Shown here one piece after another: positions 1-64,000 of a DNA stretch of 64,000 nucleotides (positions are counted from its first letter, which is position 1; each line of letters begins with the position of its first letter). The position numbers were made by a program, and so were the translations under genes. The notes beneath the pieces were generated by a model. The model did not search any database. It had not been told where the DNA came from and was given only the letters and a program-made list of their open reading frames with translations. Source of the stretch: an uncultured Pelagibacteraceae bacterium (lineage in GTDB: Bacteria > Pseudomonadota > Alphaproteobacteria > Pelagibacterales > Pelagibacteraceae); NCBI GenBank assembly GCA_902595625.1, contig CACJQQ010000004.1, positions 1-64,000 on the forward strand, in the 5' to 3' direction.

Positions 1-1008
1 TTGTTGATGAACTTTTTGCCCGTGTTGCATCGAACAGGCTGAATGATAAGCAATTTTATATTTTTTCTCAGAGTTTATATTTATATTTAACTTTAAATTC
101 TCATCAAGATACTCGGTAATATCTTTCGTTAACTCAGAAATTTTTTTTGCTTTTTTTTTCAAATCTTTATCATTTTTAAAAATATGTCCGTAATCTTTTA
201 GAGTTGTGCCACAGCCTGATGTATTACTAATTATCGCATCCAAACCATTTTTAAGATATTCATCATGCCAACTATTTATATTATTTTTAAAAGACTCATG
301 GGCCAATTTTTGTTTACCTAAATGGTGATTCAAAGAACCACAACAGTATATGTCTGGCATCACAACAACTTCGACATTGTGTCTATTTAGAAGTCTAATA
401 GTCGATTCGTTTATTTCAGGTGAAATGACTCTTTGAACACATCCAGTTAATAGTGCTACTCTTGAAATTTTTTTACCTTTTGTGACTTCATAAACTTTTT
501 TTTCTTTTAATTTCTTGCCAGGTATTTTGTCTGGCATTAAGTTTAAAGCGTTTTTAAGGAATTTTGGGAATAAAAAACTAAACGGTTTTATAATTTTAGA
601 AAATAAAGCCATTAATAAAAATACTTTTGGTCTTGGAAGTACAAAAGAAAGAATATTTCTAAATAATCTATCAAAGAAAGGTCTTTTATAAGTTTCTTCT
701 ACATAATTTCTCCCATGATCAATTAAGTGCATATAATTCACACCTGAAGGACAAGTTGTCATGCATGAATAACAGGACAAGCAGCTATCAATATGTTTTG
801 CAATTTGTTTAGTAGCCGGTTTTTTATTCTCCAGCATATCTTTGATGAGATATATTCTTCCTCTTGGACCTTCTAATTCTTCTCCATTAATTCCATAAGT
901 TGGGCAAGTTGCATTACACATTCCGCAGTGAACACATTTTCTTATTATAGTTTCACTGGTTCTGTTATCTTTGTCTTTTAATTGGTTCTCTGTAAATGAT
1001 GTCTGCAT
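1..1008 (-). CDS. glcF: Glycolate oxidase iron-sulfur subunit GlcF (partial, cut by the left edge)
   Basis: Iron-sulfur subunit of the membrane-associated glycolate oxidase GlcDEF, which passes electrons from glycolate oxidation to the respiratory chain. The frame is open for 336 codons from an ATG at 1008 and runs off the left edge, so the C-terminus is missing. Two ferredoxin-type 4Fe-4S motifs are visible near the N-terminus (CVHCGMCNATCP, then CLSCYSCMTTCP), followed by a CCG-type Cys-rich motif (YCCGSLNHH) typical of the family. The start codon abuts the glcE stop with no gap, so translation is probably coupled. Assignment is firm from the motifs and the glcD-glcE-glcF order. Confidence 0.93.
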   Translation of the reverse strand, partial: MQTSFTENQLKDKDNRTSETIIRKCVHCGMCNATCPTYGINGEELEGPRGRIYLIKDMLENKKPATKQIAKHIDSCLSCYSCMTTCPSGVNYMHLIDHGRNYVEETYKRPFFDRLFRNILSFVLPRPKVFLLMALFSKIIKPFSFLFPKFLKNALNLMPDKIPGKKLKEKKVYEVTKGKKISRVALLTGCVQRVISPEINESTIRLLNRHNVEVVVMPDIYCCGSLNHHLGKQKLAHESFKNNINSWHDEYLKNGLDAIISNTSGCGTTLKDYGHIFKNDKDLKKKAKKISELTKDITEYLDENLKLNININSEKKYKIAYHSACSMQHGQKVHQQ

Positions 1009-2262
1009 TTAAATCCCTGTATACATTTTACCTGGGTTAAAAATTCTTTTTGGGTCAAAACTTTTTTTTATTTTTTCACTGATTTTATACTTAATTGGAT
1101 CTATTGTAAAAATGTCGGCAGAGGCCTTAAAGTCATCCTCTATTTTAATTAATGTATAGTATCCTTGGTGAATCTTGGTTATTTCCTTTATTTCTGAAAG
1201 AATTTTAGAATTTAAATGATCAAAGGCCATCCAAATAAGGCTGCCACCCCAGTCAATAAAATAATTTAAATCATCTTTTTTAAGTTTTTGAATAACTTGT
1301 AACGTTTCACTTATAGGCACAACTATTCTTATTAAGTTACTTTTTGAATTTTTAAAAACTTCTAAGTTTTTTGTTTTATTCCAAAAAATTTCTGTCTGAA
1401 CGCTATCTAAAACTGAAAACTCATTGTCAATAAGATCTAATTCTTTTGAGAGTCTATCAATTCTCTGGTCAACTGAGTTCATAGGACCTTCTATTCTTAC
1501 ACCAGTCAAACCACCATCATGCGTAAGATCATTTAAAATGAAATTTTTTCCGAAATAATCCGGATAAAAAACACCTCCAGAGGGATCGGTTGATGATGAT
1601 AAAGATTGTCCTAAATAATTAAGTGCTTTTTTAACATGAGGATTTTTTATAATTAGTGTTTTACTTGTCTCTGGTTTTGGTAAAACTTTGATTGATATTT
1701 CTGTTAAGATGGTAAGTGTTCCAAAAGATCCTGATAATATCTTGCATAAGTCGTAGCCAGTTACGTTTTTCACAACTGTTCCACCTGATTTTATCGTTTC
1801 ACCTTTTCCATTAACTCCTTGAAAACCAAGAAGATGATCTCTAACACTTCCAACTTTAAATCTTCTAGATCCAGCAAAGTTACAAGCAACCACACCTCCA
1901 ATCGAACCACTGTTGCTCTCTCCTGAGAATAAGTAACCAAAGTCATTAGGCTCAAACGCCAATTGTTGATTATTTTTTTTAAGTGCTTCTTCAATTTCAC
2001 TTATAGGAGTGCCTGCCTTAACTTTAATATAAAGTTCCTCAGGTTTATAATCTATAATCCCTTTATAATTAGAAAGATCTAAAGTTTTTTCTGCCTGAAA
2101 ATTTCTACCAATTTTATTTTTTGATTGTAAACCGCTTATTTCTAAAGGAACACTTTTTTTGTAGCAATTTTTTACAATTTCTACAATTTCTTCTCTAGTA
2201 GATGGTTTAAAAATATTTTGGTTAAAATCTAGGGATGTCTGGAAATTTTGTTTTTCCTCCAT
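1009..2262 (-). CDS. glcE: Glycolate oxidase FAD-binding subunit GlcE
   Basis: Second FAD-type subunit of glycolate oxidase, about 417 aa. It carries the FAD_binding_4 fold: an N-terminal PSTREEIVEIV segment, a glycine-rich GSIGGVVACN stretch and the GGTVVKNVTGYDLCK motif seen in GlcE proteins. An in-frame GTG exists upstream at 2289, but I chose the ATG at 2262 because a GGGAGAG Shine-Dalgarno-like sequence (2272-2278) lies 9 bases before it. The gene then overlaps the 3' end of glcD by 41 bp and its stop abuts glcF, fitting a single translationally coupled unit. Confidence 0.92.
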   Translation of the reverse strand: MEEKQNFQTSLDFNQNIFKPSTREEIVEIVKNCYKKSVPLEISGLQSKNKIGRNFQAEKTLDLSNYKGIIDYKPEELYIKVKAGTPISEIEEALKKNNQQLAFEPNDFGYLFSGESNSGSIGGVVACNFAGSRRFKVGSVRDHLLGFQGVNGKGETIKSGGTVVKNVTGYDLCKILSGSFGTLTILTEISIKVLPKPETSKTLIIKNPHVKKALNYLGQSLSSSTDPSGGVFYPDYFGKNFILNDLTHDGGLTGVRIEGPMNSVDQRIDRLSKELDLIDNEFSVLDSVQTEIFWNKTKNLEVFKNSKSNLIRIVVPISETLQVIQKLKKDDLNYFIDWGGSLIWMAFDHLNSKILSEIKEITKIHQGYYTLIKIEDDFKASADIFTIDPIKYKISEKIKKSFDPKRIFNPGKMYTGI

Positions 2263-3718
2263 GGACGTGAACTCTCCCTTCCTCAGCACATTTTCTAAGT
2301 ATTGGATAAACTTTGCCTGGATTTAGTAATGAATTTGGGTCTAAAGCTACTTTTATAGTGAGCTGCTGCTGAATGTCTTTGTCGTTGAAAGCCTCACACA
2401 TTAATTCTCTTTTCTCTATTCCTACTCCATGTTCACCTGTAAGAGCTCCACCAACTTTTACACAATATTTTAATATATCAGCTCCAAAGTCTTCGCATTT
2501 CTTAAGCGAGTTCTTATCATTAGCATCAAACATAATTAATGGATGAAGATTTCCATCACCTGCGTGAAAGGCATTAGCAACTGGTAGATCATATTTTTTT
2601 GATAGTCTTGTGATTTCTCTGAGAACTTCTGCAAGTTTACCTCTTGGTATTGAACCGTCCATGCACATATAGTCTGGTGCTAATACTCCACATGCTGGGA
2701 AAGCTGCTTTTCTACCTGCCCAAAATTTTAATCTCTCTTCATTAGATTTACTTACCTTTAAACTAGATGAATTATTTTTCTCTGCAATTTGTTTTGCTTT
2801 TTCAATGTAAGCCTCTACTTCATGCTCAGTTCCATCAAACTCAACTATCATCATCGCCTCTGCATCTGTTGGATATCCTGCTTTCGAATAATCATTTGTC
2901 GCTTTAGTGAGAGCTTTGTCCATAATTTCCATTCCTGCAGGTATACATCCCTCTGCTATTATTTCTGCTACACAATTTCCTGCATCTTCAATGGTTGGAA
3001 AGCCAATTAATGCAGCCTTAACAATCTCTGGTGACTTAAGAATTTTTACTGTTACTTCTGTTATAACTCCTAGTAAACCTTCCGAACCAGTCATTAAACC
3101 TAAAAAGTCGTAACCTTCTGAGTCCATTGCCTTACCACCAAATTTAGTTATTGTTCCATCCATGAGCACAACTTCGATACCTAAAAGATTATTTGTTGTA
3201 GCTCCATATTTTAAAGAGTGCACGCCTCCAGAATTTTCAGCTACATTTCCACCTATAGAACAAGCAATTTGACTAGAAGGATCCGGAGCATAGTAAAATC
3301 CTTTATCTTGAACAGCATGAGTGATTGCTAAATTTGTTACGCACGGTTGTGTTACTACACATCTATTCTCGTAATCGATTTCTAGAATTTTATTAAATTT
3401 TCCCATCGCCATTAACACGCAATCCTCTAGAGGCAATGATCCACCAGATAAGCCCGTTCCGGCTCCTCTTGGAACTACTTTAACTTTATTATCATTACAA
3501 TATTTTAATATATTACTAACTTCCTTCACAGTCTCGGGCATTACTACAACAAGAGGCATTTGCCTGTAAGCGGTTAAACCATCAGTTTCAAAAGGTCTTA
3601 ATTCATCTGGGTGTGAAAGAACGTTCTTAGGGTTTATTATTCTTCCTATATCAGAGACAATTTTATCTTTTTTTGATAAAATTGAACTATCAACTTTTGG
3701 CATTTGTAAACTACTCAT
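2222..3718 (-). CDS. glcD: Glycolate oxidase catalytic FAD subunit GlcD
   Basis: Catalytic FAD subunit that oxidises glycolate to glyoxylate (498 aa). The N-terminal FAD-binding domain shows PRGAGTGLSGG near residue 85 and SIGGNVAENSGG further on. The C-terminal FAD-oxidase domain ends with the conserved GEHGVGIEKR and LDPNSLLNPGK motifs. The ATG at 3718 follows the aminotransferase stop by 8 bases, so the two are likely co-transcribed. D-lactate dehydrogenases share this fold, but the adjacent glcE and glcF make GlcD much the likelier call. Confidence 0.94.
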   Translation of the reverse strand: MSSLQMPKVDSSILSKKDKIVSDIGRIINPKNVLSHPDELRPFETDGLTAYRQMPLVVVMPETVKEVSNILKYCNDNKVKVVPRGAGTGLSGGSLPLEDCVLMAMGKFNKILEIDYENRCVVTQPCVTNLAITHAVQDKGFYYAPDPSSQIACSIGGNVAENSGGVHSLKYGATTNNLLGIEVVLMDGTITKFGGKAMDSEGYDFLGLMTGSEGLLGVITEVTVKILKSPEIVKAALIGFPTIEDAGNCVAEIIAEGCIPAGMEIMDKALTKATNDYSKAGYPTDAEAMMIVEFDGTEHEVEAYIEKAKQIAEKNNSSSLKVSKSNEERLKFWAGRKAAFPACGVLAPDYMCMDGSIPRGKLAEVLREITRLSKKYDLPVANAFHAGDGNLHPLIMFDANDKNSLKKCEDFGADILKYCVKVGGALTGEHGVGIEKRELMCEAFNDKDIQQQLTIKVALDPNSLLNPGKVYPILRKCAEEGRVHVHGGKTKFPDIPRF

Positions 3719-3726
3719 AAGTTTCC

Positions 3727-4890
3727 TTACTTAAGCATTTTTGATATTTTATCTAGTGCTTTTTGAATATTGTCCTGAGAAGCTGCAAAGCTAAAACGCA
3801 CAAAATCTACCGATGTCTTACCAAAAGCTGTACCAGGAACAATTGCCACACCAGCTTCATGCATGCATTTTTTTGAAAATTCAGACCCGTTCATACCTGT
3901 TCCGCTTACATTTGGAAAAGCATAAAAAGCTCCTCCAGGCATACTACATGTAACCCCTGGCAAATCGTTTAAACCTTTATGAATTAATTTTCTTCTTTGA
4001 TCAAATTTTTCCATCATGTGATGAATAGAGTCGTCAGGTCCATCCAGTGCAGCTATCCCAGCAAATTGTGATGGTGCATTTACACAAGAAAAACTATTGA
4101 TAGCTAATTTTGTTACGTGAGGAATTAATTTTTCTGGCCACACACTCCAACCCATTCTCCAACCTGTCATAGAATAAGCTTTACTCCATCCATCAAGCAC
4201 TATTAATCTTTCTTGTAAATCAGGATAATTAAAAAATGTTGGCATTTCTTTATCGTCAAAAATTTGTCTGCTATAAATTTCATCACTTAATATGTAAACA
4301 TGCGGATGTTTTTTTAAACCTTCAGCAAGAAAATCTATGGCGGGTTTTTCAACAAAACTTCCAGTTGGATTGTTTGGATTAATTAAAATTACTAATCTTG
4401 TTTTATCAGTTATTGAAGATAAAATTTTTTCTGGATCAAACTTTAAATCTTTTTCTTTTGTTAAATCATAAGGAACAGCTTTGGCTCCGGTATAATTTAT
4501 CATGGACTCATAGATTGGGAATCCAGGTGTTGGATGAACTATCTCGGCACCAGGCTCACCAATCATTTGAATAGCATAATACATTGTGGGTTTCCCTCCA
4601 GGCATAATCATAATTCTTTCTGGATCTACATCTTTTTTATATAGACTTTTAATTTTTCTAGAAACAGCTTGTCTACATTCTGTAATACCGTTCGCTAAAA
4701 CATATCCATGATGTCCATCATCGATTGCTTTTTTAGCTGCATCCATAATATGCTGAGGTGTTTTAAAATCAGGTTGACCTAACCCTAAATGAATCATTTC
4801 TTTACCTTGAGCTTCAAGTTTCTTAGCTTCTGCTAAGACACTAAAAGCTGTTTCGGTACCTAATCGTTCTAAATTTTTAGCAAGCTTCAT
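3727..4890 (-). CDS. Class I/II PLP-dependent aminotransferase (AspC-like)
   Basis: Fold-type I aminotransferase of 387 aa. Visible landmarks are the substrate loop LGLGQPDF near residue 37, the NPNNPTG motif, SDEIYSR, and the PLP-binding lysine in SKAYSMTGWRMGW near residue 235. Family members transaminate aspartate, alanine or aromatic amino acids, and sequence alone does not settle the substrate. It lies 8 bases upstream of glcD and 51 bases downstream of the lldD-like gene. From that context I infer it could convert glyoxylate from glycolate oxidation to glycine, or handle pyruvate/alanine. The enzyme class is certain; the substrate is not. Confidence 0.88.
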   Translation of the reverse strand: MKLAKNLERLGTETAFSVLAEAKKLEAQGKEMIHLGLGQPDFKTPQHIMDAAKKAIDDGHHGYVLANGITECRQAVSRKIKSLYKKDVDPERIMIMPGGKPTMYYAIQMIGEPGAEIVHPTPGFPIYESMINYTGAKAVPYDLTKEKDLKFDPEKILSSITDKTRLVILINPNNPTGSFVEKPAIDFLAEGLKKHPHVYILSDEIYSRQIFDDKEMPTFFNYPDLQERLIVLDGWSKAYSMTGWRMGWSVWPEKLIPHVTKLAINSFSCVNAPSQFAGIAALDGPDDSIHHMMEKFDQRRKLIHKGLNDLPGVTCSMPGGAFYAFPNVSGTGMNGSEFSKKCMHEAGVAIVPGTAFGKTSVDFVRFSFAASQDNIQKALDKISKMLK

Positions 4891-4932
4891 ATTAAAAAAT
4901 TTATTAAAATTTTAAACAACTTTCAAACACCC

Positions 4933-4957
4933 AAATTGCATCACCTATATGCAATTT
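4933..4957 (-). other. Hairpin spanning the lldD stop codon
   Basis: A 9-bp perfect inverted repeat (AAATTGCAT / ATGCAATTT) with a 7-base loop includes the stop codon of the lldD-like gene. On the minus (transcribed) strand no T-run follows, so it is not a classical intrinsic terminator. It could be a 3'-end stabilising stem or a processing site that lets lldD and the downstream aminotransferase mRNA differ in abundance. This is inferred from pairing only. Confidence 0.35.
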
Positions 4958-6089
4958 TTGAGCTATTAAGCTCTTTTATGCTCTTACAACCTAATAAAAT
5001 CATATCTCTTCTTATTTCTTCTCTCATTCTTTTTAAAATTTGCTCCACACCAGCTTGACCACCGGCACCTAAGGCAAATAAAAAACCTTTCCCAAAACTA
5101 CAAGCTGTTGCACCTAATGATAACGCTTTTAAAACATGGGTGCCTCTTCTTATTCCTCCATCTAAAATTATTTCTAATTTATCTCCAACTGCTTCTTTTA
5201 TTGCTGGCAGTTGATCGAAGGGTGATCGTGAGCCATCAAGTTGTCTTCCACCGTGATTTGATAATAAAATTGCAGAAGCTCCAATATCAATTGCTCTTTT
5301 TGCATCTTCGACCGACATAACACCTTTTAATGCGAATGGTCCTCCCCATTTTTTTACAACATACTCAGCATCTTTCCAGCTCATCGCTGGATCATATTGT
5401 TCGTTGATATAATCCATTACTCCTTTCGCGATACTAGATCCTTTTTTTGTCCAATGAGAAACATTTGCTAACTCAAATTTTTTATGTGTTAAATAATTGA
5501 ATGCCCATTTAGGATGCATTGCAAAACTCATAATGCTTTTTAAAGTTAATTTTGGTGGCGTGGTAAAACCCCATTTATGATCTCTTTCTCTATTTCCTGC
5601 TACAACTGTATCAACAGTTAAACACAAAGATTTAAATCCTGCTGTTTTACATCTATCTATTAAATTATCTGTTAAACCTTGGTCTTTGTGAATATAAAGT
5701 TGAAACATTTTAGGTCCACTTGCAACATTGGCTATTTCCTCAATTGAAGAGGTGGCCATAGTCGACATGCTATAAAAAGTTCCAAATTTTTCTGCAGCTC
5801 TAGCGGATGCTTTATCTCCATCATGATGATATAATCGTTGCATTGCAGTTGGCGCTAAGAATAAGGGCATATCAATTTTCTGACCAAAGACAGTCGTTGA
5901 AAGATCTGGTTCTCCAACACTTGCTAAAATATTAGGCACTAAATCACATTTTAAAAATGATTCTGTATTACGTTTTAAAGTAGTCTCATCATCAGAGCCT
6001 CCATCTATATAATGAAAAATTGGAGCTGGTAAATTTTTTTTTGCTAATTTTCTAAAATCTTCAAAGTTATAACAATCATTAAGATTCAT
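4941..6089 (-). CDS. lldD: FMN-dependent alpha-hydroxyacid dehydrogenase (L-lactate dehydrogenase, LldD-like)
   Basis: FMN enzyme of the (S)-2-hydroxyacid oxidase family, 382 aa. Landmarks are the N-terminal YIDGGSDDE, PTAMQRLYHHDGD, the catalytic SNHGGRQLDGS near residue 280 (His as base, Arg as substrate carboxylate anchor), and the phosphate-binding DGGIRRGTHVLKAL. Members oxidise L-lactate, glycolate or L-mandelate. Bacterial quinone-linked homologues are mostly L-lactate dehydrogenases, but the neighbouring glcDEF makes 2-hydroxyacid breadth plausible. The ATG at 6089 lies 5 bases after the PagL-like stop. The family is secure; the lactate assignment is inferred. Confidence 0.85.
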   Translation of the reverse strand: MNLNDCYNFEDFRKLAKKNLPAPIFHYIDGGSDDETTLKRNTESFLKCDLVPNILASVGEPDLSTTVFGQKIDMPLFLAPTAMQRLYHHDGDKASARAAEKFGTFYSMSTMATSSIEEIANVASGPKMFQLYIHKDQGLTDNLIDRCKTAGFKSLCLTVDTVVAGNRERDHKWGFTTPPKLTLKSIMSFAMHPKWAFNYLTHKKFELANVSHWTKKGSSIAKGVMDYINEQYDPAMSWKDAEYVVKKWGGPFALKGVMSVEDAKRAIDIGASAILLSNHGGRQLDGSRSPFDQLPAIKEAVGDKLEIILDGGIRRGTHVLKALSLGATACSFGKGFLFALGAGGQAGVEQILKRMREEIRRDMILLGCKSIKELNSSKIAYR

Positions 6090-6094
6090 TATAA

Positions 6095-6598
6095 TTAAAA
6101 GTTTTTTGAAAAAGTTATTTGTTGATTATCTGTTCCTGGATTAGTATCACCCCAGTCATTATTAGAAATATGACTGTAACTATAACTTAACTTAGAATTT
6201 TCAAAAATATCAAACCCTACCTTCACTTCGCTTTTAAACTCTAATACGCTACCTAAATCTTTGCCATCTCCTTTTTCATAATAACCAGGAGTGAAACTCG
6301 GCAAAATTTTTAATGGACCAATTCCATATTGTCCTTCTATCCCTGTATAAAGATAAACTGAACTGTTTCCTGTCATAAAAGCTCCAGTAACAGGTTTAAA
6401 TTTTCCAAGAAAAGTATCCCTAAACAAGTTCGGATTTTTGTGTTCTATTCCAAATAGAGTAGTTTGATCATCTCCCTCTTCATCTATTACATCAAAAGTA
6501 CCAGTGTAAAATGAGATATCTGCATCTCCCTGCTCTGCATGTGCATGAACAAAAATGATGAAAGTAGATAATAAACTTATTAGCAGTTTCAATTTCAT
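6095..6598 (-). CDS. PagL/acyloxyacyl hydrolase-like outer membrane protein
   Basis: Small secreted protein of 167 aa with an N-terminal signal peptide (MKLKLLISLLSTFIIFVHAHA). The body looks like an 8-stranded beta-barrel and ends in Phe. Near the C-terminus SYSHISNNDWG followed by TNPGTDNQ resembles the His-x-Ser-Asn and NPG signature of lipid A 3-O-deacylases (PagL) and related acyloxyacyl hydrolases. The residue after NPGT, usually Glu in the PagL-type motif as I know it, is Asp here. A start 31 codons upstream is open, but only the ATG at 6598 gives a proper signal peptide. The role in trimming lipid A acyl chains is inferred from these motifs. Confidence 0.62.
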   Translation of the reverse strand: MKLKLLISLLSTFIIFVHAHAEQGDADISFYTGTFDVIDEEGDDQTTLFGIEHKNPNLFRDTFLGKFKPVTGAFMTGNSSVYLYTGIEGQYGIGPLKILPSFTPGYYEKGDGKDLGSVLEFKSEVKVGFDIFENSKLSYSYSHISNNDWGDTNPGTDNQQITFSKNF

Positions 6599-6647
6599 AC
6601 AAAAAAATACAACTAAATGTTTAATATGTACAGTTTCCTTTAAAGCT

Positions 6648-7007
6648 TTATTGCCTCTTTTTGAGAAAAGAATAAATGAAAAAACCACCAAATATTAAGA
6701 CAATATAAGGCAAAATCCATAACAAAGAATTTTGAGTATTAAATTGAGGCTTAAACACAATCCAGTCTCCATATTTATCAGACATAAATTCATAAATTTC
6801 ATTTTCTGTTTTGCCCTCATCAATTAAATCTTTCACGACTAATTTTATTGTCTGCGCAAAATCAGAATTTGAGTCTGATATAGATTGACCCTGACAAACT
6901 AGACAGCGTAAATTTTTATGAATCAAATTTGGATCAACAGTTTTTTCTGCTGCAAAAGAAAATTTTGAAAAAAAAATAAATAATAATAAAAGTAAATTTA
7001 ATTTCAT
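6648..7007 (-). CDS. ccmH: Cytochrome c maturation protein CcmH (N-terminal, CycL-type)
   Basis: Thiol-disulfide component of cytochrome c maturation, acting in the periplasm to keep apocytochrome CXXCH thiols reduced. At 119 aa it is the short single-domain form. It has a signal sequence, the redox motif LRCLVCQGQSISDSNS, and a single C-terminal membrane helix (LLWILPYIVLIFGGFFIYSF). The TPR part seen in fused CcmH proteins or in separate CcmI is absent. It follows ccmG by 2 bases and closes the ccm run. Confidence 0.93.
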   Translation of the reverse strand: MKLNLLLLLFIFFSKFSFAAEKTVDPNLIHKNLRCLVCQGQSISDSNSDFAQTIKLVVKDLIDEGKTENEIYEFMSDKYGDWIVFKPQFNTQNSLLWILPYIVLIFGGFFIYSFLKKRQ

Positions 7008-7009
7008 AA

Positions 7010-7525
7010 TTACTCTATAATTTTGATAATATTTTCATAATCGTCTGCTGATAACGGTCCTACAAATTTTTGTATAATCATTAATTCTTTATTTATTAAT
7101 ATACTCTCTGGAATTCCATAAATGCCAAATTTCACTGAATGTTTACCATTTTTGTCTTTCGCTAATAAATCATAAGGATTACCTAACTCACTTAAAAATG
7201 TTTTGGCTTGGGAATCTTTATCCTTAAAATTTATACCTAATAAAACTAAATTTTTTTTTTGAGACAATTTCATTAATATAGGGTGCTCAATTTTGCAAGG
7301 AGCACACCATGATGCCCAAAAATTTATTAGTGTATAATTATTTTTTTTTATGTCATCACTTGTATAAAAATTTGAATTATCAAAAGAAATAATTTTAAAT
7401 TCAGGTGTCTTCTTATTTATTAAACTTGAGGTATTATAATTTGTGTCTCTCGTTAGACTTATATAAAATATGCCTATCACAAATAAAAAAATGAATAAAA
7501 TTATTATCTTAATTATTTTTTGCAT
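7010..7525 (-). CDS. ccmG: Thiol:disulfide interchange protein CcmG/DsbE
   Basis: Membrane-tethered periplasmic thioredoxin that reduces apocytochrome c or CcmH during haem attachment. An N-terminal membrane anchor is followed by a thioredoxin fold with the active site WASWCAPCKIEHP and a cis-Pro region (YGIPES). The ATG at 7525 is preferred over the TTG two codons upstream. It overlaps the ccmF 3' end by 17 bp, implying coupled translation. It is followed by ccmH. Confidence 0.93.
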   Translation of the reverse strand: MQKIIKIIILFIFLFVIGIFYISLTRDTNYNTSSLINKKTPEFKIISFDNSNFYTSDDIKKNNYTLINFWASWCAPCKIEHPILMKLSQKKNLVLLGINFKDKDSQAKTFLSELGNPYDLLAKDKNGKHSVKFGIYGIPESILINKELMIIQKFVGPLSADDYENIIKIIE

Positions 7526-9389
7526 TACCAAATAGTCTTATAGAGCCACCAACCACAATCATAATTACCGATATCCAAATCCAAGCCATTAATGGTTTTT
7601 TTTGAAACTTAATGTTGTAATAATCTGATCTATCAATATTGCTCATAGTTAAATAATAATCTTTAATTAAGCTGGTTTTAATAGCTGCTTCATAGGTTAA
7701 AGTTTTAGGCTTGTCGTAAATTCTTATTTCTGGATTTAAAATATTAGTTTGATTTGAATTTATATTTTTTATTTCTAATTTTCCAATAACTGCTTGATAA
7801 TTTTTATAATTTTTTAAATCTAAATTCTGTAACTGAATAGAGTAATTCTCAAATTTTTTTGTTTCCCCTAATTTAATATTATAATCTTTTTCCAACGTGA
7901 AAATATCATTCAATCCAATGAACAAAACTAAAAAGCCAAAAGACGTATGCGAAATAATTCTGGCAAAATCTAATTTATTTTTTTTAAGAGCTTTTGCTAT
8001 ATCCATTAAAGAGGAAATGATCAAAAATAGAGCGCTGATAATAATAAAATTAGATAATAGGGAAAAGCTTTTAATGAAAAATATTATTGCCAAATTTAAA
8101 CCAATCGCACCAGTTAGTATTAGAATATAAGTTCTAATGTTTTCAAATTTATTTTTTATCCATTTTGCTTTAGGTCCTAAAGCCATAAATAGAAGAAATA
8201 CAACAACTACCGGAAATATAATTGCATTATAAAAAGGCGGGCCTACCGAAATTTTATTATCTGTTAGAGCATCGGTGAAAATTGGGTAAATAGTACCTAG
8301 CAAAACGGTAATTAAGTAGAACATCATGAACCAGTTATTAACTAAAATGAATGTTTCTTTACTGTTTCGATTTAAATCATAATTTTCTTTTTTGTACTTT
8401 TTAAAGAGGAGAAAAATAGATCCAAATATCATTAAACTTAAGAATATTAATATATAGATTCCCCTTGTTGGATCGCTCGCAAATGTATGAACAGAATTTA
8501 AAATCCCAGATCTTACTAAAAAGGTACCTGTTACACTCAAAGTGAATGTAATTAAACAGAGAATAATTACCCAAAAATAAAATAGATTTCTTTTTTCGAA
8601 AACAATTAATGAATGAAATAAAGCAGTCATAGCAAACCAAGGTAACAAAGAAGCATTTTCTACTGGATCCCAAAACCAAAAACCTCCCCAGCCTAATTCA
8701 TAGTAAGCCCATATAGATCCAACAAGAATTCCAAGTGTTTGAAAGCACCAAGATATTAAAACCCAATTTTTTATAGAAAGAGAAAATGATTTCTCTGAAT
8801 AATTCGTAATTAATGATGCTATTGCTGCTGAAAAATAAATAGATGCACCAACAAAACCTACATAAAGTAATGGAGGATGAATAGCTAAAGCAGGATCTTG
8901 TAGTATTGGATTTAAACCTAAACCCTCAGATGGAATCGGAGAAATTTTACTGAAAGGATTTGAATTAAAAAGAATAAAAAAAAGAAAACCAAGTATTAAA
9001 ATATTTTGAATTATTAAAGTTAAAAGTCTAAATTTTTTTGGGTGATTTTTATTGTAAACTAAAAACAAAAAAGAAAATATTGAGAGAATGATTGCCCAAA
9101 GCAACAAGCTTCCTTCATGATTTCCCCATGTTCCTGCAATCTTATAAAATAAAGGCTTCAAAGAATGCGAATTTTGATAAACTGTAATTAAAGAAAAATC
9201 TGATACAATAAAAGCAGCTATCAAAACAAAAAAGCAAATAATTATTGAGGTGCTCTGGATTAAACTTAGTTGAAAAATATTTTTATCTACTCCGCCTGAT
9301 ATTTTTAGATTTCTGTTAGCTACATAAATAATACTAAAACTTAAGATTACATTTAAAAATAATAATATATTTCCCAGATTACTTAGCAT
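7509..9389 (-). CDS. ccmF: Haem lyase subunit CcmF
   Basis: Polytopic membrane protein (626 aa) of the System I cytochrome c haem lyase, which receives haem from holo-CcmE and ligates it to apocytochrome. Visible motifs are WGNHEGSLLLW and the tryptophan-rich WWD signature GGFWFWDPVENASLLPW near residue 240. Many transmembrane helices and conserved periplasmic His residues (AIHPPLLYVG, NSVHTFASD) are also present. Length is normal for the family. It overlaps ccmE by 11 bp and ccmG by 17 bp. Confidence 0.96.
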   Translation of the reverse strand: MLSNLGNILLFLNVILSFSIIYVANRNLKISGGVDKNIFQLSLIQSTSIIICFFVLIAAFIVSDFSLITVYQNSHSLKPLFYKIAGTWGNHEGSLLLWAIILSIFSFLFLVYNKNHPKKFRLLTLIIQNILILGFLFFILFNSNPFSKISPIPSEGLGLNPILQDPALAIHPPLLYVGFVGASIYFSAAIASLITNYSEKSFSLSIKNWVLISWCFQTLGILVGSIWAYYELGWGGFWFWDPVENASLLPWFAMTALFHSLIVFEKRNLFYFWVIILCLITFTLSVTGTFLVRSGILNSVHTFASDPTRGIYILIFLSLMIFGSIFLLFKKYKKENYDLNRNSKETFILVNNWFMMFYLITVLLGTIYPIFTDALTDNKISVGPPFYNAIIFPVVVVFLLFMALGPKAKWIKNKFENIRTYILILTGAIGLNLAIIFFIKSFSLLSNFIIISALFLIISSLMDIAKALKKNKLDFARIISHTSFGFLVLFIGLNDIFTLEKDYNIKLGETKKFENYSIQLQNLDLKNYKNYQAVIGKLEIKNINSNQTNILNPEIRIYDKPKTLTYEAAIKTSLIKDYYLTMSNIDRSDYYNIKFQKKPLMAWIWISVIMIVVGGSIRLFGNAKNN

Positions 9390-9807
9390 TTTTTTTCATT
9401 ATATCTTTTAATTCTGGAGGCATGTAATTTTCATCGTGTTTTGCTAAAATTCTATCGGCAATAAAAAAAGAATTATCTTGTAATTTTCCTTCAGCAACAA
9501 CACCTTTTTCCTCTGAAAATAAATTTGGAACTGTGCCGCTGAAGCTTATATTTAGCTCGTTATTAAAATCAGTGATTATAAACTTAATTTCTTCCTCTTT
9601 AATTATCAATGAATTTTTTTTAACCATTCCTCCTACTCTAATTTTTTTATCAAAATTAATATTTTGATTGTTTTTTATATCTGTAGGGGATTTGAAATAA
9701 AAAATATTTTTGTTTAATGATTGAAGTATAAAAAATATTCCAATTACCGATATTACTAACGTTATGGCTAAGAGTGATGCTCTTTTTTTTACTTTTTTTG
9801 GGAGCAT
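9379..9807 (-). CDS. ccmE: Haem chaperone CcmE
   Basis: Periplasmic haem chaperone (142 aa) that binds haem covalently through a conserved histidine and delivers it to CcmF. One N-terminal membrane anchor (ASLLAITLVISVIGIFFIL) precedes an OB-fold domain. The haem-binding region near the C-terminus reads ILAKHDENYMPPEL, with the expected His and the following Tyr. It sits between ccmD and ccmF in the usual order. Confidence 0.95.
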   Translation of the reverse strand: MLPKKVKKRASLLAITLVISVIGIFFILQSLNKNIFYFKSPTDIKNNQNINFDKKIRVGGMVKKNSLIIKEEEIKFIITDFNNELNISFSGTVPNLFSEEKGVVAEGKLQDNSFFIADRILAKHDENYMPPELKDIMKKNAK

Positions 9808-9815
9808 TTAATGCT

Positions 9816-10049
9816 TTAAATAGTTTTGCTAGATGAGGATAAAACTTGTGAAGCTATTTTTGAATTCTCGATAACTATTTTCTTTCTTTCAGATGAGAGC
9901 TCGTTAATCTCTTTCGCAAAATCTCTTTCGTATTTTTTAAGTGTTTTGAATGTTTTGTAGTAAAGCAATCCACACGCAATAAAAGTAATTGCGAAAGACC
10001 CCCAAACAAATAAACCGTAGCCGTTCATTGATAAAAAATCTTGTATCAT
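9816..10049 (-). CDS. ccmD: Haem exporter accessory protein CcmD
   Basis: Small single-span membrane protein (77 aa) that helps release holo-CcmE from the CcmABC complex. The N-terminal FLSMNGYGLFVWGSFAIT matches the conserved CcmD start (GYG-x-x-VW-x-S). A charged coiled-coil-like tail follows, somewhat longer than in typical CcmD proteins of about 50-60 aa. It overlaps the ccmC stop by 4 bp and lies 8 bases before ccmE. Confidence 0.86.
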   Translation of the reverse strand: MIQDFLSMNGYGLFVWGSFAITFIACGLLYYKTFKTLKKYERDFAKEINELSSERKKIVIENSKIASQVLSSSSKTI

Positions 10050-10753
10050 AATCTTTTTAAGTTTTTTTTCTTTATTCTAATGATTTCTGTCTTATATTTC
10101 ATTAGAAAAATTAGCGCACAATACAATATTAAGACAAAAAACATTAACAATAATGGCATTAACATAGAAGAATGTATTGAGCTCTCCCCAGTTAACTTGA
10201 TACTGGCAGGTTGATGAAGTGTATTCCACCAATTTACAGAGTACTTAATTATAGGAATATTGATTAAACCTAATATCGCAATAATACTAGAAATTTTGTT
10301 TGCTCTATTTTCATCTGAAATAAGTTTGTGAGTTGAGATAAATCCAATATAAAAAATAGCAAGGATCAACATTGACGTTATTCGAGCATCCCAAGCCCAC
10401 CATGTTCCCCATGTTGGTTGACCCCAAATAGAACCTGTAACCAATGCCAAGCATGTAAACATAAGACCTATCGGAGCAATGCTTTTAGTTATTAATTTAA
10501 TATTTTTAATTTTAAAAATAAAATGTGCAATGGATAATATGGCAATTGAAGAAAAAGAAGCTAAACCAATCCATGCTGAAGGGACATGTACATACATTAT
10601 TCTCACGCTATCTCCCTGCAAATAATCTGGTGGTGAAAAAATTAAAGCAAAAGAAAGTGCAACCAAAAGTAAAATAAAAAAAATTGAATTTATAAATCCA
10701 ATTAATTTCTCAATCCAATAAAATATATTGCTTAAGTTTAATATTTTAAACAT
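10046..10753 (-). CDS. ccmC: Haem exporter permease CcmC
   Basis: Integral membrane protein (235 aa) that loads haem onto CcmE. It shows six hydrophobic helices, the conserved periplasmic histidine in MYVHVPSAW and the WWD motif GTWWAWDARITSML. It is the first ccm gene here; ccmA, ccmB and ccmI are not in the window. The upstream 177-bp gap to hspQ carries a structured element at 10801-10857. Confidence 0.95.
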   Translation of the reverse strand: MFKILNLSNIFYWIEKLIGFINSIFFILLLVALSFALIFSPPDYLQGDSVRIMYVHVPSAWIGLASFSSIAILSIAHFIFKIKNIKLITKSIAPIGLMFTCLALVTGSIWGQPTWGTWWAWDARITSMLILAIFYIGFISTHKLISDENRANKISSIIAILGLINIPIIKYSVNWWNTLHQPASIKLTGESSIHSSMLMPLLLMFFVLILYCALIFLMKYKTEIIRIKKKNLKRL

Positions 10754-10800
10754 TAGACTTTAACTACTATAATATTTTTTTTATGTGAAGTTGTTTTATG

Positions 10801-10857
10801 GGCCCAACTGAGAATTAGGAGGGAGTATAACTAAAGAAGTTTATCCTCAATTGGGCT
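10801..10857. other. Structured intergenic element between hspQ and ccmC
   Basis: The two ends pair over 11 positions with one mismatch (GCCCAACTGAG at 10802-10812 with CTCAATTGGGC at 10846-10856). An inner imperfect hairpin (about 10827-10844) and a purine-rich AGGAGGGAG internal loop (CTCCCTCCT on the other strand) lie between. This is one of the few G+C-rich spots in the local non-coding DNA. No T-run follows on either strand, so it is not an intrinsic terminator. On the minus strand it would lie in the 5' leader of ccmC, 44 bases or more before its ATG. I do not recognise an Rfam family. Confidence 0.4.
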
Positions 10858-10930
10858 AAAACTTGAAAATCATATAGATTCTCTGTGTCTGAGGTTTGAA
10901 TAAAAATTGTTTAATTTTAGGCAGTAAATA

Positions 10931-11254
10931 TTAGTTGGATATTTTGTGGTAACTTGAGCCTTTTTTCCCTGAAAAGATTTCTTCTATAAGTGGGTGCTTA
11001 ACTGGTTCTTTTGATTGGTCTAAAAGAAGATTCTGTTCAGAAACATACGCTTCATAAGTGACGTCATTGCTCTCGGCAAGTAAATGATAAAATGGTTGAT
11101 CTTTTCTAGGTCTAACTTCTTTTGGAATAGACTGGTACCATTCCTCTGAATTATTAAATTCAAAATCAACATCATAAATCACACCTCTAAAATCAAAGTG
11201 CCTGTGTTTTACGACTTCACCGATAGAAAATTTAGCTGTATTATTTGCGCCCAT
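10931..11254 (-). CDS. hspQ: HspQ/YccV-like heat-shock, hemimethylated DNA-binding-domain protein
   Basis: A 107-aa protein of the HspQ (YccV) family. In enterobacteria members act as Lon specificity factors and have been reported to bind hemimethylated DNA. The conserved core is visible: FSIGEVVKHRHFDFRGVIYDVD, then QPFYHLLAESNDVTYEAYVSEQNL. Length is normal. It is divergent from yciB across a 76-bp gap and lies upstream of ccmC on the same strand. Confidence 0.9.
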   Translation of the reverse strand: MGANNTAKFSIGEVVKHRHFDFRGVIYDVDFEFNNSEEWYQSIPKEVRPRKDQPFYHLLAESNDVTYEAYVSEQNLLLDQSKEPVKHPLIEEIFSGKKGSSYHKISN

Positions 11255-11330
11255 ATCAAATAGTTAATAATTTTTATTCAGAAATCAATATCTAATTTAA
11301 TAAAATTTTATTATATGCTAATAATTGTTT

Positions 11331-11876
11331 GTGAATAAGTCGTTTTTAAAATTTATTACAGACTTTGGTCCGTTATTAATTTTTTTTACTATTTACTATA
11401 AAAGTGGCAATAACCTTAGCGCGGCTATCCCCCCATTAATAATTTCAACATTAATCGCAGTCGGTATTATGTATTTTGTTGAAAAAAAAATTCCCTACGT
11501 GCCATTAATTGGTGCCGTAGTAATCTCGTTATTTGGTGGTTTGACTCTATACTTTAATAATCCAATCTTTATTTACATGAAACCAACAATAGTAAATTTG
11601 ATATTTGCGGCTATTCTTCTAGTCAGTAAATCCTTTTTTAATAAAAATTTTTTAAAATTATTTTTGCAGACTGCATTTCAATTAAATGAAGAAGGCTGGG
11701 GAAAGCTTAATTCAAGATGGGCATATTTTTTTATATTTTTAGCTTTATTAAATGAGGTTGTCTGGCGAACTCAGCCTGAGGCAACTTGGGTTAACTTTAA
11801 AGTTTGGGGAATGTTGCCTATTACAATAATTTTTACAGCGATGCAGTTGCCACTAATAAATAGGTATAAGTTATGA
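11331..11876 (+). CDS. yciB: Inner membrane-spanning protein YciB (intracellular septation protein A)
   Basis: Polytopic inner membrane protein (about 181 aa) of the YciB/IspA family, linked to cell envelope integrity and septation in other bacteria. Characteristic stretches are LKFITDFGPLLIFF near the start, LNEEGWGKLNSRWAYFF, NEVVWRTQPEATWVNFKVWG and a final PLINRY. No ATG fits; a GTG at 11331 gives the usual N-terminus, and a TTG two codons upstream is possible. It overlaps the next gene by 4 bp. Confidence 0.9.
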   Translation: MNKSFLKFITDFGPLLIFFTIYYKSGNNLSAAIPPLIISTLIAVGIMYFVEKKIPYVPLIGAVVISLFGGLTLYFNNPIFIYMKPTIVNLIFAAILLVSKSFFNKNFLKLFLQTAFQLNEEGWGKLNSRWAYFFIFLALLNEVVWRTQPEATWVNFKVWGMLPITIIFTAMQLPLINRYKL

Positions 11877-12220
11877 ATAAAATAAGACTGGTAATTAATA
11901 ATGAATCGAAAAGAAAAGAAAAAGAAAAATTTTTTATTAAAAAAGAATTACAAAGCATCTTAAATTTGTATGCAAAAATGGTTTCAAACGGTTCATGGAA
12001 AGATTATTCGTTTACCTCTGGTATAAAAGAAGTGTCATTCAATGTTTATCAAAGAGCTTCTGAGAAACCTGTTCTAAGAATTTTAAAAAATCTTAAGCCT
12101 AAATACTTTAATGAAAAATATATTATTAAAGATAAAAACGGAGCTATTTTAAAAAAATCTGAAAATTTGAATCAGTTAATAGATAAAACTAGTTGGAATA
12201 AATTAAGATTAGTGAAATAA
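11873..12220 (+). CDS. DUF2794 family protein
   Basis: Alphaproteobacteria-specific small protein (115 aa) of unknown function. The core matches the family pattern: a run of helix (FIKKELQSILNLYAKMVSNGSWKDY), then SFNVYQRASEKPVLRILK and a basic C-terminal half. No membrane segment or signal is seen. It is translationally coupled to yciB (ATGA overlap). Its stop directly abuts the stop of the convergent Bax inhibitor-like gene, leaving no non-coding base between them. Confidence 0.8.
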   Translation: MNKIRLVINNESKRKEKEKFFIKKELQSILNLYAKMVSNGSWKDYSFTSGIKEVSFNVYQRASEKPVLRILKNLKPKYFNEKYIIKDKNGAILKKSENLNQLIDKTSWNKLRLVK

Positions 12221-12973
12221 TTATCTTCTCTGACCGAAAAGTCTTAAAAGCATTATAAATAGATTTATAAAATCTAAATATAATGTTAGTGCGCCCATGA
12301 CAGCTTTTTTACCCATCATCTCTCCGCTATCGCTTACTAAATACATATTCTTTATTTTTTGGGTGTCATAAGCTGTTAAACCTACGAAAACCAATACACC
12401 AATTATAGAAATAACGAAGTACATCATTGTAGATTTCATAAAAATGTTTACCAGTGATGCAATTATAATTCCGAAAAGACCCATCATTAAAAAAGATCCT
12501 AATTTAGTTAAATCTCTCTTAGTTGTGTAACCGTAAATACTCATCGCTCCAAATGTTCCAGCAGTTATGAAGAAAACTCTAGTTATACTTGCTCCAGTAT
12601 ATATTAAAAAAATTGATGAAAGTGATGCACCCATTAATGCTGCGAATATCCAAAAAGTAGTTTGAGCTTTAGCTGCGGACATTTTTGCAATTCCAAAACT
12701 CATATAAAAAACTATTGCTAAAGGTGCTAACATAATCACCCATTTAAGTCCCGAAGCGTAAATTGTATTCCCAAAGTTTGTTAAACCAATGATCTGTCCT
12801 TCATTTGAAGTTACAACAGCCATTTTAAAAAATGCTAGAGCTATAAAACCTGTCAATAAAACACCGGAAGCCATGTAGTTATAGACTTTTAGCATGTAAG
12901 AACGTAATCCCTGATCTATAATTGCTTCAGAAGCTGATGATCTTACAGTCGATGTTTGTTTGTTAAATTCCAT
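12221..12973 (-). CDS. Bax inhibitor-1/YccA family membrane protein
   Basis: Seven-helix membrane protein (250 aa) of the BI-1/TMBIM family; bacterial members (YccA, YetJ) modulate FtsH or act as pH-sensitive calcium leak channels. The soluble N-terminus (residues 1-30) ends in LRSYMLKVYNYMASG, which is typical for alphaproteobacterial members. The conserved C-terminal LTAYDTQKIKNMY and LYLDFINLFIMLLRLFG blocks are present. It is convergent with the DUF2794 gene and divergent from the aldo/keto reductase. Confidence 0.92.
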   Translation of the reverse strand: MEFNKQTSTVRSSASEAIIDQGLRSYMLKVYNYMASGVLLTGFIALAFFKMAVVTSNEGQIIGLTNFGNTIYASGLKWVIMLAPLAIVFYMSFGIAKMSAAKAQTTFWIFAALMGASLSSIFLIYTGASITRVFFITAGTFGAMSIYGYTTKRDLTKLGSFLMMGLFGIIIASLVNIFMKSTMMYFVISIIGVLVFVGLTAYDTQKIKNMYLVSDSGEMMGKKAVMGALTLYLDFINLFIMLLRLFGQRR

Positions 12974-13051
12974 TCTTTATATATATGTTTTTTTAAAAAC
13001 TTTTCAATAGTCAAAAATTGACCTAAAAAAGAGCCATAAGTATTAATTTTT

Positions 13052-14089
13052 ATGAAATTTAGAAAACTTGGAACCACAGATATTGATGTAAGTTTAATTT
13101 GCCTCGGCACAATGACATGGGGAACTCAGAATACTGAAAAAGATGCTTTTGAACAAATGGACTACGCAGTATCCCAAGGAATAAATTTTTTTGACACAGC
13201 AGAGCTTTACTCTGTTCCTCCAACTTCGGAGTCCTTTGGTAAAACAGAGGTAATGATTGGTAATTGGTTCGAAAAAAGAAAAAATAGAGAAAAAATTATT
13301 TTAGCTTCTAAAGTAGCTGGACCAGGATGTAGTTGGATAAGAGGTGGAGGAAATAATTTTGATGAAAAGAAAATTAAGGAAGCTATCGACGGAAGTTTAA
13401 AACGATTAAAAACAGATTATATTGATTTGTATCAGTTACATTGGCCTGAAAGATCTACTAATTATTTTGGTAGTAGAGATTTTCTATATAACAATAAAGA
13501 GGGAAATTGGAATAGTTTTGAGAGTATACTTGAAGCTTTAGATAAATTTATAAAGAGTGGGAAGATAAGACATATTGGTATGTCTAATGAAACGCCATAT
13601 GGTTTATCCAGATATCTTGAAATTTCAAAAAATAAAGGTGCGCCCAGGATGATGTCAGTACAAAATCCATACAACTTAGTAAATAGAACTTACGAAATAG
13701 GCATGTCAGAAATTTCTATTAGGGAGAAATGCGGTTTACTTGTTTATTATCCTCTTGCAGCAGGAGGATTATCTGGAAAATATAGGAATGGTAAAATGCC
13801 TAAAGACTCAAGAATGGCACTTTTTAAAGGTTGGGAAAGACATTTAAATCCTTTGGCAATGAAAGCCTATGATAAATATTTTAAACTTGCTAAAGATTTA
13901 AATCTTACAATGGTTCAACTGGCTCAGTCCTTCGTTAATTCTAGACCATTTGTAACAAGTAATATAATTGGAGCAACCACAATGGATCAACTTAAAGAAA
14001 ATGTTGAAAGCATAAACATAGAATTTACTGATGAAATGATGGAAAGAGTGAATGAAATTCATAACGATAACCCAAATCCATCACCTTAA
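13052..14089 (+). CDS. Aldo/keto reductase (Tas-like)
   Basis: NADP(H)-dependent TIM-barrel oxidoreductase of 345 aa. It shows LGTMTWGTQNTE at the start, FFDTAELYSVPP (catalytic Asp and Tyr), the conserved Lys in ILASKVAGPG, DYIDLYQLHWPER (His) and a cofactor-binding IIGATTMDQLKEN near the C-terminus. The long insertion and PTSESFGKTE pattern resemble the Tas/YajO group. The physiological substrate cannot be told from sequence. It is a single gene between the Bax inhibitor-like gene and an IalB-like gene, on the same strand as the latter. Confidence 0.9.
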   Translation: MKFRKLGTTDIDVSLICLGTMTWGTQNTEKDAFEQMDYAVSQGINFFDTAELYSVPPTSESFGKTEVMIGNWFEKRKNREKIILASKVAGPGCSWIRGGGNNFDEKKIKEAIDGSLKRLKTDYIDLYQLHWPERSTNYFGSRDFLYNNKEGNWNSFESILEALDKFIKSGKIRHIGMSNETPYGLSRYLEISKNKGAPRMMSVQNPYNLVNRTYEIGMSEISIREKCGLLVYYPLAAGGLSGKYRNGKMPKDSRMALFKGWERHLNPLAMKAYDKYFKLAKDLNLTMVQLAQSFVNSRPFVTSNIIGATTMDQLKENVESINIEFTDEMMERVNEIHNDNPNPSP

Positions 14090-14130
14090 TCGATCGTTGA
14101 AATCAAATTTATTTAGTATAAAAATGAACT

Positions 14131-14631
14131 ATGGTGGTCAAAAAAATATTTCTTTTAATTACGCTTGTAATCTTTTCTTTTAACGCATTTGCAAATACAC
14201 CGAGGTCAACTGGTAAATATAAAAATTGGGAGAGTTTTGTTGCAGAAACAGAAAAAGGTAAAATTTGCTTTGCTCAAACTATTCCTACAAAGAGAGCTCC
14301 AGGGGCAATTCAAAGGGATCAATCTAAATTGTTTGTAACATTCAGACCAGGTGAAAACATTAAAGATGAAGTCAGCGTAACAAGTGGCCACGATTATAAA
14401 AGCTCAACTGTTACTGCTAGCTCAGGAAAAAAAAGATACTCCTTTTTCTCACAAAAAAATTTCGCTTGGCTGTTAGATGATCAAGAGGAGAGAAATTTTA
14501 TAAAATTAATGAAAAAAGCAACAAATCTTATCGTTAAAGCTAGAACAACAAAAGGTGCGGAAACTACAGATCATTACTCGATGATGGGATTTACAAAGGC
14601 ATATAACACCGCAAAAAAAACCTGCGGTTAA
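14131..14631 (+). CDS. Secreted IalB-like protein
   Basis: Predicted periplasmic protein (166 aa) with a clear signal peptide ending near NAFA. The mature part resembles the invasion-associated locus B (IalB) family: a central GKICFAQTIPTKRAPG segment, RPGENIKDEVSVTSG, and the C-terminal SMMGFTKAYNTAKKTCG with a conserved final Cys that could pair with the central Cys. In this context the family name does not imply pathogenesis; a periplasmic folding or envelope role is possible. It ends exactly where argG begins. Confidence 0.68.
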   Translation: MVVKKIFLLITLVIFSFNAFANTPRSTGKYKNWESFVAETEKGKICFAQTIPTKRAPGAIQRDQSKLFVTFRPGENIKDEVSVTSGHDYKSSTVTASSGKKRYSFFSQKNFAWLLDDQEERNFIKLMKKATNLIVKARTTKGAETTDHYSMMGFTKAYNTAKKTCG

Positions 14632-15816
14632 ATGAAAAAAATTGTATTAGCCTACTCAGGGGGATTAGATACTTCAATTATTCTAAGATGGTTACAAGAA
14701 AATTATAAAGCAGAAGTTATTGCTTATACGTCGGACATTGGCCAAGAAATTAATAAAAAAAAAATTATTACCAACGCAAAACGTCTTGGAGTTAAAAAAA
14801 TAATAATCGAAGATTTAAAAAATGTATTTGTAAAAGATTATGTATTTCCGATGATAAGAGCACACGCTGTTTATGAAGGTGTCTACCTACTTGGGACTTC
14901 AATAGCCAGACCTTTGATTGCTAAAAGACAAATTGCCATTGCAAAAAAATTTAACGCATATGCAGTATCTCACGGAGCTACTGGGAAAGGCAATGATCAA
15001 GTTAGGTTCGAACTTGGTTATGCTTTTTTTGGTGGAAAAAAAATTAAAACCATTGCGCCTTGGAGAGAATGGAAATTACAATCTAGAGCAGACTTAATTA
15101 AATATGCCAAAAAAAATAATATTCCAATTCCAAAAGATAAAAAAGGTGCGCCACCTTTTTCTATAGATGATAATATTTTTCATACTTCTACTGAAGGAAA
15201 AGTTTTGGAAAACCCTAAAAATTCTGCACCAGAATTTATCTTTCAAAGAACTATTTCACCAGAAAAGGCTCCAAATAAGAAAACAAAAGTAAAAATTACT
15301 TTTAAAAATAGTGATCCAATTGCCGTAAATGGAAAAAAATTAAGGCCTGATAAACTTTTAGACAAATTAAATATTCTTGCTGGTAAAAATGGTATTGGAA
15401 GAGTGGATCTTGTTGAAAATAGATTTATTGGTATTAAATCAAGAGGTGTTTACGAAACACCCGGCGGAACTTTATTATATGCAGCTCATAGAGCGATTGA
15501 GTCTGTGACTTTAGATAGAGAGACTGCACATGATAAAGAGAGTGTTATGCCTGAGTATGCTAAACTAGTTTATAATGGATATTGGTTTTCTAAAAAAAGA
15601 ATTAAACTACAAAAAATAATTGATAAAAAAAGAAATCAAGTTTCCGGTGAAATAATTTTAAGTTTATACAAGGGAAATATTACAATTCTTTCAAGAAAAA
15701 CAAAAAACAAAGCTTATTCAATGAAGAAAGTTTCTTTTGAAGAGAATAAAACCTTTAATAAGAAAAAAGTTGAAAATTTTATAAAATTTCATTCTAAACA
15801 GTTAAATAAAGATTAA
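14632..15816 (+). CDS. argG: Argininosuccinate synthase
   Basis: ATP-dependent ligase joining citrulline and aspartate in arginine biosynthesis (394 aa, normal length). The N-terminal PP-loop is IVLAYSGGLDTSIIL. AVSHGATGKGNDQVRFEL, the APWREW segment and YETPGGTLLYAAHRAIES further identify it. The ATG directly follows the stop of the IalB-like gene, so the two are probably co-transcribed. argH is not in the window. Confidence 0.96.
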   Translation: MKKIVLAYSGGLDTSIILRWLQENYKAEVIAYTSDIGQEINKKKIITNAKRLGVKKIIIEDLKNVFVKDYVFPMIRAHAVYEGVYLLGTSIARPLIAKRQIAIAKKFNAYAVSHGATGKGNDQVRFELGYAFFGGKKIKTIAPWREWKLQSRADLIKYAKKNNIPIPKDKKGAPPFSIDDNIFHTSTEGKVLENPKNSAPEFIFQRTISPEKAPNKKTKVKITFKNSDPIAVNGKKLRPDKLLDKLNILAGKNGIGRVDLVENRFIGIKSRGVYETPGGTLLYAAHRAIESVTLDRETAHDKESVMPEYAKLVYNGYWFSKKRIKLQKIIDKKRNQVSGEIILSLYKGNITILSRKTKNKAYSMKKVSFEENKTFNKKKVENFIKFHSKQLNKD

Positions 15817-15837
15817 ATTTTTGATACAGTATTACTG

Positions 15838-16224
15838 ATGAACAATTCGATTCGAAATATTCAGCTAGTTGCCGTTGTAGTGGTGCTAATCTCAACAATC
15901 ATTGCTTTCTTTTTAGAGATGAGAGAAATGTACGAGAATAGGGATATTACCTTAGCAGACCTACTTTTAATGTTTATCTATATAGAAGTTATTGGATTAG
16001 TTAGATCTTATTGGGAAACAAGAGCAGTTAGAATTACTTATCCTTTAGTAATTGCAATAACAGCCTTAGCCCGATTTATTATATTACAAGACAAAGAGAG
16101 TGATCCAACAAACTTAATTTATATATCAGTTGCGATTTTAATTGTGGCCTTAGCTACTGTAATAATAAGATTCAGAAATAGTAAGTATTTAAAAATTGAT
16201 AAATCAAAGTCTAATGAGCTTTAA
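15838..16224 (+). CDS. PsiE-like small membrane protein
   Basis: A 128-aa protein with four hydrophobic helices and a conserved central block LLLMFIYIEVIGLVRSYWE, characteristic of the PsiE (phosphate-starvation-inducible E) family of unknown function. The remaining helices (LVAVVVVLISTIIAFFLEM, IYISVAILIVALATVIIRF) are generic. It follows argG by 21 bases. Its 3' end overlaps that of convergent folD by 14 bp. Regulation by phosphate is not visible in the DNA. Confidence 0.75.
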   Translation: MNNSIRNIQLVAVVVVLISTIIAFFLEMREMYENRDITLADLLLMFIYIEVIGLVRSYWETRAVRITYPLVIAITALARFIILQDKESDPTNLIYISVAILIVALATVIIRFRNSKYLKIDKSKSNEL

Positions 16225-17050
16225 AACAATCTAAGGTATTTTTAAGTAAACAAGCAATAGTCATTGGTCCTACTCCGCCAGGCACTGGAGTTATAGCTTT
16301 AGATTTTCCTTTTACAGCATCAAAATCAACATCCCCTACAATTTTATCTCCCATTTTATTTATTCCTACATCAATAACTATTGAGTCTTTTTTTACCCAA
16401 TCTTCTTTTACTAATTTAGCTACTCCTACAGCGGCAACTAAGATATCAGCTTTTAAACACTCTTGTTTTAGATCTTTTGTTTTTGAGTGAACAATAGTAA
16501 CTGTACAATTTTCTTTTAAAAGTAATTGAGCCATAGGTTTTCCATTTAAATTTGATCTACCAATTATAACCGCATGTTTTCCTGATAAATTTTTTTCGAC
16601 TTTTTTTATCAGATACAAGCATCCTAAAGGTGTGCAAGGAACTAAAGCATGATGTCCAGATGAAAGGTTACCAACATTCACAGGATGAAATCCATCTACA
16701 TCTTTTTTAGGACTTACAGCATTTATAATTTTTTCTTTATTAATTTGAGGAGGCAAAGGTAATTGAACTAGTATACCAGAAACATCGATATCATTATTAA
16801 GATCTTCTATCTTTTTTAAAACTTCCTCTTCTGTAACCTCTTTTGAGTATCTGACAACATTTGAATTAATTCCGACCTCCTTAGCACTTTTTTCTTTATT
16901 CCTAACGTAAATCTGACTCGGAGCAAAATCCCCAATTAATATGACAGTTAATCCAGGAACTTTATTATTTTTAGATTTAATTTCATCAATTTCTTTTTTG
17001 ATCTCTTGTCTTAAATTTTCAGCTTCTTTTTTTCCATCAATAATCATCAT
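16211..17050 (-). CDS. folD: Bifunctional methylenetetrahydrofolate dehydrogenase/cyclohydrolase
   Basis: Interconverts 5,10-methylene-, methenyl- and 10-formyl-tetrahydrofolate (279 aa), supplying one-carbon units for purines and fMet. Landmarks are YVRNKEKSAKEVGI with the catalytic Tyr/Lys region, GILVQLPLP, PKKDVDGFHPVNVG, the nucleotide-binding VIIGRSNLNGKPMAQLL and the C-terminal TPVPGGVGPMTIA. It overlaps the yggT stop by one base at its start. purH, which uses 10-formyl-THF, lies elsewhere in the window. Confidence 0.96.
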   Translation of the reverse strand: MMIIDGKKEAENLRQEIKKEIDEIKSKNNKVPGLTVILIGDFAPSQIYVRNKEKSAKEVGINSNVVRYSKEVTEEEVLKKIEDLNNDIDVSGILVQLPLPPQINKEKIINAVSPKKDVDGFHPVNVGNLSSGHHALVPCTPLGCLYLIKKVEKNLSGKHAVIIGRSNLNGKPMAQLLLKENCTVTIVHSKTKDLKQECLKADILVAAVGVAKLVKEDWVKKDSIVIDVGINKMGDKIVGDVDFDAVKGKSKAITPVPGGVGPMTIACLLKNTLDCFKAH

Positions 17051-17340
17051 TAAAATAAACTTGGGGCGAACATTTCAAAAATAAAATTCCTTAAAAACAT
17101 TAACGCTAAAATTAATATTACAGGAGAAATATCTATTGAGCCTAAGTTAGGTAAAAATCGTCTTATATAGTTTAAGGCAGGAGCAGTTAGTCTGTAGGAA
17201 AAATCAAGCACTGCATAAACAAATCTATTTCCAGTATTTAAGATGTTAAAAGCAACTAACCAACTTATAACTGCGTTGATGATTAGTATCCATATGTAAA
17301 GTGTTACTACATTATCAAACAATATTAAAACTGACTTCAT
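17050..17340 (-). CDS. YggT family membrane protein
   Basis: Small two- to three-helix membrane protein (96 aa) of the YggT family, often linked to cell-division or osmotic functions but without a fixed biochemical role. The family pattern is visible: a first helix LYIWILIINAVISWLVAFN, then YRLTAPALNYIRRFLPNLGSID, and a last helix SPVILILALMFLRNFIF. It overlaps mscS by 4 bp and folD by 1 bp, so it belongs to the mscS-yggT-folD transcript. Confidence 0.87.
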   Translation of the reverse strand: MKSVLILFDNVVTLYIWILIINAVISWLVAFNILNTGNRFVYAVLDFSYRLTAPALNYIRRFLPNLGSIDISPVILILALMFLRNFIFEMFAPSLF

Positions 17341-18431
17341 GAATTTTTCTCCACATAAACCGATGTACTTGGGAACGCAAATGAAGCTTTATTTTTTTCT
17401 ACAATGTTTTTAATTTCTAAAGCTAAAGTATCTTTAACATTAAGCCATTCTTGAAAATACTTTGTTTTTGTAAAACAAATAAGTCTAATATCTATAGAGC
17501 TTGCAGCAAATTGATCTATTTTAACTGATAACAAAGTTTCTTCGGATTTAACAAAATCATCACTTTTTTTAATATAGTCCTCAATTTCTTTCTTAATGTT
17601 TTTTAATTGTTCGCTAGTAGTCCGATATTCCAAACCAATCATCCAATTAATTCTTCTATTTGTCGTTTGAGTATTGTTAATCACTGCGTTTTCAGCAAAT
17701 TGAAAATTTGGAATTGTTGCCAAAGACTTATCAAACCTTCTTACTACGGTTGATCTAAAGCCGATGCTCTCTACAGTTCCCTCAATTACTCCTTCTACAT
17801 AAATCCAATCACCAACTTGAAATCTTCTCTCGACTAAAACTAATATGCCTGAAATTAAGTTTTTAAATAGATCTTGGGCTCCAAGCGCAACCGCTACACC
17901 AAATAAACCTAAACCAGCAATGATCGGGCCAATTTTTATTCCCCAAAGTTCAAGAACGGCTGCGGCTCCCAAAATAAAAATTAAAACTTTAATAGCTTTT
18001 ATAATCCAATTGATTAAATCTTTTGAAAGCAAGCCTCCAACCGATTTGATAACAACTGATAAAGGTCCAATGACTTGATGGAATGTCCAAAATATTAAAA
18101 TAGTTATTAAAGACCGATTGATAGTTTCTAAAAATTCAGCCGCTTGTGTTTCAACAGTTAAATAACTGGTAGAAACAAAAAATCCTAAAACCACTGGAAA
18201 GAACTTTGCTGGTCCCTCCATTGAAAAAACAAGAGAGTTATCAAAATTATTTGTAGATTTTGATACGTAATTTTCTAATCTTTTAACTACAAACTTTGAA
18301 AAAACACCCCTTAAAAATAAAAAAAATAAAAAAATTAGTAAGGCAATTATTATTTCTGAAATATTAATTCCAGATATACCTTTGTTCCACACATCAAAAA
18401 ATAGGTTTTTAAAATTTTGTAACACTTCCAT
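17337..18431 (-). CDS. MscS-family mechanosensitive channel
   Basis: Small-conductance mechanosensitive channel homologue (364 aa). Hydrophobic helices occupy roughly residues 25-180. The pore-lining helix region reads GLGLFGVAVALGAQDLFKNLISG, followed by the beta-domain signature VGDWIYVEGVIEGTVESIGFRSTVVRRFD and the IPN motif. The cytoplasmic C-terminal domain is normal. It would release solutes on hypo-osmotic shock. It is co-oriented with hemC-hemD upstream (4-bp gap) and yggT downstream (4-bp overlap). Confidence 0.92.
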   Translation of the reverse strand: MEVLQNFKNLFFDVWNKGISGINISEIIIALLIFLFFLFLRGVFSKFVVKRLENYVSKSTNNFDNSLVFSMEGPAKFFPVVLGFFVSTSYLTVETQAAEFLETINRSLITILIFWTFHQVIGPLSVVIKSVGGLLSKDLINWIIKAIKVLIFILGAAAVLELWGIKIGPIIAGLGLFGVAVALGAQDLFKNLISGILVLVERRFQVGDWIYVEGVIEGTVESIGFRSTVVRRFDKSLATIPNFQFAENAVINNTQTTNRRINWMIGLEYRTTSEQLKNIKKEIEDYIKKSDDFVKSEETLLSVKIDQFAASSIDIRLICFTKTKYFQEWLNVKDTLALEIKNIVEKNKASFAFPSTSVYVEKNS

Positions 18432-18435
18432 ACTT

Positions 18436-19134
18436 TTAATCTTTCAATTTTTCCAACTCTTCTCCTGGCTGAAAAATTTCCAATTTTTTCCACCCTGATT
18501 TTTTTAATACACCTAAAACTTTTTCACTTATACATAATACTCTAGACTCTGTCATCAACCCATTCAGAGAGTATTTTTTTACTATTTCAATAAAGCTCTC
18601 AGCGCTCCTTTGAGAGTAAATAAAAATTATGTCAGGAGGATGATTTTTAATTATTTTGTTATTTTCTTCATTAAGTTCAGTAATTTTTTCAGAGGTGTAG
18701 TTAATAATTTTATCTACCTGAAATCCCTCGTTTTTAAGTTCTTTATCTAAATTTGAAGATATGTAGTCCCCACAAAAATAAGCAATAGATTTTTTTTTAT
18801 CAATCTGATCTGAATTTAAAATTATATTTTTTAGAGCATTTACAGTTCCTCCAGCAGAAATTGTATTATTGTATCCCTTTAGTCTTACTATTTTTTCAGT
18901 AATTGAACCAACACAAAAACATATTTTATTAGTATCTTGATTATCCAACTTTAAATTTCTAATAGCGTTGGCACTTGTAAAAATAAACGCATCATATTTT
19001 TTTGCATCTACTGGATTAGCATTAGATGCTGAGATCTTTAGTGTTGGGATATGAACAATCTTATGTCCTAGAGAGAAAAGCTTTCCCATTAAATCTTCTG
19101 AGTCTATTAAAGGTCTTGTAATTAATATATTCAT
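18436..19134 (-). CDS. hemD: Uroporphyrinogen-III synthase
   Basis: Cyclises hydroxymethylbilane to uroporphyrinogen III in haem biosynthesis (232 aa). HemD sequences are poorly conserved, but ITRPLIDSEDLMGKL at the N-terminus, the FTSANAIRNL segment, CVGSITEKIVRLKGY and IFIYSQRSAESF fit the family. Position supports it: the ATG overlaps the hemC stop by 4 bp. A ten-base-scale gap then leads into mscS. Confidence 0.88.
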   Translation of the reverse strand: MNILITRPLIDSEDLMGKLFSLGHKIVHIPTLKISASNANPVDAKKYDAFIFTSANAIRNLKLDNQDTNKICFCVGSITEKIVRLKGYNNTISAGGTVNALKNIILNSDQIDKKKSIAYFCGDYISSNLDKELKNEGFQVDKIINYTSEKITELNEENNKIIKNHPPDIIFIYSQRSAESFIEIVKKYSLNGLMTESRVLCISEKVLGVLKKSGWKKLEIFQPGEELEKLKD

Positions 19135-20051
19135 TTTTTTTTAAATTCAGATCCTGCAAGTTTTAATAGTTCTTCTCCAACTAATTTTCCAATATTTACT
19201 GCTTCACTAGTTTTGCCCATCAGCTCATACTCGTAACTTTTTAATCCTGAGTCTGAAAATAATTGAGCTGTAAATTTAAGATTATTATTTTCTATTATTG
19301 CTAAACCACCAACAGCTGTTTCGCAATCACCTTTGATTGCTTTTAACATTGCACGTTCAGATTTTGCACATATTTCGGTTTCTGTATCATTTATATTTCT
19401 TAAAAGATTTTTAACTTCATCATCATTTTTATTACATTGGACAGCTATAATTCCTTGACCTACCGCTGGTAAAACTTCTTCACTTTTAAAAGAAAGACCT
19501 ATTTTATCATCTAAATTCAAACTTTTAACTCCTGCTGCAGCTAAGATTACTCCATCTAATTTACCTTCTTCGAGTTTTTTAATTCTAGTATCAATATTTC
19601 CTCTCATACTTGTTACAGAAATATTTTTATTAATTTTTTTAAGCTGTAATTCTCTTCTTTTAGAGCTTGAGCCAATAACTATTTTACCTTTTAGATCTTC
19701 TAAGCTTTTAATCTTATTGCTTATAATTACGTCTCTATAATCATTTCTCTTTATATATGCGCCAATGATAAGGTTGCTATCCTCCACAGACTCCATATCT
19801 TTTAAGGAGTGAACAGCAATATCAATTTCTTTCTTCAAAAGTTTCTCTTCGATTTCTTTACAAAATAGATTTTTGCCCCCTATTTCAGATAATTTTACGT
19901 TTTGATTAATATCACCAGAAGTTTTAATAGCTTTAAAATCTATATTTTCTTCATTCAAATCAGTATTTTTTTTAATTAAAAGCTCTTTCACTTTTTCAAC
20001 ATAAGCAATTGAAAGCTTGCTTCCTCTGGCGCCGATTGTAATTTTAGTCAT
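19131..20051 (-). CDS. hemC: Porphobilinogen deaminase (hydroxymethylbilane synthase)
   Basis: Condenses four porphobilinogen units to hydroxymethylbilane (306 aa). Clear motifs are TIGARGSKLSIAYVEKV at the start, DIAVHSLKDMES, VIGSSSKRRELQL and MRGNIDTRIKKLEEG. The dipyrromethane cofactor Cys lies in AIKGDCETAVGGLA. It is the first gene of the hemC-hemD pair and is divergent from tsaD across a 54-bp gap. Confidence 0.96.
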   Translation of the reverse strand: MTKITIGARGSKLSIAYVEKVKELLIKKNTDLNEENIDFKAIKTSGDINQNVKLSEIGGKNLFCKEIEEKLLKKEIDIAVHSLKDMESVEDSNLIIGAYIKRNDYRDVIISNKIKSLEDLKGKIVIGSSSKRRELQLKKINKNISVTSMRGNIDTRIKKLEEGKLDGVILAAAGVKSLNLDDKIGLSFKSEEVLPAVGQGIIAVQCNKNDDEVKNLLRNINDTETEICAKSERAMLKAIKGDCETAVGGLAIIENNNLKFTAQLFSDSGLKSYEYELMGKTSEAVNIGKLVGEELLKLAGSEFKKK

Positions 20052-20105
20052 AAATTGATTATATATTTGAAAGATCTAAATTATACTATTTAAATTATAA
20101 ATCGA

Positions 20106-21182
20106 ATGACTAAAAAAATAACTTTTCTTGGAATAGAAACCAGTTGCGATGAAACGGCTGCTGCTGTCATAAGAGAAAATGACAAAGGAACTGCGGACAT
20201 CTTATCCAATATAGTTTCAAGTCAGATCGAAGAGCATAAAAAATTTGGTGGTGTTGTACCTGAGTTGGCAGCTAGAGCTCACCTAGAAAATATTGAGTAC
20301 ATTATTGATGCGGCTTTAAAAGAAAGCAAAATATCTATTGATAAACTAGATGGTGTATCGGCAACTGCTGGGCCTGGATTGATAGTTTGTTTGACTGTTG
20401 GTTTAAATATTGGAAAATCAATTGCTGCATTTTCTAATAAGCCTTTTGTTGGGGTGAATCATTTGGAAGGACATGCGTTAAGTCCTGGCTTAGAAAAAAA
20501 AATTAAATTTCCCTATTTATTATTATTAATTTCAGGAGGTCATACTCAATTTTTAATAGTTAAAGATGTAAATGAATATGAACAATTAGGAACTACGATC
20601 GATGATGCTTTAGGAGAAGCGTTTGATAAAACAGCAAAAATGTTAGACTTGGGTTATCCTGGCGGGCCAAATGTTGAAAAATTTTCAAAATTAGGAGACA
20701 AAAATTTTTTTAAACTTCCTGAACCAATAATAAACAAAGCAGGTTGTAATCTTTCCTTTGCTGGTCTTAAAACAGCAGTACTTAGAGAGTCAAAAAAAAT
20801 TAATGGAGAAATTAAATTAAAATATAACTTGGCAGCTTCTTTTCAAAATACAATTAATAAGATTCTTTATAAGAAAACTAAAGTTGCTGTTGAAATGTTT
20901 AGGGAAAAAACAAAAAAAGAAAAATTTCAATTGATAGTAGCTGGTGGTGTTGCGGCCAACGAAACAATAAGAAAAAATTTGTCATCTTTATCTAATGAAA
21001 TGGGCTTTGAAACTATTTACCCAGATCTAAAGTTTTGTGGTGATAACGCCGCTATGATTGCTTGGGCAGGTATACAAAGGTTTAAAAAAAATATGATTGA
21101 CGATATCACGGTATCTGCAAAATCAAGATGGCCTCTTGATAAGAACGCTCCTTACATGAAAGGACCTGGATTAAAATTATAA
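20106..21182 (+). CDS. tsaD: tRNA N6-adenosine threonylcarbamoyltransferase TsaD
   Basis: Transfers the threonylcarbamoyl group to A37 of ANN-decoding tRNAs (358 aa). It has the ASKHA-fold start FLGIETSCDETAAAVI, the metal-binding HLEGHALSPG (two His), the glycine-rich LLLISGGHTQ, DDALGEAFDKTAKMLDLGYPGGP and a late GGVAANETIR. Length is normal. Its stop overlaps the ATG of the EVE-domain gene by one base, a pairing seen in many alphaproteobacteria. Confidence 0.96.
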   Translation: MTKKITFLGIETSCDETAAAVIRENDKGTADILSNIVSSQIEEHKKFGGVVPELAARAHLENIEYIIDAALKESKISIDKLDGVSATAGPGLIVCLTVGLNIGKSIAAFSNKPFVGVNHLEGHALSPGLEKKIKFPYLLLLISGGHTQFLIVKDVNEYEQLGTTIDDALGEAFDKTAKMLDLGYPGGPNVEKFSKLGDKNFFKLPEPIINKAGCNLSFAGLKTAVLRESKKINGEIKLKYNLAASFQNTINKILYKKTKVAVEMFREKTKKEKFQLIVAGGVAANETIRKNLSSLSNEMGFETIYPDLKFCGDNAAMIAWAGIQRFKKNMIDDITVSAKSRWPLDKNAPYMKGPGLKL

Positions 21183-21604
21183 TGCAATATTGGTTAATGA
21201 AATCTGAACCTGACGTTTGGTCAATTGAACAACAAATAAAAGCCGGAAAAAAAGGAGCGACTTGGGATGGTGTTAGGAATTATCAAGCAGCTAATAATTT
21301 AAAATCAATGAAGATAGGTGATCTATGCTTTTTTTATCACTCAAACATTGGAAAAGAAATTGTGGGCATTGTTAAAGTGATTAAAGAAGCATTTGTTGAT
21401 AAAACCGATAAAGAAAAAAAGTTTGTAGCCGTCCAGGTTAGGTTCCAGGAACTACTAAAATACCCTGTTTCACTTGAAAAAATTAAAAAAAACAAGACTA
21501 TTTCTCACTTACCGCTTATCAAACAGAGTAGATTGTCAGTAATGCCGATTGATTATAAAAGCTGGAAAATTATTTATAAGATGGGTAAGATAAATGCCAA
21601 TTAG
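21182..21604 (+). CDS. EVE domain-containing protein
   Basis: A 140-aa single EVE domain, a PUA/YTH-like fold proposed to read modified bases in RNA or DNA. The start [16 protein letters not shown], then [29 protein letters not shown] and the late [14 protein letters not shown] blocks are diagnostic of the thymocyte-nuclear-protein-1-like group. It is coupled to tsaD, and its stop overlaps the Shine-Dalgarno of acs. The actual ligand in bacteria is unknown. Confidence 0.9.
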
Positions 21605-21607
21605 GAG
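21603..21607 (+). promoter_or_regulatory. Ribosome binding site fixing the acs start
   Basis: AGGAG overlapping the TAG stop of the EVE-domain gene, 5 bases before a GTG. It supports translation starting at 21613, so the lysine-rich N-terminal tail of the acetyl-CoA synthetase is genuinely translated and not an artefact of an over-extended frame. Confidence 0.75.
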
Positions 21608-21612
21608 AAATT

Positions 21613-23769
21613 GTGGCTAAGAAAAAAAAAAAGAAAAAAAAATCAAAAAAAACTAAAAAGACTAAAAGAAAAAAGTCTAAAAAAATTATCAATTCAAAGA
21701 AAAAGTCTAGAAAAGTAAAAAAGACAAAGAAATCAAGGTCAAAAAAAAAGAAAAAATCAAAATCTAAATCAAGAAAATCAAAACCTAGAAAAATAAATTT
21801 TAAATCACCTAAAATTTTAGAGGATGGTGATGGAAAATCTTTAATTAAAGTTTCAGATAGTTGGGCAAATCATGCATATGTAAATGAGTCAAAATATAAA
21901 AAAAAATACAAACTTTCAATTAAAGAAAATGATAAGTTTTGGGCAAAAGAAGGAAAAAGAATTTCTTGGATTAAAAAATATACAAAGATTAAAGATGTTA
22001 AATACAGTAAAGATGAAGTAAAAATTAAATGGTATTATGATGGTACATTAAATGCTTCTGCTAACTGTATTGATAGACATCTTAAAAAAAATCCAAGTAA
22101 AACTGCAATCATCTGGGTAGGCGATGATCCGGCTGACTCTAAAAAGATTTCATACAAAGAATTACATCAAAATGTTTGTAAAGCAGCTAATGGGCTAAAA
22201 AGTTTAGGTGTTCAAAAAGGTGATCGAGTTACGATTTACTTAACTATGATACCAGAGCTAGCATACATTATGCTTGCATGCGCCCGTATAGGTGCTGTTC
22301 ACTCAATTATTTTTGGTGGTTTTTCTCCAGATTCAATAGCTACAAGAATTACTGACTGCGAGTCAGAATATTTAATTACAGCAGACGAAGGGGTAAGAGG
22401 AGGAAAAATAATTCCTTTGAAAAAAATAGCAGATGAAGCACTGGATCAATGTCCAAACGTTAAAAAGTGTGTTGTTGTTGAAAGAACAGGTAATCAAGTT
22501 AATTGGAATAATGAAAGAGACATATCTTACAAAAAATTAATTTCTTCTGCGCCAACAAAATGTGACCCGGAAGAAATGAGTGCTGAAGATCCATTATTCA
22601 TTCTTTACACATCAGGTTCTACTGGAAAACCAAAAGGAGTTTTACATACGACTGGTGGTTATATGGTTTACGCTTCTATGACCCATCAATATATTTTTGA
22701 TTATAAACCTAACGATATCTACTGGTGTACAGCAGATATTGGTTGGGTGACAGGTCACAGTTATATTATTTACGGTCCTCTCGCTAATGGCGCAACTACA
22801 ATAATGTTCGAAGGTGTTCCAAATTATCCTGATAATTCAAGATGGTGGCAAATCGTTGATAAACATAAAGTAAATATTTTCTACACTGCCCCAACAGCAA
22901 TTCGTGCTTTGATGAGAGAAGGCGATGGGCCAGTAAAAAAAACAAGCAGAAAATCTTTAAAATTATTAGGTACAGTAGGTGAGCCAATTAACCCTGAGGC
23001 ATGGATGTGGTATTACAAAACTGTTGGGGACTCTAGATGTCCAATAGTAGATACTTGGTGGCAAACAGAAACAGGAGGAATATTAATTGCTCCTCAACCG
23101 GGTGCTATTGATCTAAAACCTGGTTCAGCAACAAAACCGTTTTACGGGATTAAACCTGTATTAGTAGATAAAGACGGAAAAATTATAAAGGGTGAAGGTC
23201 AAGGTAGACTGTGTATGGCTAGTTCTTGGCCGGGTCAAATGAGGACTGTGTATGGTGATCATCAAAGATTTATAGATACCTACTTCTCTCAATTCGATGG
23301 AAAATATTTTACCGGTGATGGTTGTAGAAGAGATAAAGATGGTTATTACTGGATAACTGGGAGAGTAGACGACGTTATTATTGTTTCGGGACACAATCTT
23401 GGAACAGCAGAAATTGAAAGCGCATTTGTTGCTCATCCTAAGGTTGCTGAAGCAGCAGTTGTTGGCTTTCCACACAGCATTAAAGGAAATGGTTTGTATT
23501 GCTATGTTACTTTAAACGCAGGAGAAAACCCTACTGGTGATTTAGAAAGAGATCTCAAGCAATGGGTGAGAAAACAAATTGGTCCTATTTGCTATCCGGA
23601 TGTAATTCAATTTGCACCAGGGCTTCCCAAAACAAGATCTGGCAAGATCATGAGGAGGATATTGAGAAAAATTGCAGCTAATGAGCCTGATAATCTTGGT
23701 GATACTACTACTTTAGCTGACCCGAGTGTAGTAACTTCATTAGTTGAAAATAGGCAAAATAGAGATTAA
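21613..23769 (+). CDS. acs: Acetyl-CoA synthetase with a lysine-rich N-terminal tail
   Basis: AMP-forming acetate:CoA ligase (718 aa; typical length about 650). After the tail come the normal ACS parts: [17 protein letters not shown], the P-loop-like [18 protein letters not shown] near residue 332, [26 protein letters not shown], and the catalytic, acetylatable lysine in TRSGKIMRR near residue 677. Residues 3-60 are almost only Lys with Ser, Thr and Arg (eight consecutive Lys at 3-10), like a histone H1 tail, and precede the conserved domain. The GTG start is backed by the AGGAG at 21603. Neighbouring symporter genes suggest uptake followed by activation of acetate. Confidence 0.95.
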
Positions 23770-24353
23770 TTAAAGTTTAAATATTTTGTTAATTTTTTAA
23801 ATTCATCTGTTTTTAAATTCCATTTCAATCGCATTGAATTTAAAACTATTTCTTTATCTAAAGTTTTTAATTCATCCGCAATAGGTGCCCAATTATAAAG
23901 TGCCAAACAACTTTCTTGAAATGGATTATTTAAATAATATTTATGAAAGTCTATTTTTTCATAACGATTTAAAAATTCCTCTTTAGCCTTTAAATAGACT
24001 TCATTACTTAAACCATTAGCTTTTTCATTTTCTATAATATTTAAATAAATCTCTTTACAATCGTTCTCTTTAAGATTTTTTTCTACCATCAAATATGAGA
24101 AAACGTAAAAAGTGCAATCCGCTATTGCCACCATATATATATTCCACTTTGCAATATTAATGGATTTAGAAAAAACCTCATCTTCGACCATTGCGGTATA
24201 TTTAACACCTATCCTAGTCTTTAGATATCCGTACAAAGTAGTTTGAGTTACGTGAGCTGATCTTTGTTGAATAAATTTTTGCAGATCGCTTTTTGATTTT
24301 ATACTTTTAAAATAACTTGTTACTTTTTCCACGGGAAATAAGTATTCACCCAT
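23766..24353 (-). CDS. Conserved alphaproteobacterial hypothetical protein next to acs
   Basis: Soluble-looking protein of about 195 aa; I do not recognise a named domain. The first part has a distinctive block ([14 protein letters not shown], then [19 protein letters not shown]) that I recall as conserved in alphaproteobacterial hypothetical proteins. It is followed by [22 protein letters not shown] and a mostly helical C-terminus ending [10 protein letters not shown]. The ATG at 24353 is chosen over a GTG 14 codons upstream (24395); neither has a clear Shine-Dalgarno. It overlaps the acs 3' end by 4 bp in convergent orientation and is divergent from the symporter operon. No function is assigned. 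Confidence 0.75.
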
Positions 24354-24510
24354 TGTTTTTAGAGTTATTCTAAGCTTTTGTAGATTCAATTTCACGTTGT
24401 ATTTTAAAAACCCTTATTTTACTTAACTTATAGCATTTCATAATGGTTTTAGGGTCCTTTTTTCTCTTTAAATTAAACTCATAATGGGTAAGCTTCCCAC
24501 AACAAATAAT

Positions 24511-24528
24511 ACTTTTTACGTAAAAAGT
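24511..24528. promoter_or_regulatory. 18-bp perfect palindrome upstream of the symporter operon
   Basis: ACTTTTTACGTAAAAAGT is a perfect inverted repeat with no spacer, ending 21 bases before the ATG of the symporter small subunit and just ahead of its GGGGG Shine-Dalgarno (24541-24545). No T-run follows, so it is not a terminator. Position and symmetry fit the operator of a dimeric repressor or activator controlling the symporter genes. The regulator is unknown. Confidence 0.5.
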
Positions 24529-24549
24529 TAAAAATAAATAGGGGGAAAT

Positions 24550-24807
24550 ATGTCAAATAAAGACGCATATTGGAATAAGACCAAAAACCATATGATAGTA
24601 ACATTGGTTCTTTGGGCTTTCTTCTCATTAGTGATCTTCATGTTTGGTTCAGAACTAAACACGATGTCTTTTCTTGGCTATCCACTAGCATATTACATGA
24701 CTGCGCAAGGTTCGCTTCTTGCCTTTGTGATAATTTTGTTTTGGACTGCAAATAAACAAGAAAAAATCGACGAAGAACATGGTTTCTCGGAAAGAGAGGA
24801 TGACTAA
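24550..24807 (+). CDS. DUF4212 family symporter small subunit
   Basis: Short membrane protein (85 aa) with two hydrophobic helices (IVTLVLWAFFSLVIFMFG and SLLAFVIILFWTANKQ) and the family's YPLAYYMTAQGS block. Such proteins accompany the VC_2705-type sodium/solute symporters as a presumed small subunit. It has a strong GGGGG ribosome site. Its stop overlaps the ATG of the large subunit by one base, so the two products are probably made together in the inner membrane. Confidence 0.9.
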   Translation: MSNKDAYWNKTKNHMIVTLVLWAFFSLVIFMFGSELNTMSFLGYPLAYYMTAQGSLLAFVIILFWTANKQEKIDEEHGFSEREDD

Positions 24808-26663
24808 TGTTTAAAGGAGATTTTATAAAAAACCTTCCTAAAATATACGGGACCTACACTGGTGGTTTCATAGTATTCATCATTTTGATGGCTATTGCGG
24901 AACAAGCAGGTGTGTCAGCTAAAAACATCGGAGTGATGTTTGTAGCTTTCACGGTTTTGATTTATGCCTTAATCGGTTATTTATCACGAACCATTCAAGT
25001 AGATGCCTACTATGTTGCAGGAAGACAAGTGCCTACCGTATTTAACGGGATGGCAACAGCAGCTGACTGGATGTCAGGTGCTTCATTCGTAGCCTTAGCG
25101 GGTGGAGTTTACTTTGGTGGTTATACTTATATGGCCTTCTTAGTAGGTTGGACAGGTGGATACGTACTTGTTGCAACTTTAATGGCTCCGTACCTAAGAA
25201 AATTTGGATGTTACACAGTTCCTGATTTTATTGGAACACGATACGGTGGTAATCTTGTAAGAGCTTGCGCAGTATTCGTGCTTTTTATAGCATCATTTAC
25301 TTACGTAACTGCACAAATTAACGCTACGGGTACAATTGCTTCTAGAGCTCTTGGAATTCCGTTCGAAGCAGGTGTATGGGTAGGATTAATAAGTATCCTT
25401 ATCTGTTCAATGCTTGGAGGAATGAGAGCTGTAACTTGGACTCAGGTTGCTCAGTACATTGTATTAATCATCGCTTACTTGATACCAGTATTCTGGATCA
25501 GTTCAAACGTTGGTGGAGGAATTTTCCCTCACTTAATGTTAGGTGATGAAGTTGCAAGACTTGGTGAACTTGAACAACAATTTGGACTAGTTAAAAACAG
25601 CGCCGCAGATATGAAAGCAGCTGGGGTACCAGGAGGATTGAAATACATCTCTGGAACTCACTCTGGAGTACCTGAAGGTGGAATGGCTGTCTGGAAATAC
25701 TTATCGTTAGCGATTTGTATGATGGTAGGAACTGCATCGTTACCTCATATCTTAATGAGATACTTTACAACTCCTTCTGTTAGAGCAGCAAGAAAATCAG
25801 TAGCTTGGTCGCTATTCTTTATTTTCTTACTTTACTCTTCAGCGCCTATGTTAGCGACATTGTCTAAGTTGGCATTAATGGATCCAAATCTACCAACTGG
25901 AATTATCGGAAAATCTATTTCTGAAGTTCAGTCGATAGAATGGGTACAAAGATGGTCTGAAGTTAAACAAGTATTTATCGCAGACTTTAATGGTGACGGT
26001 ATACTTCAGTTGAACGAATGGTTCATGAGAGGTGACGTTGTAGTATTAGCTACTCCAGAAGTAGCGGGACTACCGTTTGTAATCTCTGGACTTGTGTTTG
26101 CTGGTGGTATGGCTGCTGCCATGTCAACTGCTGACGGTCTTGTGTTAGCGATATCAAATGCTTTATCTCATGATATTTACTACAAAATCATAGATCCAAA
26201 AGCTGATACAGCTAAAAGACTTTTAGTTGCTCGTGTACTACTAGTAATAATCGGAGCTGCTGGTGCTTACATAGCCTCTTTCAGGCTTACAAGTATCTTA
26301 GGTTCGGTTGCTTGGGCATTCGACTTTGCAATGTCAGGCTTATTCTTCCCACTTGTACTTGGTGTATGGTGGAAGAGAGCTACTAGAGCTGGTGCAATCG
26401 CCGGTATCGTAGCAGGAATTGCTTCAGGAACATTATACTTATTGTGGGTGTTCCCTAAGTTCTCTGTGCCAATATTCGGTGGTGTAAATACTCCATTCTT
26501 AGGTATCGACCACTTAAGATTTGGTTTAATCGGTGCACCAATTTGTTTAGTTGTAATGGTTGTAGTTAGTTTAATGACTAAGGAACCAAGTCCAGCTGTA
26601 CAAAAAATGGTAGACGACACAAGAATACCTACAGGTAAGGCTATTCTTGGTAAGCAACACTAA
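24807..26663 (+). CDS. Sodium:solute symporter, ActP-like (VC_2705 subfamily)
   Basis: Large subunit of an SSS-family Na+/solute symporter, 618 aa with about 13 membrane helices. SSS landmarks are YYVAGRQVPTVFNGMATAADWMSGASF, GFVVLF-type helices, SLPHILMRYFTTPSVRAARKS and the late GGMAAAMSTADGLVLAISNALSHD. Between helices near residues 392-404 is an EF-hand-like loop DFNGDGILQLNEW, which I recall in other members of this subfamily. The substrate is likely acetate or a related short monocarboxylate, given the acs gene nearby. Base composition and C-ending codons differ from most neighbours, suggesting high expression. A terminator follows. Confidence 0.9.
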   Translation: MFKGDFIKNLPKIYGTYTGGFIVFIILMAIAEQAGVSAKNIGVMFVAFTVLIYALIGYLSRTIQVDAYYVAGRQVPTVFNGMATAADWMSGASFVALAGGVYFGGYTYMAFLVGWTGGYVLVATLMAPYLRKFGCYTVPDFIGTRYGGNLVRACAVFVLFIASFTYVTAQINATGTIASRALGIPFEAGVWVGLISILICSMLGGMRAVTWTQVAQYIVLIIAYLIPVFWISSNVGGGIFPHLMLGDEVARLGELEQQFGLVKNSAADMKAAGVPGGLKYISGTHSGVPEGGMAVWKYLSLAICMMVGTASLPHILMRYFTTPSVRAARKSVAWSLFFIFLLYSSAPMLATLSKLALMDPNLPTGIIGKSISEVQSIEWVQRWSEVKQVFIADFNGDGILQLNEWFMRGDVVVLATPEVAGLPFVISGLVFAGGMAAAMSTADGLVLAISNALSHDIYYKIIDPKADTAKRLLVARVLLVIIGAAGAYIASFRLTSILGSVAWAFDFAMSGLFFPLVLGVWWKRATRAGAIAGIVAGIASGTLYLLWVFPKFSVPIFGGVNTPFLGIDHLRFGLIGAPICLVVMVVVSLMTKEPSPAVQKMVDDTRIPTGKAILGKQH

Positions 26664-26682
26664 AAAATAATTATTTTGAATT

Positions 26683-26714
26683 AAAAGGGGCGATTTTTTC
26701 GCCCCTTTTTTTTT
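26683..26714 (+). terminator. Intrinsic terminator of the symporter operon
   Basis: AAAAGGGGCGA pairs with TCGCCCCTTTT across a 5-base T loop, followed by an uninterrupted T-run to 26714. It lies 19 bases after the symporter stop. It is one of only two textbook intrinsic terminators I see in the window. Confidence 0.93.
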
Positions 26715-26739
26715 ACCTAAATCATGATATTTTAAAAAT

Positions 26740-27075
26740 ATGATACCTACTTGGGCAATTGTCTTAGATTACGTGCTAGGAACTATTATGTGGACCTTAA
26801 TAGGTCGAGCGTTCATGAACATTTTTCAAAGAGAGGATTCTACATTCTTTTTTATGAGAGTTTTTGTTAAATACACTAATCCAATTATCAATTTATTTAA
26901 GTTTATCACTCCCAGTTTTTTATTCGGACCGTTTATAGCTCTTTACGTCGCTTGGTTTTTTTATTTATTTAGGTTTTACGCAATGCCTTATATTTTAGGC
27001 TATGATGTATGGGGAATGCTTGCATTTCCACTTGAAAGTGATTTTTCGAGACAACTTTATCAATTATTCAACTAA
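26740..27075 (+). CDS. Small membrane protein of unknown function, YggT-like layout
   Basis: A 111-aa protein with hydrophobic segments near residues 5-25, 52-85 and 88-98. I do not recognise the family firmly. The layout, especially RVFVKYTNPIINLFKFITPSF between two helices, loosely resembles YggT proteins, where an 'LTxP' block sits at the same place. It begins 25 bases after the symporter terminator, so it needs its own promoter or read-through. It is co-oriented with rpe 47 bases downstream. Confidence 0.7.
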   Translation: MIPTWAIVLDYVLGTIMWTLIGRAFMNIFQREDSTFFFMRVFVKYTNPIINLFKFITPSFLFGPFIALYVAWFFYLFRFYAMPYILGYDVWGMLAFPLESDFSRQLYQLFN

Positions 27076-27122
27076 TATCTTAATTTTTTTGACAAAGTTT
27101 GAGTTTAAAATATAAACAAAGT

Positions 27123-27785
27123 ATGAGTGGCTTGATTAAAATTTCTCCTTCAATTTTATCTGCTGATTTCAGCAAATTAGGAAATGAAGTTATATCTTTG
27201 GAGAAAGCTGGCGCAGATTATATTCATATTGACGTAATGGACGGACATTTCGTGCCAAATCTTACTATTGGTCCTGAAGTTATAAAAAAATTAAGACCCC
27301 TAACAAAAAAAACATTTGATGTTCATTTGATGATTTCACCTGTAGATAATTTTATAAAAGATTTTGCAAATGCTGGTGCGGATATTATTACTTTTCACCC
27401 AGAAGCTACTCCTGATGTTTCAAAAACAATTAAGTTGATAAAAGATCAAAATAAAAAAGTCGGTATCTCTTTAAAACCAAAATCAAAAGTTGATTTAATC
27501 ATAGATTATTTAAATCAAATTGATTTAGTTTTGATCATGAGTGTTGAACCAGGATTTGGTGGACAAAAATTTATGCCAGAGGTTTTAGAAAAAACAAAAA
27601 CTATCAGAAATCTAATCAATGAAAAAAACTTAAACGTTGACGTCGAAATTGATGGCGGTATTAATTTTAAAAATTGTTCTAAAGCAAAAGATGCAGGTGC
27701 AAATATACTTGTATCAGGGTCTACAGTGTTTAAAGAAAATGAAGGTGACCTTAAAAAAAATATAGAAATTCTCAGAAACAGTTGA
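27123..27785 (+). CDS. rpe: Ribulose-phosphate 3-epimerase
   Basis: Interconverts ribulose-5-P and xylulose-5-P in the pentose phosphate pathway (220 aa). Signature blocks are ISPSILSADFSKLG, HIDVMDGHFVPNLTIGP, FDVHLMIS, MSVEPGFGGQKFMPEVLEK, EIDGGIN and LVSGSTVF. A TTG 8 codons upstream is open, but the ATG at 27123 gives the standard N-terminus. It forms a plus-strand run with the heparinase-like gene (3-base gap) and purH. Confidence 0.96.
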   Translation: MSGLIKISPSILSADFSKLGNEVISLEKAGADYIHIDVMDGHFVPNLTIGPEVIKKLRPLTKKTFDVHLMISPVDNFIKDFANAGADIITFHPEATPDVSKTIKLIKDQNKKVGISLKPKSKVDLIIDYLNQIDLVLIMSVEPGFGGQKFMPEVLEKTKTIRNLINEKNLNVDVEIDGGINFKNCSKAKDAGANILVSGSTVFKENEGDLKKNIEILRNS

Positions 27786-27788
27786 TAA

Positions 27789-29426
27789 ATGTTTGGCCTG
27801 AAAAGCGTCTATTTTTATTTAATTGCTTGTCAAATTATTTTAGTAAAATTTTTCAAAAAATTATATTTTTCGTCTAAAAATTACAACAAATCTTTAGAAA
27901 CTAAGACACCACAACAGGTATACTATAATCCTAATCCTTTCTTACTCTCTATAATTACTTCTTACAATAACCAATCATTTAAAATAAATGAAATCGATCC
28001 AAATATTTTTTGGTTGGAAGATAAAAAGAAAGATACAGAACAAATGCATAATTTTTTTTGGTTAAATCTTATTGATAGAAAATCTGATCATAAAAAATTA
28101 AAAAAAATTATTTTTATCTGGATGTTGAAAAATTCAAAATATAAAAAAGAAATATGGGAAACCTCAACATTAAGCGGTAGAGTAATAAGCTGGGTTTTAA
28201 ATATAGATATCATTTTAACAAATTGTACTTTTGAATTTAAAAAAAATTTTTTTGATTGTATTATCAGTCAAACTAACCACTTAAAAAAAAATATTAGATT
28301 TGAAAAAAATTTTACAAAAAAAATTAAAATATTAACCGCCATAATTTTAACTGGCCTCGTTTTTAAGGAGTACGAAGAAAATTTCGATATTGGCATAAAA
28401 GAATTAGAGGCGCTTGTTAAATCTTATTTTGATAAAAATGGTTTTCCGCTATCAAGAAATCCATATGATTTAGTTTATTTTTTCAAATATTTTATATTTT
28501 GCAAAGAGGCAATCAAAGATAGCCAAAAATATGTACCAGAATTTTTAGATGATATCTTAAAAAAAAACTTAAATTGTATCCATTATATAAAGACACCAGA
28601 CAATCAACTTCCTCTATTTAATGGGGCTGTCTCACTCAGTCTAGATCAAATTCAAAAGTATTTAGATAATTTTAAACCGGATAACAAAATAGATAATTAT
28701 GGAGGTTTATTTAAAGTTAAACATAAAAATCATTTCTTTCTTGTAGATATTGATAAGCCTCCTCAGAAAAAATTTTCAAAATCTTATCAGTCAGGGCCAC
28801 TGTCCTTTGAATATTTTTTAGACGGCGTGAAAATAATTACCAATTCAGGATTCGGAAGTCAGATTTCAAAAAAAACTGAATTACTTAGCAGATTAACCGC
28901 TTGCCAATCGACTTTGACAATAAATGATACCTCCATTACAAAATTTGAAAAAAATAAGATGGTTAGCAAAGTGTTTGGAAACTCAATTAAAGATAGTTTT
29001 AAATCATTTGATTTTCATACGATAAAAGAGGGTGGCTTAATAGGATTCTCAGGATCTAACAACGGCTATGAGAAAAAGTTTGGATGCACTCACAAAAGAG
29101 AGATATATTTAGATAAAGAAAAAAATTACCTTATAGGCAAAGATACTATTTTTAAAGAAAAGGATGGGTATCCGATAAGATATGCTTTTAGATTTCACAT
29201 AAATCCTGACCTGAGTGTTGTAAAAACTATGAGTGGAAATAGTGCTTTAATTCAAATTTCCAAAAATAAATCATTAATCTTTACTATTAAAGATGAGAAT
29301 TTAAATATTGAGAAAAGTATATTTATGGGTGAAAAAAAAATAATTGATAGTGCTTGTATAACAATTAGTGGTAATTTAGTTAATAAAAATAAAATCTTTA
29401 ACTGGGAAATTAAAAAAAGTATTTAA
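27789..29426 (+). CDS. Heparinase II/III-like protein
   Basis: A 545-aa protein with an N-terminal alpha-helical half (WLEDKKKDTEQMHNFFWLNLIDR, then SGRVISWVLN) and a C-terminal beta-rich half containing QSGPLSFEYFLDG and KREIYLDKEKNYLIGKD. This matches the heparinase II/III family arrangement of helical toroid plus beta-sandwich. In alphaproteobacteria a gene of this family commonly sits between rpe and purH and has no proven substrate; an envelope polysaccharide role is possible. No clear signal peptide is seen, though the N-terminus is hydrophobic. Very A-rich and Lys-rich. Confidence 0.82.
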   Translation: MFGLKSVYFYLIACQIILVKFFKKLYFSSKNYNKSLETKTPQQVYYNPNPFLLSIITSYNNQSFKINEIDPNIFWLEDKKKDTEQMHNFFWLNLIDRKSDHKKLKKIIFIWMLKNSKYKKEIWETSTLSGRVISWVLNIDIILTNCTFEFKKNFFDCIISQTNHLKKNIRFEKNFTKKIKILTAIILTGLVFKEYEENFDIGIKELEALVKSYFDKNGFPLSRNPYDLVYFFKYFIFCKEAIKDSQKYVPEFLDDILKKNLNCIHYIKTPDNQLPLFNGAVSLSLDQIQKYLDNFKPDNKIDNYGGLFKVKHKNHFFLVDIDKPPQKKFSKSYQSGPLSFEYFLDGVKIITNSGFGSQISKKTELLSRLTACQSTLTINDTSITKFEKNKMVSKVFGNSIKDSFKSFDFHTIKEGGLIGFSGSNNGYEKKFGCTHKREIYLDKEKNYLIGKDTIFKEKDGYPIRYAFRFHINPDLSVVKTMSGNSALIQISKNKSLIFTIKDENLNIEKSIFMGEKKIIDSACITISGNLVNKNKIFNWEIKKSI

Positions 29427-29428
29427 TA

Positions 29429-30979
29429 ATGAATGTAAAAGTAAAAAACGCTTTAATATCTGTTTCGAATAAAGAGAGCTTGGTTTCACTACTCAAAACT
29501 TTGAAAAAATATAATATTAACATTATTAGCTCCGGAGGTACTTATGCCGCTATTAAGAAATTAGGTTATAAATGCACAGAATTGTCTAAGTACACAGGTT
29601 TTAAAGAAATGCTAGATGGAAGAGTTAAAACTCTTCATCCCAAAATCCATGCTGGAATTCTTCACGATAGACAAAATAAAAAACATAAGAGCGAAATGTC
29701 TAAACAAAATTTTCCTCCTATTGATCTTATTGTAGTCAATTTTTATCCATTTCAAAAAATAGTTACTAGCAAACAAAATCCAAAGCAAATTATTGAAAAT
29801 ATAGATATAGGGGGTCCTACTATGGTTAGAGCCGCTGCTAAAAATTTTAAGAATGTAACGATAGTAACTAATAGAAATGACTATGGAGCATTAATAAAAG
29901 AATTAGAAAAAACAAGGGGGAAAACTTCTTTGAAATTTAGAGAATTAATGTCATCAAAAGCATTTGGTCTAACTGCATACTACGATGCTATGATTGCTAA
30001 TTGGTTTAATGAAAAACTCAAAATTCAATTTCCAGAGAGAAAAACAATTTTTGGTAGAAAACTGGAAAAATTAAGGTACGGAGAAAACCCTCATCAACAA
30101 AGTTCTATATATGTAAATGATTATGATGATAAACAACTAGGATTTAATCAAATTCACGGAAAAGAACTAAGTTATAATAATTACAGTGACATGTTTGCAT
30201 CTTTGGAAATTTTAAATTCACTTAAAAAAAAATCAGGCACTGTTATTATCAAGCATGCTAATCCATGTGGGGTCTCTGAAAATAAATCACCGTTAGTTTC
30301 TTTTAAAAATGCTTATTCTTCTGATCCAATAAGTGCTTTTGGTGGAGTTATTGCTTGTAATTATAAAATCAACGTAAAAATTGCTTCTGAAATTAGTAAA
30401 AATTTTTTAGAAGTTTTACTAGCTAAAGGTTTTGATATAGAATCTTTAAAAATATTAAAGAAAAAAAAAAACTTACGTATAATCGATATTTCTAATTTTA
30501 AGTTAAAAAATCTTATTTCAATAAAATCATTCGAAAGATCTTTCTTGTTACAATCTAAAGATAATATTGTTATAGATAGAAAAAAATTGAAATGTGTCAC
30601 CAAGTTAAAACCTAGTAAAAAGGAATTAGCTGAAATTCAATTTGCTTATAATGTTTGTAAACACGTAAAATCCAACGCTATAGTGATTTGTAATAATTTT
30701 TCAACAATAGGCATTGGTGCTGGACAACCAAGTCGATTAGATAGCTGCAAAATTGCAGTACAAAAAGCCAAGCAATTTCAATTTTCAAAAATTAAAAATT
30801 CTATAGCTGCGTCTGACGCTTTTTTTCCTTTTGTTGACGGGATAAATATTCTTATAAAAGCTGGAGTGAAAACCATTATCCAACCAGGTGGATCAATTAG
30901 AGATCAAGAAGTTATAAATGCTGCTGATAAAGCAAAAGTTAAAATGTTTTTTACCGGAATAAGACACTTTAATCATTAA
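29429..30979 (+). CDS. purH: Bifunctional AICAR transformylase/IMP cyclohydrolase
   Basis: Catalyses the last two steps of IMP synthesis (516 aa). The N-terminal cyclohydrolase domain shows ALISVSNKESLVSLL, ISSGGTYAAIK, DGRVKTLHPKIHAGIL and NIDIGGPTMVRAAAKN. The C-terminal transformylase domain shows LRYGENPHQQSSIY, KHANPCGVSE, SAFGGVIACN, IGAGQPSRLDS, SDAFFPFVDG and IQPGGSIRDQEVI. It uses 10-formyl-THF, whose supply includes FolD. It overlaps convergent phhB by 4 bp at the stop codons. Confidence 0.97.
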   Translation: MNVKVKNALISVSNKESLVSLLKTLKKYNINIISSGGTYAAIKKLGYKCTELSKYTGFKEMLDGRVKTLHPKIHAGILHDRQNKKHKSEMSKQNFPPIDLIVVNFYPFQKIVTSKQNPKQIIENIDIGGPTMVRAAAKNFKNVTIVTNRNDYGALIKELEKTRGKTSLKFRELMSSKAFGLTAYYDAMIANWFNEKLKIQFPERKTIFGRKLEKLRYGENPHQQSSIYVNDYDDKQLGFNQIHGKELSYNNYSDMFASLEILNSLKKKSGTVIIKHANPCGVSENKSPLVSFKNAYSSDPISAFGGVIACNYKINVKIASEISKNFLEVLLAKGFDIESLKILKKKKNLRIIDISNFKLKNLISIKSFERSFLLQSKDNIVIDRKKLKCVTKLKPSKKELAEIQFAYNVCKHVKSNAIVICNNFSTIGIGAGQPSRLDSCKIAVQKAKQFQFSKIKNSIAASDAFFPFVDGINILIKAGVKTIIQPGGSIRDQEVINAADKAKVKMFFTGIRHFNH

Positions 30980-31314
30980 TTAATTTTATCTATTTTTGCA
31001 GCTAATATAAAATCACTTTCTGCAAGTCCTTTTATAGAATGTGTAAATATTTTTACTTTACAGTAACCCCAACCAAAAGAGATATCGGGATGATGATTTT
31101 CTTCTTCAGCTATAGTTCCAACTGTATTGACAAATTTTTGACTTTCTTCAAAATTTTTAAACTTAAAATCTTTAATTAAATAAAAACTTTTATCATTATT
31201 AATTTTTACATCCCAACCATCAACTTTTTTTAAGTATTTGTGGATTTCGCTTTTGTCAAAAGGTGGAATGTTTCCTTCACAGGCTACGCATTTTTTTTTT
31301 GATAAATCGTCCAT
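30976..31314 (-). CDS. phhB: Pterin-4a-carbinolamine dehydratase
   Basis: Small enzyme (112 aa) recycling 4a-hydroxy-tetrahydrobiopterin, also known as DCoH. The signature EEENHHPDISFGWGYCKVKIFTHSIKGL is evident and carries the paired active-site His residues. An N-terminal CxxC-containing stretch (KKCVACEGNIPPF) precedes the domain. No phenylalanine hydroxylase gene is in the window. The ATG lies 22 bases downstream of the tRNA-Gly 3' end on the same strand with no terminator between, so read-through from the tRNA promoter is likely. Confidence 0.92.
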   Translation of the reverse strand: MDDLSKKKCVACEGNIPPFDKSEIHKYLKKVDGWDVKINNDKSFYLIKDFKFKNFEESQKFVNTVGTIAEEENHHPDISFGWGYCKVKIFTHSIKGLAESDFILAAKIDKIN

Positions 31315-31336
31315 TTTAAAATTTGTAAACTTATTT

Positions 31337-31411
31337 TGGAGCGGGCAAAGGGGTTCGAACCCTCGACCTTCTCGTTGGCAACGAGACGCTCTACCACTGA
31401 GCTATGCCCGC
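31337..31411 (-). tRNA. tRNA-Gly (anticodon GCC)
   Basis: Reads 5' to 3' on the minus strand as a complete cloverleaf. A 7-bp acceptor stem GCGGGCA/TGCCCGC, a D-arm with AGCTCAGTGGTAGAGC, a 5-bp anticodon stem TCTCG/CGAGA with loop TTGCCAA (anticodon GCC), and a T-arm GAGGGTTCGAACCCC-type loop are all present. Discriminator T is followed by an encoded CCA (31337-31339). It decodes GGC/GGU glycine codons. A strong promoter lies just upstream, and phhB follows within 22 bases. Confidence 0.97.
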
Positions 31412-31420
31412 AATTTTTTA

Positions 31421-31450
31421 AGTATAGTACACACTCTTGTCGATGGTCAA
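31421..31450 (-). promoter_or_regulatory. Sigma70-type promoter of tRNA-Gly
   Basis: On the minus strand a -35 TTGACC (31450-31445) and a -10 TATACT (31426-31421) are separated by 18 bases. Each box differs from consensus at one position. The -10 ends 9 bases before the tRNA 5' end, giving a very short leader. This is the best consensus promoter I see in the window. Confidence 0.8.
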
Positions 31451-31502
31451 CCATTATAAAATGACGCTACCTACATGCTAATTTTTTTTATATAATATTA
31501 TT

Positions 31503-32120
31503 ATGAAAAAATTTCCAAATGTTATTCCGGTATTTCCATTAAGTGGTGTCATATATTTTCCTAAAACTAACCTACCTCTCAACATTTTCGAACAAAGATA
31601 CCTTAACTTAGTCAATGATGCATACAATAAAGATAAATTAATGGGCATGGTTCAATCTAAAAAAGAAGGTAACGCCGTTTATGATGTCGGATGCTTAGGA
31701 AAAATAAGTGATTATCAAAAAAGTAAAGATGGTAGAATTTTAATTAATCTTACAGGTATCTCTAGATTTAAAATTTTAAAAGAGATCAACAGTAATAAAT
31801 TGTATAGAGAATTTCAGGTAGATTATAAAAATTTTATTGAAGATACTAATGATCAAACAAGTGAAATTAATGCCTTTTCATTAATGGAAAAAGTTAAAAA
31901 TTTTTTCAAAAAAAATGGTCTCCTTCTTAATTGGAAAGAATTTGAAAAATTAGATAACATGCAAAAAATAAACACCTTGGCGATGGTTGCCCCTATTACA
32001 AATGAAGAAAAGCAAAAACTGCTTGAGTCAATTTCTATCGAAAATAAAGTTAAAACTCTTGAAAGTATAATTAGTTTTTATTTGTATGAAACAGGATTAA
32101 ATAATCAAACAATTCAATGA
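31503..32120 (+). CDS. LON substrate-binding domain protein
   Basis: Stand-alone Lon N-terminal (PUA-like) domain, 205 aa, without the ATPase or protease parts. The start NVIPVFPLSGVIYFPKTNLPLNIFEQRYLNLV is diagnostic, and GCLGKISDYQKSKDGRILINLTGISRF follows. Such proteins are widespread in Proteobacteria and may bind peptides or unfolded proteins; the function is unproven. Its stop faces that of rho two bases away. Confidence 0.88.
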   Translation: MKKFPNVIPVFPLSGVIYFPKTNLPLNIFEQRYLNLVNDAYNKDKLMGMVQSKKEGNAVYDVGCLGKISDYQKSKDGRILINLTGISRFKILKEINSNKLYREFQVDYKNFIEDTNDQTSEINAFSLMEKVKNFFKKNGLLLNWKEFEKLDNMQKINTLAMVAPITNEEKQKLLESISIENKVKTLESIISFYLYETGLNNQTIQ

Positions 32121-32122
32121 TT

Positions 32123-33397
32123 TTAATTTGCTGACTTATTCATAGAGTCAAAGAAGTCAGCATTATTTTTTGTATTTTTTAGTTTTGCAATAAGAAACTC
32201 TATACCATCCATTGTTCCCATAGGGCTAATAATTCTTCTTAAAACATTCATTTTAGATAAATCATCTTTTTCAAATAAAAGCTCCTCTCTTCTTGTGCCT
32301 GATCTAGTAATATCCAGCGCAGGATAAATTCTTTTATCTGCAACTTTTCTATCAAGAATTAACTCTGAATTACCAGTACCTTTGAATTCTTCAAAAATTA
32401 CCTCATCCATTCTACTACCAGTATCGATTAAAGCCGTAGAGATTATTGTGAGCGATCCACCTTCTTCAACATTTCTTGCAGCCCCGAAAAATCTTTTTGG
32501 CCTTTGTAATGCATTTGCATCAACACCTCCTGTTAAAACCTTTCCCGAACTTGGAATTACTGCATTATAAGCTCTTCCTAGTCGAGTAATGGAGTCTAAT
32601 AAAATCACTACATCTTTTTTATGTTCCACTAATCTTTTAGCTTTCTCTATAACCATTTCAGCAACAGCAACGTGCCTTGAAGCAGGTTCATCAAAAGTTG
32701 AAGCTACAACTTCTCCTTTTACGGATCTTTGCATATCCGTAACTTCCTCTGGTCTTTCATCTATTAATAAAACCATTAAATAACATTCAGGATGATTTGC
32801 TGTAATTGATTGGGCAATATTCTGAAGAATTATTGTTTTTCCCGCTCTTGGAGGGGATACAATTAGTGATCTTTGGCCTTTGCCAATAGGGCTTACTAAG
32901 TCGATCAGTCTAGCTGTATTGTCAGGTTTTTTTTCAATTTTTGTTGTTTCAACTTCCAGCTTAATCCTCTCATTCGGATATAACGGTGTTAAATTATCAA
33001 ATGCAATTTTATTTTTTCCTTTTTCAGGTTCATCAAAGTTAATCTTGTTTACTTTCAGTAAAGCAAAATATCTCTCCGCATCTTTAGGCCCTCTTATTTC
33101 ACCCTCCACAGAGTCTCCTGTTCGTAAACCAAACCTTCTTATTTGACTTGGGCTTACATAAATATCGTCAGGACCAGGCAAATAATTAGACTCTATCGCT
33201 CTCAAAAAACCGAACCCATCTTGTAAAACTTCTAGCACACCCGTAGCTGTAATTTGTTCATTTTTTTCTGCTAATTTTTTTAGGATAGCAAAAAGTATTT
33301 CTTGTTTTCTAAGAGTGCTTGGGTTTTCTATACCTAGATTTTCGGCTTCAATAATTAGCTCTGCAGGGTTTTTTTGCTTTAATTCTTGTAAATTCAT
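32123..33397 (-). CDS. rho: Transcription termination factor Rho
   Basis: Hexameric RNA-dependent ATPase terminating transcription (424 aa). The N-terminal helical part ([15 protein letters not shown]) is followed by the RNA-binding cold-shock domain [14 protein letters not shown]. The Walker A region reads [16 protein letters not shown], Walker [17 protein letters not shown], and the Q/R-loops are normal. It is preceded by hemJ on the same strand after a 66-bp gap. The scarcity of intrinsic terminators in the window suggests heavy reliance on Rho. Confidence 0.97.
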
Positions 33398-33463
33398 GTG
33401 ATTTTATTGATTAATAGGAAAGTACTAAAAATATATGGCTTTTTTTAAAAAATTCAAGGCTTT

Positions 33464-33895
33464 TTATAATGGCTTAAAAACAACAACAAATATAACAACA
33501 ATAAGTATAATCGTCGGAATTTCATTAATTATTCTATAAAATTTAGATGTTTTGGTATTTTGAGCTATCGCAAAATCACCTACATATTTGCCAAGCAAGA
33601 AATGGTAATAAGTAAGTATTATTACTAATGCAGTTTTTATTTGCATCCATAGTTCAGAAAAAACGTTAAATCCTAAAGAATGAATTAACAAAAATCCAAA
33701 CAACCAAGAAAGTAACATGGCAGGCATCATTATGTAATTGTAAAGTTTTCGTTCCATAGTTTTAAAAACGTTTTTTTGTGAATCATGAGTAGCTTCAGCA
33801 TGATAAACAAATATACGCGGCAGATACAACAAACCGGCCATCCAAGATATAACTGCGATTAAATGTAATGATTTAAATAAAAGATAAAAGTTCAT
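33464..33895 (-). CDS. hemJ: Protoporphyrinogen IX oxidase HemJ
   Basis: Membrane protein (143 aa, UPF0093) oxidising protoporphyrinogen IX to protoporphyrin IX. It shows four or five helices, with the conserved His in FKSLHLIAVISWMAGLLYLPRIFVYH and the paired basic/His residues around MERKLYNYIMMPAM. An ATG at 33895 is preferred over a TTG two codons upstream. It follows hemH by 2 bases, placing the penultimate haem enzyme with the last one. Confidence 0.92.
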   Translation of the reverse strand: MNFYLLFKSLHLIAVISWMAGLLYLPRIFVYHAEATHDSQKNVFKTMERKLYNYIMMPAMLLSWLFGFLLIHSLGFNVFSELWMQIKTALVIILTYYHFLLGKYVGDFAIAQNTKTSKFYRIINEIPTIILIVVIFVVVFKPL

Positions 33896-33897
33896 AA

Positions 33898-34890
33898 TCA
33901 AATATATTTTTTTACTAATTTTTCAAACAAATTTACATGGTCTGGGTCATCGTTAAGGCATGGAATTAAATCAAAGTTTTTTCCACCGTTATTTAAAAAA
34001 CTTTCCCTGCCCTGAATATCTATTTCCTCTAAAGTTTCTACACAATCTGAAGCAAATCCTGGACAGATTACTAATAAATTTTTTATTCCCTTTTTTGGTA
34101 GTTCTTCTAAGGTTTTATCAGTATAAGGTGTTAACCATTCTTGCGGCCCGAACCTTGATTGGAAAGTAAGTTGTATATCTATCTGATTAAAATTTTCTTT
34201 TATTAATCTTGTAGTTTTATGACAATAACAATAATAGGGGTCTCCTTTATCAAAGTATTTTTTTGGAATTCCATGGTAAGAAGAGATGATTAAATCTGGT
34301 TCCCAGCTAATATTGTCTAATTTCCTCTTAATACTTTTAATTAACGCCTCTATGTAGTCAGGTTCACTTTCATAGTGTGGAATAATTTGTAAACTCGGTT
34401 GCCACCTCATATCCATCAATGATCTATAAACTTCGTCGCAAACGGTTGCCGTAGTAGCTGCTGCGTATTGAGGATACAAAGGAAGAATAATTATATTTTC
34501 ACAGCCAGCAGTTTTCAGAACGTTAAGCTTTGATTTAATACTAGGATTTCCATATCTCATTGCAAAATCTACGATTATTTTATCATTTCCAATTTTATTA
34601 TTTAGCTTCTGTGCTTGGCTTCTAGTAAAATAAAGTAGTGGTGACTCGTTTGTTTCTTTCCTCCAAATCTTTTTGTACGCGTGAGCGGTTTTAGAAGGTC
34701 TGATGGTCAGTATAAAAAGGTTTAGTATTATTTGCCATAATACAGGATTTACCTCTATAACTCTTCTGTCAGATAAAAATTCCTTTAAATATTTTCTTAT
34801 GTCCCACCAGCTTGTTGAGTCTGGGGTGCCAAGGTTTATTAAAAGCACCCCCGTTTTTCCAAATTTTATTTCTGGGTGATTGTCTTTCAT
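33898..34890 (-). CDS. hemH: Ferrochelatase
   Basis: Inserts Fe2+ into protoporphyrin IX to make haem (330 aa). Landmarks are VLLINLGTPDS at the start, YLKEFLSDRRVIE, the FAMRYGNPS segment, LPLYPQYAAATTA, the SYHGIPKKYFDKGDPY block with the metal-binding His, and SRFGPQEWLTPYTDKTL. It lies 2 bases after hemE and 2 before hemJ in a hemE-hemH-hemJ transcript. Confidence 0.96.
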   Translation of the reverse strand: MKDNHPEIKFGKTGVLLINLGTPDSTSWWDIRKYLKEFLSDRRVIEVNPVLWQIILNLFILTIRPSKTAHAYKKIWRKETNESPLLYFTRSQAQKLNNKIGNDKIIVDFAMRYGNPSIKSKLNVLKTAGCENIIILPLYPQYAAATTATVCDEVYRSLMDMRWQPSLQIIPHYESEPDYIEALIKSIKRKLDNISWEPDLIISSYHGIPKKYFDKGDPYYCYCHKTTRLIKENFNQIDIQLTFQSRFGPQEWLTPYTDKTLEELPKKGIKNLLVICPGFASDCVETLEEIDIQGRESFLNNGGKNFDLIPCLNDDPDHVNLFEKLVKKYI

Positions 34891-34892
34891 TT

Positions 34893-35897
34893 TTAATATT
34901 CTCTATAAAACTTAATTAGTTTGCTAACATCATCTGGATTAGTTTCTGGAAGCATACCATGACCAAGATTAAAAATATAAGGTATTCCTTTAAATGTATC
35001 TAGATACTTCTTGGCATTATTTATCATTTTTTGATTTGATGATAATAAAAGTTTTGGATCTAAACCTCCTTGAATAACAGTACCCTTCAAATTTTTTTTT
35101 GCCCATTCAGGGTTTATATCAAAATCTATGTTTAGCCCATTAGGTTTAACAACATTGTTAAATTCTTTATAATTTTCGTTTATTCCTCGTGGAAAGCATA
35201 TAACAGGTATCTTGTTTTTTTTACAAAATTCTACAATTTTTAAATTAGGAATATAACAATAATTAGGTAGATCCTCAGAAGATATTAATCCTGCCCATGA
35301 ATCGAAAATTTGAATTACATCTGCTCCATGGTTAATTTGGTTTTCAATATGTGTACAAAGATATTCGTTTAATTTATCTAAAATTAAATTTACCTCAAAA
35401 TCTTTATTTTTGATCTTTTTATAATCAATTTCGTTTTTATTCGATTTTGCTCCAAGCATGTAAACCAGTAAAGTCCACGGTGCTCCAATGAACGATATAA
35501 GTGATTTTTTTTTGTCTAATTTTTCTCTGGTTTTTTCAATTGCCTTATAAACCGGATGTAAAATTTGTGTAAAAGTGATCTTGTCATTGTTTATAAATTT
35601 TTTAAAATTAAAATTTTCTAATATAGGCCCTCTGTCTTTTATGAAATTAACATTTTGACCTAGAGCGTATGGGACCATGAGAATATCTGAAAAAATAATT
35701 GCTGAGTCTAAATCAAACCTTTTAATAGGTTGCAATGTAATCTCTCTGCTTAAATCACTGTTTAAACAAAGTTTAATGAAATTTGGATTTTGAGATCTAA
35801 TTTTTCTGAATTCAGGTAAGTAACGTCCTGCTTGTCTCATAAACCAAACAGATTTACAAATCTTCTTATTTATTAAAATTTCTTTAAGATTACTCAT
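34893..35897 (-). CDS. hemE: Uroporphyrinogen decarboxylase
   Basis: Decarboxylates uroporphyrinogen III to coproporphyrinogen III (334 aa). The N-terminal VWFMRQAGRYLPEFRKIR, the FSDILMVPYALGQNV segment with the catalytic Asp, GAPWTLLVYMLG, IQIFDSWAGLIS and NLGHGMLPETNPD are textbook. It is the left neighbour of the origin-like gap 35898-36168 and is transcribed away from it. hemE sits at the same place beside the Caulobacter origin. Confidence 0.96.
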   Translation of the reverse strand: MSNLKEILINKKICKSVWFMRQAGRYLPEFRKIRSQNPNFIKLCLNSDLSREITLQPIKRFDLDSAIIFSDILMVPYALGQNVNFIKDRGPILENFNFKKFINNDKITFTQILHPVYKAIEKTREKLDKKKSLISFIGAPWTLLVYMLGAKSNKNEIDYKKIKNKDFEVNLILDKLNEYLCTHIENQINHGADVIQIFDSWAGLISSEDLPNYCYIPNLKIVEFCKKNKIPVICFPRGINENYKEFNNVVKPNGLNIDFDINPEWAKKNLKGTVIQGGLDPKLLLSSNQKMINNAKKYLDTFKGIPYIFNLGHGMLPETNPDDVSKLIKFYREY

Positions 35898-36168
35898 TAA
35901 ATAATAATAGTTTATAAGTGTAATATTTACTCTAGATCTTGTTAATTAGATATATAACGATTTATACATTTTTTATACATGGTGAAATTTATAAGTTTCA
36001 TTGATATTACTGATATTAATGGCTTTATTAGTTTTATAAACAGATAAAAAACTCTATTATCAACATTAAATAAAATGTTTAAATATTGTTAATTAATGTT
36101 AATTATTTTTTTGTATTTTTATCTTTAGATGTAAAACATTAATTAATTAATATTTTATTAACAATTTT
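35898..36168. other. Candidate chromosomal replication origin (oriC)
   Basis: This 271-bp gap is extremely A+T-rich and separates hemE (leftward) from ppsR (rightward). The order hemE | ppsR-maf-aroE-coaE-dnaQ-secB-fxsA matches that flanking the Caulobacter crescentus origin. Three 9-mers of the form TTATNAACA occur (36034, 36057, 36155), one base from the DnaA-box consensus TTATNCACA. Three copies of TGTTAATTA (35940, 36087, 36097) are one base from its reverse complement. Two TTATACAT repeats begin 11 bp apart (35962, 35973). Origin activity is inferred; promoters of hemE and ppsR must also lie here. Confidence 0.62.
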
Positions 36169-36987
36169 ATGAACGAAAAATACAATGTATATCTTGTGTC
36201 TGATTCAACGGGTGAAACCCTAGATAGAATTTTCTTATCGTTAAAATCTCAATTTGCTAATTTTGAATATGAAAAAAAGGAATTTGCTTTTATTAGGACG
36301 GAACAACAAATAGATAAAATTTTAAAAGAGTGTAAAGCAATAGAAAATGCAATAATATTATATACAGTAGTTGAAACTAAACTAGCTAAATACTTGGCTA
36401 ACCAAAGTGAAAAGTTTTCTGTTCCGTGCTTCGGCGTTCTAGGAAATTTAATTTTAAGCTTTTCAAAGCTTCTTAATCAAAAAGCAATACATAAACCAAG
36501 CGCCCAGCATGTTCTGGATGAAGATTATTATAAAAGAATAGAAGCTATTCAATTTACTATGTCACATGACGATGGAAAAAAAATAGACGATATTAATAAT
36601 GCAGACGTAATTTTATTAGGTGTAAGTAGGACAAGCAAAACACCAACTTCCATTTACTTAGCAAACAGAGGGTATAAAACAGTAAATATCCCTTTGGTTT
36701 TAGACCAAAGAATACCTGCTGATCTTAAATCAAACACCACTTCGTGCATTGTAGGATTAATAGCAGATCCTGAGAGGTTATCTGACATTAGACGAAATAG
36801 AGTGGCCATAATGAAGGATCAAAAACTTAAAGACTATACAGATTTAGACTCTATAAAAAAAGAAGTGGAAGATTCAAAAAAATTATTTAAAAAAAATAAT
36901 TGGCCTATAATTGATGTAACTAGAAGATCTGTCGAAGAGACGGCCGCATCTATATTGAAAATTATCGATATTAAAAAAAATAAATGA
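36169..36987 (+). CDS. ppsR: Pyruvate, phosphate dikinase regulatory protein (bifunctional kinase/pyrophosphorylase, DUF299)
   Basis: Controls PPDK or PEP synthase by ADP-dependent phosphorylation and Pi-dependent dephosphorylation (272 aa). It has the start YLVSDSTGETLDRIF, the P-loop-like GVSRTSKTPTSIYLANRG, and the late DVTRRSVEETAASIL. It is the first gene right of the candidate origin, as in Caulobacter. It overlaps maf by 4 bp and heads the plus-strand run to dnaQ. Confidence 0.94.
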   Translation: MNEKYNVYLVSDSTGETLDRIFLSLKSQFANFEYEKKEFAFIRTEQQIDKILKECKAIENAIILYTVVETKLAKYLANQSEKFSVPCFGVLGNLILSFSKLLNQKAIHKPSAQHVLDEDYYKRIEAIQFTMSHDDGKKIDDINNADVILLGVSRTSKTPTSIYLANRGYKTVNIPLVLDQRIPADLKSNTTSCIVGLIADPERLSDIRRNRVAIMKDQKLKDYTDLDSIKKEVEDSKKLFKKNNWPIIDVTRRSVEETAASILKIIDIKKNK

Positions 36988-37568
36988 AAATCATCCTAGC
37001 ATCTAAAAGCGGAGTTCGTAAACAAATTTTGGACAAATATAAAATTGATAATGAAGTAATGATATCAAATGTCGATGAAGATGAAGTAAAGATCTCACTG
37101 TTAGCGGAAGGAGCAGATCCATCAGTCATCTCAAAAAACCTTGCAGAAATTAAATCTATTAAAGTTAGCAGCAAAAACCCAGATCGTTTAGTTTTAGGAG
37201 CAGACAGTGTAATCTCATTAAATGGTAAAATTATAAATAAACCAAAATCTAGGGATGAAGCTCTTTCTATTTTAAAAAAGCTTAATAATTCAATACATTA
37301 TCTAATTAGTTCTGTTTGTATTTCAAAAAACGGGTCTATGATTTGGAACCACACCGACACTTCAGAATTAAAAATGAAAAATCTTACTGATATATTATTA
37401 ACCAAATATTTAGACAAAATTAAAACCGAAACTCTATTAGCTTATGGTGTTTATCAGATTGAGGCAGACGGACTAGAATTATTTGAGTATGTTAAGGGAG
37501 ATAGAGACTCTATTATGGGTTTGCCAATAAAAGAAATTATAAATTATATTAAACAATATCATAAATGA
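36984..37568 (+). CDS. maf: Maf-like nucleoside triphosphate pyrophosphatase
   Basis: House-cleaning nucleotide pyrophosphatase (194 aa) hydrolysing non-canonical or pyrimidine NTPs. Conserved blocks are IILASKSGVRKQIL at the N-terminus, VLGADSVISLNGKIINKPKSRDEA with the metal/base residues, and the late GVYQIEADGLELFEYVKGDRDSIMGLP. The first motif departs from the common SxSPRR form (SGVRKQ here). It overlaps both neighbours by 4 bp. Confidence 0.9.
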   Translation: MKIILASKSGVRKQILDKYKIDNEVMISNVDEDEVKISLLAEGADPSVISKNLAEIKSIKVSSKNPDRLVLGADSVISLNGKIINKPKSRDEALSILKKLNNSIHYLISSVCISKNGSMIWNHTDTSELKMKNLTDILLTKYLDKIKTETLLAYGVYQIEADGLELFEYVKGDRDSIMGLPIKEIINYIKQYHK

Positions 37569-38383
37569 AAAAAAAATTTGGAATTATTGGAAACCCTATT
37601 AAACATTCATTATCGCCAGTTTTACATAATTATTGGTTTAATAAATATGGTTTAGATGCAACTTATTCTATTATTGAGTCAGAGGATAAAGATTTAAAGA
37701 ATATAATTAATAAAATTAGGAACCGGGAATTAACTGGTATAAATGTAACATTACCTTTTAAACAAAAAATTATTAATCAAACCGACAAAATAATAAATGA
37801 TGCTGAATTGACTGGTTCCGTAAACACTGTTCTTTTAGAAAATAATAAGATTATAGGAGAAAATACCGACGTTTTTGGTTTACAAGCTGCTTACCTAAAA
37901 GAATTAGATAATTGTTCTAGTAAAAATACCCTTGTAATTGGAGCCGGAGGCGTTTCTCCGTCTATCATTTTATCTTTACAAAAATCCGGAGTTAAAAAAA
38001 TTTCAGTTACTAATAGAACTAATGAAAAATGTATTTTTTTAAAAAAAAAGTTTAAACATTTAAATATCTTACCATGGAATAGTTTAGAAGATGAGATACG
38101 AAATTTTGACATAATCATTAACGCTACAAGTCTGGGTCTTAAAAATGGAGATGATTTTAATTTCAACTTCTCAGGGACAAAAAGTAATATTATCTACATC
38201 GACACCATTTATAATCCTCTTGAAACTAAAACTTATAAATTTTTAAAAGATGAAGGAAAAAAAGTTTTTAATGGACTTGATATGTTTATTTATCAGGGAC
38301 AAAAATCTTTTTACTTATGGAACAAAATTAACCCTGAAATAGATGATAAATTACTAGACTTATTAAATTCTAAACTTAAATGA
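37565..38383 (+). CDS. aroE: Shikimate dehydrogenase
   Basis: NADPH-dependent reduction of 3-dehydroshikimate in aromatic amino acid synthesis (272 aa). Landmarks are GIIGNPIKHSLSPVLHNYWF, GINVTLPFKQKII with the catalytic Lys, GSVNTVL, GENTDVFG with the catalytic Asp, the nucleotide-binding LVIGAGGVSPSIILSL, and GLDMFIYQGQKSFYLW. Overlaps of 4 bp on both sides indicate one transcript. Confidence 0.95.
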   Translation: MKKKFGIIGNPIKHSLSPVLHNYWFNKYGLDATYSIIESEDKDLKNIINKIRNRELTGINVTLPFKQKIINQTDKIINDAELTGSVNTVLLENNKIIGENTDVFGLQAAYLKELDNCSSKNTLVIGAGGVSPSIILSLQKSGVKKISVTNRTNEKCIFLKKKFKHLNILPWNSLEDEIRNFDIIINATSLGLKNGDDFNFNFSGTKSNIIYIDTIYNPLETKTYKFLKDEGKKVFNGLDMFIYQGQKSFYLWNKINPEIDDKLLDLLNSKLK

Positions 38384-38946
38384 TTAAAATAGGAATAACA
38401 GGATCTCTATCTTCAGGCAAAACTACTGCTAGCAAGATTTTATCTTATAAAAGAGGTCCACTTTTTAGTGCAGACAAGGTTGTAAAAGAACTATATCAAA
38501 ATAAACAGTTTAAATCCTTAATTTGTAGACGTTTTAAAATAAAAAATAAAAATCAAATAAAAAAATATTTAAAAAAGCTAATCTTAGAAAATAAAGGAAA
38601 TATTAAGTTATTAGAAAAAATAATTCATCCATTAGTAAGAAAAAAAATGAGAAATTTTACTGCACAAAATAAAGATAAAAGATTTCTTTTTTATGAAATA
38701 CCTTTGTTAATTGAAAGTAAATTAATGAAGCACTTTAATGTAGTTATTTTTATTAAAGCAAAAGAGAAATTAAGGCTTAAGAGATTTAAGTCGAACGGAG
38801 GAGATAAAAAGGTATTTAATCTACTTAACAATAAACAGATGCGTGATAGAAAAAAGATTAAATTTTGTGATCACGTGGTTGTGAATGAAAAAAATTTAAG
38901 TATTTTAAAAAAAAACCTAATTGCTATAATTGAGGAATATGAATGA
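38380..38946 (+). CDS. coaE: Dephospho-CoA kinase
   Basis: Last step of coenzyme A synthesis (188 aa). The P-loop is GITGSLSSGKTTASKIL, with ADKVVKELY, the LEKIIHPLVRKKM block and a lid region following. Length is at the short end of the family. It overlaps aroE by 4 bp and dnaQ by 8 bp. Confidence 0.93.
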   Translation: MIKIGITGSLSSGKTTASKILSYKRGPLFSADKVVKELYQNKQFKSLICRRFKIKNKNQIKKYLKKLILENKGNIKLLEKIIHPLVRKKMRNFTAQNKDKRFLFYEIPLLIESKLMKHFNVVIFIKAKEKLRLKRFKSNGGDKKVFNLLNNKQMRDRKKIKFCDHVVVNEKNLSILKKNLIAIIEEYE

Positions 38947-39598
38947 AGTTTTCTTAGACACTGAGACCACAGGCTTATCTTTCAAAGATGGACACAAGAT
39001 AGTTGAAATAGCTTGTATTGAAACAGAAGATCTTATTGCAACTGGAAAAGTCTTTCACAAATTAATAAATCCTCAAAGGAGCGTGCCAGAAGAAGCATTT
39101 AAAGTACATGGTTTTTCGCAAGCGTTTTTAAGTGACAAAGAAACTTTTGAACAGGTTGCAGACGAATTTTTAAATTTTATTAAAGACAAAAAAATTATAA
39201 TTCATAATGCTACTTTTGATTTAGGTTTTCTAGATGGGGAATTAAGATCTATACAAAAAGAAAAAATAAACAAAAAACTTGTAATAGACTCTTTGGAGGT
39301 AGCGAGAAACAAGTTTCCTGGTGCATCGAATTCCCTAGATGCACTTTGTAAAAGATTTAATATCGATTTATCTCGTAGAACAAAGCACAATGCTCTACTG
39401 GACTGTGAATTATTAAGAGAAGTTTACATAAATTTGCTAGATGCTAAGGAGCCAAAATTTAATCTTTTGAATAATACTTCTGAAGTAAATGTTAATAAAG
39501 CAAAAGATTACTGTAAAACTGTAGCCAAGATTTCAAATATTGAATTAAAAAAACATGAAAATTTTTTAAAGTCAGAATTAAAAAAAAATTTTTACTGA
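38939..39598 (+). CDS. dnaQ: DNA polymerase III epsilon subunit (3'-5' exonuclease)
   Basis: Proofreading exonuclease of the replicative polymerase (219 aa). The DEDDh motifs are visible: VFLDTETTGLSF (Asp, Glu), HNATFDLGFLDGEL (Asp) and HNALLDCELLREVY (His, Asp). A TTG three codons upstream is open, but the ATG at 38939 inside the coaE 3' end is preferred. It ends overlapping convergent secB by 7 bp. Placement beside the origin matches Caulobacter. Confidence 0.93.
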   Translation: MNEVFLDTETTGLSFKDGHKIVEIACIETEDLIATGKVFHKLINPQRSVPEEAFKVHGFSQAFLSDKETFEQVADEFLNFIKDKKIIIHNATFDLGFLDGELRSIQKEKINKKLVIDSLEVARNKFPGASNSLDALCKRFNIDLSRRTKHNALLDCELLREVYINLLDAKEPKFNLLNNTSEVNVNKAKDYCKTVAKISNIELKKHENFLKSELKKNFY

Positions 39599-40011
39599 AC
39601 CTTTCTCATTTTATAAAGTTTTTCAAAATCAACAGACTCACTAATCTTTACATCTTTAAATCCAGAATTTTCAAATAAAAAAACAAAAATTTTTCTTAAT
39701 TCAGAATAAATTTTGCTAGGAACCTCTATAAGGATTATTTTTTCCATTTCTTCTTTTGGTAATCGATTGTCTTCTAATTCAACTATTGTCGAAAAAATAA
39801 TCTTTGTGTTAATTGCTTCAAAATCGTCTTTTGTTGGAGAGAGACTTAAACTTGTTAGAACTTCTATAATATTTTGTTTGGCTTGAGAGCTTTTAATATC
39901 AATATTAATTTTATAATTAGCGATGTTTTTAGAAAGTAAAAAAAACGTCTTAGGATTTGGAATATTAAAGTTTAACTCTTTTATATATTTTCCTATTATT
40001 TTATAACTCAT
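39592..40011 (-). CDS. secB: Protein-export chaperone SecB
   Basis: Cytosolic tetrameric chaperone that keeps preproteins unfolded and hands them to SecA (139 aa). The N-terminal YIKELNFNIPNPKTFF, the beta-strand IDIKSSQAKQNIIEV and the late SESVDFEKLYKMRK (typically 'DFxxLY') fit a divergent SecB. Its location between dnaQ and fxsA is the alphaproteobacterial norm. It overlaps fxsA by 11 bp. Confidence 0.88.
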   Translation of the reverse strand: MSYKIIGKYIKELNFNIPNPKTFFLLSKNIANYKINIDIKSSQAKQNIIEVLTSLSLSPTKDDFEAINTKIIFSTIVELEDNRLPKEEMEKIILIEVPSKIYSELRKIFVFLFENSGFKDVKISESVDFEKLYKMRKVQ

Positions 40012-40420
40012 CTTTATTGTTTTCTATTATCTCTCCATCAATTGTCTTATTTTGCGTTTGATTATTGTTTTTTGTTTTTTTTCTTAAAGTTAAATTAAAT
40101 AAAATTTTTCTAGTAAAAGGAATAAGTAACAAGAAACCTATCAGATCAGTAAAAAAACCTGGTATGATTAGTAAAAAGGCAGCTATGGCTATAGAAGCAC
40201 CAGACATCATCTCATAAATAGGTATTTTATTTTGGTATAGATTGATCATTCCAGACTTTAATGTTTGCAATCCTTGATGTTTTGCAAAGTATAGACCAAT
40301 TATCGCAGTCAAAAAAATTAAAGCTACAGTGTTTAAGGCTCCAACTTGGCTTCCTATCTCAATCAATAGGTATATCTCTAAAGCTGGAAGGCATATAAAT
40401 ATAAGAAAAAATGGGTTCAT
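40001..40420 (-). CDS. fxsA: FxsA family membrane protein
   Basis: Small cytoplasmic membrane protein (139 aa). Helices LIFICLPALEIYLLIEIGSQVG and VALIFLTAIIGLYFAKHQG, then MMSGASIAIAAFLLIIPGFFTDLIGFLLLIPFTR, match the FxsA family, first described as a suppressor of phage exclusion. The C-terminal tail is Asn/Lys-rich and hydrophilic. It heads the fxsA-secB transcript and is divergent from the TimA-like gene. Confidence 0.9.
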   Translation of the reverse strand: MNPFFLIFICLPALEIYLLIEIGSQVGALNTVALIFLTAIIGLYFAKHQGLQTLKSGMINLYQNKIPIYEMMSGASIAIAAFLLIIPGFFTDLIGFLLLIPFTRKILFNLTLRKKTKNNNQTQNKTIDGEIIENNKDEL

Positions 40421-40464
40421 TTGTCTGATATAAAAATATATGATTAATGTATATTTATCAAATT

Positions 40465-41067
40465 ATGAGTAATAGTTTTGGATATATAGATATAATTTTA
40501 TTAGGCATGATCGCAGGGTTTATTATCTTGCGTCTAAGAAGCATATTAGGCAGAAAAACTGGACATGAGTCTAAAGTTTATCCTGGTTTTGCCGAAAAAG
40601 AATTTAACATACCAAAAAAAGAAGTTAAACCAGTCAAAAAAAACTTAGAGATTTTAGAGGGAAAAGATAAAAAAGAATTCTTAAGAGGCGCAGAAATAGC
40701 TTATGAAAGTATTTTGACTTCTTTTGCATCTGGAGATCTAATAAAATTAAAAAACTTATTGTCACCCGATATGTTTTCAAATTTTTCTGAGGCTATTAAG
40801 ACTAGAAATAAAGAAGGTATTAAATCTGAATTTACATTTATTGGTGTAAAAGAATCATCATTAGAAAAATATGATAAAATTAAGGATAATTTATTTGCTA
40901 CAGTGAAATTTGTTGCCGAAGTAATTTCTGTAAAGAAAGACAAAGAAGATAAAATAATTGAAGGCAATCCAGATAAAATCAAGTTCGTAACCGATAGCTG
41001 GAAATTTACAAGAAATATAAAGCAAAAAGATCTTAATTGGTATTTGTCTGAAATTATCAGCAAGTGA
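40465..41067 (+). CDS. timA: Tim44-like domain protein (TimA type)
   Basis: Membrane-anchored protein of about 200 aa related to the mitochondrial import component Tim44. An N-terminal helix (YIDIILLGMIAGFIILRLRSILG) with the family's RTGH-like KTGHESK is followed by a linker and the C-terminal domain (KKEFLRGAEIAYESILTSFASGDLIKLKNLLS; late DSWKFTRNIKQKDLNWYLSEI). The Caulobacter homologue is inner-membrane bound. An ATG at 40447 is an alternative start; neither has a clear ribosome site. It overlaps the Smr gene by 4 bp. Confidence 0.87.
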   Translation: MSNSFGYIDIILLGMIAGFIILRLRSILGRKTGHESKVYPGFAEKEFNIPKKEVKPVKKNLEILEGKDKKEFLRGAEIAYESILTSFASGDLIKLKNLLSPDMFSNFSEAIKTRNKEGIKSEFTFIGVKESSLEKYDKIKDNLFATVKFVAEVISVKKDKEDKIIEGNPDKIKFVTDSWKFTRNIKQKDLNWYLSEIISK

Positions 41068-41483
41068 TAAAGAAAAAAGATCTTAATCAAGAAGATAAAA
41101 AGACTTGGGAAGATTACATCAAAAACCCATCTGATATTTACGATAAAGACAGAGGCACATCTAACAAGACATATAGAAGAGAACGTTATAAATACGATCT
41201 CCACGGCTTTACTTTGCACGAAGCAAACATCAAAGTAAAAGATATTATAGAATATTGTTCTAAAAATAAATTTAAAGAGTTATTGCTTATAACTGGAAAA
41301 GGTATTCACTCAACAACTGATGAAGATACATATATATCTAAAGATCTGGGAAAGTTAAAATATTCTGTTCCTGAGTTTATTAAAACTAATTCAGAATTAA
41401 ATAAGCTTATAATTTCTATTGATGATGCCGAAAAGAAAGATGGAGGTGAAGGAGCAATTTTAATTAAATTGAAGAATTTATAA
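41064..41483 (+). CDS. Smr domain protein
   Basis: Small protein (139 aa) with a C-terminal Smr (MutS2-related) domain: [21 protein letters not shown] with the conserved DLHG, then [11 protein letters not shown] and the late [11 protein letters not shown]. Smr domains act as nicking nucleases on DNA or RNA in some proteins. The canonical T-G-x-G reads TGKG. The N-terminal 40 residues are charged linker. It overlaps the timA gene by 4 bp and convergent hslU by 6 bp. Confidence 0.87.
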
Positions 41484-42851
41484 TATAAATTTAGATAAAT
41501 CCGTATCTTTTACTAAGTTTCCTAAATTATCTTGCACGTATTTTTGATCAACGGTAATCGTTTCGCCTGCTCTATCAGTTGCATTAAAACTAATATCATC
41601 TAAAACTTTTTCAATTATAGTATGAAGTCTTCTTGCTCCAATATTTTCAACAGATGAGTTTACTTCAGCTGAAATTTTCGCCAGCATATCAATTCCATCA
41701 TCAGTAAATTCAAGATTTACTTTTTCAGTTTTCAGCAATTCTTTATATTGTTTAATCAAACTGTTATCTGGTTCTTTGAGAATTCTTTTAAAATCTTCTT
41801 CTTTAAGTGCATCCAGTTCAACTCTTATTGGTAATCTACCCTGTAATTCAGGCAACAAATCTGAAGGTTTTGCTAATTGAAATGCTCCTGAAGCGATAAA
41901 TAAAATATGATCTGTTTTAATTGGACCATGCTTAGTACTAACAGTCGTACCTTCAATAAGTGGAAGTAAATCTCTTTGCACGCCTTCTCTAGAAACATCC
42001 CCACCTACTCTATCACTTCTTGCAGAAACTTTGTCAATTTCGTCTAAAAATACTATTCCATTTTCTTCAGTTGCTTTTTTTGCTTCAGCAATAATTTTAT
42101 CTTCTTCAATCATTTTGTCTGACTCTTGAGCAACTAAAATGTCATGAGATTCTTTTACAGTCATTTTTTTCTTTTTACCCTTTTTTCCGCCCATAGATTT
42201 TCCTAGAATATCTCCAAGATTTACCATTCCAACATTTCCACCTGGCATTCCAGGTATTTCAAAACTTTGAAGTGGAGATGAAGTATTTTGAACTTCTATT
42301 TCAATTTCATTATTATCTAAGTCACCAGTTCTCAATCTTTTTCTAAAACTTTCTCTTGTAGCAACACTTGCTTTATTGCCAACAAGTGCATCTAATACTT
42401 TTTCCTCTGCTTTTAATTCAGCCTTTGCTTTAACTTCTTTTCTCCTCTTCTCTCTTTCCATTGCAATAGCAATTTCAATTAAATCTCTGATGATCTGTTC
42501 CACGTCTCTTCCGACATAACCAACTTCTGTAAATCTCGTAGCTTCAACTTTTATAAACGGTGCCTCTGCTAACTTAGACAATCTTCTAGATATTTCAGTC
42601 TTACCTACACCTGTTGGGCCTATCATTAAAATATTCTTTGGAAGCACTTCATCTCTCATTTCATCTGATAATGCTTGTCTTCTCCATCTATTTCTTAATG
42701 CAACGGCAACTGCCTTTTTTGCATCCTTTTGACCGATTACGTATCTATCTAACTCAGAAACAATTTCTCTTGGAGATAAAGCACTAACTTTAGAAGTTTC
42801 TTTATCCTTTTTTACTACTTTTAAGTTAGTAACTTTATTAGTTGGTGCCAT
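41478..42851 (-). CDS. hslU: ATP-dependent protease ATPase subunit HslU
   Basis: AAA+ unfoldase ring of the HslVU (ClpQY) protease (457 aa). It starts with [34 protein letters not shown]. Walker A is [16 protein letters not shown], a pore-type motif is [10 protein letters not shown], Walker B is [11 protein letters not shown], and sensor 2 is [13 protein letters not shown] frame extension to 42908 exists inside hslV, but the ATG at 42851, one base after the hslV stop, is the right start. A Gly/Lys-rich insert ([12 protein letters not shown]) sits in the I-domain. Confidence 0.95.
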
Positions 42852-42852
42852 A

Positions 42853-43392
42853 TTAAACTTTTTCCACTGTAACGTTGTTATTAGTAAATACACATATGTC
42901 TGATGCAACTTTAATAGATTTCCTTGCTATATCTTCTGCACTCATATCAGTTTCAGCTAATACTTTTGCAGCTGCAAGTGCGTAATTACCACCTGATCCA
43001 ATTCCAATTATTCCATCTTCTGGTTCTAAAACATCTCCTGTTCCAGAAATTATAAAACTATGTTTTTTATCAGCTACAGCCATCAATGCCTCTAATCTTC
43101 TTAAAAATTTATCACTTCTCCAATCTTTTGCTAATTCAACTGCAGCTCTTTGTAAATTTCCTGCATGTTTTTCAAGTTTAGCTTCTAGCCTCTCAAAGAG
43201 CGTAAGAGCATCGGCTGTCGATCCTGCAAATCCTGCAATCACTCCTCTGCTCTCAATCTTTCTTACTTTTTTGGCTTTACTTTTAAGAACAGTGTTACCT
43301 AAACTAACCTGACCGTCTCCAGCAACAACAGTTTCGCCATTTTTTCTAAGCAGGACAATCGTTGTTCCATGCCACTTTTCAGCTGTATTCAT
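42853..43392 (-). CDS. hslV: ATP-dependent protease peptidase subunit HslV
   Basis: Proteasome-like threonine peptidase (179 aa) partnered by HslU. The N-terminus is [13 protein letters not shown], where cleavage before the first Thr would expose the catalytic nucleophile. [33 protein letters not shown] and [14 protein letters not shown] follow the family. It is divergent from hisB across a 102-bp gap that must carry both promoters; I could not pick a convincing heat-shock promoter by eye. Confidence 0.95.
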
Positions 43393-43494
43393 GTTGTTAT
43401 ATGTGGAGATTAATTTGAGATCTTCAATAGTAAATCTGATTTATTGATAAAATGACCGATTATATATATATCAAAGATAAATCAGAGTTAATTT

Positions 43495-44085
43495 ATGGCT
43501 AGAAAAGCAAAAATTAGTAGAAAAACGAAAGAGACCAGTATTTCCGTTTCCGTAAATTTAGATGGTAAAGGTAAATATAAAATTAAAACTGGAATCGGTT
43601 TTCTTGACCATATGTTAGAGCAACTGTCTAAGCACTCTTTAATAGATATAGAGGTAAATGCTAAGGGCGATACTCATATTGATTTACATCACACTACAGA
43701 AGACACAGGTATTGCTATTGGTGAGGCTATAAAGAAAGCTGCTGGTAACCGAAAAGGTATTAGAAGATATGCTTCAACAATGATACCAATGGATGAAACT
43801 TTAAGCAGAGTTTCCATTGATGTATCTAATCGTCCATACTTAATTTGGAAAGTAAATTTAAAAGTAGAAAAATTAGGTGAGATGGATACAGAACTATTTA
43901 AAGAATGGTTCCAGGCTTTTTCACAATCTGCTGGGGTTACTTTACACGTGGAAAATATTTATGGTGAGAATAGTCACCACAAAATTGAGTCTTGTTACAA
44001 GGGTTTAGCTAGATCATTAAAAGATGCTCTAGAAGTTGATAAAAGAATTAAAAACTCAATACCTTCGACCAAAGGTTCTATTTAA
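43495..44085 (+). CDS. hisB: Imidazoleglycerol-phosphate dehydratase
   Basis: Sixth step of histidine synthesis (196 aa), monofunctional without the phosphatase domain. The metal-binding His-rich motifs are [30 protein letters not shown] and the late [19 protein letters not shown]. It heads the hisB-hisH-hisA-hisF-hisE run, with hisH starting 4 bases after its stop. Confidence 0.95.
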
Positions 44086-44089
44086 TTTG

Positions 44090-44716
44090 ATGAACGTCAC
44101 AATTGTTGACTACCAATCGGGCAATATAAGCTCAGTGATTAATTCTTTTACAGAGGTTGCTAAAGGTAAAGTTAAACTAGAGGTTACATCAAATGTTAAA
44201 AAAATTAAATCGAGTGACAAGATTGTTTTACCAGGACAAGGTTCATTTAAAAGCTGTGTAGATTCTTTAAACAGTATAAATGGTTTAGTTGAAACGCTTA
44301 AAGAATTTGCAATAACAAACAAAAAACCATTATTAGGAATTTGCGTAGGCTTACAAATGTTTGCTGATATTGGATATGAAGAAGCAGAAACAAAAGGGTT
44401 AGGCTGGATTCCTGGTAAAGTTTCTAAAATAGATAATCAAAATGGAAAATTTAAACTCCCACATATTGGCTGGAACGAAATCGAAATTAAAAAAGAAAGT
44501 AAAATATTTAAAGACATTAAAAATAAATCTCATATGTATTTTGTTCATAGTTATGAATTTATTCCTGAAGATGAATCAGTAATTTCATCAACAACAGATT
44601 ATTCATCTAAGATTGTTTGTTCTGTTGAAAGAGATAATTTATTTGGAACGCAGTTTCATCCAGAGAAGAGTGATAAAATTGGTTTAAAAGTAATTGATAA
44701 CTTTTTAAAATTATAA
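44090..44716 (+). CDS. hisH: Imidazole glycerol phosphate synthase glutaminase subunit HisH
   Basis: Class I glutamine amidotransferase (208 aa) that feeds ammonia to HisF. It shows TIVDYQSGNISSV, LPGQGSF, the nucleophile Cys in LLGICVGLQMF, and the His-Glu pair in GTQFHPEKS. A frame extension to 44036 runs inside hisB; the ATG at 44090 gives the standard start. It overlaps hisA by one base. Confidence 0.94.
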   Translation: MNVTIVDYQSGNISSVINSFTEVAKGKVKLEVTSNVKKIKSSDKIVLPGQGSFKSCVDSLNSINGLVETLKEFAITNKKPLLGICVGLQMFADIGYEEAETKGLGWIPGKVSKIDNQNGKFKLPHIGWNEIEIKKESKIFKDIKNKSHMYFVHSYEFIPEDESVISSTTDYSSKIVCSVERDNLFGTQFHPEKSDKIGLKVIDNFLKL

Positions 44717-45441
44717 TGAAAATATTCCCTGCTATAGATATTAAAGATAAAAAATGTGTAAGATTAATCAAAGGAGACTTTGAAAATAAAACTGAATATA
44801 AAACTTCACCAATTGATCAAGCAGGCAAATACAAAGAACATGGGTTTAAAAATTTACACATTGTTGATCTAGATGGTGCATTAACTGGAAAGACCGTTAA
44901 TTTAGATATTATTAAAGAAATAGTAAATAAATACGATTTAAAAATTGAAATAGGTGGTGGTGTTAGATCTCTTGATAGTATTAAACAATATATTGATGTA
45001 GGTGTTGAGAAGGTAATTTTAGGAAGCGGTGCCATCAAAAAAAAAGAATTTTTAAAAGAGGCCTGTAAAAAATTTAAAAGTCAAATAGCTTTAGGATTAG
45101 ACGCAAAGGATGGAAATCTTTCTGTATCTGGCTGGAAAGAAAATTTAAATATTAAAACCATAGATTTTCTTAAAGAAGTCAATAGTTATGGAGTGAGCAG
45201 AATTATTTATACAGATATAAATAGAGATGGAATGAAGAATAGCCCCAACTTTGATGAAACAGTAAAAATTGCAGAGCTTTCTAATTGTCCTGTTGTGATT
45301 TCAGGAGGTGTTTCTTCAATAAATGATATTAAGAAAGCTAAGGAATTAAATAATAAAAAAATTGAAGGGGTTATTGTTGGTAAAGCTATTTATGATGGTG
45401 ATATTAAACTTGATGAATTATCGAGGGAGATTAGTGCTTAA
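44716..45441 (+). CDS. hisA: ProFAR isomerase HisA
   Basis: Amadori isomerase of histidine synthesis, a TIM barrel of 241 aa. The starting [20 protein letters not shown] carries the catalytic Asp. [35 protein letters not shown] with the second catalytic Asp and [12 protein letters not shown] complete the half-barrel repeats. hisF begins inside its last codons. Confidence 0.95.
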
Positions 45442-46192
45442 AAATAGAATTATACCTTGTTTAGATGTTAAGAATGGAAGAGTAGTTAAAGGCATTAACT
45501 TTGTTGAATTAAAAGATGCTGGAGATCCAGTTGAACAAGCTAAGATTTACAGTGACGGTGGAGCTGATGAGATTTGTTTTTTAGATATTACAGCATCGAA
45601 TGAAAATAGAGAGACAATTATTGATATTGTAAGAAAAACTGCAAAAGAATGTTTCGTTCCTTTAACTGTCGGTGGAGGTGTTAGAACTATTCAAAATATA
45701 ACTGATTTATTATTAGCTGGTGCAGATAAAGTTTCTATTAATACAGCAGCAGTTAAAGACGTTAGTTTTGTTAAAGAAGCGTCTAAAAAATTTGGTTCTC
45801 AATGTATTGTTGTAGCTATCGATGCTAAAAAAGTTTCAGATAATAAATGGGAAGTTTTTACTCACGGTGGAAGAAATAAAACAGGTATTGATGCTGTAGA
45901 ATTTGCTAAACAAGTAGAAATAAATGGAGCAGGAGAAATCCTATTAACTTCTATGGATAGAGATGGAACAAAGTCTGGTTATGACGTTGAATTATTAAAA
46001 GTAATTACAGATAGAACTAATATTCCCGTTATTGCATCAGGTGGTGTTGGAACTTTAGATCATCTCTACGATGGTATAGTGAAAGGTGGAGCAAGTGCGG
46101 TTCTAGCAGCTTCTATTTTCCATTATGGCGAATATGAAATTAAAGAGGCTAAAGAATATTTGAATTCTAAGAATGTATCGGTAAGATTATAA
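45434..46192 (+). CDS. hisF: Imidazole glycerol phosphate synthase cyclase subunit HisF
   Basis: Cyclase partner of HisH, a TIM barrel of 252 aa. It begins [21 protein letters not shown] with the catalytic Asp. [44 protein letters not shown] with the second Asp and [13 protein letters not shown] follow. The start is a GTG at 45434, 8 bases inside hisA. A GAGGGAGA Shine-Dalgarno (45423-45430) just upstream supports this against the frame's earlier ATG at 45362. Confidence 0.95.
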
Positions 46193-46193
46193 A

Positions 46194-46466
46194 ATGTTTA
46201 AAAACCTAGAACAGTTAATGCAAACCATCAGAGAGAGAAAAAATTCTTCTCCTGATAAATCCTATACGAATAAACTTCTCAACGATAAAAGCTTAAGTGT
46301 TGCAAAAGTTAAAGAGGAAATAGGAGAATTAATCGAGGCTGTTGAACAAAACTCTAATAAAATACACGAGGCAGCAGATGTAATTTACCATTTGATGGTT
46401 TATCTTGAGGCCAATAATATCAAGATTGAAGATGTTATGAGTGAACTAAAAAAAAGACAAAAATGA
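46194..46466 (+). CDS. hisE: Phosphoribosyl-ATP pyrophosphatase HisE
   Basis: Second step of histidine synthesis (90 aa), an all-alpha NTP pyrophosphohydrolase. Landmarks are LEQLMQTIRERKNSSPDKSYTNKLL, the metal-binding KVKEEIGELIEAVEQ and HEAADVIYHLMVYLE. It is the stand-alone form; hisI is not adjacent. It lies 1 base after hisF and overlaps the HIT gene by 4 bp. Confidence 0.93.
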   Translation: MFKNLEQLMQTIRERKNSSPDKSYTNKLLNDKSLSVAKVKEEIGELIEAVEQNSNKIHEAADVIYHLMVYLEANNIKIEDVMSELKKRQK

Positions 46467-46819
46467 ATTACGATAAAAATAATATATTCGCAAAAATTCT
46501 TAGAGGAGAAATTCCTTGCAAGAAAGTTTATGAAAACGATCATGTTTTAGCTTTTCATGACATTAATCCTCAAAAGAAAGTGCACGTATTAGTAATACCA
46601 AAAGGTGAATATGTTGATCTGGATGATTTCAATAATAAAGCCTCTGAAAAAGAGATTGTTGAATTAAATAAAGCGGTCACACACGTAGCAAACTTAATGG
46701 GCTCAAAAGATAAAGGTTATAGAGCTCTTACAAATATTGGTAGTGACGGAGGACAAGAAGTTCCTCATCTTCATTTTCATATTTTTGCGGGTGAAAAGGT
46801 AGGAAAGATGGTGAGTTAA
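46463..46819 (+). CDS. HIT family nucleotide-binding protein (HinT-like)
   Basis: Histidine-triad hydrolase (118 aa), probably acting on purine nucleoside phosphoramidates. It starts NIFAKILRGEIPCKKVYENDHVLAFHDINP and has the triad PHLHFHIFAGEK near the C-terminus. Such a gene commonly trails hisE in alphaproteobacteria. The overlap with hisE is 4 bp and with the next gene 1 bp, so it probably belongs to the his transcript. Confidence 0.92.
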   Translation: MNYDKNNIFAKILRGEIPCKKVYENDHVLAFHDINPQKKVHVLVIPKGEYVDLDDFNNKASEKEIVELNKAVTHVANLMGSKDKGYRALTNIGSDGGQEVPHLHFHIFAGEKVGKMVS

Positions 46820-47325
46820 TGGTTTCAAGAATAAAAAGATATTTTTTAGAGATAAAAGATTTTTCAAATACTATTGATCTTAATCTCCCTGAAAATTATA
46901 GAATTATTTTAGATGGAAAAAATGATTTTCAACTAAACAAATTTTTTTACAAACAAATAGGTCTAGATCATTATTGGAGAGATAGACTTCTTTGGTCTGA
47001 TAAAGAATGGATCAAGTACGTAACAAACAAAAATTTAGAAACTCACGTATTAAAAAAAGGAAAAGATCTTGTTGGTTATTATGAGCAAGAATATCATCCA
47101 GGCTCTAATGAAGTAGAATTAATAAACATGGGAGTATTAAAAGAATTTAGAGGCCTAAAACTAGGAGCAACTCTTGTTAATCACGCTATTGCAAGCGCAT
47201 CTAGAAAGAATCCAGTTAGAATGTGGGTCCACACTTGCAGCTTAGATCACAAACATGCTTTGCAAAATTATAAATCAAAAGGTTTTGAAGTTTTTAAAGA
47301 AGAAGAAATCGATTTTGTAGCTTAA
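46819..47325 (+). CDS. GNAT family N-acetyltransferase
   Basis: A 168-aa acetyltransferase-fold protein. The acetyl-CoA-binding segment is visible as INMGVLKEFRGLKLGATLVNHAI (R-x-x-x-x-G/A pattern) and a late VHTCSLDHKHALQNYKSKGFEVF. The N-terminal half contains an unusual DHYWRDRLLWSDKEW block of the kind seen in a conserved alphaproteobacterial subgroup. The substrate is unknown. It is the last gene of the his run and overlaps convergent lolA by 4 bp. Confidence 0.85.
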   Translation: MVSRIKRYFLEIKDFSNTIDLNLPENYRIILDGKNDFQLNKFFYKQIGLDHYWRDRLLWSDKEWIKYVTNKNLETHVLKKGKDLVGYYEQEYHPGSNEVELINMGVLKEFRGLKLGATLVNHAIASASRKNPVRMWVHTCSLDHKHALQNYKSKGFEVFKEEEIDFVA

Positions 47326-47882
47326 TTCATCTCAGGAATTTTAAAAGTTCCTTTTTTGAAAACTTCATTTTTAGCTACTATATTTAAAGAGAAATTTATA
47401 TTGTTGTTATACTGGTCAATTATTTGCCAACCTTTTAAGTCTAATGTTTTCTTGTCGAAGAAAACTGTTATCTCGTTTTCATTTAAATAATTCAACTTTA
47501 TATTTTGATCAGATAATTCTAACTTTCCAGATTTTACAATTTCTAAAAGTTTATCTTTATTTAAAATATTAAGAAACGGAGATTTCGAAATAGGATAATA
47601 GTAAGTTTTGTTATATCTTTTTTGTGTTATCGCTAATTTTTTTTTATTAATTATTAACTCTTTTTTCTTGTCATCAAAATAATCACATTTTAATTTCCCA
47701 GGAAACTCTAAAAGACAACTTCCCTTCTCAGTTTTGTTATTGACCATTTGATCAAAGGTAAATTCTAAAGAATTTAAATTATTTAATTGTGCAACTATTT
47801 GATCTTTCTCATTAGCTGAAAGATTTGTTGAAACTAAAATAAAGAATATAAATATTTTAAAGAACTTCACGTTTACCAACAT
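47322..47882 (-). CDS. lolA: Outer-membrane lipoprotein carrier LolA-like protein
   Basis: Periplasmic carrier shuttling lipoproteins from LolCDE to the outer membrane (186 aa). A signal peptide ends near NLSA. It is followed by the weakly conserved DQIVAQLNNLNSLEFTFDQMV, FPGKLKCDYFDDKKKELIINKKKLAI and a late LKGWQIIDQYNN block typical of LolA. The start is placed at the ATG 47882, inside the ftsK 3' end (26-bp overlap). The ftsK-lolA order is common in alphaproteobacteria and supports the call. Confidence 0.85.
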   Translation of the reverse strand: MLVNVKFFKIFIFFILVSTNLSANEKDQIVAQLNNLNSLEFTFDQMVNNKTEKGSCLLEFPGKLKCDYFDDKKKELIINKKKLAITQKRYNKTYYYPISKSPFLNILNKDKLLEIVKSGKLELSDQNIKLNYLNENEITVFFDKKTLDLKGWQIIDQYNNNINFSLNIVAKNEVFKKGTFKIPEMN

Positions 47883-49953
47883 GATTTGCTTTACTGACAA
47901 TACCTTTTTCTTCCATCATATCAATAATTCTTGCTGCTCTATTATAGCCGATTTGTAATTTTCTTTGTAAGAAACTTGTCGAAGCTTTACCTTCTGATTT
48001 AATAATATCAACCGCTTGTGAGTATAGCTCGTCTTCATCTCCGTCTCCTTCTGCTGAAGAAGTAGTTTCATTACTTGTATGGGTAGTTATCTCATCCATA
48101 TAATCTGGCTCACCTTGTGCTCTGATAGAGTTTACAATTTTTTCTATCTCATTTTCTGAAACAAACGGACCGTGAATTCTAACAATTCTATTGGCAGATG
48201 ACATGAATAACATATCACCTTTACCTAATAATTGTTCTGCGCCCTGCTCCCCTAATATTGTTCTGCTATCTATTTTAGAACTCACTTGGAAAGAAACTCT
48301 CGTTGGAAAGTTTGCTTTAATTGTACCAGTAATAACATCAACACTTGGCCTTTGCGTAGCCATAATTATATGTATTCCTGCAGCTCTTGCCATCTGTGAT
48401 AATTTTTGAATGTAATTTTCGATTTCTTTTCCAGCAACAAGCATTAGATCAGACATTTCATCAACCACTACAACGATGTAAGGCATTTTTAATTTGTGTT
48501 TGGCATTGTATCCATCGATGTTTCTTACTCCAACTTTGCTCATTAGTTTGTATCTGCTATTCATTTCTTTTACTGTCCAAGCCAAAGCAGATGTTGCTTT
48601 CTTTGCATCCGTAATTACTGGAGTTAATAAATGAGGAATGCCTTCGTAAGTTGATAATTCTAACATCTTAGGATCAATTAAAATAAATTTACAAAGATCA
48701 GGATTTAATTTGTAAAGTAATGAAACAATAATCGTATTAATACAAACCGACTTACCTGAACCTGTAGTCCCAGCAATTAATAAGTGAGGCATAGATGTAA
48801 GATCTCCAACGATAGGCATACCAGATATACTTTTTCCTAGTGCAATAGGTAATTTTACATCTTTCTTCTGAAACTTTTCATAAGAGATAATTTCGCGTAG
48901 CGATACACTTTCTCTTGTCTCGTTTGGTATCTCGATACCTACTGTATTTTTGCCAGGAATTACCGAAACTCTTGCTGATGTTGAGCTAGTATTACGCGCT
49001 AAATCCTCAGATAAATTTATTATCTTGGAAACTTTTACACCTGGTGCAGGTTCAAATTCGTATAAACTAACAACAGGACCATTATTGATAGCTTTAATTT
49101 TTCCATCAATACCAAAATCTAAAAGAATTTTTTCCATAAACTCACCATCAGGACGATTTTTATTTAATTCTGATGCACTATGTTTTGTGGAGCTTTTGTC
49201 TAAATAATCTATAGCGGGCAGTTTATATTTTGATCTTAAGCTATTTGCCGGTTTTTCTGATTTTGTTAAGTCGCCAAAAGAAAATGATTGTTGCGGTCTT
49301 TCAATGATTTCACTTTTTTCCTCGATTGGGTCTGCTTCTAAATTTACATCAGGAATAGTATTTTCTTTTCTTCTAAAAAGTGAAGCAATTAAAGAAAAGA
49401 TCCCAGTAATTATTTTCTTTATATTTAGATCTGCTGAAAATATAAAAAAGATTAAAGTAAGCAATAACAAACCGTAGGCCGAGTAAGTGTTATCAATATA
49501 AGGAAACCATGTGCTTAAAAACTCATAACCAATCTTTCCAACAAAACCTGAGTTACCATTATCGATAAGCCAGAACGAGTTATTAAAGGTAATATAAATA
49601 AAGATAGTACCTAAGACCAAATATGAAACCACTAGAAATAATTTTAAAACTATTCTTTTGATTTCTTTTTGTATGATTAAATTAATTCCCCAAAATAAAA
49701 AGTTAGCTAAAATTAAAAATGAAACGAGGCCAAAACTCTGTAAGAGAAAATCAGCAATACTACTGCCATAGATGCCGAAGAAATTTTTGATTTCAAATTC
49801 CCTATCACCATAGACAAATGAGGGATCTTCAGGTGAATATGTCGTAAAAGCTATTGCTAGACCGATACTCGTTGAAATTAAGATTAATCCTATAAATTCA
49901 AAGGTTCGTTTTTTTAAAAAATTTGTTACACTATTTAAAAAGTTTGTATTCAT
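47857..49953 (-). CDS. ftsK: DNA translocase FtsK
   Basis: Septum-associated ATPase pumping chromosome termini during division (698 aa, on the short side because the linker is brief). The N-terminus has four membrane helices (residues about 18-180). The motor has Walker A AGTTGSGKSVCINTI, Walker B IVVVVDEMSDLM and the MATQRPSVDVITGTIKANFPTRVSF stretch. The C-terminal winged-helix gamma domain (FLQRKLQIGYNRAARIIDMM) would read KOPS. It is divergent from the Ubi-type gene across a 56-bp gap. Confidence 0.96.
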   Translation of the reverse strand: MNTNFLNSVTNFLKKRTFEFIGLILISTSIGLAIAFTTYSPEDPSFVYGDREFEIKNFFGIYGSSIADFLLQSFGLVSFLILANFLFWGINLIIQKEIKRIVLKLFLVVSYLVLGTIFIYITFNNSFWLIDNGNSGFVGKIGYEFLSTWFPYIDNTYSAYGLLLLTLIFFIFSADLNIKKIITGIFSLIASLFRRKENTIPDVNLEADPIEEKSEIIERPQQSFSFGDLTKSEKPANSLRSKYKLPAIDYLDKSSTKHSASELNKNRPDGEFMEKILLDFGIDGKIKAINNGPVVSLYEFEPAPGVKVSKIINLSEDLARNTSSTSARVSVIPGKNTVGIEIPNETRESVSLREIISYEKFQKKDVKLPIALGKSISGMPIVGDLTSMPHLLIAGTTGSGKSVCINTIIVSLLYKLNPDLCKFILIDPKMLELSTYEGIPHLLTPVITDAKKATSALAWTVKEMNSRYKLMSKVGVRNIDGYNAKHKLKMPYIVVVVDEMSDLMLVAGKEIENYIQKLSQMARAAGIHIIMATQRPSVDVITGTIKANFPTRVSFQVSSKIDSRTILGEQGAEQLLGKGDMLFMSSANRIVRIHGPFVSENEIEKIVNSIRAQGEPDYMDEITTHTSNETTSSAEGDGDEDELYSQAVDIIKSEGKASTSFLQRKLQIGYNRAARIIDMMEEKGIVSKANHVGKREVL

Positions 49954-50009
49954 ATCGAATCGTTTTACGTACTTTTTACCATTTTTATGAAACTGAGAAA
50001 AATTTTAAT

Positions 50010-51107
50010 ATGAAAAAACAGAAAATTTGCATAGTTGGAGACGGTCTTTCAGGCTTAATGACTGTTTTAGCATTAAACAAATTAGAAGGCTTAGAAGTCC
50101 ACTTAATATCTAGAAAAAACAAGCATTCTAAAGATAGACGAACAACAGCTATATCTACTTCAAATTATGAGTTTCTCAATAAAGTCATAGGCAAACTCGA
50201 CAAAAAATTATTTTGGCCTTCCAAAACGATTGATCTTTTCTACGAAACAAAAGATAAAAATATGAATTTCTTAACCTTTAATGAAGATAGTAAAAATCTT
50301 ATGTACATTTTTGAGAATGACAAAATTAAAAAAATTTTAATTCAAGAAATTAAAAAGAAAAAAATAAAAACTTTTCAAAAAAATATTAATGAATTAAAAG
50401 ATCTAGATGGTTATGACATAAAAATATTATGTTTAGGAAGATCTTCAAAAATTTATCAAAGTATAGTTGATAAAAGATCGTTAAATAAAGATTATAAAGA
50501 AATCGCTATTACAGGTTACGTTAAACACGATCTGAAGAATTTGAATACTGCTCAATATTTTTTAAAAGATGGTCCACTAGCAATACTCCCTTTTTCAAAA
50601 AATAATTTCTCTTTCGTGTGGAGTGTAGATATAAAGTTTCCAAAAAAAGATATTAATTCAGTTATTAAATCAAAAATTTGTGAAGTTTTAAAAACAAATA
50701 AAATACAGATTTCAAATCAGCAATCATATCCATTGATGCTCAATTTAAAACGATCTTATTATAAAAACGATATTCTTATCTTAGGTGAAGGACTGCATAC
50801 AGTTCATCCTATAGCAGGCCAAGGTTTCAATCTTGTATTAAGAGATATAAATAAACTACAAGAGATACTTAAATATTATACTAAGTTAGGTATGTCTTTA
50901 AAAAGCACTCCTGCCCTTGAAGATTTTACCAATAACAGAAAATCTGAAAATATTATTACTGGTATAGGAATTGATCTTACCCATAATTTTTTCAAGCAAA
51001 ATAAATTATTAGATCCATTTAAAGAAACAATCTTAAAAAATATCTCAAAAAATAATACTTTTAAAAAAATAAGCAAATTCATTTCTAATCAAGGTTTATC
51101 AATTTAA
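50010..51107 (+). CDS. UbiH/UbiF-type FAD-dependent monooxygenase
   Basis: Ring hydroxylase of ubiquinone biosynthesis (365 aa). The N-terminal dinucleotide fold is KICIVGDGLSGLMTVLAL. The second FAD motif is seen as ILILGEGLHTVHPIAGQGFNLVLRDI (GDAAH-like, here GEGLH). The position of the hydroxylation (C5, C6 or C1 of the ring) cannot be decided. The frame extends upstream into the ftsK start region, but the ATG at 50010 gives the proper N-terminus. The GDAAH variant is notable. Confidence 0.85.
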   Translation: MKKQKICIVGDGLSGLMTVLALNKLEGLEVHLISRKNKHSKDRRTTAISTSNYEFLNKVIGKLDKKLFWPSKTIDLFYETKDKNMNFLTFNEDSKNLMYIFENDKIKKILIQEIKKKKIKTFQKNINELKDLDGYDIKILCLGRSSKIYQSIVDKRSLNKDYKEIAITGYVKHDLKNLNTAQYFLKDGPLAILPFSKNNFSFVWSVDIKFPKKDINSVIKSKICEVLKTNKIQISNQQSYPLMLNLKRSYYKNDILILGEGLHTVHPIAGQGFNLVLRDINKLQEILKYYTKLGMSLKSTPALEDFTNNRKSENIITGIGIDLTHNFFKQNKLLDPFKETILKNISKNNTFKKISKFISNQGLSI

Positions 51108-51111
51108 TTTA

Positions 51112-52440
51112 ATGAGCATTTACGCACTTTCATCAGGCAGAGGTCCGTCAGGAATAGCTATCGTTAGAGTCTCAGGAAAAGACACTCTTAAAATTTGCAA
51201 GAACTTAACAAAATTAAAAAAAATCAAATTTAATGAAGTAAATTATTGCCAATTCTATGATCCAAAAACCGATAATATAATAGACCCAGAAGCTCTATTA
51301 TTGTGGTTTCCCGGGCCTAATAGTTACACAGGCGATGATTTAGCTGAGTTTCAGGTTCATGGAAGTAATGCTGTTATTAATGCCTTATTAAAAGCACTAT
51401 CAGAACAAGATAATTGTAGATTAGCCGAACCTGGTGAATTTACAAAGATAGCTTTTCAAAATGACAAAATTGATCTCTTAAAAGCTGAAAGTATAGGTGA
51501 TTTAATTCATGCAGAAACAGAGCTTCAAAGAGATCAAGCTGTTAAATTAGTTCAAGGAAATGCTTCAAATTATTATAATGATTTGAGAGAAAAATTAATA
51601 AAATCTCTATCTTATATCGAAGCTAAAATAGATTTTGCTGAGGATGATTTACCAGAAAAAGTTTTAAAAGAAGTACAAAACTCTATTAAAGAAATTCATG
51701 GAGATATTCATAAAATAATCGAAGACAATAAAATTGGAGAAAAAATTAGAGATGGCTTTAGAGTTTCTATAACAGGTGAAGTGAATGCAGGTAAATCTTC
51801 CCTTTTAAATTTGATAGCAAAAAGAGATGTCGCTATAGTTTCAGATGAAGCAGGAACTACAAGAGATGTAATCGAGACATATTTAAATATTGATGGTTAT
51901 CCAGTAATTTTAGCTGACACTGCCGGTATTAGAGATGCGAAAAATGAAGTTGAAAAAAAAGGTATATCTTTAGCTTTAGGAAAATCAAAAGAAGCAGACC
52001 TAAATATCATTGTTATAGATAATTCTTCAAAAAGCATAAACAATGAAATAAAAAAAATGATCAATAAAGATACGATAGTTTTACTTAATAAGTCAGATGT
52101 ACAAAATAAGCAAAATCATAAATTTGATGCAGATACGGTGTTAGCATCAGTTAAAGAAAATAAAAACATCGACAATTTGATTAAAAAGATAAAAGAAAAA
52201 TTAAGCAAAAAATTCACGTCTAATAATGTTACTCTAATCACGAGAGAAAGGCACAGAATTAAACTTAATCAATGTTTAAAAGAAATAGATAACTTTCTTA
52301 AAAAAGATCAAAATAAAGATTTAGAATTAGCTGCAGAAGATCTAAGAATGGCTACAAGGCATCTTGGAAGTATTGTCGGTAAGGTTGATGTCGAGGAAAT
52401 CCTTGGATCTATATTTAAAGATTTTTGTATAGGTAAATAA
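51112..52440 (+). CDS. mnmE: tRNA modification GTPase MnmE
   Basis: GTPase that with MnmG installs cmnm5/nm5 at U34 of wobble tRNAs (442 aa). The N-terminal folate-binding part is IYALSSGRGPSGIAIVRVSG. The G1 motif is TGEVNAGKSSLLN near residue 223, then DEAGTTRDVIE, DTAGIR, the NKSD motif, and the C-terminal zinc-free FCIGK with its Cys. It is 4 bases after the Ubi-type gene and is followed by mnmG. Confidence 0.96.
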   Translation: MSIYALSSGRGPSGIAIVRVSGKDTLKICKNLTKLKKIKFNEVNYCQFYDPKTDNIIDPEALLLWFPGPNSYTGDDLAEFQVHGSNAVINALLKALSEQDNCRLAEPGEFTKIAFQNDKIDLLKAESIGDLIHAETELQRDQAVKLVQGNASNYYNDLREKLIKSLSYIEAKIDFAEDDLPEKVLKEVQNSIKEIHGDIHKIIEDNKIGEKIRDGFRVSITGEVNAGKSSLLNLIAKRDVAIVSDEAGTTRDVIETYLNIDGYPVILADTAGIRDAKNEVEKKGISLALGKSKEADLNIIVIDNSSKSINNEIKKMINKDTIVLLNKSDVQNKQNHKFDADTVLASVKENKNIDNLIKKIKEKLSKKFTSNNVTLITRERHRIKLNQCLKEIDNFLKKDQNKDLELAAEDLRMATRHLGSIVGKVDVEEILGSIFKDFCIGK

Positions 52441-52482
52441 AATACCTCTTGTATTCCTAATATACCGCGTTACATTCATCTT

Positions 52483-54351
52483 ATGACTAAACATAGGTAT
52501 GATGTAGTGGTAATAGGGGGCGGACATGCTGGATGTGAGGCAGCAGCAGCATCTGCTAGAATGGGCGTTAATACAGCCCTTTTTACACATAAAATAGAGA
52601 CTATTGGTGAAATGTCGTGCAATCCTGCTATCGGAGGACTTGGAAAAGGGCATCTTGTAAGAGAAATAGATGCTTTAGATGGTGTTATGGGCGTCGTAGC
52701 CGATAAATCCGGTATCCAATTTAGATTATTAAATAGAAGTAGAGGCCCAGCAGTGCAGGGGCCACGTACTCAGTCAGATAGAGCCCTCTACAAAGATCAT
52801 ATGCAGAAGATTTTACTAAATTACAAAAATTTAGAGGTTATAGCTGATCCAGTCATTAAATTTTTATTTGAGGGAGATAAAATTATAGGTTTTGTATGTC
52901 AAAGTGGAAAAGAAGTGAGGACTAATGAGCTTATATTAACTACTGGTACTTTTCTTAATGGATTAATTCATATTGGAGATACTCAAATACCAGCAGGTAG
53001 GTATAATGAGAAACCATCTACAGGTTTAAGCGAACAGTTAGCAAAATTCAAAATGCAAATAGGAAGATTGAAGACAGGAACACCACCTAGACTTGATGGT
53101 AGCACAATCAATTACGATGATTTGGAAATGCAGCCAGCTGATGATGATCATTACTACTTTTCTTTCCTTACAAGTAAAATTGATAACAAACAAATCAAAT
53201 GTGGTATGACGTATACTAATAACGAAGTCCACAAAATTATTAGTGATAATATTTCTCGAAGTGCAATGTATTCGGGAAACATTAAAGGTGTAGGACCTCG
53301 TTATTGTCCCTCCATAGAAGATAAAATTGTAAAATTTAAAGATAAACAACAACATCAAATATTTCTTGAACCCGAAGGTTTAAAGGACAATACTATTTAC
53401 CCAAATGGTATATCTACCTCTCTTCCTGAGGAGATTCAGCTTAAAATATTGGCTAAAATCAAGGGTTTAGAGCAGGCTCAGATGAAAAGAGCGGGGTACG
53501 CCATAGAGTATGATTATGTAGATCCAAGAGAGCTTAACGCAACGTTAGAAACAAAAAAAATCAAGTCATTATTTTTAGCGGGACAAATTAACGGTACTAC
53601 TGGTTATGAAGAAGCAGCAGCTCAAGGTTTGATTGCTGGTATCAACGCGGCTTTAAAAATCAAAAATAAATCTGAGTTTGTTTTAGATAGATCAACTTCC
53701 TACATTGGTGTGATGATCGATGATTTAATAACTAAAGGTGTCACTGAACCTTATCGTATGTTTACCTCTAGAGCAGAATATAGACTAACCTTAAGAGCTG
53801 ATAACGCAGATCAAAGATTAACAGATCTTGGTATAAATTTGGATTTAGTTGGATCTGAAAGAAAGAATATATTTTTAGAAAAGAAAAAAAATATTTTTTC
53901 ACTAAATAATTTTTTAGAAACGAAATTCTTGAGTCCTAATGAAGCAAAAAAATATGATATTAAAATTGCTATGGATGGAGTCAAAAGATCATGTCTAGAA
54001 GTTATGGGTCAGCGAAAAGTAAATATGGCAAAAATAAGGCAAATATTTAGTGATATACCTGTATTTCCTGATCCAATAGAAAAGCAGGTTGTAATCGATG
54101 CTCACTACATGGGTTATTTGAAGAAACAGGAGCGAGATATAAAATCTTTTAAAAAAGATGAGTCAGTTATCATTCCTAAGAATATTAATTATGAAAATTT
54201 AAGTGGTTTGTCTAACGAGGTTAAGTCGAAGTTGATTTCTATAAGGCCTAAAACGCTAGGACAGGCAATCAGAATAGACGGCATCACACCTGCAGCTATA
54301 ATAATCTTATTATCTCATATTAAAAAGCTAAACTTCAAAGCCACTGCTTAA
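52483..54351 (+). CDS. mnmG: tRNA uridine-34 carboxymethylaminomethyl synthase MnmG (GidA)
   Basis: FAD partner of MnmE (622 aa). The dinucleotide fold is [21 protein letters not shown], followed by [67 protein letters not shown] and [18 protein letters not shown]. Full length. It overlaps rsmG by one base, in the conserved mnmE-mnmG-rsmG-parA-parB cluster close to the origin. Confidence 0.97.
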
Positions 54352-54965
54352 TGCAGAATAAAGAAGTTATAGGCTTTCTTCAAAATCACCTTAACTATAG
54401 TTCAAAAAATATATCTGACATCAAAGTGTTCGTTAACGAATTGCTTAAAGCGAATAAAAAGCATAATTTTATCTCCAAAAGCACTGAAAACATAATTTGG
54501 CATCGACATATCCTTGATTCAGCTCAACTAGTAAAATTTATCGATTTCTCAAAAGGTTCTTTATCAGATTTAGGCTCTGGAGCTGGTTTTCCAGGGATAA
54601 TTTTAGCTTTATTTAACAAAAAAAAAGACTTTCACGTGAAATTATTTGAGAAATCACCAGTTAAAAGAGCTTTTTTGAGGGATATAAGTGATAAATTATC
54701 ATTAAAAATTGAGATCCTTGGTAATGTTTATGACTACTCAATCAATTCAGACTATATAGTATGTAGAGCTTTTAAGAAATTAGATGCAATAATACAAGTT
54801 TCACGTGAAATCGCAAAAAAGCCCCATAAATTAATAATTTTAAAAGGTCAAAACGCACAAAAAGAATTAAAAAAAGCTTTCAAAAAGGAAAAATACGATT
54901 ATAAACTTGAAAATAGTATAACAAATGAGGACTCTAAAATAATTATAGTCAATTTTAAAAAATGA
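54351..54965 (+). CDS. rsmG: 16S rRNA (guanine-527-N7)-methyltransferase RsmG (GidB)
   Basis: Methylates G527 of 16S rRNA (204 aa). It shows HNFISKSTENIIWHRHILDS, the SAM-binding DLGSGAGFPGIILAL, LFEKSPVKRAFLRDI and VCRAFKKLD. Its coding sequence also contains two parS-like palindromes (54628-54643 and 54797-54812), so it doubles as the likely centromere. It overlaps parA by 4 bp. Confidence 0.95.
   Translation: MQNKEVIGFLQNHLNYSSKNISDIKVFVNELLKANKKHNFISKSTENIIWHRHILDSAQLVKFIDFSKGSLSDLGSGAGFPGIILALFNKKKDFHVKLFEKSPVKRAFLRDISDKLSLKIEILGNVYDYSINSDYIVCRAFKKLDAIIQVSREIAKKPHKLIILKGQNAQKELKKAFKKEKYDYKLENSITNEDSKIIIVNFKK
54628..54643. other. parS-like centromere site 1 (inside rsmG)
   Basis: The inner 12 bases TTTCACGTGAAA (54630-54641) match the bacterial parS consensus TGTTTCACGTGAAACA exactly; the two outer bases on each side do not. 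It is 319 bp upstream of parA. ParB from this locus would be expected to load here. Confidence 0.75.
54797..54812. other. parS-like centromere site 2 (inside rsmG)
   Basis: GTTTCACGTGAAA (54798-54810) matches 13 of the 16 consensus parS positions, including the full 12-base palindromic core. It lies 169 bp after site 1 and 150 bp before parA. Two such cores so close together in a strongly A+T-rich genome are very unlikely by chance. Confidence 0.82.
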
Positions 54966-55747
54966 CGACAACAATTTCAGTAATTAATCAAAAAGGCGGA
55001 GTAGGTAAAACAACAACGGTAATAAATTTGGCAGCATCACTGTCCATTTTGGGTCAGAATAATCTTGTGATAGATTTAGATCCTCAAGGAAACGCCACAA
55101 CAGGATTTGGAAAAAATAATAGTGATGAAGACAAAAATATTTACAATTTATTAATAAAAAAAATTAATCTAGGACAAGCTATACAAAAAACTAATATACA
55201 AAATTTAGACATCATAGGATCACATGTAAATTTATCTGGTTTAGAAGTTGAAACAGCAAATGACTCAAAAAGAGCATTTCTTTTAAAGGAAATATTATCA
55301 TCAGAAAAATCAGGGTTACTTAAAAAGTATGACAACATATTTATAGATTGTCCGCCTTCATTGAGCTTGCTTACTATTATGTCTTTAGTTGCATCAGATG
55401 AGTTGTTAGTTCCTTTGCAAACAGAATTTTTTGCCTTGGAAGGTATTACGCAATTGGTAAAAACAATTGACAGAATTAAAGAAAATCTTAATCCATCACT
55501 TTCTATAAGAGGAATACTTTTAACTATGTTTGACAAAAGAAACAAACTTTCTTCAGAAGTAGATAGGGAAGCAAGAAATTATTTTAAAGACAAGGTATAT
55601 AAAACTGTTATCCAAAGAAATGTAAGGTTGTCAGAAGCGCCATCACATGGATTGCCTTGTGTTATTTATGACAAAAGTTGTGTTGGAAGTAAGTCATATT
55701 TTAAATTAGCTGAAGAATTTAAAAACAAAATGGTTAGTGCTGCATGA
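54962..55747 (+). CDS. parA: Chromosome partitioning ATPase ParA
   Basis: Walker-type ATPase segregating the origin region (261 aa). The deviant Walker A is INQKGGVGKTTTVINLA with the signature Lys. Further motifs are VIDLDPQGNATTGFG, IFIDCPPSLSLLTI and PLQTEFFALEGITQL. It has no N-terminal helix-turn-helix, so it is chromosomal type. It overlaps rsmG and parB by 4 bp each, and parS-like sites are just upstream. Confidence 0.96.
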   Translation: MTTTISVINQKGGVGKTTTVINLAASLSILGQNNLVIDLDPQGNATTGFGKNNSDEDKNIYNLLIKKINLGQAIQKTNIQNLDIIGSHVNLSGLEVETANDSKRAFLLKEILSSEKSGLLKKYDNIFIDCPPSLSLLTIMSLVASDELLVPLQTEFFALEGITQLVKTIDRIKENLNPSLSIRGILLTMFDKRNKLSSEVDREARNYFKDKVYKTVIQRNVRLSEAPSHGLPCVIYDKSCVGSKSYFKLAEEFKNKMVSAA

Positions 55748-56595
55748 GTGGAAAAAAAAAAGGATTAGGTCGGGGTTTGTCAGCACTGTTTGGTGATGAA
55801 AAACCTAAAAATTTATCTAAAGAAATTAGACAAACTAACACTGTCTCAATTAGTGATTTGAGCCGAAATCCGTATCAACCAAGACAGCATTTTAGTGAGG
55901 AAAAACTTGAAGAATTAGTCAATTCTATTAAAAAAAATGGAATTATCCAACCAATTGCTGTTCGTCCCAATAAATTAGAAAGTGGGAAGTATGAAATTGT
56001 TGCTGGCGAAAGAAGATGGATTGCCGCTCAACGAGCAGGGCTACATGATATTCCAGTTACAATTTTAGACTTAAGCGATGTTGAATCGTTAGAAGTTGCG
56101 ATAGTAGAAAATATACAAAGAGATGATCTTAATCCCATAGAGGAAGCGCGCGGTTATAAAAGGCTTAACCAAGAATTTAAATATGATCATGAGAGTATTT
56201 CAAAATTAATGTCCAAAAGCAGAAGTCACATAAGCAATACATTAAGACTTTTAACTCTGCCACCTGATGTTATTTCTATGTTAGAGGAGGGAACTTTAAG
56301 CTCAGGACAAGCTAGACCTTTAATAGGCATAACAAATGCATCTTCCATTGCTGAAGAAATAGTTTCAAAAAATTATAGTGCAAGAAAAGTTGAATATTTA
56401 ACTAGAAATAAAAAAGGAAATTTTAAAGAAAAACAAGTTGATGCTAATATTCTAAAAGCACAGGAAAAGATTGAAAAAATACTCGGTTTAAAAATAAATA
56501 TTTCAAATAGAAAAAATAATTCAGGAAAGATTACAATTGAGTATAAAGACTTAGATCAATTTGAATTTATTTCAAATCTGCTTACTAAGAATTAG
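55744..56595 (+). CDS. parB: Chromosome partitioning protein ParB
   Basis: CTPase and parS-binding protein (283 aa). It starts GLGRGLSALFGDE. The CTP-binding region has NPYQPRQHFSEEKLEELVNSI, KYEIVAGERRWIAAQRAG and VENIQRDDLNPIEEARGY. The helix-turn-helix block is SKLMSKSRSHISNTLRLL, followed by LSSGQARPLIG, and a dimerisation domain closes the protein. It overlaps convergent holA by 11 bp. Confidence 0.96.
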   Translation: MSGKKKGLGRGLSALFGDEKPKNLSKEIRQTNTVSISDLSRNPYQPRQHFSEEKLEELVNSIKKNGIIQPIAVRPNKLESGKYEIVAGERRWIAAQRAGLHDIPVTILDLSDVESLEVAIVENIQRDDLNPIEEARGYKRLNQEFKYDHESISKLMSKSRSHISNTLRLLTLPPDVISMLEEGTLSSGQARPLIGITNASSIAEEIVSKNYSARKVEYLTRNKKGNFKEKQVDANILKAQEKIEKILGLKINISNRKNNSGKITIEYKDLDQFEFISNLLTKN

Positions 56596-57577
56596 ATAAA
56601 TCACATATATCTATATACAGTTTTTTCATTAAGATAGAGTGATTTATATGTGAATTAGATTTTATTTTTAACTCTAATTTGTAAGTCTTTTCCAAAATAA
56701 TTTTAATTTTGTCTTTATTTAGTTTTTTGGCTAATTCAATAAAGGTATTTTTATCTTTCCAAAAAATTGGTGGTTTTATTGTCGATATTGCTTGATTTAT
56801 GTTGGATTTTACAGCTAACTGTATCAACTCAAAAAGTCTTTTAAGTCTATTATTCATTACCTGCAAATAAAAAACACTTTTATCTGGTTCTATTATTGTT
56901 GTGTTTAGCAGCTTATTTGTATTAATCTTATTTCCTTTTAAAACTTCGTCTGTAAGTTCATTAAAATCTTCACTAAAACTTATATTTAATAGTTTTTTTA
57001 ATTCTGTTGCCTCTAATTTCTTATCTATAAAACAACTTTTTATTTTATCTATTTCATTATGTAGTTTTAATCTATCTTTATTACACGCCTCACATATTAT
57101 GTTTACGTTTTCATAATTTAAATTTGTAAATTCTCTCAATTCTTTTCCTATAATTCTTTTTATAGAAATATCATCGTCTGCATAGCAAGGAAGTATTGAA
57201 AATCTTTTAGATTTTTCAAAAAAAAGTCTTAATTTTGAATTTTTATTTAGCAAACCTGATATTAAATAAATTACACTTTGATCTAATTTTTCTTCAATAT
57301 CCTTGATAAAATCTAATAATTTTTCATTCACTTGATTAATAAAGTAAATTTTTTTTTCATCAAATAATGACATGTTAACAATATCGTTATAAAAAACTTC
57401 AGTGTTCTTTAATATGTCATCTTGATTTAAATTAATTACTTTACTCATTTTATTTTTATTTTTTATTTCTCTTTTTAAATCATTTATTAAACCCAGATTT
57501 TCTCCGTAAAAGAGACAAATATTCTGATCCTTAATTTTTAGGTAGGTATTTTCGATTTCGTAAGTTTTTACAATCAT
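56585..57577 (-). CDS. holA: DNA polymerase III delta subunit HolA
   Basis: Clamp-loader subunit (330 aa) that opens the beta clamp. HolA is divergent, but CLFYGENLGLINDLKREIKN at the start, VIYLISGLLNKNSKLRLFFEKSK, LPCYADDD, the helical NNRLKRLFELIQLA and a final SILMKKLYIDICDL block are recognisable. The lptE-holA order on the leuS strand is typical of alphaproteobacteria. It lies 1 base after lptE. Confidence 0.88.
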   Translation of the reverse strand: MIVKTYEIENTYLKIKDQNICLFYGENLGLINDLKREIKNKNKMSKVINLNQDDILKNTEVFYNDIVNMSLFDEKKIYFINQVNEKLLDFIKDIEEKLDQSVIYLISGLLNKNSKLRLFFEKSKRFSILPCYADDDISIKRIIGKELREFTNLNYENVNIICEACNKDRLKLHNEIDKIKSCFIDKKLEATELKKLLNISFSEDFNELTDEVLKGNKINTNKLLNTTIIEPDKSVFYLQVMNNRLKRLFELIQLAVKSNINQAISTIKPPIFWKDKNTFIELAKKLNKDKIKIILEKTYKLELKIKSNSHINHSILMKKLYIDICDLSNS

Positions 57578-57578
57578 T

Positions 57579-58034
57579 TTAAATTGCTCGTAAGCTCTTT
57601 ATTATCTTTTCACTAAGATTTTCAATTAAATTTTCTATTAATTTTTTCTCATTGTTTCTTGTATCAATATTTTTATTTGCAACGGAAAAATTACCTTGTT
57701 CTGAAAAGTTTTCTTTAACTAATCTTGCTGTTCGTAAATCATAAATTTCTAGATTTGTATTTATTGTAACTTGATATCTCACGATTTCATTTTTGATATT
57801 TTTCTCTAAAATATCCTTTTTTTTGAGAGTTTTAATATTTATTTTAAAAATGTTACTACTTTGGTCTTTTGAATAATATTCAATATTTTTTTTTATTAAT
57901 CGATTTAAACGATTTTCTCCTTCGAGATTAAAAGATTCAACATTGAATTGTTTTAAATCATTGTAATTTACCACTGAATAACCACACTGACTTAATAAAA
58001 GGAATGAAACGATTATAAGAAATTTTTTTTTCAT
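57579..58034 (-). CDS. lptE: LPS-assembly lipoprotein LptE-like protein
   Basis: Outer-membrane lipoprotein that plugs the LptD barrel (151 aa). A signal peptide MKKKFLIIVSFLLLSQCGYS ends in a probable lipidation Cys at residue 17. The -1 residue is Gln, an unusual lipobox. The rest, with NRLIKKNIEYY and paired beta-strands (YQVTINTNLEIYDLRTARLVKEN), fits the weakly conserved LptE family. Position between leuS and holA strongly supports it. Confidence 0.8.
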   Translation of the reverse strand: MKKKFLIIVSFLLLSQCGYSVVNYNDLKQFNVESFNLEGENRLNRLIKKNIEYYSKDQSSNIFKINIKTLKKKDILEKNIKNEIVRYQVTINTNLEIYDLRTARLVKENFSEQGNFSVANKNIDTRNNEKKLIENLIENLSEKIIKSLRAI

Positions 58035-58036
58035 CT

Positions 58037-60556
58037 TTATTTAATAATATAATTAACTATTTTATTTTTAACAAAAATAGTTCTAAATATTTCTTTGTTT
58101 TCTGTGTATTTCTTTATTTTTGTTGATTTTAAAACAATCTTTAAAATTGATTGTTCAGATAAATCCTTTTCTACTTCTAAGATATCTCTGGTTTTGCCAT
58201 TGATTTGTACTGGCATTTTTATCTTGATTGCAGAAGAAACTAAATTTTCATCAGTTTTAGGCCAGCTATCAAAATTTTTTTCTCCTAAAAGACTTAAACA
58301 CTCAAGAGCTAAATGTGGTGTAAATGGTATTAATAATTTCATAATTGTAGCCATATTTTTAATCAAAATATTTTTTGTAATTTTTTCCTCTAATCCTTTT
58401 CTTAAAATTTTATAAACTTCATAAAATAAAGCTATGCTTACATTAAATTGAAAGTTTTCAATAGATTTAGTAATTTTTTGAGTAAAATAATTAACCTGAA
58501 CTTCAAGATTTTTAATTTTTTCTTTTTCACTTTTCGTTTCTTTAAGATTCATTATCTGATTATTAAGATCCCAAATTTTTTGTAGGAATTTGTTTGCTGA
58601 GTTAACTCCCTGGTCAGACCATTGAACATCTTTTTCTGGCGGGCTATCAGATAAAATAAACCACCTTACTGAGTCAGCTCCATATCTTGTAATCATTACC
58701 TCAGGATCTATTGTATTTTTTTTCGATTTTGACATTGACTCTGGTGGACCAACAAATACTTTGGATTTGTCAGTATTTTTAATAGCTTCATGATTGCTTA
58801 ATTTCGTAATTTCATCGGGGTAAAGCCAATTATTATTTTGATCTTTATAAGTTTCATGACAAACCATTCCTTGAGTAAACAGATTTTTAAAAGGTTCAGA
58901 ATACTTAATTTGTTTATTCATTTTATTGATACATTTCATGAAAAATCTAGAGTAAAGCAGGTGTAAAATGGCATGCTCCACACCGCCAATATATTGATCA
59001 ACAGGCATCCAATAATTTGCTTCATCTTTTTCAAACGGAAATTTTTTGGAATTAGGAGAGCAAAATCTTAAAAAATACCAAGAGGAGTCGACAAAAGTGT
59101 CTAATGTATCAGTTTCTCTTATAGCCTTTTTACCATTTTTATCTTTGGTAAATTTCCACGTGGGATGTTTCTCTAAAGGATTACCTGGTGTGTTTAAATC
59201 AACATCATCAGGAAGAATAATTGGTAAATCATCTTTAGAAACTGTTTGAATGGATCCATCTTCTAAATAAACAATGGGGATTGGGCAGCCCCAATACCTT
59301 TGTCTCGATACACCCCAATCTTTCAATCTATATTGAATTTTTCTCTTTCCTATTTTCTTATTTTCAACAAGTTGAATTATTTTTTTTTTAGCCTCTTCGA
59401 TATTTAAATTATTTAAAAATTCAGAATTTGTAAGCAACCCTTCACCATTATAAGCTTCATTTAATTTTCCTAGCTTGTCATGTTTAATTACTTCAATGAT
59501 TTCTATATTATATTTTTTAGCAAAATCATAATCACGTTGATCATGAGCGGGGCATCCAAAAATAGCACCTGTCCCATAATCCATTAATACGAAATTGGCC
59601 ACAAAAACCGGAATTTTTTTTCCACTTATAAAAGGATGATCTGCAAAAAGATCTGTTTTATAACCTATTTTTTCAGCATTAGCTAAAGCTTCCTCTGTAG
59701 TACCTGTTTTAGAGCAAATATTTTTAAATTCTTTAAAAGAATTTTTATTTGTAAATTTTTTACAAATTGGGTGATCAACAGATAATGCTATAAATGTTGC
59801 TCCAAATATAGTGTCAGGTCTAGTTGTAAAAATTTTTAGACTTTCTTTCCCATTTTCCAAAAAGAAATCTATTTCGCATCCGTATGACTTCCCAATCCAA
59901 TTTTTTTGCATTAATTTTACTTTATCTGGCCAATTATTTAGTTTTAATAAATCTGAAAGTAGTTCTTCTGATAATTTTGTTATGTTGAAGAACCATTGAG
60001 ACAATTTTTTTCTTTCAACTATTGCATTAGATCTCCACCCACGACCGTTAATGACTTGCTCATTAGCCAGTACACTATTTTCTACAGGATCCCAATTTAC
60101 ATAAGTTTCCTTTCTAGATACGTAACCATGATTATATAAATCTATAAATAATTCTTGTTGGTGCTTATAATAATCTTTGTCACAAGTTGAAATTTCACGA
60201 TTCCAATCAATAGATAAACCAAGGGATTTTAATTGCTTTTTCATAGTTGCAATGTTTTGATTAGTCCAATCTTTTGGATTTAGATTATTTAATTTAGCAG
60301 CATTTTCAGCTGGTAATCCAAAAGAGTCCCATCCCATAGGATGTAAGACATTAAAACCGTTTAAATATTTATACCTAGCAATAACATCTCCGATTGTATA
60401 ATTTCTAACATGTCCCATGTGAATTTTTCCAGAAGGGTAAGGAAACATTTCAAGGCAATAAAATTTTTTAGCTTTTTTTTCTTTACGATAAAGAAGATTT
60501 TTAGCAAAATGTTTTTGCCACTTCTTTTCAATTACTTGAAAGTTTATTCTTTCCAT
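58037..60556 (-). CDS. leuS: Leucyl-tRNA synthetase
   Basis: Charges tRNA-Leu (839 aa). The class I HIGH motif is [16 protein letters not shown]. The editing domain includes [16 protein letters not shown] and [40 protein letters not shown]-type text and the KMSKS loop [13 protein letters not shown] follow. The ATG at 60556 is preferred over a TTG two codons earlier. It is followed by lptE and preceded by the DUF3576 lipoprotein gene (10-base gap). Confidence 0.96.
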
Positions 60557-60566
60557 AATCAAAAAT

Positions 60567-61085
60567 TTATTTCTTTTTCTTTTTGCTATCTTTTTCTAAA
60601 ATTGCAGCTTTTCTCATTATAGAGGATCTTAATTCATTGACCAAAGTACTATTATTCATCAGAACTATTTTGCAATTTTGATTTGATGAACAGTTTTTTT
60701 TATGAACTATAATTTTCACACTTTCAGATCGCACTTCATTAGATAAAAACCTAATTGTGATTTTAAGCGATTCATTGTTTGATGAGTCCGAGTACCAATC
60801 TGATATAATCATTCCACCTGAATAATCGACAGTATTTAATGGAAGAAAATCTAAAATCTCAAGAGATGCTCTCCACAAAGGGTTAGATGAGCTGAACTCA
60901 TAATTTGTGCCTCTATTTCCCATTAGTCCTCCTAAAGAGGTGCCTCTACCTTCCTCGACATTTTTTCGAGCTCTTTCTAAAGCGTTAGTAGGATTCTTTC
61001 TTGCGTCACCAAATTTTTGACCACAACTAAATAAAAGGAATATTGACGCTAGAAATATAAACAAAATATTGAAAAACTTGGGCAT
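60567..61085 (-). CDS. DUF3576 family lipoprotein
   Basis: Predicted outer-membrane or periplasmic lipoprotein (172 aa). The signal peptide ends in the lipobox LFSC with Cys at residue 21. The core [32 protein letters not shown] is the hallmark of DUF3576, an alphaproteobacterial family of unknown function found upstream of leuS. The tail is a run of lysines. The start is taken at the ATG 61085, five codons inside the longest frame. Confidence 0.87.
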
Positions 61086-61205
61086 TTGAAGGTTGTACAA
61101 TTAAAATATCAGAATAACTATTATAAATTTTGAGAAATCAATTTCTAAGTTCAAAAAAACAAGCAAAATAAGCACTTTTAAACAATGAAAATGTGTTGCT
61201 AAATT

Positions 61206-61216
61206 ATCACAGTGAT
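61206..61216. promoter_or_regulatory. Short inverted repeat upstream of the porin gene
   Basis: ATCAC-A-GTGAT is a perfect 5-bp inverted repeat about 100 bases before the porin ATG in the 233-bp gap 61086-61318. Its position fits an operator near the promoter. I could not pick convincing -35/-10 boxes by eye. The rest of the gap is A+T-rich, with one G+C-richer patch near 61256-61268. Confidence 0.35.
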
Positions 61217-61281
61217 GAAAAAAACGTTCATTTTATTGGTTTATTGTAGAAAAAACGGGCGAGCCTGACTAATTTCCACTC

Positions 61282-61298
61282 AAGTTAAATTTTAACTT
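61282..61298. promoter_or_regulatory. Inverted repeat in the porin 5' leader
   Basis: AAGTTAAA and TTTAACTT flank a single T, giving a 17-base symmetric element that ends 20 bases before the porin ATG and just ahead of its AAAAGG ribosome site (61305-61310). It could be an operator. As RNA the hairpin could not close tightly over a one-base loop. Confidence 0.38.
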
Positions 61299-61318
61299 AA
61301 TAACAAAAGGAAAAAACA

Positions 61319-62386
61319 ATGAAAAACATAATCAAAACAATAATCGTTATGTTCTCATCTATTTCTTTATTTGCGTCAGCTAATGCTGGTGAATTAACTG
61401 TAAGTGGTACAGCAAAAGCTACTTACAATATTCAAAGTGGTAAAACTAACGCTGGTAAAGGTTTAGGTATAACTAACGAATTAAACTTTACTGCATCAGG
61501 TGAAACTGACCAAGGTTACACATGGAACTACTCTATGGAGTTAGATCCAAATGCTGTATCTTCTGGAACAACAGCTTCTGCAGAAAACGATGATACTAAA
61601 TTAACACTTTCTACTCCTTACGGAACAGTAGGTGTATTTATATCTGAAGGTGGATTAGACGTGGAAGATGCTGCATCTCAGTCAGTTTACGGAAGACCAA
61701 CTGATATCGGTGATCCTTCTGGAACAGTTGATAACTACACAATAGATAGTTACAACAACATCCAGTACCACACTCCTGCTGATTTATTACCATTCGGCAT
61801 AGCAGCAAAAATCGCTTACGCGACAGACACTGCTGACACAGCCCCTGGTTCTTCAGGAAATAACGCTGGTGCACAAAACGACAGTTCAGCAACGAACCCT
61901 GGTACAACTGCAACTGAAATTCAAGTTAAAGCAACACCATATGAAGGTTTAACTATCGGTGCTTCTTACTTCGAATTCGGTGGTCTCCAAGGTACGACGA
62001 AAATGGACCAAAATGCAGAATCAGGTGCATACTACGCAACATATGCAACTGGCCCTGTATCAATTGGTTATTCTCAAGCTTACAGAGCTGATCAGTTAAA
62101 AGATGATTCTGGTACAACAACAGATGATGCTGAGTACTATGATCAAGTTAACTACTCTATAGCTTTTGCTGCAACTGATGACTTATCTGTTTCTTACGAA
62201 AGAGAAACGTCAGAAGTTAACAAGTTAGATGACACTACAGTAGAACAAGAATCTTCTGCAGTTCAATTAGCTTACACAATGGGTGGAATGACGTTAGCAG
62301 TATCTCACGCTTCGCATGATAACAATGCGTACGTAGCTGGTGATAACACAGACCAAACATTAATTGCAGTAACTATGGCGTTTTAA
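61319..62386 (+). CDS. Major porin-like outer membrane protein
   Basis: Outer-membrane beta-barrel (355 aa) with a signal peptide ending near SANA. The body alternates strands such as YTWNYSMELDPNA and VSIGYSQAYRA and contains a long acidic, Gly/Ser/Thr-rich insert (about residues 170-195). The last strand LIAVTMAF ends in Phe, the BAM recognition signal. General Gram-negative porin features (YGTVGVFISEGG, an L3-like loop) fit diffusion of small solutes. Many C-ending codons (AAC, TAC) and its own terminator suggest very high expression. Confidence 0.82.
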   Translation: MKNIIKTIIVMFSSISLFASANAGELTVSGTAKATYNIQSGKTNAGKGLGITNELNFTASGETDQGYTWNYSMELDPNAVSSGTTASAENDDTKLTLSTPYGTVGVFISEGGLDVEDAASQSVYGRPTDIGDPSGTVDNYTIDSYNNIQYHTPADLLPFGIAAKIAYATDTADTAPGSSGNNAGAQNDSSATNPGTTATEIQVKATPYEGLTIGASYFEFGGLQGTTKMDQNAESGAYYATYATGPVSIGYSQAYRADQLKDDSGTTTDDAEYYDQVNYSIAFAATDDLSVSYERETSEVNKLDDTTVEQESSAVQLAYTMGGMTLAVSHASHDNNAYVAGDNTDQTLIAVTMAF

Positions 62387-62402
62387 TTAGTTAAATAGCA
62401 AA

Positions 62403-62975
62403 TTATAAAAGCCGGCTAAATATTTTAGCCGGCTTTTTTTTTACTTCAGATAAAAGAGCGAACCCTTCTCCAAAAGTATTATTTAACTGATTTAAATTAT
62501 TAGTTTTAATCCCTCCAAGAGGAATTAGTTTATTAGATATCTTTGAAAAAAAATTAAATTTTATCACTCCTAAAAAAGAAGATTTTTTATCATAATCAAC
62601 TAAAAATAGTTTAGATAATAAAATCGTGTCACAACCCTGCTTAACCTTATCTGAAATTTCTCTTAGATTATGAGCCGAACCAATAATTCTAAAATTAAGT
62701 TTTTTATAATTAAGGAATCTTAAATTCTTATTGTGAGAAGATAGATATATTCCATCTGATTTAAGTAAAATTGCTAAATTAATATCATTTGAGACATAAA
62801 ATTTTATTGCTTTTGCTTTACAATTACGTCTGAAACTCAATAAATCACGCAATTTATCTATTTTGTTATTATTTCTGTAAATTATAAAAAATTTATCACG
62901 TTTTTTTATGTTTTTTAAATCTATATCTTTGATATTTTCAATTATTAAAAAATACTTATTTTTAAAAATGAACAT
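62403..62975 (-). CDS. ThiE/TenI-like protein (divergent thiamine phosphate synthase family)
   Basis: TIM-barrel protein of 190 aa in the thiamine monophosphate synthase/TenI family. FYVSNDINLAILLKSDGIYLSS corresponds to the ThiE 'NDR...DGxHLGQ' region but lacks the Arg and the Gly-Gln. RIIGSAHNLREISDKVKQGCDTILLSKL and IPLGGIKTNNLNQL match the second half. With those residues missing, thiamine phosphate synthase activity is doubtful. Its last 12 codons are read from the DNA of the porin terminator. The ATG abuts that of divergent yggS. Confidence 0.7.
   Translation of the reverse strand: MFIFKNKYFLIIENIKDIDLKNIKKRDKFFIIYRNNNKIDKLRDLLSFRRNCKAKAIKFYVSNDINLAILLKSDGIYLSSHNKNLRFLNYKKLNFRIIGSAHNLREISDKVKQGCDTILLSKLFLVDYDKKSSFLGVIKFNFFSKISNKLIPLGGIKTNNLNQLNNTFGEGFALLSEVKKKPAKIFSRLL
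62407..62442 (+). terminator. Intrinsic terminator of the porin gene
   Basis: A 14-bp perfect stem (AAAAGCCGGCTAAA / TTTAGCCGGCTTTT) with a 3-base loop is followed by a T-run to 62442, starting 20 bases after the porin stop. Because A-runs flank the other side it is nearly bidirectional. It lies entirely within the 3' end of the opposite-strand ThiE/TenI-like gene. Confidence 0.93.
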
Positions 62976-63632
62976 ATGAACACAATAGTTGATAGATTTG
63001 AAAAAATAAAATTGAAAATATCTTCTCTAAAACCAATTAAGCCAGTTAATATTATAGCTGTAAGTAAAACTTTTACACTAGATTATATTAATCCTTTGAT
63101 AAGTCATGGACACCTACATTTTGGTGAAAATAAGGTACAGGAGGCAATTGCAAAATGGTCAGGTCCAAAAAAAGAAAACCAGAATTTAAAATTACATATG
63201 GTCGGTAAACTACAAAGTAACAAAGCCAAAGATGCAGTAAAACTTTTTGATTATATTCACTCTGTAGATAATCAAAAACTAGCTGATGCTCTATCGAAGC
63301 ACCAATTGAATTTGAATAAAAAATTAAATTATTTTATTCAAGTCAATCTAGGTAATGAAATACAAAAATCAGGAATCCCAGTCGGCGAACTTGAAGCTTT
63401 TTATAATTATTGTGTAAATGAAAAAAATCTCAAAATTATAGGTTTAATGATAATACCTCCTTTAGAGGATAATGCTGAAAAGTATTTTAAAACGCTTGCG
63501 GAGTTGAATAAAAGTATGGCGCTTGCACATACAAGTATGGGTATGTCTGCTGATTATTTAGAGGCAGTAAAACATGGATCAACATTTGTAAGAATTGGAA
63601 GTTCTATTTTTGGTTCTAGATCAAAACCTTAG
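62976..63632 (+). CDS. yggS: PLP homeostasis protein YggS (PLPBP family)
   Basis: Pyridoxal-5'-phosphate-binding regulator of B6 and amino acid balance (218 aa). It has INPLISHGHLHFGENKVQEAIAKW, the earlier VNIIAVSKTFTLD with the PLP lysine, HMVGKLQSNKAKDAV, IQVNLGNEIQKSGI, and the late SMGMSADYLEAVKHGSTFVRIGSSIFG. The ATG touches the ATG of the divergent ThiE/TenI-like gene (CATATG at 62973-62978), so its promoter must lie in that gene. Confidence 0.94.
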   Translation: MNTIVDRFEKIKLKISSLKPIKPVNIIAVSKTFTLDYINPLISHGHLHFGENKVQEAIAKWSGPKKENQNLKLHMVGKLQSNKAKDAVKLFDYIHSVDNQKLADALSKHQLNLNKKLNYFIQVNLGNEIQKSGIPVGELEAFYNYCVNEKNLKIIGLMIIPPLEDNAEKYFKTLAELNKSMALAHTSMGMSADYLEAVKHGSTFVRIGSSIFGSRSKP

Positions 63633-64000
63633 TGTATCTTTTTAAATCTTTCGCAATTTTTAAAAGATGAGTTTTCTTAACTGCTACACATCCCTCGGTT
63701 TTTTTATAATTTTTTTTGGCAACATGAATAAAAATAGCACTACCTTTATTTTTAACTATGGGATTCATATTATAATTTAAGACCATTATAATATCGTAGA
63801 TATTTTCTTTTTTATAAAGTTTTTCATGTTTATATGCAGTCGGCAATTTTATAAGTTTGTTATATTGTTTTGAATTAGGGTCATCGCACCAACCCATTTT
63901 TCTTGTGATTATAATTTTTTTAATTTTAGTTCGAATTTTAACTCTATCCTTTCTATACAAAATGTACTTAATCTTATATTTACCTTTAGGTGTTATTAAA
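63616..64000 (-). CDS. L,D-transpeptidase (YkuD)-like protein, partial at the right edge
   Basis: The frame stays open through 64000 with no stop, so the N-terminus is missing; a TTG at 63960 is not the real start. The catalytic YkuD core is visible: GWCDDPNSKQYNKLIKLP, VLNYNMNPIVKNKGSAIFIHVA with the active-site His, and KKTEGCVAVKKTHL with the nucleophile Cys. Proteins of this type form 3-3 crosslinks or anchor proteins to peptidoglycan. This short GWCDDP subgroup is common in alphaproteobacteria with unproven roles. It overlaps yggS by 17 bp. Confidence 0.85.
   Translation of the reverse strand, partial: LITPKGKYKIKYILYRKDRVKIRTKIKKIIITRKMGWCDDPNSKQYNKLIKLPTAYKHEKLYKKENIYDIIMVLNYNMNPIVKNKGSAIFIHVAKKNYKKTEGCVAVKKTHLLKIAKDLKRYTKVLI

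Follow-up and report, generated by a model that had tools for sequence, protein, structure and literature searches.

The hemE-ppsR gap and described origins

The junction between hemE and a COG1806 gene is described as the site of the experimentally determined Caulobacter origin and of the predicted Rickettsia origin, and the predicted origins of Wolbachia, Ehrlichia and Anaplasma are described as sharing the hemE flank but carrying a CBS-domain gene on the other side (hemE-COG1253) (PMC1914354). The Caulobacter crescentus origin, Cori (hemE-CC_0001/COG1806), spans 404 bp and is A+T-rich for its genome. Its repeats are described as TGATCCACA G-boxes and TCCCCA W-boxes (PMC4285127). For Rickettsia prowazekii and R. 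typhi, the predicted origin (hemE-RP001/COG1806) has an A+T content of 82% and a reported length of 383-384 bp (PMC1914354). A search of the literature returned no experimentally mapped SAR11 origin among the papers it listed. Few groups of marine bacteria are as abundant as SAR11, and estimating its growth in situ from sequence coverage requires the position of its origin. One study of SAR11 replication reports that a robust clade II reference for coverage-based growth was not found (PMC9589681).

In the window, by which we mean the whole 64,000-nucleotide stretch of DNA analysed here, the same two genes flank a gap of 271 bp (35898-36168, no strand assigned; G+C 0.148). We consider this gap very probably to be the chromosome replication origin of a SAR11 clade II bacterium, corresponding in position to the hemE-COG1806 origins described for Caulobacter and Rickettsia. 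One flank is hemE (uroporphyrinogen decarboxylase, URO-D; 34893-35897, minus strand; Pfam PF01208, 7.3e-82) and the other is ppsR (COG1806, DUF299, a Kinase-PPPase or kinase-pyrophosphorylase; 36169-36987, plus strand; Pfam PF03618, 1.5e-91), and the A+T content of the gap (85%) is higher than that of the genome. A sequence-only reading had recognized a Caulobacter-type arrangement, and the junction does match the one described as mapped in Caulobacter and predicted in Rickettsia (PMC1914354). Compared with Cori, the gap has the same flanks and is likewise A+T-rich, but it is shorter, has TTATNAACA repeats where Cori has G- and W-boxes, and contains neither a canonical DnaA box nor, by the pattern used, an IHF-like match; CtrA was not found in the genomes tested. 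The Rickettsia prediction shares the flanks and a similar A+T content but is longer. This kind of origin is already known by its address; the contents differ enough from those of Caulobacter that we call it a variant and treat its binding-site part as putative.

The coordinates of the gap and its flanking frames, first drawn from the sequence, were borne out, as were the identities of the neighboring genes: Pfam returned hemE, hemH, ppsR, Maf, shikimate dehydrogenase (aroE), CoaE, SecB, FxsA, GidB/rsmG, a ParA-like protein and ParB, and NCBIfam returned rho, mnmE and mnmG. The dnaQ-like gene encodes an RNase_T exonuclease (Pfam). On the hemE side, rho, hemJ (both by NCBIfam) and hemH occupy 32123-34890 on the minus strand. 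The genes on the other side had been read as transcribed away from the gap, which holds for ppsR-maf-aroE-coaE-dnaQ but not for secB and fxsA, both on the minus strand and directed towards it. The starts of rho, hemH, mnmE, mnmG, rsmG and parA lie within 20 kb of the gap as proposed, whereas the end of parB is 20.4 kb away.

The noted A+T-richness was confirmed, with the gap having the lowest G+C of any 271-bp stretch in the window (63,730 positions scanned). It had also been called the largest gap, but in an ORF-based count (ORFs of at least 60 aa) two others are longer, 24396-24806 (411 bp) and 17051-17336 (286 bp), so that it ranks third. The first of these, the longest ORF-free stretch (G+C 0.326), lies upstream of a sodium:solute symporter, and the gene at 27789-29426, which precedes the AICARFT/IMPCHase gene purH, encodes a Heparinase II/III-like protein. 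When the window was scanned for Rfam families and tRNAs, a single tRNA-Gly was returned and nothing inside the gap, no terminator-like site was found within 35700-36400, and the best DNA hairpin in the gap was unexceptional (z -1.78; 13 of 200 shuffles fold equally well).

Conservation of the junction

The window belongs to an assembly (G000) of 789 kb in 29 contigs that is 72% complete. In a ppsR search of named genomes, the best 80 loci included Candidatus Pelagibacter ubique HIMB058 (94% identity), SAR11 PRT-SC02 and uncultured Pelagibacteraceae, and HIMB058 is assigned to SAR11 clade II in the SAR11 replication paper (PMC9589681). Divergent hemE and ppsR genes around a gap of 263-289 bp were observed at 152 of 156 loci, giving 118 distinct gaps of which that of the window is one, and the remaining four loci (L060, L075, L105, L138) end at contig ends. 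In a first set of relatives ppsR was present in 20 of 41 genomes and adjoined hemE in all 20, while an order-wide hemE search found the junction retained at each of the 25 loci inspected, including other genera of the family. As an origin address, the hemE-ppsR junction would be usable even in fragmented genomes.

Class-wide, ppsR was present in 170 of 241 alphaproteobacterial genomes. A second family of the order (f2) was represented by 16 genomes, none with a ppsR match, so the flank of the origin there must differ, if that origin sits at hemE. In two genomes of genus g5 (G144, G147) the sole hemE match was about 30% identical; the match in G144 lies at 718 kb and ppsR at 140 kb, and the junction therefore seems to be broken or hemE replaced.

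Repeats and regulators

The canonical DnaA box, TTATNCACA, does not occur in the window gap. Its frequency was 0.03 per gap in 100 distinct clade II gaps, equal to shuffles, and 0.56 per gap in 16 distinct gaps of a Pelagibacter-like genus. When this box and its 24 single-base variants were counted, TTATNAACA was the commonest of the 25 forms in both genera, with an enrichment of about 15-fold. Clade II gaps contained 2.05 copies on average versus 0.14 in dinucleotide shuffles, with at least one in 90% of the 100 distinct gaps, and the Pelagibacter-like gaps contained 2.50 versus 0.15, with at least one in all 16. The second commonest form, in clade II only, was TTATNCATA, which reflects the TTATACAT repeats.

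Three DnaA-box-like repeats of the window gap lie on the plus strand: TTATAAACA (36034-36042), an exact TTATNAACA; TTATCAACA (36057-36065), 14 bp after it; and TTATTAACA (36155-36163), by the ppsR start. Inverted copies with one mismatch to the repeat, TAATTAACA, were found on the minus strand at 36087-36095 and 36097-36105, both in a conserved TGTTAATTA-TGTTAAT block, and at 35940-35948. A genus-conserved pair of TTATACAT repeats (35962-35969 and 35973-35980, plus strand) occupies 35962-35980, and the most A+T-rich 40 bp of the gap (36065-36104, no strand assigned; 3 G/C of 40) form a candidate unwinding element. A pattern of two TTATNAACA-type boxes within 30 bp had a single match in the whole assembly of the window, located in the hemE-ppsR gap. 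Across 25 genomes this pattern matched in eight, five of them at the hemE-ppsR gap by coordinates (G000, G002, G008, G011, G012), and its reversed control matched in five genomes. The gap of one clade II contig (G137) contained no exact TTATNAACA and six or seven one-mismatch boxes.

These repeats bear on a second explanation, in which the gap is simply a long divergent promoter region of hemE and ppsR and the true origin lies elsewhere nearby, for example beside dnaA. The two genes are indeed divergent and TTATTAACA overlaps a promoter-like -35 hexamer, but promoter-like sites in the gap are at chance level (5 found versus 5.6 expected). Within the 300 bp upstream of dnaA, the canonical box was present in none of 34 regions and TTATNAACA in about 6%, below the shuffle mean, so a better origin beside dnaA, named earlier as what would overturn the proposal, was not supported.

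The ARPRQ (VRPRQ in the complete genome G145) and RDHTT motifs are kept in 38 SAR11 DnaA sequences (one partial), with NRDHTT as the recognition helix, and the changed box is thus not explained by an obvious change in that helix. For the origin that we propose at the gap, we infer that DnaA binds the clustered TTATNAACA-type repeats, with the two TTATACAT repeats as perhaps a further target. The A+T-rich core at about 36065-36104 would then melt, probably as the start of unwinding, and two forks would be loaded and depart in opposite directions, with parABS, 15-20 kb away, serving segregation. We tentatively suggest, with somewhat more doubt than belief, that SAR11 has kept the ancestral alphaproteobacterial origin address and rebuilt its contents as a compact, CtrA-free origin of 270 bp whose initiator sites have become TTATNAACA, which differs from the canonical DnaA box by an A in place of C at position six. 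Should this altered box prove real, the timing of initiation in a streamlined alphaproteobacterium without CtrA would become directly testable by DnaA binding.

Four genomes were searched for the DNA-binding domain of OmpR-type regulators, and each yielded four such proteins. None of the four in the window's assembly was CtrA (26-137 bits with the CtrA model versus a cut-off of 350), and CtrA was likewise not among the four in G145, nor among the families below 1e-40 there. Because the former assembly is incomplete, the absence of CtrA rests mainly on G145, and it agrees with the reported absence of a ctrA ortholog in Pelagibacter (PMC2877005). The CtrA-like pattern TTAA-N7-TTAA had one palindromic match in the window gap and 1.37 matches per gap versus 0.53 in shuffles, a moderate enrichment that the TTAAC-containing repeats may explain. 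For IHF we used WATCA-N4/5-TTR, a pattern not exactly the published WATCAN5WTR; it had no match in the window gap and averaged 0.36 matches per gap versus 0.34 in shuffles. GcrA is a cell-cycle regulator of Caulobacter, and a short protein encoded beside phoB/phoU (L315, minus strand) is presumably GcrA-like, judged by eye.

Skew, gene orientation and segregation genes

Since the window's genome is in 29 contigs, skew was measured in relatives. The expectation of a skew switch at the gap was realized in part, with a transcription-corrected switch at the gap in G137 but a raw GC skew in G145 that was undecided between the gap and dnaA. These two positions are well separated, dnaA lying 72.8-76.1 kb from hemE in 25 of 26 clade II genomes with both on one contig (60.9 kb in the other). 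In G137, a 638-kb clade II contig with the gap at 286.6 kb and dnaA at 214.7 kb, the best single switch of the transcription-corrected four-fold skew was at 287.7 kb (GC) and 286.6 kb (TA), and none of 1000 sign-flips reached either value. The bootstrap intervals were broad, spanning 232-331 kb in the GC case and 217-323 kb in the TA case, with dnaA outside both, and the switch statistics were 768 (GC) and 1334 (TA) at the gap versus 607 and 1146 at dnaA. The second clade II contig, G138, has the gap at 123 kb and dnaA at 198 kb. Its four-fold GC switch was at 102.6 kb (interval 85-131; 3 of 1000 flips; statistic 302 at the gap versus 127 at dnaA) and its four-fold TA switch at 174.6 kb (interval 122-186), with statistics of 1000 and 1003 that do not separate the two. 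Raw GC skew did not switch at the gap in either contig (41 kb in G137, 359 kb in G138).

The complete genome G145 (99% complete) represents another genus of the family; here the gap lies at 67 kb and the dnaA gene at 129 kb. Raw GC skew around the circle has its switches at 98 kb, where the polarity is that of an origin, and at 674 kb; the former point is about equally far from the gap and dnaA, and raw skew alone therefore makes no choice between them. The four-fold TA skew has switches at 55.8 kb and 791 kb that exceeded every one of 100 sign-flips, and the four-fold GC skew was not above chance (426 versus 576, the largest of 100 sign-flips). An origin beside dnaA would fit the midway raw switch in G145 and the four-fold TA skew of G138, but the G137 skew and the four-fold GC skew of G138 favor the gap, and we regard the promoter-region explanation as very unlikely.

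The usual rule is an excess of G on the leading strand. At four-fold sites in G137, G138 and G145, C and A are instead relatively enriched on the strand that leaves the gap, an inverted polarity that by itself would point to a terminus there. One survey lists a significant C bias in just 9 of 330 chromosomes, and Pelagibacter HTCC1062 appears in its list of chromosomes with unequal arms (PMC2099444). With a terminus at the gap, the origin would be expected roughly half a chromosome from it, close to rpoC and the ribosomal protein genes; besides the GC and TA polarity, this would accord with the L2 and rpoC genes of G145 (743-752 kb), whose closeness to the opposite switch counts weakly against an origin at the gap. 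The four-fold GC effect in G145 was strong for GGN and weak or reversed for GTN, CTN and TCN, and this unevenness across codon families suggests codon choice. Against a terminus, transcription-neutral DNA, taken from intergenic regions whose neighboring genes converge or diverge, shows in each of the three genomes an excess of G over C on the strand leaving the gap (pooled P 0.0044). The same DNA has A over T leaving the gap (pooled P 0.011), and intergenic skew in single genomes gave P values of 0.05-0.14, none strong.

Gene orientation also bears on this choice. The fraction of coding length directed away from the gap in G145 was 0.642 (terminus at 670 kb) or 0.599 (terminus at 790 kb), and the 16S rRNA gene is directed away from the gap in both G145 and G137. 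A terminus at the gap would set the rRNA gene and 60-64% of coding length against the forks. In the survey, 304 of 325 chromosomes carried all their rRNA on the strand assigned as leading, although rRNA was itself used there to assign the origin (PMC2099444). With parABS and the homologous junction also speaking against it, a terminus at the gap appears extremely unlikely, and we judge that the case for an origin is decided by gene orientation together with rRNA, parS and homology. Matches to a dif consensus in G145, G137 and G138 were weak and scattered and did not locate the terminus.

The origin interpretation is thus supported by the homologous junction and the corrected skew in relatives. 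The junction, its length and the repeated motif are conserved; a switch of strand composition and gene orientation at the gap was found in relatives only (G137, G145 and partly G138), with inverted polarity at four-fold sites, and the window's own genome presumably behaves like them.

In Caulobacter, the ParAB genes lie near the origin. The window has parA and parB at 54962-56595 (plus strand; Pfam) and a parS-like site inside rsmG (54797-54812, plus strand), 18.6 kb from the gap, with three mismatches to the parS consensus and the TTTCACGTGAAA core intact. Of the parS-like sites pointed out earlier, two matches were found at up to three mismatches (54797 and a weaker one at 21466), but at least two also occurred in 7 of 100 shuffles, so by themselves they are not beyond chance. 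In G145, G137 and the window alike, a parS-like site lay within rsmG, at a distance from the gap of 8 kb in the first and about 18.5 kb in the other two. The mnmE-mnmG-rsmG-parAB genes, at 51.1-56.6 kb of the window (51112-56595), are on the ppsR side of the gap there and in G137, and on the hemE side, straight after rho, in G145 (71.8-77.4 kb); this change of side is a rearrangement around the origin within the family.
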